A program made the position numbers and the translations under genes. DNA of 64,000 bases from positions 126,095 to 190,094 of the forward strand of contig JAURNW010000024.1 in NCBI GenBank assembly GCA_030829985.1, written 5' to 3'. Of the stretch, positions 1-64,000 are shown in pieces. Origin of the DNA: Gammaproteobacteria bacterium. Lineage in GTDB: Bacteria; Pseudomonadota; Gammaproteobacteria; Eutrophobiales; Eutrophobiaceae. Position 1 is the first letter of the stretch; each line of letters begins with the position of its first letter. The notes beneath the pieces were generated by a model. It saw only the letters and a program-made list of their open reading frames with translations. It did not search any database and was not told where the DNA came from.

Positions 1-392
1 GTGATTACAAGTCCAGTACCTATGCTGTATTTGCAACATTGATGTTAGCGAAAATCACAGCCGAAGCGGGCAATCTCGAACAAGCTGAAACTCATTTAAG
101 ATGGGTACTAAAAAATACTAAACAGGCTGAAGTTGAGCATATTGCCCGATTACGTCTGGCTCGAGTATTGATTGCAGAAGACAAACTGGACGATGCAGAA
201 AAAACACTAAACATCAGCAATACCGGTGCATTTATTGCGCGCTATGAAGAATTGCGCGGCGACATATACGCAAAGCAGGGAAAAGCTGAGGAAGCACGAC
301 AAGCCTATGAAAAATCTCTCGTAAACACCCAGGCGTCTGCAGAGGCACAAGCGGTTTTACAAATGAAACTCGAAAACCTGGGTAGAAGTTAA
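1..392 (+). CDS. yfgM: YfgM-like ancillary SecYEG translocon subunit, 5' truncated by window edge
   Basis: The frame is open from base 3, without a start codon inside the window, so only the C-terminal part (about 129 residues) is seen. It reads as alternating amphipathic helices typical of tetratricopeptide-like proteins, with repeated patterns such as LRLARVLIAEDKLDDAEKTL and EELRGDIYAKQGKAEEARQAY. YfgM is a membrane-anchored periplasmic TPR protein that associates with the Sec translocon and periplasmic chaperones; its N-terminal membrane helix lies outside the window. The stop is followed after one base by bamB, the conserved order yfgM-bamB-der. The assignment rests on the TPR-like pattern plus this context. 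Confidence 0.85.
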   Translation, partial: DYKSSTYAVFATLMLAKITAEAGNLEQAETHLRWVLKNTKQAEVEHIARLRLARVLIAEDKLDDAEKTLNISNTGAFIARYEELRGDIYAKQGKAEEARQAYEKSLVNTQASAEAQAVLQMKLENLGRS

Positions 393-393
393 T

Positions 394-1713
394 TTGTTTA
401 CTACCTTGCGTACTTTAGCACTGCTGCTCATTTTATCCCTCTGCACTGGTTGTGGCGCTGGAGAGGTGATAAAAGAAATTATGGGCAACGATAGCGATAA
501 TGCTGAACCACCAACCCCCCTGACTGATATCGTTGCAACCGCCGATCTGAAAAAAGTGTGGTCACAAAACATCGTAAAAGGTACTGATGAACTCTTCATC
601 AAACTGGCACCGGTTATTTTAGGTGAACAAATCTTTATTGCTGATACCCGCGGCGATATCGCATCGCTCTATGCTGATACCGGAAAAAAAATCTGGCGCA
701 TTGATAGCGACCTGCCCATTACAGGTGGCCCCGGAGCGGATGAAAATCTGGTTCTGGTTGGTTCAAGCGAAGGTGATGTACTGGCTTTGGCTAATGATAC
801 CGGCGACGAAATCTGGCGTTCAAAAGTATCCAGCGAAATACTATCTTCGCCCAGAGAGTCCGATGCTGTTGTCATCATTAGAACCATAGATGGAAAAATC
901 TTTGCAATCGATGCAACTAATGGTGAGCGTCTCTGGATCTATGATCGGTCTGTCCCTACTTTAACGCTACGTGGAACCAGCACACCGGTGATATCACGCG
1001 GACTGGTTATCGTCGGTTTTGATGGCGGTCGCGTTACGGCGCTGGAGCTAAAAACAGGAAAACTGATCTGGGAAACCAAAGTTGCCATCTCCCGTGGTAG
1101 AAGCGAACTTGAAAGAATGGTGGATATCGATTCGCAACCGTTAATCATTGGCGACACTATCTACGTCACTACGTTTCAGGCTAATGTAACGGCATTATCG
1201 TTAGATAGGGGTCAAGTATTATGGCAGCGTGATATTTCCTCACATTCTGAATTAGGTGCGGATGATGAAAATCTTTATGTCACTGATCATGAGGGGAATG
1301 TCTGGGCTATTGATCGTTTCTCCGGTACATCAGTCTGGAAACAGGAAAAACTCGCACACAGAAAAGTGACCGGTCCTGCAATCCTTGGTGACAAGGTTGT
1401 TGTTGGTGACTTCGAGGGTTATTTACATTGGTTAGACATTACAACAGGTGACTTTACAGCGCGCGTTGAAGTTGAAGAAGATCCAATACTGACTAAACCC
1501 ATAGTTTCAAATGATATGCTGTTCGCCTATTCCAGCGGCGGCAGACTCGCAGCTTACACCTATGTGAACAATGGTGTTTCTGGCAGACCAAATAAACCGG
1601 TACCAAAAGAAGCTGTCGAAACAGTAACCCAGGAACCTGAAGAGGTAAAAGAAGAACGCTCTTTCTTTGGGAAAATCCTGAATGTTTTCTCGAGTGATGA
1701 CGAAGAAGAATAA
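394..1713 (+). CDS. bamB: Outer membrane assembly lipoprotein BamB
   Basis: BamB is the beta-propeller lipoprotein of the BAM complex, which inserts beta-barrel proteins into the outer membrane. The 439-residue product begins with a lipoprotein signal (hydrophobic LALLLILSL, then CTGC with Cys20 the probable lipidated residue). It contains repeated PQQ-type propeller blades: DTGKKIWRI, DTGDEIWRS, TNGERLWIY, KTGKLIWET, DRGQVLWQR, FSGTSVWKQ. The start is TTG at 394, the only start placing the signal peptide correctly, with a weak GGGTAGAAG just upstream. It is longer than E. coli BamB (392 aa) because of an acidic, low-complexity C-terminal tail of roughly 50 residues. It is co-transcribed with yfgM and der. 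Confidence 0.95.
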   Translation: MFTTLRTLALLLILSLCTGCGAGEVIKEIMGNDSDNAEPPTPLTDIVATADLKKVWSQNIVKGTDELFIKLAPVILGEQIFIADTRGDIASLYADTGKKIWRIDSDLPITGGPGADENLVLVGSSEGDVLALANDTGDEIWRSKVSSEILSSPRESDAVVIIRTIDGKIFAIDATNGERLWIYDRSVPTLTLRGTSTPVISRGLVIVGFDGGRVTALELKTGKLIWETKVAISRGRSELERMVDIDSQPLIIGDTIYVTTFQANVTALSLDRGQVLWQRDISSHSELGADDENLYVTDHEGNVWAIDRFSGTSVWKQEKLAHRKVTGPAILGDKVVVGDFEGYLHWLDITTGDFTARVEVEEDPILTKPIVSNDMLFAYSSGGRLAAYTYVNNGVSGRPNKPVPKEAVETVTQEPEEVKEERSFFGKILNVFSSDDEEE

Positions 1714-1767
1714 ACTGTCTTCGCTATTATTGATGAATTCATCAACCACAAAAATCTAGTACAAACT

Positions 1768-3165
1768 ATGAAACCAGTTATCGCTATCGTTGGTCGTCCC
1801 AACGTTGGCAAGTCTACGTTTTTCAATCGCCTCACCTCAAGCCGTGATGCCCTGGTGGCTGATCGTCCCGGGGTAACGCGTGATCGTCAGTATGGCGTGA
1901 TGCATCATAACGACCGATCGTTTTTGATCATTGATACGGGCGGTATTGGTGAAGAAGATCATGACAGTCAGGATGTGGCTAATTTAATGACTGAGCAATC
2001 CATGCTGGCAGCTAGTGAAGCGTCAGTGTTGATCTGGATTGTCGATGGCCGAGATGGACTGACACATGTTGATGAAATATTGGCCACAGAATTTCGCAAA
2101 TTAAACAAACCAATATATCTGGCTGTTAATAAAATCGAAGGTTATGAAGCCGACCTTACCACCAGTGATTTCTATCGGCTTGGTACAGACTCTATTTGGC
2201 CGATCTCATCCAAACGTGGTGACGGCGTACCTCATTTACTTGATGCCATTATTAAAAACATTCCTGCAACTGATGACGAAGAAGTTGAAGAATTGGAAGG
2301 TCTCGCTATTTCGGTTTTAGGCCGACCCAATGTTGGTAAATCAACATTGATAAATCGCATGTTGGGTGAAGAACGCGTACTTACTTTTGATCATCCCGGC
2401 ACAACCCGCGACAGTATTAAAATACCTTTCGAAAAAAATGGTAAAGATTACATCCTGATTGATACCGCTGGCGTGCGCAGAAAAAGCAAAGTGCATGACA
2501 TGGTTGAAAAATTCAGCATCCTGAAATCATTTGATGCAATTAATGCGGCAAAAATAATAATTCTTGTACTTGATGCCAGTGAAGGCGTGACAGAACAGGA
2601 TACAACGCTATTAGGAATGATCGAAGATAGCGGCAAGTCACTTATTATTGCTGTGAATAAATGGGATGGCATGGAAACCTCGGACAAGGAACGGGTAAAG
2701 GACTTATTGTCACGCAAATTCAGTTTTATTGATTATGCTCAATACCATTTCATCTCGGCACTGCATGGCACCGGCGTTGGTAATTTATTCAAAACCATAA
2801 ATAAGATAGAAAAATCTCTGGATTTCAATATATCAACATCAGACATGACTGAAATTCTTGAAGATGCCGTTGCTAAACATCCACCACACATGGTGAATGG
2901 TCGACGAATAAAACTACGCTATGCCCACATAGGCGGTACCGATCCAATCCGCGTCATTATTCATGGCAACCAGACTGACAAAGTACCCGATGCCTACAAA
3001 CGCTATCTGGCAAGTGTATTTCGTAAACGTTTAAAATTAGTTGGCACAAATGTATTGGTTGATTTCAAACAAGGCGACAATCCATTCAAAGGCAAAAAGA
3101 ATATCTTAACCCAAAGACAAGTCGCTAAACGTCGACGCTTAATGTCGCATGTTAAAAAACGTTAA
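1768..3165 (+). CDS. der: Ribosome biogenesis GTPase Der (EngA)
   Basis: Der is an essential double-GTPase needed for 50S subunit maturation. The 465-residue product has two tandem G domains, each with a GRPNVGKS P-loop (at residues 9-16 and 185-192). The G3 motifs are DTGG and DTAG, and the G4 motifs are NKIE and NKWD. A C-terminal KH-like domain follows (PPHMVNGRRIKLRYAHIGG region) with a basic tail ending in KKR. Length is near the family norm. NKIE instead of the usual NKxD in the first G domain is a variation also found in Der homologues. It follows bamB by 54 bp in the usual order. Confidence 0.97.
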   Translation: MKPVIAIVGRPNVGKSTFFNRLTSSRDALVADRPGVTRDRQYGVMHHNDRSFLIIDTGGIGEEDHDSQDVANLMTEQSMLAASEASVLIWIVDGRDGLTHVDEILATEFRKLNKPIYLAVNKIEGYEADLTTSDFYRLGTDSIWPISSKRGDGVPHLLDAIIKNIPATDDEEVEELEGLAISVLGRPNVGKSTLINRMLGEERVLTFDHPGTTRDSIKIPFEKNGKDYILIDTAGVRRKSKVHDMVEKFSILKSFDAINAAKIIILVLDASEGVTEQDTTLLGMIEDSGKSLIIAVNKWDGMETSDKERVKDLLSRKFSFIDYAQYHFISALHGTGVGNLFKTINKIEKSLDFNISTSDMTEILEDAVAKHPPHMVNGRRIKLRYAHIGGTDPIRVIIHGNQTDKVPDAYKRYLASVFRKRLKLVGTNVLVDFKQGDNPFKGKKNILTQRQVAKRRRLMSHVKKR

Positions 3166-3231
3166 GTTCTATTTTAAACCCTGAAACCTTTTTTGTGTTG
3201 AATCATACTTCGACACCTTGTTATCTCTAGC

Positions 3232-3615
3232 CTAGAACATAGCGTTATCATTTTTAGATTCCCGGGGTATTGATTGTATTGAATCCCAATGTTCAACTAT
3301 TTTTCCGCTTTCATCAAAACGAAAAAAATCCATCGTCACATAGTGTTCATTTCCGGGCCAGGTCTGATGCGTATGAAGCGCAACCAGATCACCCTCACCA
3401 ATAGCGCGTACAAACTCAATATCTTTATCAGGATAGTCCTTTGCCATTTTATCAAAGTAATCAATAAAACCCTGTTTACCCTCGGCAACTGCAGGATTGT
3501 GCTGGATGTATACAGACCCGACATATTTCTCAACGGCCAAGGATGGATCGCCTAAATAGGCAGTGCGATAAAATTCAATTGCATTTTCTTTATTTGATTT
3601 CAGGTCGTGTTGCAT
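3232..3615 (-). CDS. SnoaL-like / NTF2-fold protein
   Basis: This 127-residue protein resembles the SnoaL-like group of the NTF2-like superfamily, small alpha+beta barrels that bind hydrophobic ligands. Visible features are an N-terminal helix (ENAIEFYRTAYLGDP), the characteristic YIQHNP motif near residue 52, a middle segment with EFVRAIGEGDLVALHTHQ, and a C-terminal DFFRFDESGKIVEHWD, the hallmark ending of the family. The catalytic role cannot be told from sequence. Many relatives are annotated only as predicted ester cyclases or SnoaL-domain proteins. It stands alone, convergent with der. Confidence 0.75.
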   Translation of the reverse strand: MQHDLKSNKENAIEFYRTAYLGDPSLAVEKYVGSVYIQHNPAVAEGKQGFIDYFDKMAKDYPDKDIEFVRAIGEGDLVALHTHQTWPGNEHYVTMDFFRFDESGKIVEHWDSIQSIPRESKNDNAMF

Positions 3616-3764
3616 CTCAAAATATTAATGAACGTGTGTGGTCTATATATAATATTTTATTAAATTTATCATCTCAAATACTTTTTACAGCGCACACAGT
3701 AGCGCCACTATCCCTGTAAATAAAGCATGTATTATGGAGTTGAAAGCCCTTTAGGTAATGTCTG

Positions 3765-3824
3765 AATGTCCGCTTTTTAACGTTCTAACTGTAACTCTCC
3801 GTTAGGCCAGAAGAAGTGGACATT
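3765..3824. repeat. Imperfect inverted repeat (hairpin-like intergenic element)
   Basis: The 11-bp arms aatgtccgctt (3765-3775) and aagtggacatt (3814-3824) are complementary apart from one G/T position, around a 38-base loop. The element lies in the gap between two leftward genes. It is not followed by a T-run, so a terminator is unlikely. It may be a copy of a dispersed intergenic repeat, but no second copy was noticed in this window. Confidence 0.4.
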
Positions 3825-3870
3825 AACGACAAAAAACCAGCATCGCGGTTTTGGAGTGATTTGTCAGACT

Positions 3871-4263
3871 TCATTTATTTCTCCATTCATGTTTGCTATC
3901 AAAATTTCTTTCTCCTGCCTTTTCAATTGAAGATATAAACGGACTAAATAAAAATAATATCAATACGATAAAACCAATGAAACCAACTGCTATTCTGTAT
4001 CCGATTTCTCGAGAAGCCTTACCTATAATTGCAGCCTTTATGAATTTTAAGTGTAAAAAAAGGTGGGTAGTAATAATGATTAAAAAACATACAGAAATGT
4101 AAAAATGAATATCTCCCCACTCATGACGAGTAAGCCCCCAAATGGTTGCTGCTCCACTTTTAGGAGGTAATGAAAATTTAATTAATGCACCGGTAGAGAT
4201 TAAAGCAGACAGACCAATAAATGACAGCAAATCAATTAGTTTTATGAGGTTAGCTTTATTCAT
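3871..4263 (-). CDS. DUF4405-like four-helix membrane protein
   Basis: The 130-residue protein has about four hydrophobic segments (around residues 9-30, 50-70, 88-108 and a shorter one between). The motif WGLTRHEWGDIHFYISV, followed by HLFLHLKF, places histidines within or beside helices 2 and 3, as in DUF4405 proteins, which resemble the haem-binding core of cytochrome b561-type proteins. Haem binding is inference. A possible partner for small cytochromes is not adjacent. The gene is a single unit on the minus strand with the dehydrogenase block starting 465 bp away in the opposite direction. Confidence 0.65.
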   Translation of the reverse strand: MNKANLIKLIDLLSFIGLSALISTGALIKFSLPPKSGAATIWGLTRHEWGDIHFYISVCFLIIITTHLFLHLKFIKAAIIGKASREIGYRIAVGFIGFIVLILFLFSPFISSIEKAGERNFDSKHEWRNK

Positions 4264-4728
4264 TGTATTAGATGCCTAACATATTAATCTATGGGTTCAA
4301 TTTACATTTCCACAACGTCTGCTTTGGTTGTTAGCTGAATACTAACATTTTAATTAATTACTATAAGCAGACTTGCTTAATACCATTACATATTGCTTTT
4401 CTGTGTCTCATAAAGATGAACTCTTTTTCCACGAACCTACTCCAAATCAGGTGTGTGTTATCACCTCTCTTTACATTAGGTACAGGAACTGATGGGTCAT
4501 AAGAACAATTGTGCGTTTGCACTATGACTATCATTACTTATAACTAAAGGAAAATAATTTAACGGCATAACAAAATGACTTGCTGCAAAAATATAAACTA
4601 TAATTTAAATGAGTAGATATCAGCTATAAAGATATTTATACTGAAATTGTTTTCTGAATTACATACAGGGCTACTGTCTTTTACATCAGGTCTCTGCCGA
4701 TATATCACTACATAATGGTATAACGATA
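4264..4728. other. 465-bp gene-free divergent intergenic region
   Basis: This AT-rich region separates the leftward DUF4405-like gene from the rightward dehydrogenase operon and must hold the promoters of both. I see no open frame with a ribosome binding site. A short hairpin candidate (AGGTG at 4449-4453 with CACCT at 4462-4466) is the only structure noted. No confident -35/-10 pair could be picked. Confidence 0.5.
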
Positions 4729-5286
4729 ATGAAAAAAAAATATCTTAATCGTAGAGAATTTCTCTGCAACAGCAGCAAAGCACTTGCAGGAGTTGTTGTT
4801 GCCTCTTCTGGCGTCGTCTCTCTTGTCTTCCCTGCAACAGGCTGGTCTGCAGCGCTTACTATTCTTAATGAACATGAAAGTAAAACATTGCTTTACATGA
4901 CACGCTTGTTATATCCGCATGATGCTATCGAAGATAAATTCTATGCTGTTGTCGTAAAAGCACTCGATACAGATGCGAGTGCAGATGAAAAAACTGCACA
5001 GCAACTCAAGAACGGGGTGAAAGATATCGACCAACTTGCTCAGGGTAACTGGAGCGAGCTATCGGCTGATAAACGCAGCGCCGTACTGAAAAAAATCGAA
5101 GACACTGCTTTTTTTCAACAAGTTCGATCTAAATGCGTTACCGGAATTTATAATAATAAAGAACTATGGGAACACTTCGGCTACGAAGGTGCTTCTACTA
5201 AACATGGTGGTTATATAAATCGTGGTTTTGATGATCTGGATTGGTTGCCACAACCACCGGAATCTGCCAGTCCTAAAGCACGATAA
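4729..5286 (+). CDS. Tat-exported small subunit of a GMC-type dehydrogenase (gluconate 2-dehydrogenase subunit 3-like)
   Basis: The 185-residue protein begins with a twin-arginine signal (NRREFLCNSSKALAG, Arg8-Arg9) and a hydrophobic core, indicating folded export through Tat. The mature part starts with ALTILNEHESKTLLYMTRLLYPHD, the pattern of the gluconate 2-dehydrogenase subunit 3 family. Those small proteins accompany the flavoprotein subunit and carry it across the membrane, since the flavoprotein lacks its own signal. The next gene, 19 bp downstream, is such a flavoprotein without a signal peptide, which fits this hitch-hiker arrangement. The substrate is unknown. Confidence 0.8.
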   Translation: MKKKYLNRREFLCNSSKALAGVVVASSGVVSLVFPATGWSAALTILNEHESKTLLYMTRLLYPHDAIEDKFYAVVVKALDTDASADEKTAQQLKNGVKDIDQLAQGNWSELSADKRSAVLKKIEDTAFFQQVRSKCVTGIYNNKELWEHFGYEGASTKHGGYINRGFDDLDWLPQPPESASPKAR

Positions 5287-5305
5287 AAATTAGGGGAGAA
5301 CTCTC

Positions 5306-6874
5306 TTGGCTAATCTCGACTTAAACGATAACACAGCAGTTGTCATTATTGGTTCAGGTGCCGGTGGCGGCACACTTGCAAATGAACTGTGTCAGAAAGG
5401 AATCAAGGTTGTCTTGCTTGAAGCAGGCAAACACCTCAGCATCAGTGATTTTGTTAATGACGAATGGCCTTCCTTCAGTCAACTGGCCTGGTTAGATAAA
5501 CGTACAACTTCTGGCGATTGGCGCGTTGCCAAAGACTTTCCGAACCTGCCCGCATGGATTTGTAAGACGGTTGGTGGTACGACGACGCATTGGGCAGGCG
5601 CTAGTCTACGAATTCAGGATCATGAATTTAGAGCAGAAACACATTATGGAAAAATAGATGACGCTAATTTAATTGATTGGCCTATAACGTTGAAAGATCT
5701 TGAACCTTACTATGCTAGGGCGGAAGATAAGATGGGCGTCACACGTACGAATGGCATTCCCGGTCTTCCTGGTAATAACAATTTCAAGGTCATGTATGCC
5801 GGTGCGAAAAAGCTCGGCTATAAGGAAGTACATACTGGTCGTATGGCGATCAACAGCCGTCCACGCAACGGTAGAGCAGCCTGTCAGCAAATCGGTTTTT
5901 GTTTTCAAGGCTGTAAATCCGGTGCTAAATGGTCAACCTTATATACTGAGATACCCGCAGCGGAAGCTACTGGTAATCTGGACTTACGTTCTGAATCTCA
6001 TGTCTTACAGATTAAACACGATGCTGAGGGGAAAGTGAGCGGTGTCTTGTATGCAGATAAAGATGGTAATCAACATCTACAAAAAGCACGCATCGTTTGC
6101 GTCGCTGGTAATTCAATCGAGTCACCACGTTTGTTATTAAACTCTGCCAGTTCTTTGTTTCCTGATGGCCTTGCAAACTCTTCCGGACAGGTCGGTAGAA
6201 ATTATATGCGACACACTACCGGTTCGGTTTATGCGACATTTGAAAAACCGGTGCATATGTATCGCGGTACGACCATGGCCGGTATCATTGCTGATGAAAA
6301 TCGACACGACACCAGTAGAGGTTTTGCCGGCGGTTACGAAATGGAAACCTTGTCACTTGGCTTGCCGTTCATGGCCGCGTTTCTTGATCCTGGTGCATCA
6401 GGTAAAAAATTCAGTGATGCACTGGAAGACTATGATCATATGGCTGGCATGTGGATCGTTGGCGAGGACATGCCACAGAAAAAGAATCGCGTCACACTAC
6501 ATGCAACGGAAAAAGATCAGCATGGCCAACCGATCCCTAATGTTCACTTTGATGATCATAAGAACGATATCGCTATGCGTAATCATGCTTATAAACAAGG
6601 TACGATGGTCTATGAAGCAGCGGGAGCAAAAACGGTTTGGGAAACACCGCCCTACCCTTCAACCCATAATCTCGGCACTAATCGCATGAGTGCTAAAGCA
6701 TCTGAAGGTGTGTGTAATGGTTTTGGTCAAACACATGATATTAAAAATTTATTTATATCAGATGGCAGTCAATTCACAACCGGTGCAGCAGAAAACCCTA
6801 CACTAACAATTGTCACGTTGGCCATTCGACAGGCTGATTACATTGCAGAACAGATGGCTAAGAAAACCATATAA
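5306..6874 (+). CDS. GMC-family FAD-dependent dehydrogenase, large subunit
   Basis: The 522-residue flavoprotein starts at TTG 5306 behind a good AGGGGAG site. It has the N-terminal dinucleotide-binding fold VIIGSGAGGGTLANEL followed by VVLLEAG, a GGTTTHWAG segment typical of GMC/gluconate-dehydrogenase flavoproteins, and a Cys-rich CQQIGFCFQGC stretch. The C-terminal GMC block has STHNLGTNRMS and, near the end, AAENPTLTIVTLAIR. Related enzymes oxidise sugars, sugar acids or alcohols in the periplasm and pass electrons to a cytochrome c subunit. No cytochrome gene lies nearby, so the electron acceptor and substrate are open. It probably depends on the upstream Tat-signal protein for export. 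Confidence 0.88.
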   Translation: MANLDLNDNTAVVIIGSGAGGGTLANELCQKGIKVVLLEAGKHLSISDFVNDEWPSFSQLAWLDKRTTSGDWRVAKDFPNLPAWICKTVGGTTTHWAGASLRIQDHEFRAETHYGKIDDANLIDWPITLKDLEPYYARAEDKMGVTRTNGIPGLPGNNNFKVMYAGAKKLGYKEVHTGRMAINSRPRNGRAACQQIGFCFQGCKSGAKWSTLYTEIPAAEATGNLDLRSESHVLQIKHDAEGKVSGVLYADKDGNQHLQKARIVCVAGNSIESPRLLLNSASSLFPDGLANSSGQVGRNYMRHTTGSVYATFEKPVHMYRGTTMAGIIADENRHDTSRGFAGGYEMETLSLGLPFMAAFLDPGASGKKFSDALEDYDHMAGMWIVGEDMPQKKNRVTLHATEKDQHGQPIPNVHFDDHKNDIAMRNHAYKQGTMVYEAAGAKTVWETPPYPSTHNLGTNRMSAKASEGVCNGFGQTHDIKNLFISDGSQFTTGAAENPTLTIVTLAIRQADYIAEQMAKKTI

Positions 6875-6885
6875 GAATATTTACA

Positions 6886-8043
6886 TTAATATTGTAGCTG
6901 CACACCGAAAGTAAACAGATCGACATCCCTGCCGGCATAACCGCTAGCGTTGTTATCACCGCTGATAAAGTTAAAATTTAATTTCGCATTATTACCCGAG
7001 ATAACATAATTCGTACCGAACTCAACAGAGTCACTGGTTCTAGCATCACTAGGGTTATTTTCAACATACCTGAAATAAGGTTGAAATTTACCCCAACCAA
7101 TCACCTTCGGAATCAAGTAAGCAACAGTAGCAAAAATTGAATGCCCATCAAATAAACAAGAACAATCTGCTGATCCTGCTGCTGGTGGTGTGGCGAGTGT
7201 AAAATCAGAATGAAACTTTTTATATTCTGCCTCAACTGTAAAAACACCCCCATCATCTAAAATAGTCTCTGATAAAACATCAAAGGTATAACCAAAAAAG
7301 TCGCCTTGCTCAATTGAACTTCCCGAGCCACCGGATTGCTGTTGAAAGGCAAAGGCAAGCGTTAGCAGATTGCCTTGTTCACCAAAATAACTAGAACTTG
7401 AGTAATAGACTGGGTTAGATTCTATGTCTAGAAAACTGTAAGAAAGACGCGCGCTGTACAGTAAATGATTATCCTGATTACTCTGACCTTTCAAACCATC
7501 AAATATACCCAATGCATAATGTACTCTGCCCGTTGTACCCCAAAAAACACCGCCTTCACTTCGACCTAATGTGCCAGCACTAGCGCCGTAACCAGAAGGA
7601 AAAAGTGGCTGTGTATATTGGTTCCAATTTAGTGAATAAAAGGGACCGTTCTTATCAATTCGATCTGCCGGTACTAATGTTCGACCGATCCAAACATTAA
7701 TACTCGGATTAAATTCAAACCTTGCTATAGCATCCATCATAAATGTCCGTTGATGATTCTGCTTATCGGTATTCACATAAAACTTCAGGTATTTATGTAC
7801 TTGTGCTTCAAAATAGAATCGTATGCTATCAAAGGAAAATTCATTATTATTTTCGAAATCACTTTTTCTGGAATCAAGTTGCATTCTAATACCCGCGCCC
7901 GCAGTCAACCATAAGGTGTCACTATGCTCAAACTTGACACCGGCAATTACTGGCACAGTAAAAGTTAATGAAAGACTAACGATTAAAAAACATATAGTTC
8001 GCCGAAAGAGATTACCTCTATCAAGCGATTGTATTTCAATCAT
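6886..8043 (-). CDS. Outer membrane porin-like beta-barrel, paralogue A
   Basis: The 385-residue protein has a signal peptide ending near VIAG (about residue 35) and then alternating amphipathic strands with repeated aromatic girdles. It ends in the typical terminal aromatic ...FGVQLQY. The start of the mature part, KFEHSDTLWLTAGAGIRMQLDSRKS, resembles porin O/P-like families. The start codon follows AAGGAC. It is clearly homologous along its whole length to the next gene upstream. A CSC motif (codons at 7156-7164) is conserved in both copies. It is convergent with the GMC dehydrogenase, so a joint role in substrate uptake is only an inference. Confidence 0.75.
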   Translation of the reverse strand: MIEIQSLDRGNLFRRTICFLIVSLSLTFTVPVIAGVKFEHSDTLWLTAGAGIRMQLDSRKSDFENNNEFSFDSIRFYFEAQVHKYLKFYVNTDKQNHQRTFMMDAIARFEFNPSINVWIGRTLVPADRIDKNGPFYSLNWNQYTQPLFPSGYGASAGTLGRSEGGVFWGTTGRVHYALGIFDGLKGQSNQDNHLLYSARLSYSFLDIESNPVYYSSSSYFGEQGNLLTLAFAFQQQSGGSGSSIEQGDFFGYTFDVLSETILDDGGVFTVEAEYKKFHSDFTLATPPAAGSADCSCLFDGHSIFATVAYLIPKVIGWGKFQPYFRYVENNPSDARTSDSVEFGTNYVISGNNAKLNFNFISGDNNASGYAGRDVDLFTFGVQLQY

Positions 8044-8089
8044 TAGTCGTCCTTATGTTTGTTCATCGGTGACAACTTGAATTCACTTT

Positions 8090-9250
8090 TTAATATTGTA
8101 ACTGAATACCAAAAGTAATTTTATCTACGTCTCTACCGGCATAACCACTGGCATTGGTATCGCCGCTAACATAACTCAAATTCAGCTTGGCCATATGACC
8201 TTTAATAATATAGTTACTACCAACTTCAAAAGAATCACTTGATGTAGCGTTCGTTGGATTATTTTCAACATAACGAAAATAAGGCTGGAACTTGCCCACA
8301 CCAATAACCTTGGGATATAAGTAACTAACCGTAGCAAACACTGAGTCACCATCAAACAAACAAAAACAACCAGTCAAACCAGCGGTAGGTGGTGATGCGC
8401 TACTGTAGTCCGCATCAAAATCTTTATATTCTGCTTCAATTGTAACGACACCAATACCTGGAAGAACCGTCTCGGATAACAGGTCGATCGAGTAACCAAA
8501 ATAATCACCCTGCTCAACAGCACTACCGGTTCCGCCGTCCTGATTTTGTAAAGTAAGTGCAACTGTAAAGAGATTGCCTTGTTCGCCGAAGTAAGTAGAA
8601 CTAGTGTAATAACCGAAGTTGGATTCGACATTGAGAAAGTTGTAGGTTAATCGTGCAGCGTAAAGTTTATGATTGGATTGATTGCTAAAGCCCTTCAAGC
8701 CATCAACGATTCCAAGCGCATAATGAAACTTACCTGTTGTACCCCAGAACACACCACCTTCACCACGGCCGAGACTACCTGCTGCACCACCTGTCTCTGT
8801 AGGATATAGCGGCTGACGATATTGGATCCAGTTCATACCATAGAAAGGTCCACTCATACCGATACGATTGCCGGGAACAACCAGGCGGCCTAACCAAAGG
8901 TTAAAACCGGGATGCAATTCAAAACGCACCATGGCATCAATAAGATCGGTAGAGTCATGGTTTTGCTTATCGGTATTAATACTGAATTTCAGATATTTAT
9001 GTAATTGCGCAGCGATATAAACACGGATACTGTCGAAAGACACTTCGGAATTATTATCCAAATCACTTTTTCTGGAGTCGAGTTGCATCCTTGCACCGCC
9101 ACCGATACTTAACCAGACAGTGTCACTGTGTTCGAATTTTATACCTGCAGATACGGGAATCGAAATAAGACAAACAAGACATAAAATAAAACTTTGAAAT
9201 GCTCTTCCAAGCGGAGTCTTGCAGAATAATGGTTGCTGCTCATTGCTCAT
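8090..9250 (-). CDS. Outer membrane porin-like beta-barrel, paralogue B
   Basis: This is the tandem paralogue of the preceding gene: KFEHSDTVWLSIGGGARMQLDSRKS, NTDKQNHDST, GRGEGGVFWGTTGKFHYALG and KVIGVGKFQPYFRYVENNP all match its neighbour closely. I chose the ATG at 9250, preceded by AAGGGG, giving 386 residues and the same length as paralogue A, rather than the longer frame to 9337. It has a signal peptide ending around PVSAG and a C-terminal ITFGIQLQY. The Cys pair CFC (8360-8368) aligns with CSC of paralogue A. The pair arose by tandem duplication. Substrate is unknown. Confidence 0.75.
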   Translation of the reverse strand: MSNEQQPLFCKTPLGRAFQSFILCLVCLISIPVSAGIKFEHSDTVWLSIGGGARMQLDSRKSDLDNNSEVSFDSIRVYIAAQLHKYLKFSINTDKQNHDSTDLIDAMVRFELHPGFNLWLGRLVVPGNRIGMSGPFYGMNWIQYRQPLYPTETGGAAGSLGRGEGGVFWGTTGKFHYALGIVDGLKGFSNQSNHKLYAARLTYNFLNVESNFGYYTSSTYFGEQGNLFTVALTLQNQDGGTGSAVEQGDYFGYSIDLLSETVLPGIGVVTIEAEYKDFDADYSSASPPTAGLTGCFCLFDGDSVFATVSYLYPKVIGVGKFQPYFRYVENNPTNATSSDSFEVGSNYIIKGHMAKLNLSYVSGDTNASGYAGRDVDKITFGIQLQY

Positions 9251-9399
9251 GTCATGCCCCTTATTTATTCTATTTATTTTTATCGCACTCATAAGCAATA
9301 AGAACTCCGCGCAACAGGAGTAATTATTAAAAATCACATCTACTTCACGGAGCTACTAATACTCTAACCCCAATAACAGCAGGGTAAAAAATCTGGTCT

Positions 9400-10461
9400 C
9401 TAAAGTTTGTTGTACAAACCTTTCAATGTATCAAGAATATCAGTGGCATCTTCTCCAGTTTCCCATTCGCCATCTTGATTCATTACAATAACTTCTGTTT
9501 TGTCTCCAACGCCGGTCAGACTTAATTGATAAAGTTTGCCTTCGTCTTCATCGTCACCCCAAAATTTCAATTTCGATAAAAATCCTTTTTCTTCTTTCTC
9601 ACCTTCTGGTTTGAAATAGCGAAAATCATAAATACCTTTTTCCTGATCGCTTGTTTCGATCAGATAACCAGCACGCTCGACAACCATCTGTGTTTCTCGC
9701 CATGCGCGAGTATATTCTTGAGGAAAAACCAGATAACTCTTTCCATCACCGACATCAAGCACTTCTGCCTTCGGTTTTGCCGGGGCAGGTTTAACTGATG
9801 GGGCCGGAGAAGAGCTTGTACTCGAACTCGTTGCCGTACTTGTCGCATTGATACCTTCAGTCCCGTAAAAATGCAGATTTATTTTACGGATGTACTCTTT
9901 TTCCATCTTCGCGTCTGCCAATGCTTCAAGCCATTCGCCTTCGGACAGGTCTTCTCTTTCACTCGACATAAATAACATCGTGCCACCGGATTCATCAGGC
10001 TCAGCAAAGATCTTGAATTTATGTCGACTGCCTTCCTCCTCTTTCCAGTCAGTTTCAAGCACACCTAACTCGGCGTCATCCAGATCAACTTTATAATCTT
10101 CCTGTTGCCAGAATTCGCGAAGTTTTGGCCAAATATCATACGATGACCCTCTTAGCGCCAGCCATTGCTCACCATCAACTTCACCAGAACCCAGAACGGC
10201 TCCTTGTCGTTTGTTAACAGCACGTTGTCGTTGAAACTCAGAGAGTGAAGTTGATTCTTCACCAGGAATATCTGCCGAGTACTCGCCTTCAGTTACAGTC
10301 AAGTCAGGAGGAACCTCGAGTTCCTGCATACCTCTGCTTTTTTGATATGTTGTACGCTTGTCAGGCAATACTTTATCCAAACTGCCAAGACCAGGAATAC
10401 CAGAACAACCATAAACTGTTAAAAAAGTAAGTATTAATAAAAGATTGCGTAATATCATCAT
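9400..10461 (-). CDS. bamC: Outer membrane assembly lipoprotein BamC
   Basis: BamC (NlpB) is a lipoprotein of the BAM complex. The 353-residue product has a lipoprotein signal with VYGC (Cys19), followed by the unstructured conserved segment around LPDKRTTYQKSRGMQELEVPPDL, which in E. coli binds BamD. Two helix-grip domains follow (about residues 100-200 and 235-350), linked by a Thr/Ser/Pro/Ala-rich linker near residues 205-230. It is downstream of dapA by 7 bp in the conserved dapA-bamC order. Confidence 0.93.
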   Translation of the reverse strand: MMILRNLLLILTFLTVYGCSGIPGLGSLDKVLPDKRTTYQKSRGMQELEVPPDLTVTEGEYSADIPGEESTSLSEFQRQRAVNKRQGAVLGSGEVDGEQWLALRGSSYDIWPKLREFWQQEDYKVDLDDAELGVLETDWKEEEGSRHKFKIFAEPDESGGTMLFMSSEREDLSEGEWLEALADAKMEKEYIRKINLHFYGTEGINATSTATSSSTSSSPAPSVKPAPAKPKAEVLDVGDGKSYLVFPQEYTRAWRETQMVVERAGYLIETSDQEKGIYDFRYFKPEGEKEEKGFLSKLKFWGDDEDEGKLYQLSLTGVGDKTEVIVMNQDGEWETGEDATDILDTLKGLYNKL

Positions 10462-10468
10462 GTTGTAA

Positions 10469-11356
10469 TTATATAACTCCTGCCTGTTTCATGGCGTCAA
10501 GTAATTTAGATTCCGCTGATTCCGACATCCAGGTCATAGGCAGTCTTATACCTGCTTGAATAAAGCCTAATTTATGTAAGGCCCACTTCACAGGTATTGG
10601 ATTTGATTCGATAAATAATTGTTTATGTAGACCAACCAGCGTCTCATCTATATTTGTTGCTCCTTCCATATCTCCATTCAACGCCAGCATACACATATCA
10701 TGCATCGCTTTTGGGGCAACATTCGCTGTCACTGAAATGACGCCGTCACCACCTTGAAGAATAAAATCTTTGGTAGTCTCATCATCCCCCGTTAACAGCA
10801 GAAAATCAGCGCCCGCCCCATCACGTATTTTTTTTACCCGGGTTAAATCTGCAGTCGCTTCTTTTACACCGATAATATTCTTTACAGTTGCTAATCGAAT
10901 TATTGTATCAGGCAACATATCACACGCAGTTCTGCCCGGCACATTATAGAGAATTTGTGGTATGTCGACCGCTTCGGCAACCGCTTTATAGTGCAGATAC
11001 AAACCTTCCTGCGTTGGTTTATTGTAATAAGGCGTCACCAATAAACAGGCGTCTGCGCCAACTTTCTGCGCGCAACGGGTTAGTGAAATAGCCTCAATGG
11101 TTGAATTTGCTCCGGTACCCGCAATAACCGGAATTCTCCCATTAACAATTTCTACGACCCGCTTAATGACGGCACAATGTTCTTCTTCAGTGAGGGTGGC
11201 CGATTCTCCAGTCGTGCCAACAGCAACAATGGCATCAGTACCCTGTTCGATATGAAATTCGAGCAAATTTTCCAATGCCTGATTATCCAACGCCGTATCT
11301 GGACTGACTCCAGCTTGCATCGGGGTAACAATGGCAACCATACTTCCGGTGAACAT
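10469..11356 (-). CDS. dapA: 4-hydroxy-tetrahydrodipicolinate synthase DapA
   Basis: DapA condenses pyruvate with aspartate semialdehyde in the lysine/diaminopimelate pathway. I use the ATG at 11356 (product begins MFTGSMVAIVTPM, as in E. coli), not the upstream TTG at 11386, giving 295 residues. Visible family features are GTTGESATL near the N-terminus, the catalytic Tyr in YNVPGRT and the Schiff-base Lys in GVKEATADL. It forms an operon with bamC and is divergent from gcvR, as in many gammaproteobacteria. Confidence 0.96.
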   Translation of the reverse strand: MFTGSMVAIVTPMQAGVSPDTALDNQALENLLEFHIEQGTDAIVAVGTTGESATLTEEEHCAVIKRVVEIVNGRIPVIAGTGANSTIEAISLTRCAQKVGADACLLVTPYYNKPTQEGLYLHYKAVAEAVDIPQILYNVPGRTACDMLPDTIIRLATVKNIIGVKEATADLTRVKKIRDGAGADFLLLTGDDETTKDFILQGGDGVISVTANVAPKAMHDMCMLALNGDMEGATNIDETLVGLHKQLFIESNPIPVKWALHKLGFIQAGIRLPMTWMSESAESKLLDAMKQAGVI

Positions 11357-11528
11357 ATGAATAGTTATATTATGAGTAGTTGACAAAAACGTGTATGGTA
11401 CTTAATCATGTGACCCTATGACAAGGACATTGACCTTTATATAATACCCATTGCAGTTATATAGCCACAATGATACTAATATCAGACGATTTATACCGTA
11501 ATTACCTAAAATATCTTCCAAGTTTAAG

Positions 11529-12056
11529 ATGCAAAACTATCTTGTAGTCAGTGCGCTGGTGGAAAACTCCAGTGAAATCATACGTAAATTATCCAAGTTA
11601 ACTAAATCCAGCGGCTGCAATATCGTCGATAGCCGTTTCAAATTACTTGGGCATGAATTGTCTTTAATGCTGTTCCTGACTGGAAACTGGGATGCCATTG
11701 CTAAAATTGAAGATATGCTCAGAATATTCGCGCAGGAACACGACGTACAAATTCTGACAAGACGCACGACCCTGGACAAGCCACAAGGTGATTCAATGCC
11801 CTATGCGGTTGATGTCGTTGGTCTCGATCATCCTGGCATCCTGTTGGATATCACTGAATTCATGTCGACTAATAATCTTTTTATTCAGGAAATGGCTTCA
11901 AATACCTATGAGGCTTCATTGACTGGAGCCAAAATGTTTTCCTTGCATATGATGGTAAATATACCCTCGGATACATCTATCGCTTCAATTCGTGGAGATT
12001 TCATAGAATTTTGTGACCGCCTTAATCTAGATGCCATAATGGAACCTGTAAAATAA
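11529..12056 (+). CDS. gcvR: Glycine cleavage system regulatory protein GcvR-like (two ACT domains)
   Basis: The 175-residue product has two ACT domains: the first begins YLVVSALVENSSEIIRKLS, the second YAVDVVGLDHPGILLDITEF (about residues 93-112). This is the layout of GcvR, which in E. coli binds GcvA and represses the glycine cleavage operon when glycine is low. The position between dapA (divergent) and bcp (downstream) is the E. coli order. Whether GcvA exists in this organism cannot be seen here. Confidence 0.88.
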   Translation: MQNYLVVSALVENSSEIIRKLSKLTKSSGCNIVDSRFKLLGHELSLMLFLTGNWDAIAKIEDMLRIFAQEHDVQILTRRTTLDKPQGDSMPYAVDVVGLDHPGILLDITEFMSTNNLFIQEMASNTYEASLTGAKMFSLHMMVNIPSDTSIASIRGDFIEFCDRLNLDAIMEPVK

Positions 12057-12161
12057 GGATATTCCTAAAAATGCACTTTTTTAGAAGCACCCTAATAATA
12101 ACAATTGCTATTATGTCTACGAGTAAAAATAATTTATTAAATAATTGGTAACGATTTAATT

Positions 12162-12629
12162 ATGAGTAAAGTCAGTATTGGGAAAAAAGTTCCCGCATTC
12201 AGTCTGCCGGCTACCGGCGATCAAACCATCAAACTATCAACACTAAAAGGTAAAAATATTGTTTTATATTTTTACCCTAAAGACAGCACCCCTGGTTGCA
12301 CGCTGGAGGGACAGGACTTTCGCGATAACATCCGTAAGTTCAGTTCCCGTAACTGCATTATTCTGGGTGTCTCCAGAGACAAACTATCATCACATGAGAA
12401 TTTTAAAGAGAAGCAGTGTTTTCCGTTTGACTTACTGTCAGATGAAGACGAAACGCTTTGCACATTGTTTGATGTGATTAAAGAAAAAAATATGTATGGA
12501 AAAAAAGTGATGGGCATCGAACGTTCTACCTTCCTGATTGATGAAAAAGGCGTATTACGCAATGGATGGCGTAAAGTAAAAGTAAAAGGTCACGTCGACG
12601 AAGTTCTTGACGCCTTAAAAACTCTTTAA
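12162..12629 (+). CDS. bcp: Thioredoxin-dependent peroxiredoxin Bcp/PrxQ
   Basis: The 155-residue protein reduces peroxides with thioredoxin as donor. The peroxidatic motif is DSTPGCTLEGQDFRD, with Cys46. The enterobacterial resolving Cys five residues later is replaced by Gln51, but Cys86 (KEKQCFPFD) lies where PrxQ enzymes of the alpha3 type carry their resolving cysteine, so an atypical 2-Cys mechanism is likely. Length is standard. It sits between gcvR and phoH, all on the plus strand. Confidence 0.93.
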   Translation: MSKVSIGKKVPAFSLPATGDQTIKLSTLKGKNIVLYFYPKDSTPGCTLEGQDFRDNIRKFSSRNCIILGVSRDKLSSHENFKEKQCFPFDLLSDEDETLCTLFDVIKEKNMYGKKVMGIERSTFLIDEKGVLRNGWRKVKVKGHVDEVLDALKTL

Positions 12630-12648
12630 TATTAATTTTAATCCGACT

Positions 12649-14055
12649 ATGTCCGACAATAATCTCTCTCGCATTTTTGTCCTTGATACCAATGTGTTGA
12701 TGCATGACCCGGCATCTCTGTTTCGATTTGAGGAACATGATATTTTTATTCCAATGGTGGTATTGGAAGAACTTGATGCTGCCAAAAAAGGTGTTTCCGA
12801 GGTTGCCCGAAACGTTCGCCAGGTAAGTCGTTTCATTGATGAAATCATTAATGATGCTGAAACAGACGATATCAACAAAGGCCTCGCATTAAACTCTGCA
12901 AGACAATTGAACGGGCATAGCGAACCTGGCGGACGACTGTTTTTGCAAACGCAGATTTTGCCAGACAGCTTGCCAGAAAGCCTGCCAGGTAAGAATGCAG
13001 ATAACTCTATTCTCGGCATAACACTCTCATTGCAAAAAAATTATCCCGATAAAGTTGTCACATTGGTTTCCAAAGATATCAATTTACGCATTAAAGCGCG
13101 TGTCGTGGGCATACACGCTGAAGACTACACCAGTGACAAGGTGTTGGATGATGCGGATTTACTCTATACCGGCATTAATGAATTACCTGCAAATTTTTGG
13201 GATACAAAATCAGAGGCTCTAACATCCTGGCAGGAAGATATGCGCACCTTATATGAAATTAAGGGGCAACCACTCGAAGAATGTTATCCGCATCAAGGTT
13301 TATACACTGATGAAGGAACAGGCTTCGAAGCATTGGTTAAAAAAACGAGCAAGGAAAAAACAACTTTAGTACACGCTATTAATTACAGAAAAGATAACCA
13401 GGCGGTATGGGGCGTGAATGCCCGTAATCGGGAACAAAACTTTGCCTTTAATCTGCTGATGGATCCCGATATTGATATGGTTACTATCCTGGGTGCCGCA
13501 GGCACGGGTAAAACATTGTTAACCCTGGCAGCTGGTCTGGATCAGGTAATGGACAAAAAACTCTATCGCGAAATCATCATTACCCGCGTCACTATTCCTG
13601 TTGGTGAAGACATTGGCTTCTTACCCGGCACAGAAGAAGAGAAAATGGCGCCGTGGATGGGCGCCTTGCTCGATAATCTTGAAGTATTAACCAACTCTGA
13701 TGAAAGTGGTGAGTGGGAACGGGCCGCTACTGCCGACCTGTTAACTAAACGCATCAAGATCCGTTCACTAAATTTCATGCGTGGACGTACCTTTCTAAAT
13801 CGCTTTATTATTGTTGATGAGGCGCAAAACCTGACCGCTAAACAAATGAAGACATTAATTACTCGTGCAGGTCCTGGCAGTAAATTAATCGTATTAGGTA
13901 ATATTTCACAAATAGACACACCTTACCTGACTGAAACAACATCCGGACTTACCTATGTGGTGGACCGTTTTAAAGACTGGGAACACAGCGGCCATATAAC
14001 ACTGATGCGAGGCGAACGTTCTCGCCTGGCTGATTTTGCCAACGAGGTTCTTTAA
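12649..14055 (+). CDS. PhoH family protein with N-terminal PIN domain
   Basis: The 468-residue protein fuses a PIN ribonuclease-like domain (IFVLDTNVLMHDP at residues 8-20, with conserved acidic residues, e.g. EELDAAKKG) to a PhoH ATPase domain (Walker A GAAGTGKT near residues 281-288, Walker B IIVDEAQNL). This is the YlaK/PhoH2 type architecture, in which characterised actinobacterial relatives act as RNA helicase-ribonucleases. Its cellular target here is unknown. It follows bcp by 19 bp and is convergent with lysA. Confidence 0.92.
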   Translation: MSDNNLSRIFVLDTNVLMHDPASLFRFEEHDIFIPMVVLEELDAAKKGVSEVARNVRQVSRFIDEIINDAETDDINKGLALNSARQLNGHSEPGGRLFLQTQILPDSLPESLPGKNADNSILGITLSLQKNYPDKVVTLVSKDINLRIKARVVGIHAEDYTSDKVLDDADLLYTGINELPANFWDTKSEALTSWQEDMRTLYEIKGQPLEECYPHQGLYTDEGTGFEALVKKTSKEKTTLVHAINYRKDNQAVWGVNARNREQNFAFNLLMDPDIDMVTILGAAGTGKTLLTLAAGLDQVMDKKLYREIIITRVTIPVGEDIGFLPGTEEEKMAPWMGALLDNLEVLTNSDESGEWERAATADLLTKRIKIRSLNFMRGRTFLNRFIIVDEAQNLTAKQMKTLITRAGPGSKLIVLGNISQIDTPYLTETTSGLTYVVDRFKDWEHSGHITLMRGERSRLADFANEVL

Positions 14056-14091
14056 TTTAGTTCGGGAAGCTATATTTGGTTGAAAAATGAG

Positions 14092-15342
14092 CTATTTCGG
14101 TAGCAACGACTCGCCATTCATCAAGTCTTCAGTAGACTCTCTTTTGCGAATCTCATGAACCTGATTACCATCAACCATGATTTCTGAAACACGCGGCCGT
14201 GAATTGTAGTTTGAAGCCATAGAAAAACCATAAGCGCCTGCTGAACATACCGCCAGAAGATCTCCCGGTTCTAACGGCAAGGAACGATTCTTGCCGAGAA
14301 AGTCACCTGTTTCACAAACAGGACCAACGACATCATATAGCTCTTCTTCAACTGTTGCTGCTTCAACAACACGTTTTATATTATGCCAGCCATCATAAAG
14401 TGATGGGCGTATCAAATCATTCATGGCTGCATCCACAATAGCAAAATTATGATCCTGTGAATTATTCAGGTATTCAACTTTGGTTAGCAGCACACCCGCA
14501 TTTCCCACAATACTCCGTCCCGGCTCTATAATTAGTTCGAGTTTTGTATTGTTCAAGGTAGTCAGTATCGTTTGTATATAATCGCGTCTTGCAGGCGGCA
14601 CTTCATTTTCATAGGTTATGCCAAGGCCTCCGCCCAGATCTATATGCTCGAACGTTATTTCCAGTTGTTTTAGTTGCTCGATCAATTCGAGCACTTTCAA
14701 CAAGGCATCCTTGAAAGGTTCCAGCGTTGTGATTTGTGAACCGATATGGCAGTCAATTCCTTTTATTGTGATATTCGGTAATGCGGAAGCTATTTCATAG
14801 GCTGCAATTGCATTTTGAAATGCGATACCAAATTTATTTTCTTTTAAACCAGTTGCAATATAAGGATGGGTTTTAGCATCGACATCAGGATTAACTCTCA
14901 ATGAGACTGGCGCATGCATATGCATTTCACCGGCGACATCATTAAGCCGCACTAACTCGTTAATTGACTCAACATTAAAACATTTGATACCTGCCTTAAG
15001 CGCGGCCCGCATTTCATCTTCACGTTTTCCCACGCCGGAAAAAACAATTTTGTCTGGTCTGCCACCAGCATGCAGCACTCGCTCCATTTCACCGATAGAA
15101 ACAATATCAAACCCTGATCCGAGTTTTGCCAATATATTTAACAGACCAATATTTGAATTCGCTTTCACCGCATAACAGACCAGATGTTTTTGCTGTTTCA
15201 ATGCCGTATCGAATTCGAGCCAGCTATCTTCGATAGCTTTACGCGAGTAGACATAACAAGGCGTGCCAAATTGACGGGCAATTTCTGCCAATGACACCCC
15301 TTCGGCATTCAGCAAGCCGTCTTTATAATTAAACTCGGACAT
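14092..15342 (-). CDS. lysA: Diaminopimelate decarboxylase LysA
   Basis: LysA is the PLP enzyme that makes L-lysine from meso-diaminopimelate. The 416-residue product has the PLP lysine in YAVKANSN (Lys60), the HIGSQI and GGGLGITYE motifs, and the C-terminal domain motifs GPVCETGD and GAYGFSM. It lies 5 bp downstream of lptM. The usual next gene, dapF, is not present here; phoH occupies the flank in convergent orientation. Confidence 0.97.
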   Translation of the reverse strand: MSEFNYKDGLLNAEGVSLAEIARQFGTPCYVYSRKAIEDSWLEFDTALKQQKHLVCYAVKANSNIGLLNILAKLGSGFDIVSIGEMERVLHAGGRPDKIVFSGVGKREDEMRAALKAGIKCFNVESINELVRLNDVAGEMHMHAPVSLRVNPDVDAKTHPYIATGLKENKFGIAFQNAIAAYEIASALPNITIKGIDCHIGSQITTLEPFKDALLKVLELIEQLKQLEITFEHIDLGGGLGITYENEVPPARRDYIQTILTTLNNTKLELIIEPGRSIVGNAGVLLTKVEYLNNSQDHNFAIVDAAMNDLIRPSLYDGWHNIKRVVEAATVEEELYDVVGPVCETGDFLGKNRSLPLEPGDLLAVCSAGAYGFSMASNYNSRPRVSEIMVDGNQVHEIRKRESTEDLMNGESLLPK

Positions 15343-15347
15343 TTTTA

Positions 15348-15494
15348 TCAGGCAGTGTTGGAAAAATCAGAAGCTGAAATGTTTGCTTCCGGAGGCAAAT
15401 ATAGGTCACCTTTTTGACCACATGCAGAGACACAGGACAACAACATTAGTATTATTCCCAATCTGATTATCTTGATTTTACAGTCTCTATTCAT
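15348..15494 (-). CDS. lptM: LPS translocon maturation chaperone LptM-like small lipoprotein
   Basis: The 48-residue product starts at ATG 15494 behind an AGAGGA site; an in-frame start at 15548 would add an unneeded N-terminus. It has a basic start, a hydrophobic core, the lipobox SACGQKGDLYLPPE, and a short polar tail. This GQKGxLYLP motif directly after the lipidated Cys is the signature of LptM (YifL), which helps LptD fold with LptE. The lptM-lysA order is typical of pseudomonads and related groups. Confidence 0.88.
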   Translation of the reverse strand: MNRDCKIKIIRLGIILMLLSCVSACGQKGDLYLPPEANISASDFSNTA

Positions 15495-15623
15495 CACGGC
15501 GTCCTCTGATGCATTCGCTATTTCCTTGAGCATAACAAAATATGACAAAAGGAAAAACGACTTGAATTGAATTAGCGTCTACTGAGAGGATATATCATCA
15601 CTATTTAATTAACAGGATTTAAA

Positions 15624-16289
15624 ATGTCATTCGAACGAGACGCAATAATCATTGAACCCAAATCATCTCACAAAGCCAGTGTTATCTGGTTACATGGGCT
15701 AGGCGCCGATGGCCATGATTTTGAGCCCATAGTACCAGAACTAAACCTCGAGCCTGAATCAGGTATCCGCTTTATTTTTCCACATGCGCCCAAGCGACCG
15801 GTAACTATCAATAACGGAATGCATATGCGGGCCTGGTATGACGTTAAGTCACCTAATCTCCGTGATCAGGAAGATAGTGAATCAATTGTTGCTTCTTCGG
15901 AACTGATAAACCATTACATTGATGCTGAAATTGAAACTGGCATCGAATCTAACAAAATAATACTGGCAGGTTTTTCTCAAGGTGGTGCTATTACACTACA
16001 TGCAGGTCTACGCTACGCAAAACCTCTGGCGGGTTTGCTAGCCTTATCAACCTATTTGCCATTACCCAAACAGTTGGAAGCAGAAGCAGTAACTGATAAA
16101 AACATTGCCATTATGATGGCGCATGGAATCTCTGATCCGGTTATCCCGGTTGCGCAAGGTAAAGCATCTGCTGAAACATTGAAAAGTCAGGGTTATAGCG
16201 TTGAGTGGCATGAATATAAAATGCAACATTCGGTCTGCATCGAGGAAATCATTGCCATAGGCGTCTGGATAAAACGCGTATTAGCCTAG
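15624..16289 (+). CDS. Carboxylesterase/phospholipase of the alpha/beta-hydrolase fold
   Basis: The 221-residue protein belongs to the phospholipase/carboxylesterase family (PF02230). Motifs are VIWLHGLGADGHDF near the N-terminus, the nucleophile GFSQGG (Ser118), the acid in HGISDPVIPV and the catalytic His in KMQHSVC. Relatives hydrolyse short-chain esters or act as acyl-protein thioesterases. No signal peptide is seen, so it is cytoplasmic. It overlaps the 3' end of the convergent helicase gene by 4 bp. The natural substrate is unknown. Confidence 0.9.
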   Translation: MSFERDAIIIEPKSSHKASVIWLHGLGADGHDFEPIVPELNLEPESGIRFIFPHAPKRPVTINNGMHMRAWYDVKSPNLRDQEDSESIVASSELINHYIDAEIETGIESNKIILAGFSQGGAITLHAGLRYAKPLAGLLALSTYLPLPKQLEAEAVTDKNIAIMMAHGISDPVIPVAQGKASAETLKSQGYSVEWHEYKMQHSVCIEEIIAIGVWIKRVLA

Positions 16290-17563
16290 CTTTTTTGGTG
16301 AGTTGATCTCCCGCCTTGGCGCTGCGGTCGTCGCTGACTCTTTTTCTTATGTTTAGAATGAGTTTCTTCGTGATGCTTCCGTTTTACCGGTGCTTCAGGT
16401 TTTAAAAGCAAGTCTTCCGTTATTTGCACGGTAGGAATTGAGTATCCCAGATAAGCCTCGATATCCATCAAGGAATAAATGTAATCTTCACAGCCAAAAC
16501 TGACCGCATCACCACTAGCTCCGGCACGTGCAGTCCTGCCGATACGATGCACATAATCTTCCGAATTTTGTGGCAAATCAAAGTTAAACACATGACTAAC
16601 CTCAGGAATGTGCAATCCTCTGGCAGCAAGATCGGTTGCAACTAATGCCGCTAATTCCCCGTTTGAAAATTCATTAAATAATCTCTGTCGTTTCTTTTGC
16701 GGTACATCACCCGATAAAATAGCAGAATGAATGCCATTGCCTTCAAGGTAAGACCAGACCATTTCTGCTGTACGCTTGGTATTTACAAACACAATTGTTC
16801 TATGCGGATCCATTTGCTTCAATAATCCCAGCAGCAATGGAATCTTTTCATCATTTGCAACGTGATAAAGAACCTGAGTAACCTTGTCGGCAGTAATCTG
16901 CTCCGGGTTAATTTTAACCAGTGTGGGACTATTCATATGTTCATAGGCTAGCTCCATCACCCGATGCGATAATGTCGCTGAAAACAGCATGTTTAAGCGT
17001 TTTTCGGGCTTTGGCATGCGCCGCAGAATATAACGAATGTCACTGATAAAACCGAGGTCAAACATACGATCCGCTTCATCCAGGACCACAATCTCAACGT
17101 CCTTGAGTCTAAACACACCCTGCTTGAAATAATCAATTAATCGACCCGGTGTTCCAATCAGGATATCCACCCCATCCGCTAATGAAGTTCTTTGTTTTTC
17201 GTAATCAATTCCGCCATAAACAAGACCCAACCTTAAACCACAGTGTTGATTAAATGTTTCTGCATCTTTGTGAATCTGGATCGCCAATTCACGTGTTGGC
17301 GCAATTATCAGTGCACGCAAATTACTATTTGGTGCAGCTTTATTACGTAGTAAAAAATGATACGTTGCTAACAAAAAGGCTGCCGTTTTACCGGTGCCCG
17401 TCTGCGCCTGGCCGGCTATATCATGCCCCTCAAGAATTAATGGTAAGCACTCACCCTGAATCGGTGTGCATTGTTTAAATCCAATATCATCAAGGACTGT
17501 TAAAAGGCGTTCATCCAGCGCAAACTGCTTGAATTCAGGGGTATTTGTATTTTTTGATGTCAT
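16286..17563 (-). CDS. rhlB: DEAD-box RNA helicase RhlB
   Basis: The 425-residue product has all DEAD-box motifs: Q-motif region CTPIQGECLP, Walker A AQTGTGKT, PTRELA, VLDEAD, SAT, and the helicase C motifs including HRIGRTARAG. The C-terminus is basic and low complexity (KKKSQRRPQRQGGR), as in RhlB, which unwinds RNA in the degradosome. Placement opposite trxA-rho is the E. coli arrangement. Confidence 0.93.
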   Translation of the reverse strand: MTSKNTNTPEFKQFALDERLLTVLDDIGFKQCTPIQGECLPLILEGHDIAGQAQTGTGKTAAFLLATYHFLLRNKAAPNSNLRALIIAPTRELAIQIHKDAETFNQHCGLRLGLVYGGIDYEKQRTSLADGVDILIGTPGRLIDYFKQGVFRLKDVEIVVLDEADRMFDLGFISDIRYILRRMPKPEKRLNMLFSATLSHRVMELAYEHMNSPTLVKINPEQITADKVTQVLYHVANDEKIPLLLGLLKQMDPHRTIVFVNTKRTAEMVWSYLEGNGIHSAILSGDVPQKKRQRLFNEFSNGELAALVATDLAARGLHIPEVSHVFNFDLPQNSEDYVHRIGRTARAGASGDAVSFGCEDYIYSLMDIEAYLGYSIPTVQITEDLLLKPEAPVKRKHHEETHSKHKKKSQRRPQRQGGRSTHQKS

Positions 17564-17835
17564 TTAATAGTCCAAAGTATAATATAGGCGCAAATGGCAC
17601 TGCGTGTAACGAATCGTAATTAAAATTTACCTTTTCGAGAATATATAGACATCTAATTTAGTGCGCCTCAATGGTATCTCCTTTAGGCTTTATCAATGTA
17701 TATTAACAACAATAGACACCTTTAGGTGAGTGACCCGAGTACTTAATTAAACAGTATTTGAATATCGAACTTGCAATTAACCTTCAATTTCGTTGAAATT
17801 GCACCTCAAATAATATTTAAGGAACATAAATTAAA

Positions 17836-18162
17836 ATGAGCGAAAGTATATTACATGTTACAGACTCAAGCTTTGAAGATGAAGTTTTAAAATCAGAACT
17901 GCCCGTAATAGTCGATTTCTGGGCCGAATGGTGCGGACCATGCAAAATGATTGCCCCTATTCTTGATCAGTTGGCTGACCATTATAAAGAAAAATTGACT
18001 GTCGCTAAAATAAACATAGATGACAACCAAAACACCCCGACCACCTATGGAGTCCGTGGTATACCGACCCTCATTTTGTTTAAGGATGGTGATGTCATTG
18101 CGACAAAAGTCGGAGCAGCATCGAAGTCTCAGTTGGAAGCTTTTATAGATACTAATATCTAG
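17836..18162 (+). CDS. trxA: Thioredoxin
   Basis: The 108-residue protein has the WCGPCK active site (Cys33, Cys36), the FWAEW lead-in and the cis-Pro region GIPTLILF. Length is exactly that of E. coli TrxA. An AAGGAAC ribosome site precedes the ATG. The 272-bp leader between rhlB and trxA holds a dyad, caatttc (17785-17791) with gaaattg (17795-17801), of unknown function. trxA is followed by rho. Confidence 0.97.
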
Positions 18163-18342
18163 TATGAAAATTAACTGGACGTATGCTTAAACGCGTGCTA
18201 GTTTAATCACAAGGTTAAGTAACAACTTATCAACCAAAAAACCAAACCCCCTTAAATTAATAAAATTTAAATTCGTTTTAATTTTGCAAACGTTCCTCGT
18301 TTGTTAACAACTAATTTCCATTTTCACCAACATTCAAAGTCT

Positions 18343-19599
18343 ATGAACCTAACAGAACTAAAGCAAAAACCAGCCTCAGAGCTAGTCTCTCTCTCTACCG
18401 ATCTTGGACTCGATAATGTCGCCCGCTCCAGAAAACAGGATGTCATATTTGAAATCCTGAAAGCTCAAGCCAAAAAAGGCGAGGATATTTACGGTGATGG
18501 TGTACTGGAAATTCTTCAAGATGGTTTTGGCTTTCTTCGTTCTGCAGGTAGTTCTTACCTTGCTGGTCCAGATGACATATATGTCTCTCCCAGTCAGATA
18601 AGACGCTTCAGCCTCAGAACCGGTGATAATATATCGGGGAAAATAAGACCACCCAAAGATGGTGAACGTTATTTTGCATTACTCAAGATTAATGAAATTA
18701 ACTTTGAGGCGCCGGAAAAAGCAAAAGGCAAAATTCTTTTTGAAAACCTGACCCCGTTATTCGCCACTGAGCGCTTAACCCTGGAACAGGGAAATGGCAG
18801 CACTGAAGATTTAACACCACGAATTATTGATCTTGCTTCGCCAATAGGAAAAGGCCAACGCGGCCTGATTGTTTCCCCGCCAAAAGCTGGTAAAACAATG
18901 ATCCTGCAAAGTATCGCTCAATCAATTGCGTATAATCACCCGGAAGTTCACCTGATCGTATTGCTGATAGATGAACGTCCTGAAGAAGTAACTGAAATGG
19001 CCCGGTCAGTACGTGGCGAAGTTATTTCCAGTACATTTGATGAACCCGCCAGCCGTCATGTGCAGGTAGCGGAGATGGTTATCGAACGCGCTAAACGTTT
19101 AACTGAACACAAGAAAGATGTCGTTATTTTACTAGACTCAATAACACGTCTGGCACGTGCCTATAACACTGTTATTCCGGCATCTGGAAAGGTGCTTACC
19201 GGTGGTGTAGATGCCAATGCATTACAACGACCAAAACGCTTTTTTGGTGCGGCTCGTAATATTGAAGAAGGTGGCAGTTTAACCATCATCGCAACAGCAT
19301 TGGTTGATACCGGTTCAAGAATGGATGACGTTATCTACGAAGAATTTAAAGGTACGGGTAACATGGAATTACATCTTGATCGAACCATTGCAGAAAAACG
19401 CATCTACCCTGCTATTAATATCAATCGGTCGGGTACACGTCGTGAAGAACTGCTTACTAATGAAAGTGAATTACAGAAGATCTGGATATTACGCAAACTA
19501 CTCCATCCTATGGAAGAACTTGCAGCAATGGAGTTTTTAATGGAACGATTAAAAGCAACCAAAAATAATGCTGAATTCTTTGAGGCCATGAAACGATAA
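18343..19599 (+). CDS. rho: Transcription termination factor Rho
   Basis: The product from ATG 18343 has 418 residues and begins [10 protein letters not shown] as in E. coli; an in-frame start at 18301 is upstream of the normal N-terminus. It has the RNA-binding cold-shock-like N-domain ([18 protein letters not shown]), Walker A PPKAGKTM, Walker [15 protein letters not shown] and the R-loop segment. Rho is the hexameric ATP-dependent RNA translocase. The 180-bp leader is C-poor except for a CCAAACCCCC stretch, so any Rho autoregulatory rut site is not obvious. Confidence 0.98.
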
Positions 19600-19605
19600 A
19601 CAGCA

Positions 19606-20262
19606 TCAATGCAATTGGTTGTTTATGTATCTAATCTTGTCTTGTTGTACAAAACGATAAAAACGTCTCAGCTCTTTCAGTAATCCGGTATTCAAGCCTT
19701 TTAAATTGTGCTGCTGTTGCAAACCCTTGCAATATTTTCCAGCATAATAGTTAGCCTGCTTGTAACGTTCGAGTTCTGTCTCAGTTAACATTTTATCGAA
19801 TCTATTTTTTTCAAATAGCCAGGCACGAAGTAAGACAACATCGGCACGACTAGCGCTGCTGTTTAGTAAAGATTGTAATATAACAAACTTATCAATCTCC
19901 GCCTGCATTTCCATTTCCAATAACGTCACTTTCTTCAGGTGCTTTGCGTTCCAGACAACATACAAAAAATGACTAACGCCTTCCAGCATAAGACAAAATT
20001 CTGAATATTTACCTTGCCCTATTAAATCCAGAGGGTGAAATCCCTGCAAATGATCCATCACATCAGCTGAGATATACAATGACAAATCGATCCCTTCTTC
20101 ATGTTCAGCAATAAGCAATCGCTCTTCATAATTCCGTTGACTAGAATTTATAGCTAATACATCTGCCAGCTTCGTATCAGTAATTAAATAATCATGAACA
20201 CAATGCTCGGTTTCAATCTCGTAGATTGATTGCAGTTGTTCCTGAAAGTAGTTTAGATGAAT
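19606..20262 (-). CDS. Conserved-looking protein of unknown function lacking a canonical start codon
   Basis: The frame is open from the codon after the TAA of the upstream gene (20278-20280) to the stop at 19606. There is no ATG, GTG or TTG until a TTG at 20118, yet the segment 20119-20277 reads like protein (HLNYFQEQLQSIYEIETE, YLITDTKLADVL) and I believe it belongs to the product. An ATT at 20260-20262 is the best-placed possible start, giving 218 residues. The rest is helical, soluble and without a signal (SLYISADVMDHLQGF, ELERYKQANYYAGKY). I do not recognise a named family. It appears paired with the upstream gene. Confidence 0.6.
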   Translation of the reverse strand: MHLNYFQEQLQSIYEIETEHCVHDYLITDTKLADVLAINSSQRNYEERLLIAEHEEGIDLSLYISADVMDHLQGFHPLDLIGQGKYSEFCLMLEGVSHFLYVVWNAKHLKKVTLLEMEMQAEIDKFVILQSLLNSSASRADVVLLRAWLFEKNRFDKMLTETELERYKQANYYAGKYCKGLQQQHNLKGLNTGLLKELRRFYRFVQQDKIRYINNQLH

Positions 20263-20277
20263 TTCAGTAGCCCGAAG

Positions 20278-20904
20278 TTAATGTCTCTTATTCCCGGATG
20301 GAAACGTAAGTACCCCGTTTTCTTGCAAACGTTTTCGTGCATACTCACTACCCGTTTTCAGCCATGATTCATATAAACTCAAGACATCACGATCATCTTT
20401 CAATTCATTACTTTCCCTGACCTCAGTTAATACATCTACATAATGTATAAAATGATCGGCTAAATCTGAAAAGACTCCACATAAACCTTTGTCCATCGTT
20501 GTGCGTGGATAATTATCTGCTAATGAGCTGTAGGCATTACCACCCATAGAGATAAAATAATCTTTTCCAACTACGCTGCGTTCTATGCTTCCTGCAAAAA
20601 AACCCGAGGTAACCAGGGCAATATCGCCGAGTTTTCTTAAATGTACATTTTTCTCTTCATGAGATAATGCATCAACTGCATCTTTATAAATAATGGCGAG
20701 TGGTTTGGAGGAACGCCCTGATAAACTTTCTTCATATATATTTTCGGAAAGTGTGAAATAGGTAAGCAAATTTACAATATAAACAACTGTTTCTTCTTTT
20801 GGATAAATACTCTGGTGTGAAATTGCATCATGAATAGCATCATGAAAGTATTCATTCACATTTAGATTAGTAATTAAATTAGCGTTATCAATCGAGTGCG
20901 TCAT
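20278..20904 (-). CDS. Conserved-looking protein of unknown function
   Basis: The 208-residue soluble protein starts at ATG 20904 behind a strong AAAGGAGG site. It is mostly helical, with ETVVYIVNLLTYF, the segment LGDIALVTSGFFAGSI followed by DYFISMGGNAYSSLAD, and a C-terminal LYESWLKTGSEYARKRL. No catalytic motif, membrane segment or signal peptide is visible. I recall similar proteins in other gammaproteobacteria but cannot attach a function or domain name. It shares its frame with the following gene, separated only by one TAA. Confidence 0.72.
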   Translation of the reverse strand: MTHSIDNANLITNLNVNEYFHDAIHDAISHQSIYPKEETVVYIVNLLTYFTLSENIYEESLSGRSSKPLAIIYKDAVDALSHEEKNVHLRKLGDIALVTSGFFAGSIERSVVGKDYFISMGGNAYSSLADNYPRTTMDKGLCGVFSDLADHFIHYVDVLTEVRESNELKDDRDVLSLYESWLKTGSEYARKRLQENGVLTFPSGNKRH

Positions 20905-21083
20905 TACTACCTCCTTTCTCGACTACAGCCTGCTTTAAACCGATAACAGTATTAATTAATCGGTTATGAATTGAATCTAACTAGGAACATAGCAAATATT
21001 TAAAGTAAAAGGGAAGCTAGCACTCTCACTGTGGTGCTGATAATTGAATTGATTTATATATGTCGGTAGTGTGTCTGTTAAGT

Positions 21084-21116
21084 AAAAAAAAACCCGCTTT
21101 ATGCGGGTTTTTTTTT
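21084..21116 (-). terminator. Intrinsic terminator of groESL (bidirectional)
   Basis: A GC stem CCCGC (21093-21097) / GCGGG (21103-21107) with a 5-base loop is flanked by A9 and T9 runs, so it reads as a strong terminator on either strand. It lies 20 bp beyond the groEL stop. Confidence 0.93.
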
Positions 21117-21135
21117 AACTACTATGGGTTGAAAA

Positions 21136-22800
<1,665 letters not shown>

Positions 22801-22834
22801 CTAAAAGGGATCTGACTATTAAAATATTTGTGTG

Positions 22835-23122
22835 TTATTCAATGACGCCCATGATGTCGTCTTCGCGCAGTACGAGGTAATCATCGCCACTGACTTTGAC
22901 TTCAGTACCGGAGTACTTGCCAAACAACACCTTGTCACCCTTTTTTAGATCCAGGGCACGGAGTTCACCGTTTTCCAGTAATTTGCCATTGCCTACAGCA
23001 ATAACTTCACCCTCTACGGGCTTTTCTGTTGCTGAATCAGGAATAACAATCCCGCCTGGGGATGTTTTTTCCTCTTCCACACGTTTCACAATCACTCGAT
23101 CATGTAATGGTCGGATATTCAT
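22835..23122 (-). CDS. groS: Co-chaperonin GroES (10 kDa)
   Basis: The 95-residue cap of the chaperonin, beginning [14 protein letters not shown]. It has the mobile loop [14 protein letters not shown] and the ending [19 protein letters not shown]-type ribosome site precedes the ATG. It is the first gene of the operon with groL. Confidence 0.99.
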
Positions 23123-23180
23123 TGAAACTGACCTCCTTATTTCCTAACCTGTTGATTTTCATAGAGAGCAAACACAATTG

Positions 23181-23207
23181 TTAGCACTCTTATTTGGTGA
23201 GTGCTAA
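23181..23207. promoter_or_regulatory. CIRCE operator (HrcA binding site)
   Basis: TTAGCACTC, a 9-base spacer and GAGTGCTAA match the CIRCE consensus perfectly. It lies immediately downstream of and partly overlapping the -10 of the groES promoter, where HrcA repressor binding blocks transcription until heat shock. Confidence 0.97.
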
Positions 23208-23233
23208 TATAGTCGAAATTTATAGTCTGTCAA
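23206..23233 (-). promoter_or_regulatory. Sigma-70 type promoter of groESL
   Basis: On the minus strand TTGACA (23228-23233) is separated by 16 bases from TATATT (23206-23211). The CIRCE operator covers the start region. I see no convincing sigma-32 promoter, consistent with control by HrcA rather than by RpoH alone. Confidence 0.8.
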
Positions 23234-23305
23234 CAACAGATATGGGATTACCAAACAAATAAACTGGATGATCTATCATCATGCGCTAGCCCCTCGAATA
23301 CGTTC

Positions 23306-23314
23306 TGCTATAAT
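23306..23314 (+). promoter_or_regulatory. Extended -10 promoter for cysDN
   Basis: TGCTATAAT matches an extended -10 element (TGnTATAAT) 63 bp upstream of the cysD ATG. No good -35 hexamer is present at the expected distance, which extended -10 promoters tolerate. Confidence 0.5.
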
Positions 23315-23376
23315 GCCGCGCTTTTACTTACTGGTGGACAATGACTTGAGCCTGTCTTCCTCTCAAACAAAATGAC

Positions 23377-24285
23377 ATGACCGATTACAACCTGACACAT
23401 CTAAAACAGCTTGAAGCAGAAAGCATCCACATCATTCGTGAAGTTGCAGCTGAATTCGAAAAACCGGTGATGCTCTATTCCATTGGTAAAGACTCCGCTG
23501 TCATGCTGCAATTGGCATTAAAGGCGTTTGCGCCTGGTAAACTGCCCTTCCCGCTATTACATGTGGACACCACCTGGAAGTTTCGTGAAATGATCACGTT
23601 TCGTGATGAGCTCGCAAAAGATCTTAATCTGGATTTAATTGTTTACACTAATCAGGATGGTGTAAAAGCGGGTGTCGGGCCATTCACCCATGGCAGTAAA
23701 AATCACACTAACATTATGAAGACCGATGCACTGAAACAAGCATTGAATAAATATAAATTTGACGCTGCCTTTGGTGGTGCGCGGCGTGACGAAGAAAAAT
23801 CTCGTGCCAAAGAGCGTGTTTACTCTTTCCGTGACAAGAATCATCGCTGGGACCCAAAGAATCAACGACCTGAATTATGGAATATCTATAATGGCAAGGT
23901 CGATAAAGGTGAAAGTATTCGCGTTTTTCCATTATCTAACTGGACCGAGCTCGACATCTGGCAATATATCCATCTGGAAAATATCCCAATAGTGCCCTTG
24001 TATCTGGCTAAAGAACGTCCGGTAGTGAAACGTGATGGCACCTATATCATGGTTGATGACGATCGTATGCAATTAGAACCAGGCGAAAAGGTTGAAAACA
24101 AGATGGTACGTTTTCGCACATTGGGTTGCTATCCGTTAACTGGCGCTGTTGAATCAACCGCAACCACCCTGCCGGAAATTATTCAGGAGATGCTATTAGC
24201 AACAAGCTCTGAACGGCAGGGGCGTGTTATTGACTACGATCAAGCAGGCTCTATGGAAGAAAAGAAGCGTGAGGGGTATTTCTGA
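23377..24285 (+). CDS. cysD: Sulfate adenylyltransferase small subunit CysD
   Basis: The 302-residue catalytic subunit makes APS from sulfate and ATP. It has the PP-loop YSIGKDSAV near residue 35, the [16 protein letters not shown] block and the C-terminal [12 protein letters not shown] ending, as in E. coli CysD (302 aa). The stop overlaps the ATG of cysN (ATGA), so the two are translationally coupled. An upstream extended -10 element is the likely promoter. No CysB site could be recognised. Confidence 0.98.
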
Positions 24286-25931
24286 TGTCACATCAATCTG
24301 AACTCATTAGTACAGACATTGGTGCCTATCTCGCGCAACATGAAAAGAAAGAACTCTTACGTTTGCTCACTTGCGGCAGTGTTGATGATGGCAAAAGTAC
24401 GCTGATAGGTAGATTGTTGCACGATTCAAAGATGATCTATGAAGATCAGTTAGCTGCCATTACTGCCGATAGCGTTAAATCAGGTACAACAGGTAAAGAA
24501 GTCGATCTGGCCTTATTAGTCGATGGTTTGCAGGCAGAGCGCGAACAAGGTATTACCATTGATGTTGCCTATCGATATTTCTCAACCGCAAAACGTAAAT
24601 TTATTATTGCTGACACGCCCGGGCACGAGCAGTACACGCGTAATATGGCAACCGGCGCATCTACCTGCGATCTCGCTGTGATCCTGATCGATGCGCGTTA
24701 TGGTGTACAAGTTCAAACCCGTCGCCACAGCATAATTTCTTCTTTGCTTGGATTGAAACATATCATTGTTGCTATCAATAAAATGGATCTGGTTGATTAC
24801 GATGAAGCCGTCTATAACAAGATTAAAAATGACTATCTGAATTTCATTTCTAAAATGGATCGTGTTGATATCAAGTTCATACCTATCTCTGCCTTAAAAG
24901 GTGAAAATGTCGTCAATCAGAGTAAAGAAATGCCCTGGTATGATGGCCAGCCGTTAATGCAGATACTGGAAAGTGTTGAAATTGTGAACGATAGAAATTT
25001 TGAGGACATGCGGTTCCCCGTGCAATATGTTAACCGTCCCGATCTCAACTTTCGTGGCTATTGCGGCACAATGGCAGGTGGAGTAGTTCGCACCGGCGAT
25101 AAAATAACTGTGCTTCCTTCCGGAAAAACCAGCAGCATCAAGGCCATCGTTAGTTATGAAGGTGAACTGGATGAGGCCTTCCCGCCGATGGCAGTCACGC
25201 TCACATTAAATGATGAAATTGATGTAAGCCGCGGTGACATGATCACCCATACGAATAACCAGGCTTCAATTGGTAATAAGTTTGAAGCCAATATTGTGTG
25301 GATGACAGAGCAGGCATTGGCCGTTGGTAAACAGTATTATCTCAAGTTGGCAACTAAAACCATAAGCGGTTCTATATCAAATATTCATCATCGAATTGAT
25401 GTGAACTCACTGGAGAAATCAGCTGCTGATGAGCTTCATCTAAATGAGATAGGGCACTGTGACGTAACCATTAATAGTACTGTCGCTTTTGATTCCTACC
25501 GTTTATGTAAAGGTACCGGAGCGTTCATCATTATTGATCGTCTGACTAATGTAACAGTCGGTGCCGGCATGATTACAGGTGCAGCAAATGATGCAGAAGC
25601 TCATCCAGTGAGTATGGACGAACGAATTGCACGTTATGGTCAACACGCATTTACTGCCTGGTTAACGGGCAACAATAATCTGCAAGCAGCTCAGGTACTG
25701 GAACGCCAGTTATTTGATAGTGGCCATGTCTCTATTGTCCTTAATATAGATAATATTGAAGGCAATATTGAAGAAATCAGCGCGCTGGTTAATGAATCGG
25801 GCTTGATCTGTATTTGTTGCGTAACTGATGCGCCAAACAAGATACGAGAGAACAGTGCCATCTTTAATTGTGAAAATGAGTCTACTGATAACATCCTAAC
25901 CCAAATTAGTGACAAGGCGCATTTACGTTAG
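24285..25931 (+). CDS. cysN: Sulfate adenylyltransferase large subunit CysN with degenerate APS-kinase-like C-terminal domain
   Basis: CysN is the GTPase that drives APS synthesis by CysD. The G domain shows [24 protein letters not shown] and NKMDLVD, followed by two beta-barrel domains, which account for about 435 residues. The product is 548 residues, longer than E. coli CysN (475). Residues 440-548 resemble APS kinase (CysC) as fused in CysNC proteins: [14 protein letters not shown] corresponds to the strand before the P-loop, and [10 protein letters not shown] to VLDGDNVRHG. But the P-loop GLSGSGKST is replaced by GNNNLQAA at about 462-469, and the C-terminal half is missing. APS-kinase activity is therefore not expected. 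Confidence 0.95.
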
Positions 25932-26015
25932 CAGACTGTTTACGGTAATCAAGTCTGGAACAATTCGAATCCAGAGATTAAGATTCGGTGACTACACAAG
26001 ATACGGGAGGAAACC

Positions 26016-26219
26016 ATGTCAGATCCAAAACCAGTAGATGCAGCAGACCCATCCAGGAAAACTTCTGAAATTACCGGGCCTGTTGATGATGACGCAACTG
26101 TATTAACCAATGCCAGCATAAAATGCTACTGGAATGATGCAGAGTTTGAATCTGGTGACCGTGTTGCTGCAGATGGAAAATGTTACGAATGCAGCAATGG
26201 AAAATGGGTTGAAGTATAG
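26016..26219 (+). CDS. Small acidic protein with Cys motif, unknown function
   Basis: The 67-residue protein starts at an ATG behind a strong GGGAGG site. The first half is acidic and probably disordered (DPSRKTSEITGPVDDDAT). The second half, KCYWNDAEFESGDRVAADGKCYECSNGKWVEV in short pieces (KCYWN, GDRVAADGKCYEC, GKWVEV), has three Cys and a Gly/Trp pattern like small VWC- or DUF1496-type modules. There is no signal peptide. It stands alone between cysN and the leftward Nudix gene; function is unknown. Confidence 0.65.
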   Translation: MSDPKPVDAADPSRKTSEITGPVDDDATVLTNASIKCYWNDAEFESGDRVAADGKCYECSNGKWVEV

Positions 26220-26241
26220 AACCTCAATTTAATTATACTCC

Positions 26242-26808
26242 CTAAACAAGGGTAGCAATGAAATCGTAGGTACTCTCATTTTTTATTACATCACCCGTAT
26301 GTATCTGGAACTTACCCTGAGTTCTATCTTTAAAATAACACCTTAAGGTTTCCGTTATTGTTCGGAATGCGAGTTTATCCCAGGGTATTTCATCTTCAGT
26401 AAACAATTTAACTTCCAGACTTTCAATGCCCGGGGAAAATTCCAGGTCGAGTAATCTTGATCGGAACATCATATAAACTTGATCGACATGCGGTAAATTA
26501 AATACTGCAAAAAGATCCTCAACTTCAACTCTTGCGTTCGCCTCTTCAAGTGTTTCTCGTATACCTGCCTCGAGACTCGATTCGCCTAATTCCATAAATC
26601 CGGCTGGCAATGTCCAATATCCTAAGCGCGGTTCAATTGCACGTTTGCAAAGTAATATCTTATCTTCCCAAACTGGAATGCAACCAGCCACTATTTTAGG
26701 GTTCTGATAATGGATTATGTCGCATCGCAGACAGATATAACGATGGCGATTATCATCATCGGGAATGTCATAAATTAATTCTTCACTACAGTAACAACAA
26801 TATTTCAT
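26242..26808 (-). CDS. Nudix hydrolase with N-terminal zinc ribbon
   Basis: The 188-residue protein has a CxxC...CxxC zinc ribbon (Cys4, Cys7, Cys26, Cys29) followed by a Nudix domain. The Nudix box reads GFMELGESSLEAGIRETLEEA; its Gly, the Glu after five residues, and the RExxEE core are present, although the usual Gly near the end of the box is Asn. Zinc-ribbon Nudix proteins of this type (NudC-like or the NMN/ADP-ribose group) hydrolyse nucleoside diphosphate derivatives. The substrate is not predictable. Its ATG overlaps the tesA stop (ATGA), so the two are co-translated. Confidence 0.88.
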   Translation of the reverse strand: MKYCCYCSEELIYDIPDDDNRHRYICLRCDIIHYQNPKIVAGCIPVWEDKILLCKRAIEPRLGYWTLPAGFMELGESSLEAGIRETLEEANARVEVEDLFAVFNLPHVDQVYMMFRSRLLDLEFSPGIESLEVKLFTEDEIPWDKLAFRTITETLRCYFKDRTQGKFQIHTGDVIKNESTYDFIATLV

Positions 26809-27416
26809 TTGTGTATCAACGCTTTCAAATCAGGCCAGATATTTTCCAGCATAACAGCCTGAGCGGCTTGCACCGGATGCAATCCGTCCGCCTGCATTAA
26901 CTCCGGATATTGCGCAATATCATCAAGAATAAATTTTGATAAATTCACATTCATATTATCTGATACCGATTTATAAATTGACATAAAACGTTGATTGTAA
27001 GCCGCACCATAGTTGGGAGGTAATTGCATTGGTACTAGCAAGACTTCAGCTCCGTACTTTTTAATTTTTATTACTATATCCGACAAGTTTTTTTCTATTT
27101 CCGCAAGCGCAAAGCCTCTTAAACCATCGTTTGCACCTAATTCAATAATGACAAATTCCGGTTGATGTTCTTTTAATAATTTATCAAGACGTGTTCTGGC
27201 ACCTAAAGTTGTTTCACCGCTGATGCTTGCATTGAGAACCTTATAATTTAATTCTTGTCCTATTATTCGTTGTTCCAGTAAAGATACCCACCCCTGTTCT
27301 ACTGGTATACCATAAGCTGCACTTAGGCTATCGCCCAGGACAAGAATATTCTTTCCCTGCGCACTCACAGGAAAAATAATAAAATAAATAACAAATAATA
27401 AGTTTCGGTAATACAT
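26805..27416 (-). CDS. tesA: Periplasmic SGNH esterase TesA (thioesterase I/lysophospholipase L1)
   Basis: The 203-residue protein has a signal peptide cleaved near VSA-QG (residue 19/20). The SGNH blocks are GDSLSAAYG (nucleophile Ser30), GANDGLRG and DGLHP (catalytic Asp and His). This is the multifunctional periplasmic thioesterase/arylesterase TesA. It is divergent from ybbA with only 5 bp between start codons, and overlaps a Nudix gene downstream by 4 bp. Confidence 0.94.
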   Translation of the reverse strand: MYYRNLLFVIYFIIFPVSAQGKNILVLGDSLSAAYGIPVEQGWVSLLEQRIIGQELNYKVLNASISGETTLGARTRLDKLLKEHQPEFVIIELGANDGLRGFALAEIEKNLSDIVIKIKKYGAEVLLVPMQLPPNYGAAYNQRFMSIYKSVSDNMNVNLSKFILDDIAQYPELMQADGLHPVQAAQAVMLENIWPDLKALIHK

Positions 27417-27421
27417 AATTT

Positions 27422-28105
27422 ATGATTTCAAATAATAACTACATTGTGCAAGCTGAGACGTTAGGAAAGCAAGTCTCTAGTCCCGAAGGAATACTAACTA
27501 TCCTTAATGATATTAATTTGTCCATTAAACAGGGAGAAAGTTTAGCCATTATTGGTGTTTCAGGTTCAGGAAAGTCGACATTGCTGGGTTTGCTTGCGGG
27601 TCTGGATATACCGACTTCGGGCCGTGTAATTTTAAATGGCGCCGATCTAAATGAATTAAGTGAAGACGGTCGTGCACAAATACGTAATCAATCGGTTGGC
27701 TTTGTCTTTCAGTCTTTTCACTTATTACCCGGATTAACTGCATTAGAAAATACAGCACTACCACTGGAACTGGCTGGATCCGAACAAGCAGAACGTCTGG
27801 CCAAACAAAAACTGGAAGAAGTGGGTTTGGCAGAGCGAATTCATCATTACCCGAATCAACTATCAGGTGGGGAACAGCAACGTGTTGCTATAGCTCGCGC
27901 TTTTGCAGGTAACCCACAAATACTGTTTGCTGATGAACCAACAGGTAATCTCGATCAAAAAACTGCTCAGCGTATTATTGATCTGTTGTTCAATATGAAC
28001 AAAGACAATGGCACCACACTGGTCATGGTAACTCATGACAACGCCATTGCTAACCATTGTGATCAGCAAGTGGTTATGGTTGGCGGACAACTCACTGAAG
28101 GTTAA
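27422..28105 (+). CDS. ybbA: ABC transporter ATP-binding protein YbbA
   Basis: The 227-residue ATPase has Walker [10 protein letters not shown], the Q-loop, signature LSGGEQQR, Walker B ILFADEPT and the H-loop VTHD. It belongs to the MacB/LolD-like group that pairs with FtsX-type permeases. With the downstream permease and divergent tesA it forms the ybbA-ybbP-tesA context known from E. coli. There is no Shine-Dalgarno sequence before the ATG. Confidence 0.93.
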
Positions 28106-28107
28106 AT

Positions 28108-30591
28108 ATGAATACCTTTAAGTTCGCAATGCTGGCATTAAAACGGGACTGGAATTCAGGCGAGCTCCGCTTAATTGGTATCTCGATTTTGATCGCTGTT
28201 GCCTGTTTGACCTCGGTTAGCTTTTTTACGGATCGTGTGAAACGTGCAACTGAACAACAGGCAACTGAGCTACTCGCGGCAGATCTGGTATTAATTTCTT
28301 CAAGTAAAATTGATAAAAAATATATTGATCAGGCAAATGATTCTGATTTAATTATTTCACTCAATGAAAGCTTTCGCAGTGTGGTAGTCAAGGACGATAA
28401 GTTTGAATTAGCAGAAGTTAAATCCGTAGACTCAAATTATCCGATTCGTGGCGACTTAAAAATCAGTAAAACTTTATTTGGCGAAGAACATATTGATAAT
28501 ACCATTCCAGAACGAGGTTCCGTCTGGATAGACAGTCGATTAATGCAAGCCTTACAGGTTCAGGTGGGTTATACAATAAACCTCGGCGCCTCTGAACTTG
28601 TTGTGGAGAAAATATTAACCTATGAACCTGACCGCGGTGGCGATCTATTTAATATTGCACCTCGCTTGTTAATGAATCGAGCGGATCTGGATGCTACAGG
28701 TTTAATTTTACCCGGCAGTCGTATCCGCTATAAATTATTGCTCGGTGGTAAATCAGAAACGATCGAACAATATCGTAAGCAAATTAAAAGCGATGATAAA
28801 CTACGTGTGCAGGGTATCAAGGATGCACGCCCGGAAATTAAATCAGCGCTTGAACGAGCTGAACAATTTTTAGGTTTGGCTGCACTGGTCAGTATTGCGC
28901 TGGCAGGACTTGCTATTGCCATGTCAGCACAACGTTACGCTACACGCCACTACGATAATTGCGCAATCATGCGCTGTCTTGGCCTACAACAAAAACAAAT
29001 TACACAAATTTATTTATTCCAGTTACTCGCACTTGGTTTGATATGTAGTCTGATTGCCTGTGTGATTGGCTATTTCGCGCAAGAAAGTTTGAATCAACTT
29101 CTAAAAAATATGACGCAACAATCATTACCAGCGCCATCTTTATTCCCGGTGTTATCGGGTCTATTTGCCGGCTTGATTACTGTGCTGGCATTTGCCTTAC
29201 CTCAATTGATGCACCTTAGAAAAATTTCTCCATTACGTGTATTACGCCGAAACCTCGATCCTTTACCATTAAATAACTACATAATTTATGGCCTTGCCAT
29301 TATTGCCTTAATATTACTTAGCCCATGGCAATCCGGTAACCTTAAGTTGACCATATACATTGTGTCAGGTTTGTTTCTAACAGCACTGCTGCTGGCATTA
29401 TCAGCAAAACTAATGATTAATCTGCTCCGACGACTGCAACCCAAACTTAAATTAGCAGCTCGTTATGGTCTGGCGAATGTAACCCGTCGGTCAAACCAAA
29501 GCATCATGCAGATTATGGGTATCGGTATAGGCGTCACCGTTATGCTGCTACTCACGCTGGTCCGTTCGGATCTTCTGGAAAACTGGCAAAACCGATTGCC
29601 TGATAATGCACCAAATTATTTTTTGATAAACATACAACCAGAACAAGTCAATGGCGTTAAAGCTTTTCTATCAAATTCTTTAAACAATGATATAAAACTG
29701 CACCCGATGATACGTGGGCGCCTAACACAAATAAATGGATTGCCGGTCAACCCGGATGACTACAAAGACCCACGTGCTAATCGACTTGCTGCCAGAGAAT
29801 TCAATTTGTCATATGCTGAGAGTATGCAAACCGATAACCGTCTGGTTGCCGGCCAATGGTGGGATGAGGATAACAAAGAAAAGAATTCTTTTTCAGTCGA
29901 AGAAGGCATTGCCGAAACGTTGGGCATAAAATTGAATGACTCTTTAACTTATTCAGTCGCGGGCCAGGAAATAAGTGGGAAAGTTGATAATCTGCGCTGG
30001 GTTGAATGGGATTCCTTTAATGTGAATTTTTTTGTTGTATCTAATCCGGCGGCCTTGAAAAACTATCCAAGCACCTTCATCAGTAGTTTGTTTATTCCGG
30101 AATCCGAACGCTCAATATTAATTGATCTGGTGAAACAATATCCGAGCATCACCGTGTTTGATGTTGATGCGTTGTTAAAACAGGTTAGAGCTATAATGAA
30201 TCAAGTAGTGCGTACTGTAGAATTCGTTTTTATATTTACCTTGTTAACCGGACTCGCGGTGTTGTTTGCCGCTTTACAAAGTACACATGACGAACGAACG
30301 CATGAATCGGCACTGATGAGTGCATTAGGTGCAAATCGTAAACAAATTATCTCCGGGCTTGTTGCCGAGTTCATGTTCCTCGGGATAATTACCGGACTAT
30401 TATCAGCGATAGCAGCATCAATTATCGAGATCGCACTGGCCGAATTTGTATTTAAAATGGATATTATTATCAATCCGCTGATCTGGTTGATTGCGCCTTT
30501 TATTTGTTGTTTGATAATTACTTCCACGGGTTTGTTTGGTACACGTAAGGTATTATCAAGTTCGCCGATGCTTGTGTTAAGAAGGACATAA
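28108..30591 (+). CDS. ybbP: ABC transporter permease YbbP (FtsX family)
   Basis: The 827-residue membrane protein starts 2 bp after ybbA. It has an N-terminal transmembrane segment (LIGISILIAVACLTSVSFF), a large periplasmic domain, two FtsX modules each with three helices (about 250-400 and 720-827), and a pair of extra helices in between. This 10-helix layout is that of YbbP/LolC-like mechanotransmitters. The transport substrate is unknown; a role in lipid or envelope handling with TesA is inferred from context only. Confidence 0.9.
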   Translation: MNTFKFAMLALKRDWNSGELRLIGISILIAVACLTSVSFFTDRVKRATEQQATELLAADLVLISSSKIDKKYIDQANDSDLIISLNESFRSVVVKDDKFELAEVKSVDSNYPIRGDLKISKTLFGEEHIDNTIPERGSVWIDSRLMQALQVQVGYTINLGASELVVEKILTYEPDRGGDLFNIAPRLLMNRADLDATGLILPGSRIRYKLLLGGKSETIEQYRKQIKSDDKLRVQGIKDARPEIKSALERAEQFLGLAALVSIALAGLAIAMSAQRYATRHYDNCAIMRCLGLQQKQITQIYLFQLLALGLICSLIACVIGYFAQESLNQLLKNMTQQSLPAPSLFPVLSGLFAGLITVLAFALPQLMHLRKISPLRVLRRNLDPLPLNNYIIYGLAIIALILLSPWQSGNLKLTIYIVSGLFLTALLLALSAKLMINLLRRLQPKLKLAARYGLANVTRRSNQSIMQIMGIGIGVTVMLLLTLVRSDLLENWQNRLPDNAPNYFLINIQPEQVNGVKAFLSNSLNNDIKLHPMIRGRLTQINGLPVNPDDYKDPRANRLAAREFNLSYAESMQTDNRLVAGQWWDEDNKEKNSFSVEEGIAETLGIKLNDSLTYSVAGQEISGKVDNLRWVEWDSFNVNFFVVSNPAALKNYPSTFISSLFIPESERSILIDLVKQYPSITVFDVDALLKQVRAIMNQVVRTVEFVFIFTLLTGLAVLFAALQSTHDERTHESALMSALGANRKQIISGLVAEFMFLGIITGLLSAIAASIIEIALAEFVFKMDIIINPLIWLIAPFICCLIITSTGLFGTRKVLSSSPMLVLRRT

Positions 30592-30657
30592 ACTATTGAA
30601 TTTCTCTCAACTGCCCCAATCTATAGGGGAATTATTCTCGAAGGAGATTGAACAAAC

Positions 30658-31545
30658 ATGTTAAGAATGCTACTTTTTTTGGGTACTAATCTGGCTATTG
30701 TCATCGTGCTCAGTATCAGCATGCGCCTGCTCGGAATTGATAGCATGCTTGAGCAACAAGGTGGTGGGCTTAACCTGAATGGTTTACTAATCTTCTCCGC
30801 TGTATTTGGCATGGGCGGCTCACTCATTTCACTGGCTATATCCAAATGGATGGCAAAAAAATCTATGGGTGTGCGCTTGATTGAAACACCAGCGACAAAA
30901 CAGGAACAATGGTTAGTTTCAACGGTTGAAATGCAGGCACGAGAGGCAGGAATTGATATGCCTGAATTAGGTATATTCGATTCACCACAGCCAAATGCCT
31001 TTGCTACTGGCATGAATAAAAACTCGGCACTGGTTGCTGTCAGTTCTGGCTTATTGAATAACATGACTCAGGATGAAGTCGAAGCAGTCCTGGGACATGA
31101 GATTAGTCATGTTGCAAATGGGGATATGGTCACACTCAGTTTGATTCAAGGCGTTGTGAATACCTTTGTCATATTCTTCTCGCGCGTCATTGGTCACCTG
31201 CTTGACCGTGTCGTCTTCAAAGTCGAACGTGGCCATGGACCAGGCTACTGGATAGGTATAATTTTCGTACAAATGATTTTGTCAGTATTGGCCAGCATGA
31301 TTGTAATGTGGTTCTCACGCCGTCGTGAATTCAAGGCCGATTCCGGTGGCGCCTATCTGGCGGGAAGACAAAAAATGATTGCGGCCTTACGCCGCTTGCA
31401 ACATGTTAGCAATCCGCAGCCTTTACCAGATGAAATGGCGGCATTTGGTATATCTGGAGGAATTGCCAACGGTTTCAAAAGGTTATTTATAAGTCATCCA
31501 CCATTGGAAGAAAGGATTACAGCTTTAGAAAATAATTTAGACTAA
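30658..31545 (+). CDS. htpX: Membrane zinc metalloprotease HtpX
   Basis: The 295-residue M48 peptidase has two N-terminal membrane helices, the zinc motif HEISH at residues 147-151 and a further pair of hydrophobic segments. The third ligand lies in the [13 protein letters not shown] region. HtpX degrades misfolded inner-membrane proteins together with FtsH. Length matches E. coli HtpX (293). An AAGGAGA site precedes the start. Confidence 0.96.
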
Positions 31546-31617
31546 TTTTCGGTCTTTATCCTCATCATTCAGTTTAGGCTAAAATATACATATGTTAAAA
31601 ATTACCCTTAAAACTGA

Positions 31618-31917
31618 ATGAAAAAGATCTATTTCGGTGATTTTCGCCTCTATGTGATAGAGCATATCAAAGCGATCCAGAAAACAGATATAGAAGCCTA
31701 TACTATCGAATGGTTTCTGCTTCGATATTTAAAAAAGATAACCAAAGTCGCCGATGGCAACAAAGAATACATCGAAGTCGAGGGGCCAATACGGTCCTTG
31801 ATACGGTTTTATGTTGATAATATTGATGAGCAATCAGAACTCGGAGACCGTTGTAAAAAAATTCATTATGAATACCGTAAACTAATACGTGAAAAACAAT
31901 CTACAAAATATACTTGA
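31618..31917 (+). CDS. Small protein of unknown function
   Basis: The 99-residue, charged protein has no signal or membrane segment; it is rich in Lys, Ile and Tyr (FGDFRLYVIEHIKAIQKT, IRFYVDNIDEQSELGDRCKK). I recognise no family. There is no Shine-Dalgarno sequence. Its ATG lies in the right arm (31611-31620) of a 10-bp perfect inverted repeat whose left arm is 31566-31575, so translation might be structure-controlled. It lies between htpX and a leftward cupin gene. Confidence 0.55.
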   Translation: MKKIYFGDFRLYVIEHIKAIQKTDIEAYTIEWFLLRYLKKITKVADGNKEYIEVEGPIRSLIRFYVDNIDEQSELGDRCKKIHYEYRKLIREKQSTKYT

Positions 31918-31951
31918 GAAGAAATAAATACATCTCAACATTTTATTTACG

Positions 31952-32311
31952 TCATAATCGAACATCTCCGGCTTCAGTCCATGGGGGATTAACAATCGCA
32001 ATAAAACATAATTCCTCATCACCCGTATTTTCTATCCATTGAACTGCACCTGCGGGTATCAACACGGCTTCTCCCGCTATTACATTTTTTTGCTCTTCAT
32101 CGATATGCATTACACCTTCACCAGAAAACAAAATATATACTTCTGTTTGTTCAAGCCTATGTTCATAACTCTGCTCGCCAATGTCTATGGTTGCCATCGC
32201 AACAGAATAGGCAAGATCAATCGCATCGTTTTCTGGATGCAGCCATTCCTTAATTCTACATCCATCATTTGCAATGAACTCCTCACAATCATTAATATTT
32301 TTTACAAACAC
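31952..32311 (-). CDS. Cupin-domain protein
   Basis: The 119-residue protein shows a single cupin fold: EHRLEQTEVYILFSGEGVMHIDEE is a variant of cupin motif 1, with His and Glu present, and GEAVLIPAGAVQWIENTGDEE is motif 2. The usual second His of motif 1 is not in place, so metal binding is uncertain. It may be a small sugar- or metabolite-binding protein; no partner is adjacent apart from divergent hemH, 24 bp from its start. Confidence 0.75.
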   Translation of the reverse strand: MFVKNINDCEEFIANDGCRIKEWLHPENDAIDLAYSVAMATIDIGEQSYEHRLEQTEVYILFSGEGVMHIDEEQKNVIAGEAVLIPAGAVQWIENTGDEELCFIAIVNPPWTEAGDVRL

Positions 32312-32335
32312 GTGTGACTCCTATATAAATACCCC

Positions 32336-33418
32336 ATGAAGTATAAAGGCAATCCCGAATATAAACACGACCGTCAACCCTGTGTTGGTGTCCTGATCAC
32401 GAATCTAGGCACACCCGATGCACCTACTCCCGCTGCATTAAGAAAGTATTTGGCTGAATTTCTTTCAGACCCGCGCGTTATTGAGGTTCCCAAACTCATC
32501 TGGTGGTTCGTATTGCATGGCATCATCTTACGACTTCGTCCGCGTCGATCTGCAGAGGCATACGAGAAAGTATGGACAAAGAATGGATCTCCCCTGCTTG
32601 ATATTTCAATCAAACAAGCCCATGACATTCAGCAAGAACTTGATAAGCGGTATCCCGGAAAAGTGAAGGTTGAATTAGCAATGCGCTATGGCAATCCATC
32701 AATCCAGTCCGGACTGGAAAAGTTAAGGGAGGCAAATGCGAATCGGCTTCTTATTTTTCCTCTTTATCCACAATATTCTGCCGCAACAACCGCATCAACA
32801 TTCGATGCTGTTGCTAACGTTTTTAAAAGCTGGCGTTGGATTCCCGAACTAAGAATGATCAATCATTATCATGACAATCCGGATTATGTTAATGCATTAG
32901 CTAATAGCATTAAAAAACACTGGGAAACACATTCAAGACCTGAGAAGTTATTATTCTCTTTTCATGGCCTGCCTAAAGATTATTTTCTAGCAGGTGATCC
33001 TTATCATTGTGAATGCCACAAAACTGCACGGCTGGTTGCTGAATGCCTCGAACTGAATGAAGGCGAATGGCAACTGACTTTTCAATCGCGTTTTGGTCCA
33101 CGCGAATGGTTACAACCCTATACCGATATAACACTTAAAGAGCTGGGCACTAAAGGAATAAAACATGTGCAGATTATTTGTCCCGGCTTTTCTGCTGATT
33201 GTCTGGAAACACTTGAGGAGATAGATATACAAAATAGGGACTTTTTCACTGAAGCAGGCGGTAAAGAATTTTCCTACATCCCTGCACTAAATAATGCTTC
33301 GGAACATATTGATGTACTGAGTAATATTATTGAGTCACATACACAGGGCTGGGAGATGGAAACAATAGATTTAAATAAAAGGATAGAACGAGCTAAAAAG
33401 GCAGGAGCAAAACAATAA
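32336..33418 (+). CDS. hemH: Ferrochelatase HemH
   Basis: The 360-residue enzyme inserts Fe2+ into protoporphyrin IX, the last step of haem synthesis. Motifs include VLITNLGTPDAPT at the N-terminus, FLSDPRVIEVP, the active-site FSFHGLPKDYF, and QSRFGPREWLQPYT. The C-terminal Lys/Arg-rich tail is normal for proteobacterial enzymes. It is the only gene of its unit, divergent from the cupin gene. Confidence 0.96.
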   Translation: MKYKGNPEYKHDRQPCVGVLITNLGTPDAPTPAALRKYLAEFLSDPRVIEVPKLIWWFVLHGIILRLRPRRSAEAYEKVWTKNGSPLLDISIKQAHDIQQELDKRYPGKVKVELAMRYGNPSIQSGLEKLREANANRLLIFPLYPQYSAATTASTFDAVANVFKSWRWIPELRMINHYHDNPDYVNALANSIKKHWETHSRPEKLLFSFHGLPKDYFLAGDPYHCECHKTARLVAECLELNEGEWQLTFQSRFGPREWLQPYTDITLKELGTKGIKHVQIICPGFSADCLETLEEIDIQNRDFFTEAGGKEFSYIPALNNASEHIDVLSNIIESHTQGWEMETIDLNKRIERAKKAGAKQ

Positions 33419-33529
33419 TTATTTCATTAGATTTTCTATAATTGCTGCATCACAACAAAATTAAAATCTTTTTTAATCCAGCTTTTGCAAAAACTTCTTG
33501 ATACTCACTTCATAAAACTGGTTAAACTG

Positions 33530-33595
33530 TTCGAAAAACTCGAATATATCATTCGAAAAACTCGAATATATCATTCGAAAAATCCAAATATATAA
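33530..33595. repeat. Three tandem 22-bp direct repeats
   Basis: Units start at 33530, 33552 and 33574. The first two are identical and the third has several substitutions. Each of the first two contains the dyad TTCGA-N5-TCGAA. The array lies 93 bp upstream of the next gene (33689). This looks like an operator array or iteron-like cluster. A 9-bp perfect inverted repeat, atttagaca (33621-33629) with tgtctaaat (33652-33660), follows it. Confidence 0.85.
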
Positions 33596-33688
33596 TACGA
33601 ACGTAATTTGTCAAAAAACCATTTAGACATGATTAAAGTCAACCACCGCTTTGTCTAAATAAATAAGGTGGAATAACGGGGTAAAAAA

Positions 33689-34015
33689 ATGGGTAATTTC
33701 AATGACGGTATCATACGTGATGGCGCAACTGTTGGTGATGGTAAAGTCCTGGGTAATATATTACATGGCATTATCAGGGATGGTGATAGCAAAGGCACAG
33801 GCAATCCTGTTGGAAATGTTAAAAATGGTGTGGTTTTAGATGCGGATGGAAACCCATTATTTAATGTAAAGAAAGGTATGGTCAGAAATGGACATACTAC
33901 CGGTTCTGGGATTGCGATAGGAAAAATTGGTGATTACAGTATCCAAGGTATGATAGCTGAACCTGCTGACGAAATGGTTGCAGCGTATCATTTTTTCATC
34001 AACAAAATCGTATAA
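33689..34015 (+). CDS. Beta-rich repeat protein (5-fold beta-flower-like), unknown function
   Basis: The 108-residue protein consists of about five imperfect repeats with a Gly-rich pattern: NFNDGIIRDGATVGDGKVLG, NILHGIIRDGDSKGTGNPVG, NVKNGVVLDADGNPLF, NVKKGMVRNGHTTGSGIAIG, then KIGDYSIQG and a helical tail (EMVAAYHFFINKI). The repeat period is 20-22 residues. This fits small beta-propeller or beta-flower-like folds recorded in databases without known function. No signal peptide is present. A GGGG site precedes the ATG, and the promoter region carries 22-bp repeats. Function is unknown. Confidence 0.75.
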   Translation: MGNFNDGIIRDGATVGDGKVLGNILHGIIRDGDSKGTGNPVGNVKNGVVLDADGNPLFNVKKGMVRNGHTTGSGIAIGKIGDYSIQGMIAEPADEMVAAYHFFINKIV

Positions 34016-34033
34016 GCAAAATTCAAATTAAAA

Positions 34034-34053
34034 CAGAGTTAACGTTAACTCTG
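34034..34053. repeat. Perfect 20-bp palindrome
   Basis: cagagttaac/gttaactctg is a perfect palindrome 18 bp after the stop of the repeat protein. It could be a hairpin at the 3' end of that transcript or a protein-binding site; there is no T-run after it. Confidence 0.6.
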
Positions 34054-34064
34054 ATTGGATAAAA

Positions 34065-34102
34065 CCAGCCGACAAAATCAATTAGCCATTTTTGTCGGCT
34101 GG
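34065..34102. terminator. Possible terminator hairpin between convergent genes
   Basis: Arms ccagccgacaaaa (34065-34077) and ttttgtcggctgg (34090-34102) form a 13-bp perfect stem with a 12-base loop. It lies between convergent genes ending at 34015 and 34174, where a bidirectional terminator is expected. The internal A4/T4 of the arms gives weak A/U base pairs; there is no outer T-run, so activity is uncertain. Confidence 0.5.
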
Positions 34103-34173
34103 GATGTGGTTGGGGCATCTGCTCTGCCCCGGAAGCTGTTCTTTTTCAACCTCTGCCATATTTAGCAAGGGCT

Positions 34174-34458
34174 CTATTCTGTTACTTCAACGCCTTTCCA
34201 GAAGGCAACATGATGTTTAATGTTTTCCGCTTTGGGCTTTGGTTCAGGATAATACCAGGCAGCATCTTTGTTTGTCTGGTCATTAACTACTAAAGTGTAA
34301 TAACTTGCCTTTCCTTTCCAGAAACAATTTGTGTGTGTATCACTATCTTTAAAATATTCTTTATTGATGGAATCCGGAGGAAAATAAATATTGTCTTCAA
34401 CTTTCTCATAATTATCACTTTCAGCTAATACTGAATTATTCCAGATTGCTTTTGCCAT
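34174..34458 (-). CDS. DUF427 domain protein
   Basis: The product from ATG 34458 has 94 residues; I prefer this start because GGAG lies about 10 bases upstream, although an in-frame ATG at 34473 also exists. The sequence MAKAIWNNSVLAESD, followed by YFPPDSI, CFWKGKASYY and AAWYYPEP, matches the DUF427 family. These are small beta proteins with conserved Trp/Tyr residues and no established function. It lies 4 bp downstream of the YjbQ-like gene and is probably co-transcribed. Confidence 0.88.
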   Translation of the reverse strand: MAKAIWNNSVLAESDNYEKVEDNIYFPPDSINKEYFKDSDTHTNCFWKGKASYYTLVVNDQTNKDAAWYYPEPKPKAENIKHHVAFWKGVEVTE

Positions 34459-34462
34459 CTTG

Positions 34463-34882
34463 TTATTCTCCATAGAGTGTCATAATGACATTACGACTAT
34501 AAGAACTAGTCCTGTGTTCCCATAAATAAATGCCCTGCCAGGTTCCTAACAGGCAACGTGAGTTTGTAATGGGGATAGTCAAACTAACATTAGTTATCAA
34601 AGTGCGGATATGCGCAGGCATATCATCCGGTCCTTCGGTTGTATGACAAAACATCGGGGAACCATCTGGCGCGATACTTTGCATAAACGTTTCAAGATCC
34701 GTTCGCACATCTGGATCGGCATTCTCGCATAGCATTAATGAGGCGCTGGTATGTTGAATAAAAAGATGACATATACCTTGCTTGATTTCACTCGCAGCAA
34801 CGGCTTCCTGCACTTCACTGGTAAACTCATACGGTTGACGCGCAAGTGTTTTAAACACCAGTTTCTTTTGAATTACGGTCAT
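34463..34882 (-). CDS. yjbQ: YjbQ family protein (UPF0047)
   Basis: The 139-residue protein begins with strands typical of the family. Conserved blocks are GICHLFIQHTSASLMLCENADPDVRTDLE, with HTSA and D residues, then MPAHIRTLITNVSLTIPI and LLGTWQGIYLWEHR. E. coli YjbQ has weak thiamin-phosphate-synthase-like activity; the true role is unclear. It forms a two-gene unit with the DUF427 protein. Confidence 0.92.
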   Translation of the reverse strand: MTVIQKKLVFKTLARQPYEFTSEVQEAVAASEIKQGICHLFIQHTSASLMLCENADPDVRTDLETFMQSIAPDGSPMFCHTTEGPDDMPAHIRTLITNVSLTIPITNSRCLLGTWQGIYLWEHRTSSYSRNVIMTLYGE

Positions 34883-35030
34883 TAAAAAACTATTCTTTAT
34901 TGCTATACAGCGTTAGTTAAACGATCACGAATCAACCCATAAAAATATTCGTCATTACTAAACAACCAGGTTGTTGTTTACCTGAATGACATCAGTCAAC
35001 TCATACCCATCATAGCCTTACTTAAATTAA

Positions 35031-35837
35031 TCATGACATAAGCATTCGAATTCCTACAATCACGAGTACAATAGCAAAGACACGTTTTAAGGTTCGAATC
35101 GGAAGATAATGTGTCAATCGCGCACCCAGAGGTGCAGAGAACAATGTTACTGTGCTAATAATAAGCGCAGCAGGCCAATACAAATAACCAAAAGAATGCG
35201 CTGGAATATCTTGCTCATTCCAGCCGGCAATGATCAATGCGACCGTGGCGGCTACCGCTATAGGGAAACCACATGCAGATGAAACGGCTACAGCATTTCT
35301 TATATTAACATTACACCACAACATAAATGGCACAGTCAGACTCCCTCCACCTATACCCATCAAGGTTGAAAGCAGACCTATGCCTGTTCCAGCACCTAGT
35401 AGACCCGGCGTCCCTGGTAGTACGGCATGAGGCTTTGGTTTAAAATCGAGCCAAATTTGTATCGCAACCAAAATTTCAAATAGTCCGAATGCGATTCGTA
35501 ACACATCACTCGACACTAAATCTGCCAGTATTGCTCCAAGACAAGCACCTATTAATAAGCCGGGCACTAGTCGATATACTGTGGGCCATAAGACTGCCTT
35601 TTTTTGATGGTGAACATACGTTGCAGATAAGGAAGTAATCATTATCGTCGCCAACGATGTCGTAACTGCTATCTGCATCAGCAACATGGGTGAAAATCCC
35701 TGCTTAATGAACAAATAATGTAATATTGGAACGATAATCACACCACCGCTTAAACCGACTGTACCTCCGATTAGTCCGGCAAAAAAACCGGATAACGCAT
35801 AAAACAACATAATTTGTAATGTGATTTCAGAAAGCAT
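35031..35837 (-). CDS. TauE/SafE family membrane permease (sulfite/sulfoacetate exporter-like)
   Basis: The 268-residue protein has about eight membrane segments and the two internal repeats typical of TauE/SafE (former DUF81): GFFAGLIGGTVGLSGGVIIVP near the N-terminus and GIGLLSTLMGIGGGSLTVPFM in the second half. Family members move organosulfonates or sulfite, or other anions. The substrate cannot be deduced from context. Confidence 0.88.
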   Translation of the reverse strand: MLSEITLQIMLFYALSGFFAGLIGGTVGLSGGVIIVPILHYLFIKQGFSPMLLMQIAVTTSLATIMITSLSATYVHHQKKAVLWPTVYRLVPGLLIGACLGAILADLVSSDVLRIAFGLFEILVAIQIWLDFKPKPHAVLPGTPGLLGAGTGIGLLSTLMGIGGGSLTVPFMLWCNVNIRNAVAVSSACGFPIAVAATVALIIAGWNEQDIPAHSFGYLYWPAALIISTVTLFSAPLGARLTHYLPIRTLKRVFAIVLVIVGIRMLMS

Positions 35838-35961
35838 GATACTTTTTACCTTGAACCCTTCATAATCGCTGTACGTTGGCTACAATATCTAAATAGTTGT
35901 CTATATTAGCGACCTGAATAGAAAATGTTGCGAATTTATCGCTGAATAAGGACAATTCTTA

Positions 35962-38031
35962 ATGTTATTTTTGAATAAATTTAATCCTATGCACATAAAA
36001 GCCGGTACTAAAATAGCCGATATGCTTACTTCGACCTCTTTAAAGCAGCCGACTTTTGTAACCTTGCTGTATATATTTTTCCTGACAATATTAATAAACA
36101 ATCCTGTTTTTGCGAACTCAATAGAATCTCAGCGCAAAGATTATCTTGCTGCGGAAAAAGCATTAGATACAAAACAATATAAAACTTTTGGAAAAATCGC
36201 TAATACACTCAAAGATTATCCGCTCTATCCTTATTTACGCTATGAGTACCTGCGAAAACATCTTTGGAAAGTAAAAGATAAGGAGATAATTGCATTTTTC
36301 AAGCGTTATGAGGACTTACCTGTCACCGATAACATACGGACGGCTTGGTTAAAGTTATTAATAAAGCGAGGGCATTGGCAAACTTTCCTTGATAATTATA
36401 CCCCTCAATCCGACATGAAAATGCAGTGTTATCAGCTACAAGCTAGAATACAAACAAATAATCAAAATTTTTTGTTGGAAGATATACGATCAACATGGCT
36501 CACAGGAGAATCCCTTCCTCCCCAATGCGACTCGGCTTTTGAATTACTTTATTCAAGCAACTTAATGACAAGTGATTTGGTTTGGGAGCGTGTTCGCTTA
36601 TCCATGCAAAACAATGAAATTAGACTGGTTAACTATTTATCTACGCGTCTTGACCCAGCACACAAGGCACTTGCTCAGCAATGGATGAATATACATCTGA
36701 ATCCTTATAAATATACATACAAACCAAAACTTGAAGACACCACAACCGCTAGAGAAATGCTAACACATGGTGTGTTACGTCTGGCTAAACAGGATGTTGC
36801 CAAGGCACTAAAACGCTTGAATGAACTAAAGGACAATTTCTCTTTTGAACCGGATGAATTAGCAGAGATCCAACGAACATTAGCTGTTCTGGCGGCTAAA
36901 AGTAACAGTAAACTGGCTTCTCAATTACTCGATCAGATCGATAACCAACACGTCAATGAAGAAGTATTTCATTATCGATTACGCACAGCATTAGCTGATC
37001 TGGACTGGCCTATCTTAAAAAAGTGGACCACTGGAAAAGCGTCCAATAGTGATATTGATTTGCGATGGCGTTACTGGCATGCACGCGCTCTTGAAGAGAC
37101 AGGAGAAGCGAATAAAGCAAATCAAGTTTATGCTCAACTGGCAAAAGAACGTGATTACTATGGCTTTCTTGCTGCCGATAAAATTAATGTTGCTTATAGT
37201 ATGAATCATTACCCGTTACCGGAAAACAAAGAGGAGTACGTAAGAGTTGAATCTTTACCCGCCGTTAAACGTGCATATGAATTCTATAAGTTAGGAATGT
37301 CTTATCCTGCGAGACGCGAATGGCATTATGCTCTGGGTAAAATGACCAGCTATCAAATGCAAATAGCAGCGGATGTAGCAACGCAATGGGGTTGGCATGA
37401 TAGAGCTATTTTAACTATGGGTCGCGCCAAGGCCTATGATAATCTGGTATTGCGATTCCCAATTCTTTTTTCCGAACTACTGGATAAATATGCAAAGAAA
37501 CGTAACATCGACCCAAGCTGGATGTATGGTCTTGTTCGCGCAGAGAGTGCCTTCATAGAAGATGTTAAGTCACCCGCAGGCGCAATTGGTTTGATGCAAG
37601 TTATGCCTCAGACTGGACTTGAAACGGCAAAAAGTATTGGGCTGAAAGGATTCAAAACAAGTAAGTTAAAACAGGCGGAAACCAATATTCCGATTGGTAG
37701 TGCCTACATGAAAAAAATGCTCGATAAATTTGATGGCAACATGATTTTAGCAACTGCGGCCTATAATGCCGGCCCCCATCGTGTTTCCAAATGGCTGCCA
37801 AAACATGGCTGTGAACAACCTGATATATGGGTGGAACAAATCCCGTTTAATGAAACCCGTAAATATGTTAGCCGTGTACTTTATTTTGCCAATATATATG
37901 ATTGGCGATTAGAAACGGAAATAAAACCTATAAGAGATCGCATGACAATGATTACTTCGAGCAATAACAATTTAGCCGCTAAATTGAGCTGTACCGCAAT
38001 TAAAATTTCGGATAATGCGCATGTTAATTAA
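35962..38031 (+). CDS. slt: Soluble lytic murein transglycosylase Slt
   Basis: The 689-residue protein has an extended N-terminus and a signal-like segment (TLLYIFFLTILINNPVFANS) around residues 36-55. A long superhelical domain of tandem helices follows, then a linker and a C-terminal catalytic domain near residues 510-645. This last has the catalytic Glu in VRAESAF, then SPAGAIGLMQVMPQT and AAYNAGPHRVSKW. It cleaves peptidoglycan glycosidic bonds to form anhydro-muramyl ends in the periplasm. The start at 35962 follows AAGGA at 9 bp spacing. It overlaps the next gene by 17 bp. Confidence 0.95.
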   Translation: MLFLNKFNPMHIKAGTKIADMLTSTSLKQPTFVTLLYIFFLTILINNPVFANSIESQRKDYLAAEKALDTKQYKTFGKIANTLKDYPLYPYLRYEYLRKHLWKVKDKEIIAFFKRYEDLPVTDNIRTAWLKLLIKRGHWQTFLDNYTPQSDMKMQCYQLQARIQTNNQNFLLEDIRSTWLTGESLPPQCDSAFELLYSSNLMTSDLVWERVRLSMQNNEIRLVNYLSTRLDPAHKALAQQWMNIHLNPYKYTYKPKLEDTTTAREMLTHGVLRLAKQDVAKALKRLNELKDNFSFEPDELAEIQRTLAVLAAKSNSKLASQLLDQIDNQHVNEEVFHYRLRTALADLDWPILKKWTTGKASNSDIDLRWRYWHARALEETGEANKANQVYAQLAKERDYYGFLAADKINVAYSMNHYPLPENKEEYVRVESLPAVKRAYEFYKLGMSYPARREWHYALGKMTSYQMQIAADVATQWGWHDRAILTMGRAKAYDNLVLRFPILFSELLDKYAKKRNIDPSWMYGLVRAESAFIEDVKSPAGAIGLMQVMPQTGLETAKSIGLKGFKTSKLKQAETNIPIGSAYMKKMLDKFDGNMILATAAYNAGPHRVSKWLPKHGCEQPDIWVEQIPFNETRKYVSRVLYFANIYDWRLETEIKPIRDRMTMITSSNNNLAAKLSCTAIKISDNAHVN

Positions 38032-38983
38032 ACGAATAGGAATACTGGGGGGAACCGGCTTTGTCGGCCAATCACTCTGCAACCGTTTATCAGAACAGGG
38101 TTATCAACTTAAAGTTCTTACACGTAGTCGCGAATATAAGCGTGACAATCTAATACTATTGCCCGGTCTGGATCTGGTGCAGGCAGATGTTCATGACCCT
38201 GCACAATTAACCCGCCACCTCGCCGATTGTGATGCTGTTATTAACCTGATTGGTATTCTCAATGAAAAAGGAAGTAATGGTAAAGGTTTTAAAAAGGCAC
38301 ATGTCGAACTGGCAGAAAAACTAATAATGGCCTGTAGTGAAAATAATATACATCGACTTTTGCAAATGAGCGCTTTGAACGCAGACGCCGTCAACGGCAA
38401 AAGTCATTACCTGCGCACAAAAGGTGAAGCTGAAGATTTATTACATGGTAATAAAGAAAATATACATGTCACCAGCTTTCGCCCATCTATCATCTTTGGT
38501 AGTGCAGATAGCTTTTTTAATCGATTTGCGAAGTTACTAAAAATGACACCTGTTTTTTTTCCTCTGGCATGTCACTCAAGTAAGTTCGCGCCTGTCTATG
38601 TTTTAGACCTCGTAGAAATGATGGTGCGTAGTCTTAAAGACCCGGAAAGTTATGGTCAAAAGTTTCAATTATGTGGCCCCAGGACATATACATTAAAAGA
38701 ACTGGTTAGTTTTACCGCAAAAACTATAGGTGCAAATCGGAAGATAATTCCGCTCAATGACATTCTGTCACGTATCCAGGCGGCAATTTTCGACTTCGTA
38801 CCCAGCAAACCTTTTTCAACTGATAATTATCTTTCAGCAAAAACAGACAGCGTTTGTACGTGTAATGATCTTATGCACTATGGTATTGAACCTATGGCTA
38901 TCGAGAGCATTGTTCCGCAATACTTAACCAACCACTCCTATCGATCAAGTTACACTGAATTCCGTACCACATCACATCGATAA
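38015..38983 (+). CDS. NDUFA9-like atypical short-chain dehydrogenase (NAD-dependent epimerase fold)
   Basis: The 322-residue protein begins with a Rossmann motif GILGGTGFVGQSL and has ALNADAVNGKSHYLRTKGEAE, where Ser-Tyr-x3-Lys of extended SDRs is replaced by the Tyr-x3-Lys YLRTK. Together with VLDLVEMMVRSL and LCGPRTYTLKELV this resembles the complex I NDUFA9-like family of atypical SDRs. The role is not established. It overlaps slt by 17 bp and precedes cca, an order also found in other gammaproteobacteria. Confidence 0.85.
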   Translation: MRMLIKRIGILGGTGFVGQSLCNRLSEQGYQLKVLTRSREYKRDNLILLPGLDLVQADVHDPAQLTRHLADCDAVINLIGILNEKGSNGKGFKKAHVELAEKLIMACSENNIHRLLQMSALNADAVNGKSHYLRTKGEAEDLLHGNKENIHVTSFRPSIIFGSADSFFNRFAKLLKMTPVFFPLACHSSKFAPVYVLDLVEMMVRSLKDPESYGQKFQLCGPRTYTLKELVSFTAKTIGANRKIIPLNDILSRIQAAIFDFVPSKPFSTDNYLSAKTDSVCTCNDLMHYGIEPMAIESIVPQYLTNHSYRSSYTEFRTTSHR

Positions 38984-39096
38984 TATTCCGAATAAGGTTT
39001 TCATTCTGTCTCTTTAATAAAAAGAGCTTGTCGTTCATACTTGAAACCTGAACGAGCTGTAGTTGTTCTTTACTTTAAATAACAGTCATTAATGAA

Positions 39097-40305
39097 ATGA
39101 AAACCTATTTAGTCGGTGGCGCCGTAAGAGACAAACTCCTGGGAATTCCGGTTAAAGATCGGGATTGGGTTGTAGTGGGTACAACACCTGATGAAATGCT
39201 GAACAAAGGGTTTAAACCTGTTGGCAAAGACTTCCCGGTTTTTTTACATCCCGAGACCAAGGAAGAATATGCACTGGCACGTACTGAACGAAAATCAGGT
39301 AAAGGTTATAAGGGCTTCACCTTCCACACCTCTTCCGACGTTACTCTGGAAGAGGATCTACAACGCCGAGACTTAACTATTAACGCTATTGCCGAAGATG
39401 AAAATGGCAATCTGATTGATCCTTATGCCGGGGAAGTAGATCTGCAAGAAAAGATGTTGCGTCATGTATCACCCGCATTTGTAGAAGACCCTTTACGTGT
39501 ATTACGTATAGCTCGTTTTGCTGCAACTCTTGGCTTCAAGATTGCGCCGGAAACCATGGCCTTATTAAAAGAAATAGCTGACTCAGATGAATTAGACGCA
39601 CTTGTGGCAGAACGCGTCTGGACAGAAATGGAAAAAGCTCTGGCTGGAAAATACCCGGCACGTTTTATACTGGCATTACAATCATGCAATGCCCTGCAGA
39701 AATTATTTCCCGAAATACAGGCATTATTCGGTATACCACAAACCAAAGAATACCACCCTGAGATCGATACCGGCCTGCATACAATAATGAGCTTAAATCA
39801 ATCGACGCGTTTATCTCCCGATCCAATGATACGGTTTGCTGTACTAGTTCATGATCTTGGCAAAGCAACAACACCTAAAGATAAATTACCCAGCCACCAT
39901 GGTCATGAAGAACGTGGCGCAAAAATAATTGATGAACTATGCAAACGGTATCGAGTTCCTAACAAATACCGTGAACTTGCCATGAATGTTTCCAGATTCC
40001 ATCTGGACTGTCATCGCATTCGAGAAATGAAACCGGAAACAATTCTAAAAAAGCTTGAACAACTTGATGCCTTTAGAAGGCCGGAACGATTCACGCAATT
40101 CCTGATCGCTTGCGAAGCTGACGCCCGCGGCCGAGCCGGTTTTGAAGATAGGGATTACCCACAAGCAGAATATTTCATGAATGCTCTAGACGCTGCTAAT
40201 AAAGTTGATGTTAGCGAATTAAAAAATACCGGGCTGGAAGGAAGAGTGCTAGGACAAGCGATAAAAAAACATCAAATAGAAAATATTAAAGAATTGCTGA
40301 CTTAA
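39097..40305 (+). CDS. cca: CCA-adding tRNA nucleotidyltransferase with HD domain
   Basis: The 402-residue enzyme adds or repairs the 3' CCA of tRNAs. The nucleotidyltransferase motif is YLVGGAVRDKLLG with DRD, then RRDLTINAIA and VEDPLRVLRIARFAA. The C-terminal HD domain has VLVHDLGKATTP and HHGHEERGAK, giving phosphatase and phosphodiesterase activities in E. coli-type enzymes. The length is near that of E. coli Cca (412). Confidence 0.97.
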   Translation: MKTYLVGGAVRDKLLGIPVKDRDWVVVGTTPDEMLNKGFKPVGKDFPVFLHPETKEEYALARTERKSGKGYKGFTFHTSSDVTLEEDLQRRDLTINAIAEDENGNLIDPYAGEVDLQEKMLRHVSPAFVEDPLRVLRIARFAATLGFKIAPETMALLKEIADSDELDALVAERVWTEMEKALAGKYPARFILALQSCNALQKLFPEIQALFGIPQTKEYHPEIDTGLHTIMSLNQSTRLSPDPMIRFAVLVHDLGKATTPKDKLPSHHGHEERGAKIIDELCKRYRVPNKYRELAMNVSRFHLDCHRIREMKPETILKKLEQLDAFRRPERFTQFLIACEADARGRAGFEDRDYPQAEYFMNALDAANKVDVSELKNTGLEGRVLGQAIKKHQIENIKELLT

Positions 40306-40322
40306 TATAAAAAGGAAACTGT

Positions 40323-40595
40323 ATGGAACTGAAAATATTTTTCACGATATTTACTGCTGTTTTTATTGCAGAACTGGGTGATAAAACACAACTCGCCACT
40401 ATGCTCTTTGCCTCTGATAAAGATGTTAGCAAACTAACCGTGTTTTTTGCTTCTTCAGCAGCATTAATAGTAGCTTCTGCAATCGGCGTTGTAGTTGGCA
40501 GCTTATTATCTGAATATATTGATGAAAAAATACTTTCCTATATTGCCGGAATCGGATTTATTATCATTGGCACATTTACACTTTATCAGGCTTGA
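40323..40595 (+). CDS. TMEM165/GDT1 family small membrane protein (single-repeat Mn2+/cation exporter type)
   Basis: The 90-residue protein has three membrane segments and one copy of the family motif E-x-GD-K-T (VFIAELGDKTQLATMLFAS). Most members have two such repeats; single-repeat bacterial forms are about this length and are thought to dimerise. GDT1-type proteins export Mn2+ or other cations, so manganese export is the likely role. An AAAAGGAAAC site precedes the ATG, 17 bp after cca. It converges with uppP. Confidence 0.85.
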   Translation: MELKIFFTIFTAVFIAELGDKTQLATMLFASDKDVSKLTVFFASSAALIVASAIGVVVGSLLSEYIDEKILSYIAGIGFIIIGTFTLYQA

Positions 40596-40608
40596 TCAGG
40601 ATTCCACT

Positions 40609-41409
40609 TTATATAAAAAGAAATATTAAAATAGTACCTAATACCACTCGATATACGACGAACGGAAACATTCCAGTCTTGTCTAAAAACCTCATAAAAA
40701 CATGTATTGCAAATAATGCACTGATCGCTGACAACACTGCGGTAAAAATAAAACTGACAATGTCGACACTTGCATCCATTTGTATAAACTTCAAACACTC
40801 ATAACTGCCGGCAGCCAGTATAATTGGCACTGAAAGTAAAAATGAAAATCGAGCCGCACTAGTCCTGTCCAGACCTAACATCAATGCTACTGTCATTGTG
40901 ATACCTGAACGTGATGTCCCCGGAACTAACGCCAAAACCTGTGCTAAACCAATTAGTATTGCGTCTCTGATGTTTATAGAATTGATTTGACGTAACCGTT
41001 TACCAGTAATATCTGCATACCCGAGCAATAAACCAAACCCGATAGACGCATAAGCTATAATCAAAGGGTTTCGTAGATAGGTGGAAACAAAATCTTTCAA
41101 TATAAATCCGGCCACCAGAACGGGAACACTGGCAATGGCCAGATACCAGAACAATCTACTGTCTGAATTCGTAATCTGTTTCTTCGCTATTGAATCCAGT
41201 CCAGCTAACAGTATCCTCGAGATATCGTTTCTTAAATAAAACACTATTGCAAACAAGCTGCCAAAATGTGCGGCAACATCAATAGCCAATCCCTGGTCTT
41301 GCCATTCGGTTAATAACGGTACGAGAATCAAATGTGCGGAACTCGAAATAGGTAAAAATTCGGTGATGCCCTGTATCAGTGACAGAATAATGAGTTGTAG
41401 TAAGTCCAT
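40609..41409 (-). CDS. uppP: Undecaprenyl-diphosphate phosphatase UppP (BacA)
   Basis: The 266-residue membrane protein recycles the lipid carrier for peptidoglycan. The two hallmark motifs are GITEFLPISSSAHLIL (residues 14-29) and VPGTSRSG. About eight membrane segments are visible. Length is standard. Confidence 0.97.
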   Translation of the reverse strand: MDLLQLIILSLIQGITEFLPISSSAHLILVPLLTEWQDQGLAIDVAAHFGSLFAIVFYLRNDISRILLAGLDSIAKKQITNSDSRLFWYLAIASVPVLVAGFILKDFVSTYLRNPLIIAYASIGFGLLLGYADITGKRLRQINSINIRDAILIGLAQVLALVPGTSRSGITMTVALMLGLDRTSAARFSFLLSVPIILAAGSYECLKFIQMDASVDIVSFIFTAVLSAISALFAIHVFMRFLDKTGMFPFVVYRVVLGTILIFLFI

Positions 41410-41420
41410 TGTATTCTCGG

Positions 41421-42134
41421 TTATATAGGCAGGAATATGGCACTGGCCATTCGTTGCATTACGCTGGTTATTGTTCGGTTCTTTTTATTTGCGATTATTG
41501 TTGCGATATTATCTTGTGTGGCAATAAGCTTACCAAATAAACGCTCGTAACTCAGGTTACTGATCGTTTCATCTGTCTGAGAATTGCTATACAAAAATAA
41601 TTCATCATTTGCGTCCAGATTGTGCTCAAGTTTCCAGACTGCGATCTCTATATTGCGCGCACAATTATATAGCTTCTGCGGATCTACCGAATCAAACATA
41701 TAAAATTCTGATTTATAATTGTAAGACTTCATAATCATCGACATTAAACCAGCAATGAACGAAAACACCCGGTCACCCTTATATTCGTTGGTAAAAGTCA
41801 TTTTGATAACATCAACATCATACTTGCCTTGCAATTCAGGAAAATTCCAACTGTGTTCTAATTCAAATAATCTGACGATATGTTCTTCGGGTAGTTTAAG
41901 ATCTGACTTTTCAAGTTCACGTGGATTTCTTTTATAAAGTTTCAGCATTAATTCTTTTAAGAGTCTTTGTGACTCTCTGATATGGACCTCTAGCACATTA
42001 TCTATGTCTGACTTTGCGATAGCTGTAACACTACTCAGCTTTTTGATCGGTTTATTTTCCCTGATTATCTCCTTATTACACGATGACACGAAAAGCAGGG
42101 TAGAAATTATCATTATATGTTTATGTAAGATCAC
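41421..42134 (-). CDS. Putative lipoprotein of unknown function
   Basis: The 237-residue protein has a short hydrophobic signal (HIMIISTLLFVSSC) with Cys at about residue 19, fitting a lipobox. The mature part is helical, with VHIRESQRLLKELMLKLYKRNPREL, the conserved-looking VFSFIAGLMSMIMKSY (a possible membrane-associated helix), LYNCARNIEIAVWKL, and a C-terminal basic region. I recall similar lipoproteins in gammaproteobacteria but no domain name. It is 11 bp downstream... of the methyltransferase and next to uppP. Confidence 0.7.
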   Translation of the reverse strand: MILHKHIMIISTLLFVSSCNKEIIRENKPIKKLSSVTAIAKSDIDNVLEVHIRESQRLLKELMLKLYKRNPRELEKSDLKLPEEHIVRLFELEHSWNFPELQGKYDVDVIKMTFTNEYKGDRVFSFIAGLMSMIMKSYNYKSEFYMFDSVDPQKLYNCARNIEIAVWKLEHNLDANDELFLYSNSQTDETISNLSYERLFGKLIATQDNIATIIANKKNRTITSVMQRMASAIFLPI

Positions 42135-42141
42135 TATCAGT

Positions 42142-43341
42142 TTATAAACGTATACGTTGATCCATTAATGAAAATCCTTGCAAGACGCTATCATAGTTAT
42201 TTGTAAGTGCCATAACCTTGAACCGCTCACCCATTTCCTCAGGCATGGTTAATGTTCGCACTTGCTGAGCAATTTTTGTCTGTGTTTTGCTATCAAGTGT
42301 ATTCATGTCCGCCACCAGGTTTTCCAATCCACAGGCAAATAGGAAATAAGTCTGATTAGTATACCCACTAACATGCATACTCAAAGAATCTGCAGATTCC
42401 GCAACAGCGGTAAAATTCACTGAACAGGTGATATCTTGTAGTCCAGGATAAACGAAGGGGTCAGCATGGACTCGATGTCGATAATGGCATAGCAAACTCC
42501 CATCTGATTTCTCTGGATGATAATACTCAGCAGCCGAATAACCATAATCAATAAATAGCATTACACCTTGTTCTAGTACACCATTTAATGCACTTAACCA
42601 TTGCCCTAGATCAACATTAATCTCCGATGTAAAATTTTCGGGTAATCGCAAGGACAGATTATTTTCCAACTGCTGTAGTGTTTTCCTTAAACTCACTTCT
42701 GCATCATTTTCAACCCAGTTAAAAGTCGCTTCTTTTAAACCAACCTTTAGCTCTTTAAATCCAGTTGCTGTTTTTTTAAATCGCTTTACCGGCAAGGCAT
42801 CTAACACTTCATTAGCGAGGATGACACCGGTCATTTTATTTTCCGGCAAAGCATCCAGCCAGATTATCTTTTGGTTAAGATGCGGAAGAGTTTTACCTAG
42901 ATATTCCTGCTGACGTTGTTTTAGATCTGCACTAACTTCAAGTATGTAATACTTTTCAGGCAAACAATCTTGTTTTTCCAGGGCTAATAACAGATCACCG
43001 GCCATGACTCCTGTACCGGCACCTAACTCCAGAATACTGGCCGAATCAAGTTCGTTTAATATCTGCTTGCATTGCTGCGCCAGACACTGTGAAAACAATG
43101 GCGATAATTCCGGTGCTGTTACGAAATCACCTTCGGAACCAAATTTGCGACTACCTGCGCTGTAATAACCAAGACCAGGCTCATATAAAGCCATCTTCAT
43201 GTATTGGTCAAAACCGATTACACCAGCCTGCTGATGCATAGATTCTGTAATACGTGTAATCAGTCTTTCACTCTGTTGACGTGCGGAAGAGTCAGGTGCT
43301 GGCAATACTGATTCTATATTTAATGCTTTTGACTGTGTCAT
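42142..43341 (-). CDS. SAM-dependent methyltransferase, MidA/NDUFAF7 family
   Basis: The 399-residue protein matches the MidA family: GFDQYMKMALYEPGLGYYSAG at the N-terminus, the SAM motif ILELGAGTGVMAGDLL, VILANEVLDALP and FIDYGY. In mitochondria NDUFAF7 methylates an arginine of complex I; bacterial members have unclear targets. It is divergent from folM, with 50 bp between start codons. Confidence 0.93.
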   Translation of the reverse strand: MTQSKALNIESVLPAPDSSARQQSERLITRITESMHQQAGVIGFDQYMKMALYEPGLGYYSAGSRKFGSEGDFVTAPELSPLFSQCLAQQCKQILNELDSASILELGAGTGVMAGDLLLALEKQDCLPEKYYILEVSADLKQRQQEYLGKTLPHLNQKIIWLDALPENKMTGVILANEVLDALPVKRFKKTATGFKELKVGLKEATFNWVENDAEVSLRKTLQQLENNLSLRLPENFTSEINVDLGQWLSALNGVLEQGVMLFIDYGYSAAEYYHPEKSDGSLLCHYRHRVHADPFVYPGLQDITCSVNFTAVAESADSLSMHVSGYTNQTYFLFACGLENLVADMNTLDSKTQTKIAQQVRTLTMPEEMGERFKVMALTNNYDSVLQGFSLMDQRIRL

Positions 43342-43391
43342 TATATAGCCATGTTATTCTTTTTCTGGAATGATTCAATAACAACAATTAA

Positions 43392-44138
43392 ATGAATCAA
43401 ATAATTATGAACAATAAAACTGCATTAATAACCGGAGCTGCAAAACGCATCGGTGCGGCTATAGCGACGCAACTCCATTCATCCGGCATGAATGTTGTTA
43501 TTCACTATAATACTTCTGCTAAAGAAGCTCACGAACTGGTGCGCAAACTAAATGGCATTCGTCGGGATTCAGCTATTATGGTTCAGGCAAACCTTGAACA
43601 TAAGGAATATTACGCAGCATTGATAGACGCAAGTATTGATTTTAAAGGCGGCCTTGATGTCTTAATCAATAACGCCTCGGCATACTACCCAACACCTTTG
43701 GATTCGCTGGCAGATCAACAATGGAATGAATTAATAAATACCAACCTTAAGGCGCCACTATTTCTGTCAAAACTTGCTGCAAAATCACTGCGTTTAAATA
43801 AAGGCTGCATTATTAATATTACTGATATTCATGCAAACCGCCCTTTGAGTAATCATTCTATTTATAGTGTGTCCAAAGCTGGACTTGTGATGCTAACCCA
43901 GTCTTTGGCCAAAGAACTCGCGCCAGGAATAAGGGTGAATGCAATTTCGCCCGGAGTAATTATGTGGCCTGAAGGTTTAGAAGAAGAAAAAAAGAGCGCG
44001 ATACTCAATGAAACAATGATGAAGAGAATGGGCAATGTGGAAGATATCACCAAGGCCGTTTTATTCTTAATCAATGACGCTGACTATATCACCGGTCAAA
44101 TAATAAATATTGATGGGGGCAGAACGCTCTATTCATAA
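43392..44138 (+). CDS. folM: Pteridine/dihydromonapterin reductase FolM (SDR family)
   Basis: The 248-residue SDR has the cofactor motif TGAAKRIGAAIA, in which the Arg in TGxxxRxG is typical of pteridine reductases. It also has NNASAYYPTP and the active site YSVSKAG. The C-terminal ISPGVIMWPEGLEEE and GQIINIDGGRTLYS are characteristic. FolM/PTR1 proteins reduce dihydromonapterin or dihydrofolate with NADPH. No Shine-Dalgarno is present and an in-frame ATG at 43407 is an alternative start. It lies near the folB-folK operon, consistent with pterin metabolism. Confidence 0.9.
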   Translation: MNQIIMNNKTALITGAAKRIGAAIATQLHSSGMNVVIHYNTSAKEAHELVRKLNGIRRDSAIMVQANLEHKEYYAALIDASIDFKGGLDVLINNASAYYPTPLDSLADQQWNELINTNLKAPLFLSKLAAKSLRLNKGCIINITDIHANRPLSNHSIYSVSKAGLVMLTQSLAKELAPGIRVNAISPGVIMWPEGLEEEKKSAILNETMMKRMGNVEDITKAVLFLINDADYITGQIINIDGGRTLYS

Positions 44139-44141
44139 GTA

Positions 44142-44552
44142 TTAAAATTTTGGAAACTCTCCATCAACAAACCATTGGTTGGTCTCTTGATTAACCCACC
44201 ACCGCTGATTTAATTTTAATTTCCTGATCGTACCTTGATCTTTAAAAAAATAACTTATCTCTGTTTTTACAGTCGCTTCGGTATGATCTTCATTAATAAT
44301 TTTTTCAATCACTTTAACACTGGTGACACTCAGTTCTTTAAGCGACTCTAAATCAGCAGGAGGTTGTGTACCATTAGGTGAAACATGATAACTATATGCT
44401 TCGGGATATTGAGCCCATCTCATAGCCACATCGTAACTAGTAATTGCGGCTTCAATATTATTCACCCTTTTTTGTGTCGTGTATCTGTTGCAGCCACTGA
44501 GCAACACAATAAAAACAACAAAGATTAATTTGGATAAAACGCCAATTTTCAT
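44142..44552 (-). CDS. Putative small lipoprotein of unknown function
   Basis: From ATG 44552 the product has 136 residues. It has a signal with lipobox LLSGC (Cys about 21), then a 115-residue mature domain with one helix (NIEAAITSYDVAMRWAQYPEAY) and strands ending in NQRWWVNQETNQWFVDGEFPKF. The pattern of a helix plus beta sheet with a terminal WFVDG suggests an NTF2-like fold, but I cannot identify a family. An in-frame ATG at 44582 gives a longer, less likely N-terminus. It converges with folM, 3 bp apart. Confidence 0.68.
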   Translation of the reverse strand: MKIGVLSKLIFVVFIVLLSGCNRYTTQKRVNNIEAAITSYDVAMRWAQYPEAYSYHVSPNGTQPPADLESLKELSVTSVKVIEKIINEDHTEATVKTEISYFFKDQGTIRKLKLNQRWWVNQETNQWFVDGEFPKF

Positions 44553-44623
44553 TTCACAGCACCCCGTTTTTGTAACACACATTATTACAGTCTATGGAGA
44601 AATTTTCATCTCTACATCCATTT

Positions 44624-45232
44624 TTATAGCTCTATCTCATTCAGTCCGGCATAAATAATATCTGCATAGTCATGATTCGCCTGCAATGATAAATGAAGTT
44701 CATCATCCGACAAAAAATCAACTGTTTTAATACCTCGTTCTGTCATTTGTAACGGTATATCAATTAATCTCGCACCTGATTGAGCTGCTATTTTTCTAAT
44801 CGTCTTGTTATAGGGTAAAAAATTATCATTATATTTTTTACCATTGCCTTGCTCACCATCAACCTCGCCTATGGTGTGATTGAGTAAAAAAACCGGGATA
44901 CCTTTCTTCGTTGCAATGATGCGGTGAAACTCTTTCAAATTCTTTTCAAACTCCGCCAGACTCACGCGCGGTTCAATAGTAAAATCCTTTACATTTGCAT
45001 CATTAAATCCAAATTGAATTAATACAATACCGGGTAAAAAAGGCAAGACATCCGTATCAATTCTATCAAAGCCCTGGGCGCTGGTATTGCCACCAATCCC
45101 TTTATTATGTACTTCAAATACATCTGGCTTAGCCACGTCCAGTTTCATTTTTAATAGAGTGGTCCATCGATCATTAACCGAAAATTCAGCTCCTTCGGTG
45201 ATTGAATCGCCAAAACAAATTATATTAATCAT
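44624..45232 (-). CDS. SGNH/GDSL-family hydrolase
   Basis: The 202-residue protein without signal has the SGNH blocks: FGDSITEGAEF (nucleophile Ser in block I), GIGGNTS (block II), QFGFNDAN (block III) and DELHLS (block V Asp-x-x-His). Such enzymes hydrolyse esters, lysophospholipids or carbohydrate acetyl groups. Its ATG overlaps the ancestral TGA of folK (ATGA at 45229-45232). The folK premature stop would remove that translational coupling. Confidence 0.85.
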   Translation of the reverse strand: MINIICFGDSITEGAEFSVNDRWTTLLKMKLDVAKPDVFEVHNKGIGGNTSAQGFDRIDTDVLPFLPGIVLIQFGFNDANVKDFTIEPRVSLAEFEKNLKEFHRIIATKKGIPVFLLNHTIGEVDGEQGNGKKYNDNFLPYNKTIRKIAAQSGARLIDIPLQMTERGIKTVDFLSDDELHLSLQANHDYADIIYAGLNEIEL

Positions 45233-45723
45233 AAATGGAATGACTGTGGTATAGGTCTCATTATTTGTCCTGTCGAATCAAATTTTTCCCACAACTGCGA
45301 GATAGTTTGGCCTGTCACTGGATGTTTTAGATCTGGAGCAATATCCAAAAGTGGCTTCAATACAAAGCCAAATTAGGTTATATCCGATCTGGGAACATGA
45401 TGTATTTCACTAATATGATCGGCGAACATTAATAAATCTATATCTAAGGTACGAGATGAATAACGGATTTCATTCTTGTTTCGACCAAATTGATATTCAA
45501 TTTCACGCAACTGTTTTGCCAGAGCATCTATATCCAGTTCTGTATTTAATCCGACAACCAGGTTGTAAAAATCAGCGCCATCGAAACCAAAGGATTTACT
45601 CTCATAAACTGGCGAAATAGATAATTCACCATAACGTGATTGCAACTCCTTTAAACCATCACGAATATTTACATCAGGATCAATATTACTACCAATACCC
45701 AGATAAACTCGATTTATCGTCAT
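45229..45723 (-). pseudogene. folK: folK (HPPK) interrupted by an in-frame TAA
   Basis: The product up to the stop at 45373-45375 is 116 residues, while HPPK is normally about 160. It has the N-terminal VYLGIGSNIDPDVN, YESKSFGF and the catalytic TLDIDLLMF (Asp-x-Asp), then HVPRSDIT followed by TAA. Continuing in the same frame gives FGFVLKPLLDIAPDLKHP and VTGQTISQLW, the expected HPPK C-terminus, to a TGA at 45229-45231 (164 sense codons plus the one stop). Relatives have Glu near this position, and GAA-to-TAA needs one change. A truncated but active protein, readthrough or a sequencing error are alternatives. It overlaps folB (ATGA). Confidence 0.8.
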
Positions 45724-46076
45724 CCTTTACTACCACGTTCTATAATAACGCCCACATCTCTGACGCCACGTACAGCACCCTTTTTATTAAGTGATAGACG
45801 AATCCAGGGCACAGCAAACTCGGCCATGATAATCTCGGCTATTTTTTCAGCTAGTGCCTCCACCAACTCAAATTCACTCTCACCGACATATGTCATTAAG
45901 CGTTTTGCAACTGCTTTGTAATTAAGCGTATCTTCAATATTATCGCTGTTAGCGGCCCGACGTATATCCGTTCCCATTTCCAGATCGATAATAATCGTCT
46001 GCTTCATCCGGCGTTCCCAATCATATATGCCAATGATGGTATCGATCCTCAGATCACGGAGATAAATAATATCCAT
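45720..46076 (-). CDS. folB: Dihydroneopterin aldolase FolB
   Basis: The 118-residue enzyme converts dihydroneopterin to hydroxymethyl-dihydropterin in folate synthesis. It begins MDIIYLRDLRIDTIIGIYDWERR, with the catalytic Glu (IGIYDWE), and has TLNYKAVAKR and FELVEALAEKIAEII, and the KKGAVRGVRDVGVIIER ending. The stop overlaps the folK start (ATGA). It is the first gene of the folB-folK-SGNH unit and divergent from plsY. Confidence 0.96.
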   Translation of the reverse strand: MDIIYLRDLRIDTIIGIYDWERRMKQTIIIDLEMGTDIRRAANSDNIEDTLNYKAVAKRLMTYVGESEFELVEALAEKIAEIIMAEFAVPWIRLSLNKKGAVRGVRDVGVIIERGSKG

Positions 46077-46146
46077 TAATCGCTCTCAATATTATGTTTG
46101 TGATTTATAAAATGTTTCATGCCACTGCTCTTGATAAATTTTCTAC

Positions 46147-46174
46147 TGTGAAAGGTGAAGCGTGACGTATGAAA
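46147..46174. repeat. Four degenerate heptamers
   Basis: Consecutive 7-mers tgtgaaa, ggtgaag, cgtgacg and tatgaaa all share TGA at positions 3-5. This resembles short tandem heptanucleotide repeats in the folB-plsY intergenic region. It is short and degenerate, so chance is possible. Confidence 0.35.
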
Positions 46175-46262
46175 TGTCAACATTCGCTTACAATTCAATA
46201 TTAACACTTGCCTAGACTTCAAATAGCTTGACCTGTAAACCTGATACGTTTCCAATACAAAG

Positions 46263-46865
46263 ATGATAATCAATATAATACTTATCTTAGTCGCCTATCT
46301 TATGGGTTCAATCGCTTCAGCTATCCTTATTTGTAAATTATTTGGCCTAGCCGATCCCAGAACTGAAGGGTCAGGGAATCCCGGCGCAACGAATGTGATG
46401 CGCCTACATGGCAAAAAAGCAGCGGCACTGACACTGGCAGGCGACGTGTTAAAAGGTGTGATCCCGGTTTTAATTGCAAAAATCATAGGAAAGCCTGAAT
46501 TAATCATTGCATTATGTGGTCTTGCAGCTTTCCTCGGACATTTATTTCCCGTCTTTTTCAAGTTTCAAGGCGGTAAGGGAGTAGCAACACTGGTGGGCAT
46601 CTTATTCGCAACACACTGGCTACTCGGTCTCGCTTATGGTCTTTCCTGGTTATTCTTCGCACTTCTTTTTCGTTATTCTTCTTTGGCCGCTCTGTTAGCA
46701 GCAGTATTAACACCACTTTATTCGTGGTTAATTCTGCAAAATATCAACGTCATTATTTGCCATAGCGTCATTACCGGGCTCCTGATTTGGCGGCACAAAT
46801 CGAATATTCGCAAACTTATTGCCGGTACTGAAAACAAAATCGGACAAAAACGGGAACAAATCTGA
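46263..46865 (+). CDS. plsY: Glycerol-3-phosphate acyltransferase PlsY
   Basis: The 200-residue membrane enzyme transfers acyl groups from acyl-phosphate to glycerol-3-phosphate. It has the conserved loops GSGNPGATNVMR, GDVLKGVIPV and FQGGKGVATLVG, and about five membrane segments. It is divergent from folB and convergent with tsaD, the usual plsY/tsaD neighbourhood. Confidence 0.97.
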   Translation: MIINIILILVAYLMGSIASAILICKLFGLADPRTEGSGNPGATNVMRLHGKKAAALTLAGDVLKGVIPVLIAKIIGKPELIIALCGLAAFLGHLFPVFFKFQGGKGVATLVGILFATHWLLGLAYGLSWLFFALLFRYSSLAALLAAVLTPLYSWLILQNINVIICHSVITGLLIWRHKSNIRKLIAGTENKIGQKREQI

Positions 46866-46882
46866 GCATTCAAAAGGACGCT

Positions 46883-47887
46883 TTAGATTGATTCAAGCGG
46901 CCATCGTGGTTTTGCCTGAAAGTTCAAGGATTCTGTTTGGCCAGATACGATCCTCAAATAACCAGCGTAGGCAATCATTGCACCATTATCAGTACAAAAT
47001 TCTGCGCGTGGAAAATAAGCTTTCCCGTTTGCTTCATCCATCAATCTGATCAATCCTGCCCGCAACTGCTTATTTGCACTCACGCCACCAGCGACGATAA
47101 GTCGTTTTAAGCCGGTTTCCTTTATGGCCCGCCGACATTTGATAATAAACGTATCAACAACTGCATCAACAAATGCACGAGCAATATCAGCTCGTGTTTG
47201 TTCATCCTCTGGCGCCGCTTTTACTGTATTTAAGGCAAAAGTCTTTAGACCACTAAAACTAAAATCGAGACCAGGTCGGTCAGTCATTGGCCTAGGAAAG
47301 TGGAAGCGCTTACTATCACCTTTTTCAGCTAAAGCAGAGAGCACTGGCCCACCCGGGTAAGGTAGACCCAGTAATTTAGCGGTTTTATCGAAAGCCTCTC
47401 CTGCAGCATCATCTACAGATTCACCAAGAATTTTGTATTTGCCGGGGCCACTCACATGCACGAGGAGTGTATGCCCGCCCGATACTAACAGGGCTAAAAA
47501 TGGATATTCGGGCACTTCTTTCTCGAGCATTGGCGCTAGTAAGTGGGCTTCCATATGATGCACACCAATAGCGGGTATTGATAAGGCATAGGCAAGACTG
47601 CGGCCCGTGGCCGACCCTACAAGTAAAGCACCCATCAGACCCGGACCTGCTGTGTAGGCAATCGCACCGAGCGATTTGAGCTCAGTGTTGGCTTCAGCCA
47701 CTGTCTTTTTGATCAATGGCAATATACGTCGGACATGGTCACGCGAGGCCAATTCGGGCACCACGCCCCCGTATTGTTCATGTAGAGCAATCTGACTATA
47801 AAGATTATGAGCCACAAGACCTGCTTCTGAGTCATATATAGCAATACCTGTCTCATCACAGGATGTTTCTATTCCTAATACCTGCAT
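46883..47887 (-). CDS. tsaD: tRNA t6A threonylcarbamoyltransferase TsaD
   Basis: The 334-residue protein of the KAE1/TsaD family starts [17 protein letters not shown]. It has metal ligands [18 protein letters not shown] and the SGGHT segment, then [10 protein letters not shown] and [10 protein letters not shown]. TsaD with TsaB and TsaE makes the N6-threonylcarbamoyl-adenosine of ANN-decoding tRNAs. It is divergent from rpsU with 111 bp between start codons. Confidence 0.98.
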
Positions 47888-47998
47888 TTATCTCAAACTT
47901 TCCCTAAATATATTATTATTGGATTGCAATTTCATTCATTACCACTAAAATGGCCGGCTTTTCCCAATAGACCAAAGGAACCAAGGAAAACAAATACT

Positions 47999-48214
47999 AT
48001 GCCCTCAGTTAAGGTAAGAGACAACGAACCATTTGATATCGCAATGCGTCGATTCAAGCGTGCATGCGAAAAAGCGGGAACACTCGCTGACGTTCATCGC
48101 CGTGAATTTTATGAAAAGCCTACCCAGGTACGCAAACGTAAAGCAGCAGCAGCAGTAAAACGTTCACAAAAGCAGGCTTCCAGAAACGTCTTGCATCGCA
48201 TTCGCCCGTTCTAA
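47999..48214 (+). CDS. rpsU: 30S ribosomal protein S21
   Basis: From ATG 47999 (AAGGAAA upstream) the product has 71 residues: [34 protein letters not shown] and a basic C-terminus ending LHRIRPF. This is S21 at the family's standard length. It is the first gene of the rpsU-yqeY-dnaG-rpoD operon. Confidence 0.98.
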
Positions 48215-48245
48215 AACACTTCTATTAAGGTTCTAACAATCAGCT

Positions 48246-48695
48246 ATGGCTGATATCAAATCCCAAATTAGTGACGATGTGAAAGCTGCCATGCGCAGCA
48301 AAGACAAGGAACGGCTTGGCGCGCTGCGTCAGATTCAAGCTGCTTTTAAACAAAAAGAAGTCGATGAACGCATTGAGTTAAGTGATGAACAAACGATTGC
48401 TATTCTGGACAAGATGGCCAAACAACACCGTGATTCCATCGATCAGTTTAAACAAGCTGATAGAAATGATCTTGTTGAAATAGAACAATTTGAGCTGAAC
48501 ATTATTGAGTCCTACTTGCCTGCCCAGTTATCCGAAGTCGAAATAAATAGCTTAATCGAAGAGGCTATTTCAGACACCGGAGCAGAATCTATTAAAGATA
48601 TGGGCAAGGTGATGGGTACCCTCAAAGGTAAGCTGCAAGGTCGTGCTGACATGGGCAAAGTCAGCAGCTTAATTAAGGCAAAACTAGGCACTTAA
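48246..48695 (+). CDS. yqeY: GatB/YqeY domain protein
   Basis: The 149-residue helical protein has IKSQISDDVKAAMRSKDKERLGALR, then QIQAAFKQKEVDER, and a C-terminal domain with MGKVMGTLKGKLQGRADMGKVSSL, all typical of the YqeY family that shares the GatB tail domain. A role in tRNA handling is suggested by that domain but not shown. It is between rpsU and dnaG, a common insertion in this operon. Confidence 0.95.
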   Translation: MADIKSQISDDVKAAMRSKDKERLGALRQIQAAFKQKEVDERIELSDEQTIAILDKMAKQHRDSIDQFKQADRNDLVEIEQFELNIIESYLPAQLSEVEINSLIEEAISDTGAESIKDMGKVMGTLKGKLQGRADMGKVSSLIKAKLGT

Positions 48696-48754
48696 GATAA
48701 TAAGTTCCAGCAACAGTGCTGATATACTCGGCACTGTTTATACTAGGTTTCATT

Positions 48755-50557
48755 ATGGCTGGCAGAATCCCTCAACATTTCATCGATGAATTACTCGCAC
48801 GAATTGATATCGTCGATATTATTGATGCCTATGTACCTCTTAAAAAAGCGGGTCGTAATCATCAAGCATGCTGCCCCTTCCATGATGAAAAAACCCCTTC
48901 TTTCACCGTAAGCCAACCCAAACAGTTTTACCATTGTTTCGGTTGTGGTGCTAATGGCACTGCTATCAGTTTCCTTATGGAATACCTACATATGGGTTTT
49001 ATAGAGGCGATTGAAGACCTTGCTTCTCGTGCAGGATTAGAAATCCCGCGTGACACCGTTCAAACATCAAATACGAATAATCAATCCAGTGAGCTTTATG
49101 AACTCATGGAAATTGTCACTGGCTATTATTCAAAACAACTCAGAAATCACCCACAAGCCGAAACCGTCATCACATATCTGAAAAATCGTGGCATCAGTGG
49201 TGAAATAGCTGCTGAATATGAACTCGGTTTCGCCCCGCCAGGTTGGGATAATTTGCTATCGGAACTCGGTGGATCTGATGAATCTCAAAAACGCTTACTA
49301 AAAATAGGCGCAATAATTGAAAATGATCGTGGCGGATACTATGACCGCTTTAGAGACCGACTGACCTTTCCCATTCGTGATCAACGTGGCCGCGCAATTG
49401 GCATGGGAGGGAGAGTCTTGGGTGACGATAAACCTAAATACCTTAATTCACCGGAAACCCCGATATTTCATAAAGGCCGTGAGCTTTATGGCTTATTTCA
49501 AGCAAGAAAAACGCTAAAGGAAGTTGATAGTTTGTTTGTTGTTGAAGGATATATGGATGTCATTGCTCTGGCACAGTTTGGAATACGTAATGCCGTAGCA
49601 AGTTTAGGCACTGCTGCTACACCGGAACATATGGAGAAAATGTTCAGAATCACTAACAAAATTGTGTTTTGTTTTGATGGAGATGAAGCTGGGAATAAAG
49701 CAGCCTGGCGTGGTTTGGAAAATTCGTTGCCTTTGTTAAAAGATGATAAGCAAGTTTATTTCATGTTCCTTCCAGCAGGCGAAGATCCAGATACCTTCGT
49801 ACAAAATAAGGGTAAAGAAGCATTTCTTGATGCTAACTTACAAACACCATTATCAGAATATCTGTTTGATTATCTGGGTAAAGGAATGAATCTAGAGTCA
49901 CTCGAAGATCAGGCCTCAATGGCAAAAGTTACTTTGCCCTATGTTGGTAAACTCTCAACAGCACCCGCTTTGACTTCGGGTTTACTAAGAAAGCTTAGTG
50001 GAATTACCAGAATACCTGCTGAAGAATTGACGCAGCAATTGCGAGAATATAAAACGACTGGTACTACTAACATACCGCTACGTCGTATTCGAAACACCAC
50101 CGGTAAAAACGATGGCCAGCAAAGCCAATTGACCGAAGCAATCAAATTATTACTCAGAAAACCAGAGTTAGCGCTTGTTGACTCACTTAATGAAAGACTT
50201 TCAGAAATAGAGGTTAAGGGAATAGAGTTCTTAATCGAGATTGTTAACTATATTCAGAGCAACCCCAAAACAACGCTAGCAGGTATCACTGAAAACTATC
50301 GTGATCGGGAAAAAGTTAGAAATCGGTTGATAGAACTCGCTCCGACAGAATCTAAATATGGGGATGCTGATTTTTCTGATGAATCGATCCGTGACAGTTT
50401 TTTTGACTCTATAACCAGACTAAAAGAAATCACTATTGACGCTAAGCTTCGCGAATTTGGAAATATAAGCAATATGGATGATTTAACTGAAGATAAGAAA
50501 CAAGAATGGCGCTTATTACTAAAAGCAAAAAAGGAACTTAAATTAGAAAAGACTTAA
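48755..50557 (+). CDS. dnaG: DNA primase DnaG
   Basis: From ATG 48755 (begins MAGRIPQHFIDELLAR) the protein has 600 residues. The N-terminal zinc domain has CCPFHDEKTPSF and HCFGCG. The TOPRIM core has VVEGYMDVIAL and FCFDGDEAGNKAA. A C-terminal helicase-binding domain follows. It makes RNA primers for replication. An upstream GTG (48716) in the same frame is not the usual N-terminus. A hairpin, aagaattc (50556-50563) with gaattctt (50571-50578), straddles the dnaG stop and may be an RNA-processing or partial termination element before rpoD. Confidence 0.98.
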   Translation: MAGRIPQHFIDELLARIDIVDIIDAYVPLKKAGRNHQACCPFHDEKTPSFTVSQPKQFYHCFGCGANGTAISFLMEYLHMGFIEAIEDLASRAGLEIPRDTVQTSNTNNQSSELYELMEIVTGYYSKQLRNHPQAETVITYLKNRGISGEIAAEYELGFAPPGWDNLLSELGGSDESQKRLLKIGAIIENDRGGYYDRFRDRLTFPIRDQRGRAIGMGGRVLGDDKPKYLNSPETPIFHKGRELYGLFQARKTLKEVDSLFVVEGYMDVIALAQFGIRNAVASLGTAATPEHMEKMFRITNKIVFCFDGDEAGNKAAWRGLENSLPLLKDDKQVYFMFLPAGEDPDTFVQNKGKEAFLDANLQTPLSEYLFDYLGKGMNLESLEDQASMAKVTLPYVGKLSTAPALTSGLLRKLSGITRIPAEELTQQLREYKTTGTTNIPLRRIRNTTGKNDGQQSQLTEAIKLLLRKPELALVDSLNERLSEIEVKGIEFLIEIVNYIQSNPKTTLAGITENYRDREKVRNRLIELAPTESKYGDADFSDESIRDSFFDSITRLKEITIDAKLREFGNISNMDDLTEDKKQEWRLLLKAKKELKLEKT

Positions 50558-50702
50558 GAATTCACCTAGCGAATTCTTGATCTTTGTGTTAAACTTGACC
50601 GTTTGAGCTTGGGCAAATGTTCTTTGTTAATCAAGCAGTTATAACTCATACATTCATGAATCATCTAACAATATTACTAGCAAATCTCGAGCCAAATTAT
50701 AT

Positions 50703-52529
50703 ATGGATAATGTAGAAAAAGTATTTAAGGAAGACGAAAAGTCACTACTCAAGGCGCTCATCGCCAAGGGTAAAGAACAAGGCTTCCTAACCTATGGTGA
50801 AGTAAATGATCATCTTCCCGATGGGATTGTAGAACCCGAGCAGATTGAAGATATAGTCAATATGATCAATGACATGGGGATTACAGTATATGAGTCTCCA
50901 CCTGATCTTGACGGACAAATAACTGACAATACAGAAGTACCAGATGAAGATGCTGCCGCAGAAGCTGCCGCTGCATTAGCCAGTCTTGAGAATGAATTTG
51001 GCCGTACAACTGACCCCGTCAGAATGTATATGCGGGAAATGGGTACAGTTGATTTATTAACCCGTGAGGGCGAAATTAAAATAGCAAAACGCATTGAAGA
51101 GGGTATTCATCAAGTATTAGGTGCCTTATCAAGCTATCCAGGAACGGTGGTTACGCTATTAGATGCGTATCGACTCATTGTTGATGAAAAGATGAAACTC
51201 AGTGATGCCATTATTGGTTTTAATGACACTGATGAGTATCCAGATGAAGGAATTAAGGTTTCTAATCCAACAGAAATCAATGACGACGACGATGAGACTG
51301 AAGAAGAAGAAATCCCGGCACTAACTGCTGAAGATGTAAGAGAACATATTGAGAAACTTGAAAAATTACACCTCAAATTCATCAAAGCCGTTAAACGTTA
51401 TGGCAAAGACAATAATAAAACCAAGGTGCATGAGCAGGAGTTGGCTCAATGGTTTCTCGAGATTCGCCTTGCGCCTAAATTTATTGACCTTCTAACAGAC
51501 AATTTACGAGATTTAATCGATCGAATCCGTTATTCAGAACGTCGCATAATGGAACTTTGTGTCAAAGAAGCACGTATGCCACGCAAGGAATTTATTGATA
51601 CCTTTCCAGGCAATGAAACCAATTTTAAATGGATAAAGGCTGTCTTAAAAAGTAAGGCACCTTATGTCGAAAGACTAAAAGAACATGAAGAAGAAATTCT
51701 CAAGGTACAAGCCAAATTGGGGACTATTTTTGATGGTGCCTTGTTAAATATCGCTGAGATCAAAGAGATAAATCGCAACATTTCAATTGGTGAAGCCAAG
51801 GCTCGCCGTGCCAAAAAAGAAATGGTTGAAGCCAATTTGAGGCTGGTTATTTCTATTGCCAAAAAATACACCAACCGTGGCTTACTTTTCCTTGATTTAA
51901 TTCAGGAAGGGAACATAGGTTTGATGAAAGCGGTCGATAAATTCGAATACCGTCGTGGCTATAAATTTTCTACTTATGCAACATGGTGGATCCGACAGGC
52001 GATCACACGGTCGATAGCTGATCAGGCTCGAACGATTCGTATTCCTGTGCATATGATTGAGACGATTAATAAACTTAATCGTATCTCCAGACAGGTTTTA
52101 CAGGAAATGGGACGTGAACCTACCCCGGAAGAATTGGCCGAGCGCATGGAAATGCCGGAAGAGAAAGTCCGTAAAGTACTAAAAATTGCGAAAGAACCTA
52201 TTTCAATGGAAACACCTATTGGTGATGATGAAGATTCTCATCTTGGTGATTTTATCGAAGATGCGAATATACAAGCGCCTAATGATTCCGCCGGTTTTGA
52301 AGGTTTACGCAGAACAACGCGTGATGCACTTGAAGGACTTACCGCTCGTGAAGCCAAAGTCCTCAGAATGCGCTTTGGTATTGATATGAATACTGACCAT
52401 ACGCTTGAAGAGGTCGGTAAACAATTTGATGTCACACGTGAACGTATTCGTCAGATCGAAGCTAAAGCGTTGCGCAAGCTACGCCATCCTTCTCGTTCAG
52501 ATGAACTTAAGACTTTCCTGGATACATAA
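50703..52529 (+). CDS. rpoD: RNA polymerase sigma factor RpoD (sigma-70)
   Basis: The 608-residue housekeeping sigma factor. Region 1.1 is at the N-terminus ([20 protein letters not shown]), region 1.2 has [11 protein letters not shown], and a long acidic non-conserved insert lies at about 190-260 ([10 protein letters not shown]). Region 2 has [18 protein letters not shown], and region 4.2 has [18 protein letters not shown]. Downstream of dnaG by 145 bp. It recognises TTGACA/TATAAT promoters such as that of groES. Confidence 0.99.
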
Positions 52530-52551
52530 ACTAACTCACAATACCTTATAA

Positions 52552-52628
52552 GGGCCTGTAGCTCAGTTGGTTAGAGCAGTGGACTCATAATCCATTGGTC
52601 GGAGGTTCGAGTCCTCCCGGGCCCACCA
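52552..52628 (+). tRNA. tRNA with CAT anticodon, probably tRNA-Ile2 (lysidine) rather than elongator tRNA-Met
   Basis: A complete 77-base cloverleaf with encoded CCA: acceptor GGGCCTG paired with CGGGCCC, D-loop GTAGCTCAGTTGGTTAGAGC, anticodon loop CTCATAA and T-arm GGAGGTTCGAGTCCTCC. The acceptor C4-G69 and C5-G68 pairs and the position after rpoD, where E. coli has ileX, favour the Ile2 tRNA that TilS converts to lysidine. Elongator Met is the alternative. A weak hairpin follows, tcgtca (52632-52637) with tgacga (52660-52665). Confidence 0.9.
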
Positions 52629-52776
52629 ATATCGTCAGTTAATAAATAGTTAACTATATTGACGACAATATTAATTGAAAAATGAGTCTGGATTCAATTT
52701 TTCCATAATAGACTCTCATTCCCGTGTAAAGTCATATAAACTTAATACCGCATACGGATTAAAAATAAGTTTCTTC

Positions 52777-53214
52777 ATGACGAATAAAAATAAATTAATC
52801 ATATTGTTTGCGACTTTATTTCTTACGTATTCTCTTTATGCCGTTGAAGTTGAGGAATATGCGGCTATCGAGGTATACGGAATATATGAAGTATATGAAT
52901 GTTCGATAGACACTATCTATGCAATGGGCCATGGCGAATCTACTGACCTTCATGGTGGTAAACTGGTTATCACGGTCACAAATGATGAAGTCGACGTAAA
53001 AAGTGATCGTAAAGGAGTTGATTCCGGGCTTTTGAGGTTGGTGGTTAGGACAGAAGTTGAAATCGTCGCAATTAATGAAACCATGCAATTTACATATCAG
53101 ATTTATGCCAACAAGTATTCCTTCACTACGGGAAATGGTGATTCAAGATTTAGAGGTGGTGTTGGGCATGCAGGCAGGCAATTGTTAGTCTATGGCCCAT
53201 GCAAAGACATTTAA
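52777..53214 (+). CDS. Small secreted protein of unknown function, paralogue 1
   Basis: From ATG 52777 the product has 145 residues with a signal peptide (LIILFATLFLTYSLYAVEV, cleaved near LYA-VEV). The mature part has CSIDTIYAMGHGESTD, VITVTNDEVDVKSDRKGVDSG, LRLVVRTEVEIVAIN and GGVGHAGRQLLVYGPC. Two Cys flank the domain and could form a disulfide. It aligns throughout with the next gene. I recognise no family. An in-frame ATG at 52675 would give a poor N-terminus. Confidence 0.7.
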   Translation: MTNKNKLIILFATLFLTYSLYAVEVEEYAAIEVYGIYEVYECSIDTIYAMGHGESTDLHGGKLVITVTNDEVDVKSDRKGVDSGLLRLVVRTEVEIVAINETMQFTYQIYANKYSFTTGNGDSRFRGGVGHAGRQLLVYGPCKDI

Positions 53215-53347
53215 TGAATATAATATAACTAAATTTCGAGCTATTAGATGGCACAAAAAATACAAGAATTGACTCGTTAATAACTTAAGCTCGATAATAT
53301 TTCCGAGTATAGTGTTATTAAAGATGTAAAGGTTAAATTACAAAATT

Positions 53348-53752
53348 ATGCCTGAAAACATATTAGTCTTGTTATTAACATCTTTGTTTATTTCAAACGC
53401 CTATGCTGTTGAACCGAGGGAGTATGTGTGCGCAGTTGACAGTGTTTACGTAATGGCCGACGGTATGTCTTCTGATGAGTATGATGAAGAAGATCATCAA
53501 CAATTAGTAGTAAAAATTAATGCAGATGATGTCAAAATTGAGAGTGCTGTCGAAGGGATTGAATCCGGTGATCTGAAGTTAATAGTGAATACAGATTTTG
53601 AAATTGTTGCCATCAATAAAAGCATGCAATATTCATATAGTATTACGACTAAAAAATTCTCGTTAACTACAGGGATTGGTAAATCCGGATTCAAATCCGG
53701 AGTTGGTCATTTCGGTAATCAAATGCTAATTTATGGCAAGTGTACTGAATAA
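53348..53752 (+). CDS. Small secreted protein of unknown function, paralogue 2
   Basis: The 134-residue protein has a signal peptide (NILVLLLTSLFISNAYAVEP). It shares CAVDSVYVMADGMSSDEYDEED, LKLIVNTDFEIVAINKSMQYSYSI and SGVGHFGNQMLIYGKC with paralogue 1, including both flanking Cys. The acidic insert DEYDEED is extra. The pair is a tandem duplication of a periplasmic or secreted protein. Function is unknown. Confidence 0.7.
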   Translation: MPENILVLLLTSLFISNAYAVEPREYVCAVDSVYVMADGMSSDEYDEEDHQQLVVKINADDVKIESAVEGIESGDLKLIVNTDFEIVAINKSMQYSYSITTKKFSLTTGIGKSGFKSGVGHFGNQMLIYGKCTE

Positions 53753-53770
53753 AAGAACGATAACCATCTT

Positions 53771-54238
53771 CTATTGAACTACTGCTAGCGTACCAATTAA
53801 AACGCCAATAATAACGCCCAAAGGTATGTTTATTTTCCTTTCAGGTTCTTGAGTTGCTTCTGGCATCGGTTGCGCTTCTGTATTTCCTTCATTACCAGTT
53901 TCTCCACCTTCAGCTCCGTGATGAACATACGGATTATTAACATCATATGAATAATCAACCCCATTAACCTTGAATGCTTTTAATCCATAATTGTTCAATT
54001 TCAGATTAAAGACCGCAGGTTGAGCATTTAATTGATTCATTGTAATTGCTTCGCCAGGCTGGACTAATGAGCGGTCAAACCTGAAACCAAAATCATGTTC
54101 AGTCTTTTTAGTTTGCTCTATGTCATAAGATAAATTGAAGTAAAGCATGCCTTGATGATCCAATATGGGTTCAAATGCTGAAACATTCAAAGAAACGACT
54201 AATAATAAAAAAAGCAATATAGTTTTGACATAGCCCAC
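53771..54238 (-). CDS. Small protein with signal peptide and C-terminal hydrophobic segment
   Basis: The 155-residue protein has an N-terminal signal (TILLFLLLVVSLNVSAFEP), a beta-rich middle with YFNLSYDIEQ and DFGFRFDRSL, an acidic Gly/Glu linker (EGGETGNEGNTEAQPMPEA) and a C-terminal hydrophobic tail (INIPLGVIIGVLIGTLAVVQ), which may anchor it. I recognise no family. It converges with the small secreted pair. Confidence 0.68.
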   Translation of the reverse strand: MGYVKTILLFLLLVVSLNVSAFEPILDHQGMLYFNLSYDIEQTKKTEHDFGFRFDRSLVQPGEAITMNQLNAQPAVFNLKLNNYGLKAFKVNGVDYSYDVNNPYVHHGAEGGETGNEGNTEAQPMPEATQEPERKINIPLGVIIGVLIGTLAVVQ

Positions 54239-54326
54239 TCCCCTTTCATGATATTGGACCTGAAGTTGATTCTAGGTTAAAGAAAATAGTGTGGTGTGTA
54301 AATAGCGTAACTCACTAATAACCTAT

Positions 54327-54968
54327 TCATGTTTCTCTCGTTGTAGCTTCTTCCTCTTCCGGCTCCGGCATCGCTTCTTCTATAGATTTTTCAAGATCTT
54401 GTAAAAACTGATCAATCATATTTTTTAATTCGGGTAATTTTTGTCTTAACTCTTTTTCTGCTTCTTCCAATTTTGATTTTATTTCCGGAATTGCCTTGTT
54501 TTTGAAATCTTCAACAGACTCTTCAACTTCATCCGCGAAGCTTTCAGTTAACTCCTGAATTCCGCCAAATAATTCTGACATTTGCTGATTTACCACAAAG
54601 GGCAACATTGTTTTTTCATAGTCAACTTTCCATTCATTTTTTTCATTTATCAATATTGTTTTTACTGAAATACTGGATGGCTTGTTGTCTATTAACATAG
54701 TCAAATCTGTTTCTATTTCAGAATATTTTTTATCTATTGTAATCTTGCCAAAAGTAACTTTTGTAATATCGGGGAGCTGTTCAACATCATCACTCTTTAG
54801 TTCTGAATTGGATACGCTATTGTTAGTTATTAAAGTATGGTTTTTCTTCTTTATTCCAAGCCAGAATCGCTCACTTACCTGCAGAGGTGTCATTGATGAA
54901 TCACATGATATTAATAGGCTACTTAGTATGAGTATAGAAATAGCAATCATAAAGTTGTGTTTATTCAT
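54327..54968 (-). CDS. Lipoprotein with C-terminal coiled coil, unknown function
   Basis: The 213-residue protein has a lipoprotein signal (ISILILSSLLISC, Cys22). A DUF4878/NTF2-like domain follows (TPLQVSERFWLGIKKKN, SSISVKTILINEKNEWKVDYEKTM), then a long helical charged region (about residues 145-205: EESVEDFKNKAIPEIKSKLEE) likely to be a coiled coil, and an acidic tail. It is a surface or periplasmic lipoprotein of unknown role. No partner is evident. Confidence 0.72.
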   Translation of the reverse strand: MNKHNFMIAISILILSSLLISCDSSMTPLQVSERFWLGIKKKNHTLITNNSVSNSELKSDDVEQLPDITKVTFGKITIDKKYSEIETDLTMLIDNKPSSISVKTILINEKNEWKVDYEKTMLPFVVNQQMSELFGGIQELTESFADEVEESVEDFKNKAIPEIKSKLEEAEKELRQKLPELKNMIDQFLQDLEKSIEEAMPEPEEEEATTRET

Positions 54969-55400
54969 AATCTTTGAATTTTTAATAATCTGTTTAACCT
55001 TGTTTCGATAAATTCAAAATAGTTTTGAATACCAAACTTATGCGGACAATTTTATTGTAATAGATAGTTATGTGTTTATCGAAATCCTGACTACATACAG
55101 TATGAGTATGTGACCATAGTTTCACCTACTAATTGCACCAATAGTTTGCTGCGACGCACAATTTTTGCGCTCTCTTTTAACAATCGTCCTTCCCGATACG
55201 TGATATATGAATCTTAAGCCTATGTTTTTTTTATAAATAATAATCACACATTGATTGGCATAGCCATTGCACTAAACGTTGTAGATGGTAATTATCTGTA
55301 TTTTTAAAGAACATCGACAAAATTAGTTGTCACAATCAATAGTGTTTATCTAAAGAATACAGCTAAACTTATTAAACCTCCTCAATAGGAGAATGTGGAC
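54969..55400. other. 432-bp gene-free intergenic region
   Basis: AT-rich region between the leftward lipoprotein and the rightward hydrolase. It presumably holds divergent promoters, but I found no clear -35/-10 pair, hairpin, repeat or RNA gene. The AGGAG site for the hydrolase lies at its right end (55387-55391). Confidence 0.5.
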
Positions 55401-56564
55401 ATGAATAGAGATGAACCTGTAATTCTGGGTATTAAATACATAAAACTCTTTGTTTGGCTGTTTATTATCAGCCTTCTTTCCATCTCAACCCTGACCCATG
55501 CTCAAGACAAACCTTACCCTGGCGACCTGGTCAATATTGGTACACATCGTTTACATATTAACTGTGTAGGCAACGGTTCACCCACCGTAATTATAGATTC
55601 CGGTATTGGTGGTTTTTCGCTTGAATGGATAACTATACAAAATAATCTGGCGGGTAGTCTCAAGGTTTGCAGCTATGATCGAGCGGGTTATGGCTGGAGC
55701 GACTCTGGTCCCAGACCTAGAACTACAGATCGTATTACATACGAACTACATAGTTTACTGGTTGAATCGAAAATACCCGGGCCTTATGTATTCGTTGGTC
55801 ATTCTTTTGGTGGTTATAACATTCGCTATTTTGCCAGCAAATATCCAGACCTTACTGCTGGCATGGTTCTGGTTGATTCATCACATCCAGATCAGTTTAA
55901 TACTGAAGAATTTAAACGCATTGAAAAAAAACAGGAAGATAATTCTTATAAGAATAGTCACAAAGTTCGTATTATACATCCGGTTATATCGGAGAGTTAT
56001 CCTTCAGAAAATAAACGTGTCGCTTTTCGTTTGATGTCGACGATGAAATCTCGAAGCACACTATTGAATGAAATGGATAATATGGAAATAAGCGCCCGTC
56101 AAGTAAGAAGACAAACAAACCATCCACCCTATATTTTTCCGGTCACTATTTTGACTCGTGGAAAACGCGTGTGGGGATATGATGACCTTGGTGAACGTCG
56201 TGAACAACAATGGCTACGACTGCAAAATGATCTGGAAAATATTAGTGTGCAAAGCAGACATTATCTTGCAGATAAAAGCGGTCACATTATACATCTTGAT
56301 CAACCGGATTTTGTTTCCAACAATATTATTTCAACCATAATGAAAATCAGATCACAATTTCATGACAGGAACTTAACTAAAAAGTTTGGTATTCAATTAT
56401 CAGTTTCTGTGATAACGCCGTTATATGAAGGACTTCAAGCATTACAACTCTATAAAATCGATAACTTGAATGCTAATTCAGTAACAAATACTCCACTCAG
56501 TCAGGTTTTATTCAATGCCAAATATACAGCTAGTAACCTAAATCCCAACTATCAGACCTATTAA
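55401..56564 (+). CDS. Alpha/beta-hydrolase, secreted
   Basis: From ATG 55401 (AGGAG 9 bp upstream) the product has 387 residues. It has an N-terminal hydrophobic signal (LFVWLFIISLLSISTLTHAQ) and an alpha/beta-hydrolase core: IIDSGIGGFSLEW, CSYDRAGYGWSDSG, the nucleophile elbow VGHSFGGYNIR, LVDSSHPDQF, and a catalytic His in KSGHIIHLDQP. It resembles periplasmic esterase or lipase-like hydrolases. The substrate is unknown. The C-terminal 60 residues beyond the hydrolase core are unassigned. Confidence 0.82.
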   Translation: MNRDEPVILGIKYIKLFVWLFIISLLSISTLTHAQDKPYPGDLVNIGTHRLHINCVGNGSPTVIIDSGIGGFSLEWITIQNNLAGSLKVCSYDRAGYGWSDSGPRPRTTDRITYELHSLLVESKIPGPYVFVGHSFGGYNIRYFASKYPDLTAGMVLVDSSHPDQFNTEEFKRIEKKQEDNSYKNSHKVRIIHPVISESYPSENKRVAFRLMSTMKSRSTLLNEMDNMEISARQVRRQTNHPPYIFPVTILTRGKRVWGYDDLGERREQQWLRLQNDLENISVQSRHYLADKSGHIIHLDQPDFVSNNIISTIMKIRSQFHDRNLTKKFGIQLSVSVITPLYEGLQALQLYKIDNLNANSVTNTPLSQVLFNAKYTASNLNPNYQTY

Positions 56565-56622
56565 TCTTTGATCAAGACTTAATCCATAGCGCTAAACCCC
56601 TTTATTCTCAGTCATTAGGCGC

Positions 56623-57017
<395 letters not shown>

Positions 57018-57062
57018 ATAAAAAATTAAAACATAATTAAAATTATAATCGATACTAACGCT

Positions 57063-58118
57063 ATGAATTTTGAAACTGATGATCTAAGAATTAAGTCGGT
57101 CAAGGCTGTTACCTCACCTTCCGTTATTTGTGAAGAAATTGTTATCACTGAAACTGCAGCTGAAACAACTGCCAAAACACGTAATGCAATTCATAATATT
57201 TTACATGGAAAAGATGACCGTCTAATCGTCATCGTTGGGCCCTGCTCAATCCATGACGTTGATGCAGCTAAAGAGTATGCCGGGAAACTAAAACCGCTGA
57301 TTGATAAATACGCGGATGATTTGCTCATTATCATGCGAGTTTATTTTGAAAAGCCTCGTACTACAGTTGGCTGGAAAGGCTTGATTAATGATCCTGATCT
57401 GGATGACAGTTTTAATATCAATAAAGGTCTGCGTGTCGCAAGACAATTATTACTCGATCTGAACAATATGGGCGTCGCTGCAGGTACAGAATTTCTTGAT
57501 TTAATAACACCTCAATATGTTACAGATCTAATAAGCTGGGGGGCCATTGGAGCAAGAACTACGGAAAGTCAGGTTCATCGTGAATTAGCATCCGGCTTAT
57601 CTTGTCCCGTTGGCTTCAAAAACGGCACCTTTGGCACGACCAAGATTGCTGTTGATGCTATCGGTGCTGCCACCCGACCACATAACTTTTTGTCATTAAC
57701 TAAAGAAGGCAATGCAGCAATATTTTCAACAACTGGCAATCCTGACTGCCATATCATTTTACGCGGTGGTAAAGAACCTAATTATGATGCTGTAAATATC
57801 AATAACGTGGCAATAGAACTCGAAACTGCGAATCTGCCGGCTAACATCATGATTGATTTAAGCCATGCTAATAGTAAAAAACAGCATGATGCTCAAATAG
57901 ATGTCGGGCAAAATGTTGCTGAACAAATTTCAAGCGGTGATAAACGCATTATAGGCACCATGATTGAAAGCCATCTGATTGCAGGTAGACAGGATGTTGA
58001 AGCTGATAAAGAACTTACATATGGACAGAGTATTACCGATGCATGTTTAGGCTGGGAAGATAGCGCTGAACTAATCAAGAGTTTAGCGAATGCCAGTCAG
58101 TCTCGACGTAATAATTAA
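57063..58118 (+). CDS. aroG: 3-deoxy-7-phosphoheptulonate (DAHP) synthase, AroAI-alpha type
   Basis: The 351-residue enzyme catalyses the first step of the shikimate pathway. It has VGPCSIHD, MRVYFEKPRTTVGWKGLINDP, the GARTTESQVHRELASG segment, and DLSHANSKKQ. It is the type I AroF/G/H form that is usually feedback-inhibited by an aromatic amino acid; which one is unclear from sequence. The symbol is therefore approximate. Confidence 0.94.
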   Translation: MNFETDDLRIKSVKAVTSPSVICEEIVITETAAETTAKTRNAIHNILHGKDDRLIVIVGPCSIHDVDAAKEYAGKLKPLIDKYADDLLIIMRVYFEKPRTTVGWKGLINDPDLDDSFNINKGLRVARQLLLDLNNMGVAAGTEFLDLITPQYVTDLISWGAIGARTTESQVHRELASGLSCPVGFKNGTFGTTKIAVDAIGAATRPHNFLSLTKEGNAAIFSTTGNPDCHIILRGGKEPNYDAVNINNVAIELETANLPANIMIDLSHANSKKQHDAQIDVGQNVAEQISSGDKRIIGTMIESHLIAGRQDVEADKELTYGQSITDACLGWEDSAELIKSLANASQSRRNN

Positions 58119-58135
58119 TAATAAATTTGTATACT

Positions 58136-58957
58136 TTATTTATTATTTACAAATTGTTTAAAGATTATGGATGAAAAATAGGCTACGCAAGCAGTCAATA
58201 CAATAACTGAACCTGTAGGCAAATCCGGTCCAAAAGATAGCGCAACACCTGTCACACTAATGACAGCGCATAAAAGCGCCGACAACATAAACATTTTATG
58301 TAATGAAGTTACATATTGATTTGCTATAGCTGCAGGTAGTGTCAAAAGAGCTATTACCATAATTAAACCGACAAGTTGAATCAGGATTACTATCGTTATA
58401 GATATCAAACATAACAATAGAATATAAAAGAATTCAGTATTAATGCCTCTTAATCTGGCAAACTCCTCATCAAAAACACTCACCAGGAAATGCTTGTAGT
58501 AAATAAAGACAACCGCTAACACAACGAGATCAAGCAAAAACATTAATAACAAATTACTGCGCGTAATTAATAATATATTGCCAAAAAGGTAGCTCATTAG
58601 ATCAACATTATAACCGGGTGTTCTCGACAGGAATAAAATACCAATCGCCATTCCTGCTGACCAAAACGCTGCAATCAAAACATCTTCATGCTCTTTCCAG
58701 CGAAGATTGATCCAACCAATCAATATACTTGAAATCAAAGCGGCAATAATGGCCCCCATTATTGGTGATGTATTATAAAAATAAGCCATCCCCATTCCGG
58801 CTAATACAGAATGTGCAATACCACCGGTCAAAAAACTGATTTTTTTAACGACTACATAACTACCAATAACACCACAGCCAATGCTGGCTAATAGACAGGC
58901 AATGATTGCGTTCTGTAAAAACGTGTATTCAGTTAAGGCGATTATAAATTCGTGCAT
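58136..58957 (-). CDS. znuB: Zinc ABC transporter permease ZnuB
   Basis: The 273-residue protein has about eight membrane helices and the metal-ABC permease pattern: GCGVIGSYVVVKKISFLTGGIAHSVLAGMG, and GAIIAALISSILIGW. It is the last gene of the zur-znuA-znuC-znuB unit, 3 bp after znuC. It forms the inner-membrane channel for zinc delivered by ZnuA. Confidence 0.94.
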   Translation of the reverse strand: MHEFIIALTEYTFLQNAIIACLLASIGCGVIGSYVVVKKISFLTGGIAHSVLAGMGMAYFYNTSPIMGAIIAALISSILIGWINLRWKEHEDVLIAAFWSAGMAIGILFLSRTPGYNVDLMSYLFGNILLITRSNLLLMFLLDLVVLAVVFIYYKHFLVSVFDEEFARLRGINTEFFYILLLCLISITIVILIQLVGLIMVIALLTLPAAIANQYVTSLHKMFMLSALLCAVISVTGVALSFGPDLPTGSVIVLTACVAYFSSIIFKQFVNNK

Positions 58958-58960
58958 AAT

Positions 58961-59692
58961 TCAGTGATGGTGATGATGAATCATTTTTACCGGAGCATCG
59001 TATAACTCTTCTATCATTTTTCCGCTAATAGATGCTGTGTTATGACAGACAAGTGTACGATTCAAACAAGCTACACGATCAACATAGCCTGATATGAAGG
59101 CAATATCATGTGACACAACAATGATCGTCATATGCTCACTATAATTTTTTAATAGCGAAAATATATCCTCTTCTGCTCGCATATCTACATTAGAAGTTGG
59201 TTCGTCCAGGATAAGAATCTCTGGTTCACATACCAGTGCTCTTGCAATTAATACCCGTTGTAATTGACCACCCGATAACTCACCAATCTGCCGTTTCTCA
59301 ATATTTTCAATTTCCAGCTTTTGCATTACCTGTTTGGCTAATTCAATTTCTTTATTTTTATAATGGAATAATCTGGATGATGAAGCTATATGTCCCATCA
59401 TGACGACTTCACTAACAGTCACCGGAAAGTCTCTGGGGAAGGAACTATGTTGTGGCACATAACCGATATGATTGCGTAAATCTTTACCAGCATGGTTGTA
59501 TTTGTGTATGACTCCTTTATCAGGCTCTAATAAACCCAGTATGAGTTTCAATAAAGTACTTTTACCACTGGCATTTGGACCAATTATTCCGATGAATTCA
59601 TCTTCATATATTTTAAGCGAAACATTTTCAAGAACCGGGACCACTCCATAATTGAAACTGACATTATCTATATCTATTACCGTATTATTCAT
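58961..59692 (-). CDS. znuC: Zinc ABC transporter ATP-binding protein ZnuC
   Basis: I use the ATG at 59692 (AAGGG 8 bp upstream), giving 243 residues; a TTG at 59698 is an alternative. It has Walker A GPNASGKST, signature LSGGQLQRVLIARAL, Walker B EILILDEPT and the H-loop VVSHD. It ends in KMIHHHHH, five consecutive histidines, which may bind zinc. It overlaps the znuA 3' end by 8 bp. Confidence 0.95.
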   Translation of the reverse strand: MNNTVIDIDNVSFNYGVVPVLENVSLKIYEDEFIGIIGPNASGKSTLLKLILGLLEPDKGVIHKYNHAGKDLRNHIGYVPQHSSFPRDFPVTVSEVVMMGHIASSSRLFHYKNKEIELAKQVMQKLEIENIEKRQIGELSGGQLQRVLIARALVCEPEILILDEPTSNVDMRAEEDIFSLLKNYSEHMTIIVVSHDIAFISGYVDRVACLNRTLVCHNTASISGKMIEELYDAPVKMIHHHHH

Positions 59693-60548
59693 CTGCAAGT
59701 CCCTTTACTATTTCATTAACTACACTATCCATGTTTTCAAGATAATCATATGCCAAGGGATCTAATACAAAGATATTTGCTTTTAATTCATTAGCTATTG
59801 TCTTTGCTGCCTTGTCATTGAATTGTGGTTGGACAAATACTGCTTTGATATCCCTGTCTTTCGCCAGCTCAATCAATTTAACCATTGAGCTTGCCTGTAT
59901 TTCCTTTCCTTGTTGTTCTATAGATATTTGTTTGAATCCATATTGCTCCGAAAAATAACTCCACGACGGGTGAGACACGATCAAATCTCTTTTCCTGAGT
60001 TTATTTGTTTTAATTTTTATCAACTCATCCAGTTTTTGTAATTTATCAATAAATAAATTTGCTGCGGATTTATAAGATGCATTGTGTTCAGGATCAAGTC
60101 GACTCAACGTTTTCTCAATCAATTCTGAAATACGAATTACCTTTACAGGGCTTGTCCAGATATGAGGATCATAGATAGTATCGTGCTTATGTGAATGCTC
60201 ATCATTTTCTATATTTGAAAACGCTTCACAACAATCAATAACAATGAGTTCTTTATTATTCAGTTTTATTTTATCCAGCCATGCTGATTCAAAAGGAACG
60301 CCAATCCTGAAATAAACATCTGCATTGGATAATGCGGCCATCTGTTGCGGTGTAGGCTCATAGGTTGCCGGGTTTTGACCTGGTCCAACCATAACATGCA
60401 CATCAACATGTCCATTACCTACCTGCTGAACAAAATATTGCTGCGGCAATATACTAACAAATACATTTGTTACATCATCAGCATAAACACCGCTTGGAAA
60501 TAAAAATGATGCGGCCAGTAACAATGAGGATATTTTTTGATGATTCAT
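59685..60548 (-). CDS. znuA: Periplasmic zinc-binding protein ZnuA
   Basis: From ATG 60548 (AGGAG upstream, 5 bp after the zur stop) the protein has 287 residues. A signal peptide (SSLLLAASFLFPSGVYADD) precedes the mature domain, which has the cluster A-I pattern: ILPQQYFVQQVGNGHVDVHVMVGPGQNPATYEPTPQQM, a short His-rich loop (EHSHKHDTIYDPHIW), and VSHPSWSYFSEQYGF. The His-rich loop is shorter than that of E. coli ZnuA. It delivers zinc to ZnuBC. Confidence 0.93.
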   Translation of the reverse strand: MNHQKISSLLLAASFLFPSGVYADDVTNVFVSILPQQYFVQQVGNGHVDVHVMVGPGQNPATYEPTPQQMAALSNADVYFRIGVPFESAWLDKIKLNNKELIVIDCCEAFSNIENDEHSHKHDTIYDPHIWTSPVKVIRISELIEKTLSRLDPEHNASYKSAANLFIDKLQKLDELIKIKTNKLRKRDLIVSHPSWSYFSEQYGFKQISIEQQGKEIQASSMVKLIELAKDRDIKAVFVQPQFNDKAAKTIANELKANIFVLDPLAYDYLENMDSVVNEIVKGLADE

Positions 60549-60553
60549 TCTTC

Positions 60554-61051
60554 TCAAACTCCTGATTCATGGCATTCTTTACATTGCCCTTTAATTTCAA
60601 CCATTTCATCAGCAATCCTGAATCCAAACCTATGCGCTTTCTTTTGCAATAGCTCTCGTATATCCACGTCATCAAGCTCAGCGACAGCGCCACAATCATC
60701 ACAGATAAAAAACTGACTGTTATGCAACTCTTTCGGATTATTACATCCCACATATGCGTTTAATGATTCTATCTTGTGAACCAGACCTTCATCTTGTAAA
60801 AAATCAAGTGCACGATAAACAGTTGGCGGTGCCGATGATGATTTCCCTTTCTTTAAATTATCAAGAATGTCATAAGCTTTTACTGGCTCATGATTTTGCC
60901 ATACCAACTCAAGCACACGTTGCCTGATAGGTGTTAGACGCAGACCTGACAATTCACAATGCTTTTTTGCCGCATCTATTGCTGACTTTAAACACTTCTG
61001 ATGCTGGTGTGATGCAGGCTTGAATGGACTTATGACTTTATTCTTGTTCAT
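60554..61051 (-). CDS. zur: Zinc uptake regulator Zur (Fur family)
   Basis: From ATG 61051 the repressor has 165 residues. A winged-helix domain (LSGLRLTPIRQRVLELVW, SAPPTVYRALDFLQDEGLVHKIE) precedes a dimerisation domain with two CxxC pairs (CDDC and CKEC), which form the structural zinc site of Zur. It is first in the zur-znuACB unit and its promoter carries a Zur box, so it is autoregulated. No Shine-Dalgarno is evident. Confidence 0.93.
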   Translation of the reverse strand: MNKNKVISPFKPASHQHQKCLKSAIDAAKKHCELSGLRLTPIRQRVLELVWQNHEPVKAYDILDNLKKGKSSSAPPTVYRALDFLQDEGLVHKIESLNAYVGCNNPKELHNSQFFICDDCGAVAELDDVDIRELLQKKAHRFGFRIADEMVEIKGQCKECHESGV

Positions 61052-61088
61052 TACAAGGAATATTCTGTTTGTTTGTAATTTAAAATGT

Positions 61089-61107
61089 AATGTTATAATA
61101 TAACATT
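61089..61107. promoter_or_regulatory. Zur box (zinc-responsive operator)
   Basis: AATGTTATAATATAACATT is a perfect 19-bp palindrome that matches the enterobacterial Zur consensus (GAAATGTTATAxTATAACATTTC). It lies in the 80-bp gap between the divergent zur operon and the rightward His/Cys protein gene, so it can control both at once. Confidence 0.96.
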
Positions 61108-61131
61108 TATGGACGTAAGTGAAATTCAAAC

Positions 61132-61410
61132 ATGCTGAAAAATAGAATCATTAAATCTCTGATTTTATTCTTATTGCTGTCACAATTTGTGACACTTGCA
61201 CACGCGTTCGAGCATGAATCAATGCATGCAGATGACGAACAGTGTTTTGTCTGTATTCATAAAACCAACTTTGGTAACGCTCTTGTTGATTCACACACCC
61301 CCGTTAACATTAATCCTGCTGCATTTGAAAAGGCTCATTATCAAAACTGGATAATAAGCTTAACCACTTTTTCTCAATACAATAATCGTAGTCCTCCTAA
61401 AAGCCTTTAA
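61132..61410 (+). CDS. Periplasmic His/Cys zinc chaperone-like protein (DUF2946-like)
   Basis: The 92-residue protein has a signal peptide (SLILFLLLSQFVTLAHAFEH), then HESMHADDEQCFVCIHK. The cluster of His residues with a CxxC fits proteins that NCBI names zinc uptake system zinc chaperone. The later part is not conserved. It lies 25 bp downstream of the Zur box and upstream of a zinc receptor gene, so zinc handling in the periplasm is the likely role. Confidence 0.78.
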   Translation: MLKNRIIKSLILFLLLSQFVTLAHAFEHESMHADDEQCFVCIHKTNFGNALVDSHTPVNINPAAFEKAHYQNWIISLTTFSQYNNRSPPKSL

Positions 61411-61485
61411 TACCTACCCATAGATTTGAACTGGCTCGCTTATTTGCGGGCGACATACCTATTGTTATTTGAGGAATAAATTGAG

Positions 61486-63465
61486 ATGAAAACTTTCACT
61501 ATAGTCGTTATCACACTATTTTCTGCATCACAGTATGTGTATTCAGAAGAACCAACAACACTTGAAGAATATACCATCACTGCCAGACCGATTGGCTTAC
61601 AAAGCATTGAGCACATTGCACAACCAATCACTGTACTTAAAGGTGAAGAATTAGCCAAGAAGCAATCGACAACTATTGGTGAAACACTTTCTAATATACC
61701 TGGCGTGTCGACAAATCGATTCAGCCCACTCGCTAGTAGACCCGTCATTCGTGGCTTAGGTGGCTCACGCGTCCAAATATTAGAAAATGGAATCGGCTCG
61801 CAGGATGTTTCCACAATCAGTGTTGATCACGCTGTCACTATTGAGTCAATCTATGCGGAACAGGTCGAGATATTCCGCGGCCCCTCAACATTACTTTATG
61901 GTAGCGAGGCCTCAGGAGGACTGGTCAATGTCGTCACTAACCGAATACCGGAATATGTACCTGAGTCATTCAATGCGAATATATATTCTAGTTTTAATAC
62001 TAACTCTGTTGAGAAATTATTTTCTATTAAGGCTGAAGGTGGTCATGACAAGATGGCATTTCATCTCGATGGGACGAATCGTGATGCTAAAAATTATGCC
62101 GCCAAACAAGGCCAGATTTTTAATAGCTTCTATGATTCCAAGAATATTAATTTAGGCACATCGTTTGTCGATGATTGGGGCTTTATTGGTATTTCTTATG
62201 GTCGCTTTGATTCAACCCACGGTGTCCCACTCAACCCTGATGATCAGAGTGAGTTACCTTTTATTGATACCGAACAGAATCGCACTACGCTCTCTGGACA
62301 AGTCAATGAGCCGTTTACTGGTATAAAAGCCATCAATTTACAATTGGGTTATAGCGACTATCAACATACAGAGTTTGAAGATGCTGCATCGCCAGGAACC
62401 GTGTTTAATAATGAACAACTGGATGGACGTATCGAATTCCAGCATGAAAAAATTGGCCCGTTTAATGGCGTTATCGGCACACAATTTGGCTATCGAGATG
62501 TCAGCGCGGTAGGCGATGAAGCCTTTTTACCTAAAACAAGTACCGAAAGATTTGCGGTTTTTATTTTAGAAGAAACCGATATTACTGATACATTACATTT
62601 TGAAATCGGTGGGCGCTATGAAAATCAAGAAAGTGATCCTGATAACGCTGCAACAGTGAGTCACGATTTGTATAGCATCTCTTCCGGCATTCATTGGCAC
62701 TTTATCGAAGATACTGCATTGGGCCTGAATATTAGTCGTAGTCAACGTGGAGCTGCGGCTGAAGAGTTGTTTGCCAACGGGCCCCATATCGCAACCGGTA
62801 CTTTTGAGCTTGGTCAGTCAAGCCTGGATATCGAAACAGCTAACAGTATCGATATCTCACTAGCGCAAGAAAAGGGTATAGTGCAATGGAACCTCAATCT
62901 ATTCGTCAACTATATTGAAGACTTTATCTTCTTACAAGGTCTGGATAGAAACGGTGACGGGCTTGTTGATGAGGTCGATGATACAGGGGCAGCGCCAGGT
63001 GAACTTACCCTCGTCCAATTTCAACAGAACAATGCGGTTTTCTATGGCTTTGAAGTTGCAACAGGTATTAATCTTTACTCTGGTAATCTAGGTGATCTCA
63101 ACTTTAGTCTTTTTGGAGATTATGTTCGTGCTGAACTCGAGAACGGTGATAATTTGCCACGCATATCTCCGGCTAAGATTGGAAGTGGAATTGACTATAA
63201 CTACAAAAATCTTTCTGCGGGTTTAGATTTCACAAGCTTTCTCGCACAGAATGAAAATGCTGCTTTGGAAACCGACACAGGTGGTTATTCTATTTTGAAT
63301 TTCAATGCTAACTACGACATAACTTCAGGTAACCAAGGGATAAACCTTTTCGTAAAAGCAAATAATTTATTAGATGAGGATGGCAGGTTACATACATCTT
63401 TTATTAAAGATCGGGCACCCGTTATGGGAAGATCACTTATTGTTGGGTTCCAAGCCAGTTTTTAA
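61486..63465 (+). CDS. znuD: TonB-dependent zinc receptor ZnuD-like
   Basis: The 659-residue outer membrane receptor has a signal peptide, then a plug domain (ITVLKGEELAKKQSTTIGETLSNIPGVSTNRFSP, RPVIRGLGGSRVQILENGI) and a C-terminal beta-barrel ending in IVGFQASF. The strong resemblance of its plug to ZnuD-type receptors, plus its place behind a Zur box and a zinc chaperone-like gene, make zinc the probable substrate. An AGGAA site precedes the ATG. Lack of zinc-binding loops cannot be judged. Confidence 0.9.
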   Translation: MKTFTIVVITLFSASQYVYSEEPTTLEEYTITARPIGLQSIEHIAQPITVLKGEELAKKQSTTIGETLSNIPGVSTNRFSPLASRPVIRGLGGSRVQILENGIGSQDVSTISVDHAVTIESIYAEQVEIFRGPSTLLYGSEASGGLVNVVTNRIPEYVPESFNANIYSSFNTNSVEKLFSIKAEGGHDKMAFHLDGTNRDAKNYAAKQGQIFNSFYDSKNINLGTSFVDDWGFIGISYGRFDSTHGVPLNPDDQSELPFIDTEQNRTTLSGQVNEPFTGIKAINLQLGYSDYQHTEFEDAASPGTVFNNEQLDGRIEFQHEKIGPFNGVIGTQFGYRDVSAVGDEAFLPKTSTERFAVFILEETDITDTLHFEIGGRYENQESDPDNAATVSHDLYSISSGIHWHFIEDTALGLNISRSQRGAAAEELFANGPHIATGTFELGQSSLDIETANSIDISLAQEKGIVQWNLNLFVNYIEDFIFLQGLDRNGDGLVDEVDDTGAAPGELTLVQFQQNNAVFYGFEVATGINLYSGNLGDLNFSLFGDYVRAELENGDNLPRISPAKIGSGIDYNYKNLSAGLDFTSFLAQNENAALETDTGGYSILNFNANYDITSGNQGINLFVKANNLLDEDGRLHTSFIKDRAPVMGRSLIVGFQASF

Positions 63466-63504
63466 TACAATGCGTGTATTCCCATTCTTAAACGATGAAA
63501 AAAC

Positions 63505-63771
63505 TTGATTAAATCAGAAAATCAGATTGAAATTAATCAGCATCTTGATGCCAAGGGGCTTAATTGCCCCTTGCCTATACTTAAAAGCAAGGTACTGCTA
63601 AATAAAATGCAGCCTGATGAAATACTACTGGTAGAAGCTACAGATCCCCATTCACAGATAGACTTTGAAGCATATTGTGCTCGCACTGAACATCAAATTA
63701 TAAAATCAGCCCTTGTTGATGGAGTTTATAGTTTCACTATCAAACGTGCTCATAACCCTAAAAAGATTTAA
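63505..63771 (+). CDS. TusA/SirA family sulfurtransferase-like protein
   Basis: The 88-residue protein starts at TTG 63505, as no ATG is in frame near the start. It has the family motif LDAKGLNCPLPILKSK with the active Cys21, and LLVEATDPHSQIDFEAYC, a typical second helix-strand block. TusA-type proteins relay sulfur in tRNA thiolation, or in sulfur oxidation and other pathways. Its neighbour is a zinc receptor, so the partner cannot be inferred. Confidence 0.85.
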   Translation: MIKSENQIEINQHLDAKGLNCPLPILKSKVLLNKMQPDEILLVEATDPHSQIDFEAYCARTEHQIIKSALVDGVYSFTIKRAHNPKKI

Positions 63772-63782
63772 CTATTTCCGAT

Positions 63783-63818
63783 ACACTTAATTTCATCGAT
63801 AGAGTGTATTTTAAGTGT
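63783..63818 (+). terminator. Weak terminator-like hairpin after the TusA-like gene
   Basis: acacttaa (63783-63790) and ttaagtgt (63811-63818) pair across a 20-base loop, with a CG then TTTTT directly after. An alternative stem, atacact (63781-63787) with agtgtat (63803-63809), overlaps it. The stem is AU-rich, so activity is uncertain. Confidence 0.35.
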
Positions 63819-63942
63819 CGTTTTTGAATTACAACAATACTCCAAAAATATACTCTATTTAGAGTAAGGTCATTATCGTACAATTCGATATATAATAGGT
63901 AGACTGAGTATTCATATGCTGGATTTTATCTTTGGAGGAACA

Positions 63943-64000
63943 ATGTCGGGGGAATCTATACTCATCGTAGATGATGACCAAACTACCGCTAGTGTCATGC
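63943..64000 (+). CDS. Response regulator receiver domain, 3' truncated by window edge
   Basis: The ATG at 63943 follows a strong GGAGGA site. Visible residues are MSGESILIVDDDQTTASVM, the first strand and acidic pocket (DDD) of a receiver domain. The output domain and partner kinase lie beyond the window. Confidence 0.85.
   Translation, partial: MSGESILIVDDDQTTASVM

Follow-up and report, generated by a model that had tools for sequence, protein, structure and literature searches.

A private in-frame stop codon in a folB-linked folK paralog, most likely a recent loss or a one-base assembly error, in a genome with an intact canonical folK

Introduction

In the genome assembly of a gammaproteobacterium of the family Eutrophobiaceae (GCA_030829985.1), a folK gene, predicted to encode an HPPK, is split by one in-frame stop codon and remains readable beyond it. 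The gene lies in a stretch of 64,000 nucleotides (contig JAURNW010000024.1, positions 126,095 to 190,094) that we call the window and whose numbering is used here. A sequence-only reading of this stretch had offered five explanations, namely a recent nonsense mutation, a functional truncated enzyme, a second folK, readthrough, or a sequencing or assembly error. The question raised by this locus is which of these accounts for a seemingly broken essential gene.

Results

Translation of the minus strand from 45723 to 45229 gave a folK frame that begins MTINRVYLGIGSNI, reads VPRSDIT up to the stop, resumes with FGFVLKPLLDIAPDLKHP and ends in SFHL. Its only internal stop is the TAA at 45373-45375, and its terminal TGA (45231-45229) overlaps the ATG (45232-45230) of an SGNH-type hydrolase gene. 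Both points agree with the sequence-only reading, from which the strand was absent. Because duplicated folK genes have been described in which a folate operon holds one copy and a pantothenate operon the other (PMC1971073), we call the window gene, a folB-linked HPPK paralog, folK2 and the canonical copy in the pantothenate cluster folK1. The locus has the following features.

45373..45723, minus strand: folK2 (HPPK paralog), 116-codon open part up to the premature TAA (ORF list; Pfam PF01288, 80 bits; TIGR01498, 75 bits)
45373..45375, minus strand: premature TAA at folK2 codon 117, followed by T; genus relatives have Glu (GAA/GAG) or Lys
45229..45372, minus strand: remaining C-terminal coding part of folK2, conserved, 47 codons plus the original TGA, with the Phe that corresponds to F123, the pterin-stacking residue in E. 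coli HPPK
45720..46076, minus strand: folB (dihydroneopterin aldolase-like), intact, directly upstream of folK2 with an ATGA overlap; 83-94% identity to the folK2-adjacent folB in genus relatives
44624..45232, minus strand: SGNH-type hydrolase gene, intact, downstream of folK2, its start overlapping the original folK2 stop
43392..44138, plus strand: SDR reductase of the folM/pteridine-reductase kind, a convergent neighbour conserved in relatives

The names folB, SGNH hydrolase and folM-like SDR are ones that we presume from sequence knowledge. The order folB-folK2-SGNH hydrolase is retained in most genomes of the genus. At the local base composition a stop-free tail of 47 codons has a chance of about 3%, and a chance origin is irrelevant because the tail shares 64-72% amino-acid identity with its closest relatives. 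Elsewhere in the window, the neighbouring stretches 52777-53208 and 53357-53749 align to the same 145-aa protein of a relative, with 53% and 37% identity, which makes them a local tandem duplication.

A search of the window genome (35 contigs, 2.17 Mb) for the second folK that had been suggested found two HPPK genes in addition to that of the window, C17:100990 and C33:22154, giving three in all. C17:100990 is folK1, an intact, canonical gene that encodes a protein of 163 aa with the active-site His and Arg present (VPHAEISNRSFVL). It lies beyond the window, at a distance of 25 kb, in a cluster that reads pcnB, folK, a deoxynucleoside-kinase-like gene, panB, panC and panD, where the neighbours are what we take them to be from sequence knowledge. 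In Tenacibaculum (L067-L069) FolK is fused to a deoxynucleoside-kinase-like domain, and the same two genes are adjacent in the window genome (L078 12269-13401). C33:22154 (L053 3143-3547) is intact and short, with a folK-like product of 134 aa. It stands in divergent orientation to an SDR gene of the folM/pteridine-reductase kind, and several members of the genus have this short third gene. The window genome also contains an intact folP-type gene. The tension with HPPK essentiality that the split gene had implied is thereby gone: the window gene is a folB-linked paralog, and with canonical folK1 intact in the pantothenate cluster its loss would be tolerated.

We found folK2 in 10 of the 11 other genomes of the genus, one of which has two, and all 11 copies are open at codon 117. 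Neither folK2 nor a match to the region was found in the remaining genome (G011), which is 87% complete. The residue at the stop site is Glu (GAA or GAG) in ten of these copies and Lys in that of G004, and TAA is one substitution away from GAA, as the sequence-only reading had proposed. That reading would have been undermined had all relatives carried the same short folK; every copy in the relatives is full length. The Pfam search listed HPPK matches for 58 relatives, and none of these matches contains an internal stop. An internal TGA is displayed for folK1 of G007 and G003, both of which are listed as open in the Pfam search. Judged from these sequences, the folK2 stop is private to this one genome. 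A gene that is disrupted where its orthologs in related genomes are intact shows one mark of a pseudogene, and this holds for the window folK2. In G002 there are two folK2 genes on different contigs (L035, L036) that differ at 6 of 495 bases, mostly at third positions; this pair is either a recent duplication or a strain mixture.

Compared with its closest relatives, folK2 has 65-69% identity in the body and 64-72% in the tail, and in body and tail alike about 47-50% of third codon positions are identical and about 80% of positions one and two. The similar values and the third-position pattern indicate that both parts were under purifying selection until very recently. In a relative-rate comparison with the outgroup G001, the window gene gave 59% for the body and 51% for the tail and the intact copy of G007 gave 58% and 47%. 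Neither the body nor the tail of the window folK2 evolved faster than the intact copies, and the relaxed constraint that marks a pseudogene after its disruption was absent. With the tail as conserved as the body and no acceleration in either, the stop is very recent or a one-base consensus error. The nearest relatives, at about 73% DNA identity to the window, are too distant for dating the stop, and a scan of viral contigs found no DNA of the same species. We also screened for truncations those 54 window genes for which two relatives have homologs, and folK2 was the sole clear case. At 26805-27416, 44142-44582, 61486-63465 and 39097-40311 the apparent in-frame stops turned out to reflect over-extended starts or the C-terminal ends of ORFs in the relatives.

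The best explanation, to which we give a probability of roughly 0.6, is a very recent nonsense change in a spare folB-linked folK2 that is tolerated through the intact folK1. The base would then be real. A single-base change at codon 117 would have arisen very recently in this one genome and removed the C-terminal residues, most likely inactivating the product, and the cell would cope by means of the canonical folK1 of the pantothenate cluster. Two points count against this reading. In all relatives folK2 is under purifying selection, which implies a useful function whose loss is not obviously neutral, and a one-base consensus error would give an identical picture. Such an error, with a sense codon and an intact folK2 in the true genome, is a serious though clearly less probable alternative. 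It would account for the conserved, in-frame surroundings of codon 117, with no second lesion and no relaxed constraint, and for the single substitution that separates TAA from the GAA of relatives; the assembly is also imperfect, being in 35 contigs and missing the entire hemA-prfA-prmC block of its relatives. However, consensus sequences seldom contain isolated substitution errors, and the 54 conserved window genes contain no other single-base lesion, which indicates that the consensus is generally good.

Against the Pfam HPPK profile (PF01288, curated cut-off 25.7) the open part scored 80 bits; adding the sequence beyond the stop raised this to 96 bits and extended the match over the entire profile. 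Against TIGR01498 (folK, curated cut-off 54.1) the score was 75 bits for the truncated and 88 bits for the read-through protein, both above the cut-off. The open frame ends at profile position 101 of 116, and the C-terminal region, which includes the Phe that stacks on the pterin, comes only after the TAA. The Mg-binding Asp pair, D95/D97 of the E. coli enzyme, is retained in RTLDIDLLMF as D94 and D96. This pair is invariant across 25 aligned sequences and lies with the conserved R81 and R91 upstream of the stop. V121 and P124, also invariant in these 25 sequences, lie in the part lost to it. When aligned with E. coli HPPK, the stop takes the position of N120, three residues ahead of F123, the counterpart of which stacks on the pterin in S. 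aureus HPPK (PMC3261883). When modelled, with a mean pLDDT of 88, the read-through protein has two helices and one strand beyond the stop and matches solved HPPKs with a TM of about 0.8. The presence of the Asp pair and both Arg residues ahead of the stop would favor a working short HPPK of 116 residues, or a different role for this protein. We regard this as very improbable: the protein lacks the Phe that stacks on pterin in solved HPPKs (PMC3261883), the invariant V121 and P124, and two helices and one strand of the modelled fold, and no relative has a short folK2. Because the stacking Phe and the C-terminal helices are missing, the truncated product is probably inactive.

It is very improbable that translational readthrough or stop reassignment yields full-length FolK2, for instance in regulated amounts through weakened termination at the TAA. 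The conserved tail would fit this, as would the failure to find RF1 (prfA) in the window assembly, but the latter reflects a gap, since the adjacent hemA and the rest of the block are missing too. RF2, which also reads TAA, is present, and its gene carries sequence resembling its usual frameshift site. Among the conserved window genes 34 of 54 end in TAA (13 of these in TAAT) and 8 of 54 in TAG, and an anticodon was identified for 37 of 38 tRNA matches, none of them a suppressor. TAA has been described as the least leaky bacterial stop (PMC6764699). Programmed readthrough would conserve both stop and tail in relatives; here the tail is conserved and the stop is private. We rejected the loss of RF1 as a cause of readthrough: prfA occurs in 11 of 12 genomes of the genus, but the window assembly lacks the whole hemA-prfA-prmC block with its flanks at the DNA level, and hemA at the protein level as well. 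This block (L127 5606-13496 in the relative G003) is absent from the window assembly (G000) although that assembly is rated 100% complete, most likely as an assembly gap.

Reinitiation at the in-frame TTG at 45360, 12 bases beyond the stop, to give a two-piece enzyme is the least probable explanation of all, as no Shine-Dalgarno-like stretch is seen ahead of the TTG, the C-terminal piece would be without the stacking Phe, and no relative has a split folK2.

Discussion

Of the explanations first put forward, a second folK was found, a recent nonsense mutation and a sequencing or assembly error both fit the data, and a functional truncated enzyme and readthrough were not supported. The folK2 stop is ordinary, most likely a recent harmless loss or else a one-base assembly error. 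A real nonsense change would resemble recent bacterial pseudogenes with a single nonsense codon, which likewise have one stop in a frame that is otherwise intact and conserved and an intact paralog; no feature is known to set it apart from them.

The arrangement is like that of FolK1/FolK2 in Shewanella denitrificans and Xylella fastidiosa, where there are two folK genes, of which in most described cases one belongs to the pantothenate cluster and the other accompanies folate genes (PMC1971073). Here folK1 is with panB/panC and folK2 with folB; the present genome differs in the nonsense codon in folK2 and in having a third, short folK-like gene. Read-through FolK2 has the same fold (TM about 0.8) and the same Mg-binding Asp pair as the HPPKs of E. 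coli, Yersinia and S. aureus, but differs from solved HPPKs in its identity of about 30% and at two active-site positions. At the positions of H115 and R121 of canonical E. coli HPPK, the folB-linked copies of the genus (L034-L045; 45388-45390 and 45370-45372 in the window) have Arg and Phe/Tyr, with the Asp pair kept. The folB-linked folK2 of the genus may encode a less active or altered enzyme. The activity of both folK copies was left open in the earlier description of such pairs (PMC1971073).

On its own the finding is of small importance. It illustrates well how a gene that looks essential and broken can prove to be one of several paralogs. If the stop is real, it would serve as a hint from nature that the cell can do without the folB-linked folK2 and that folate synthesis is carried by folK1 of the pantothenate cluster.
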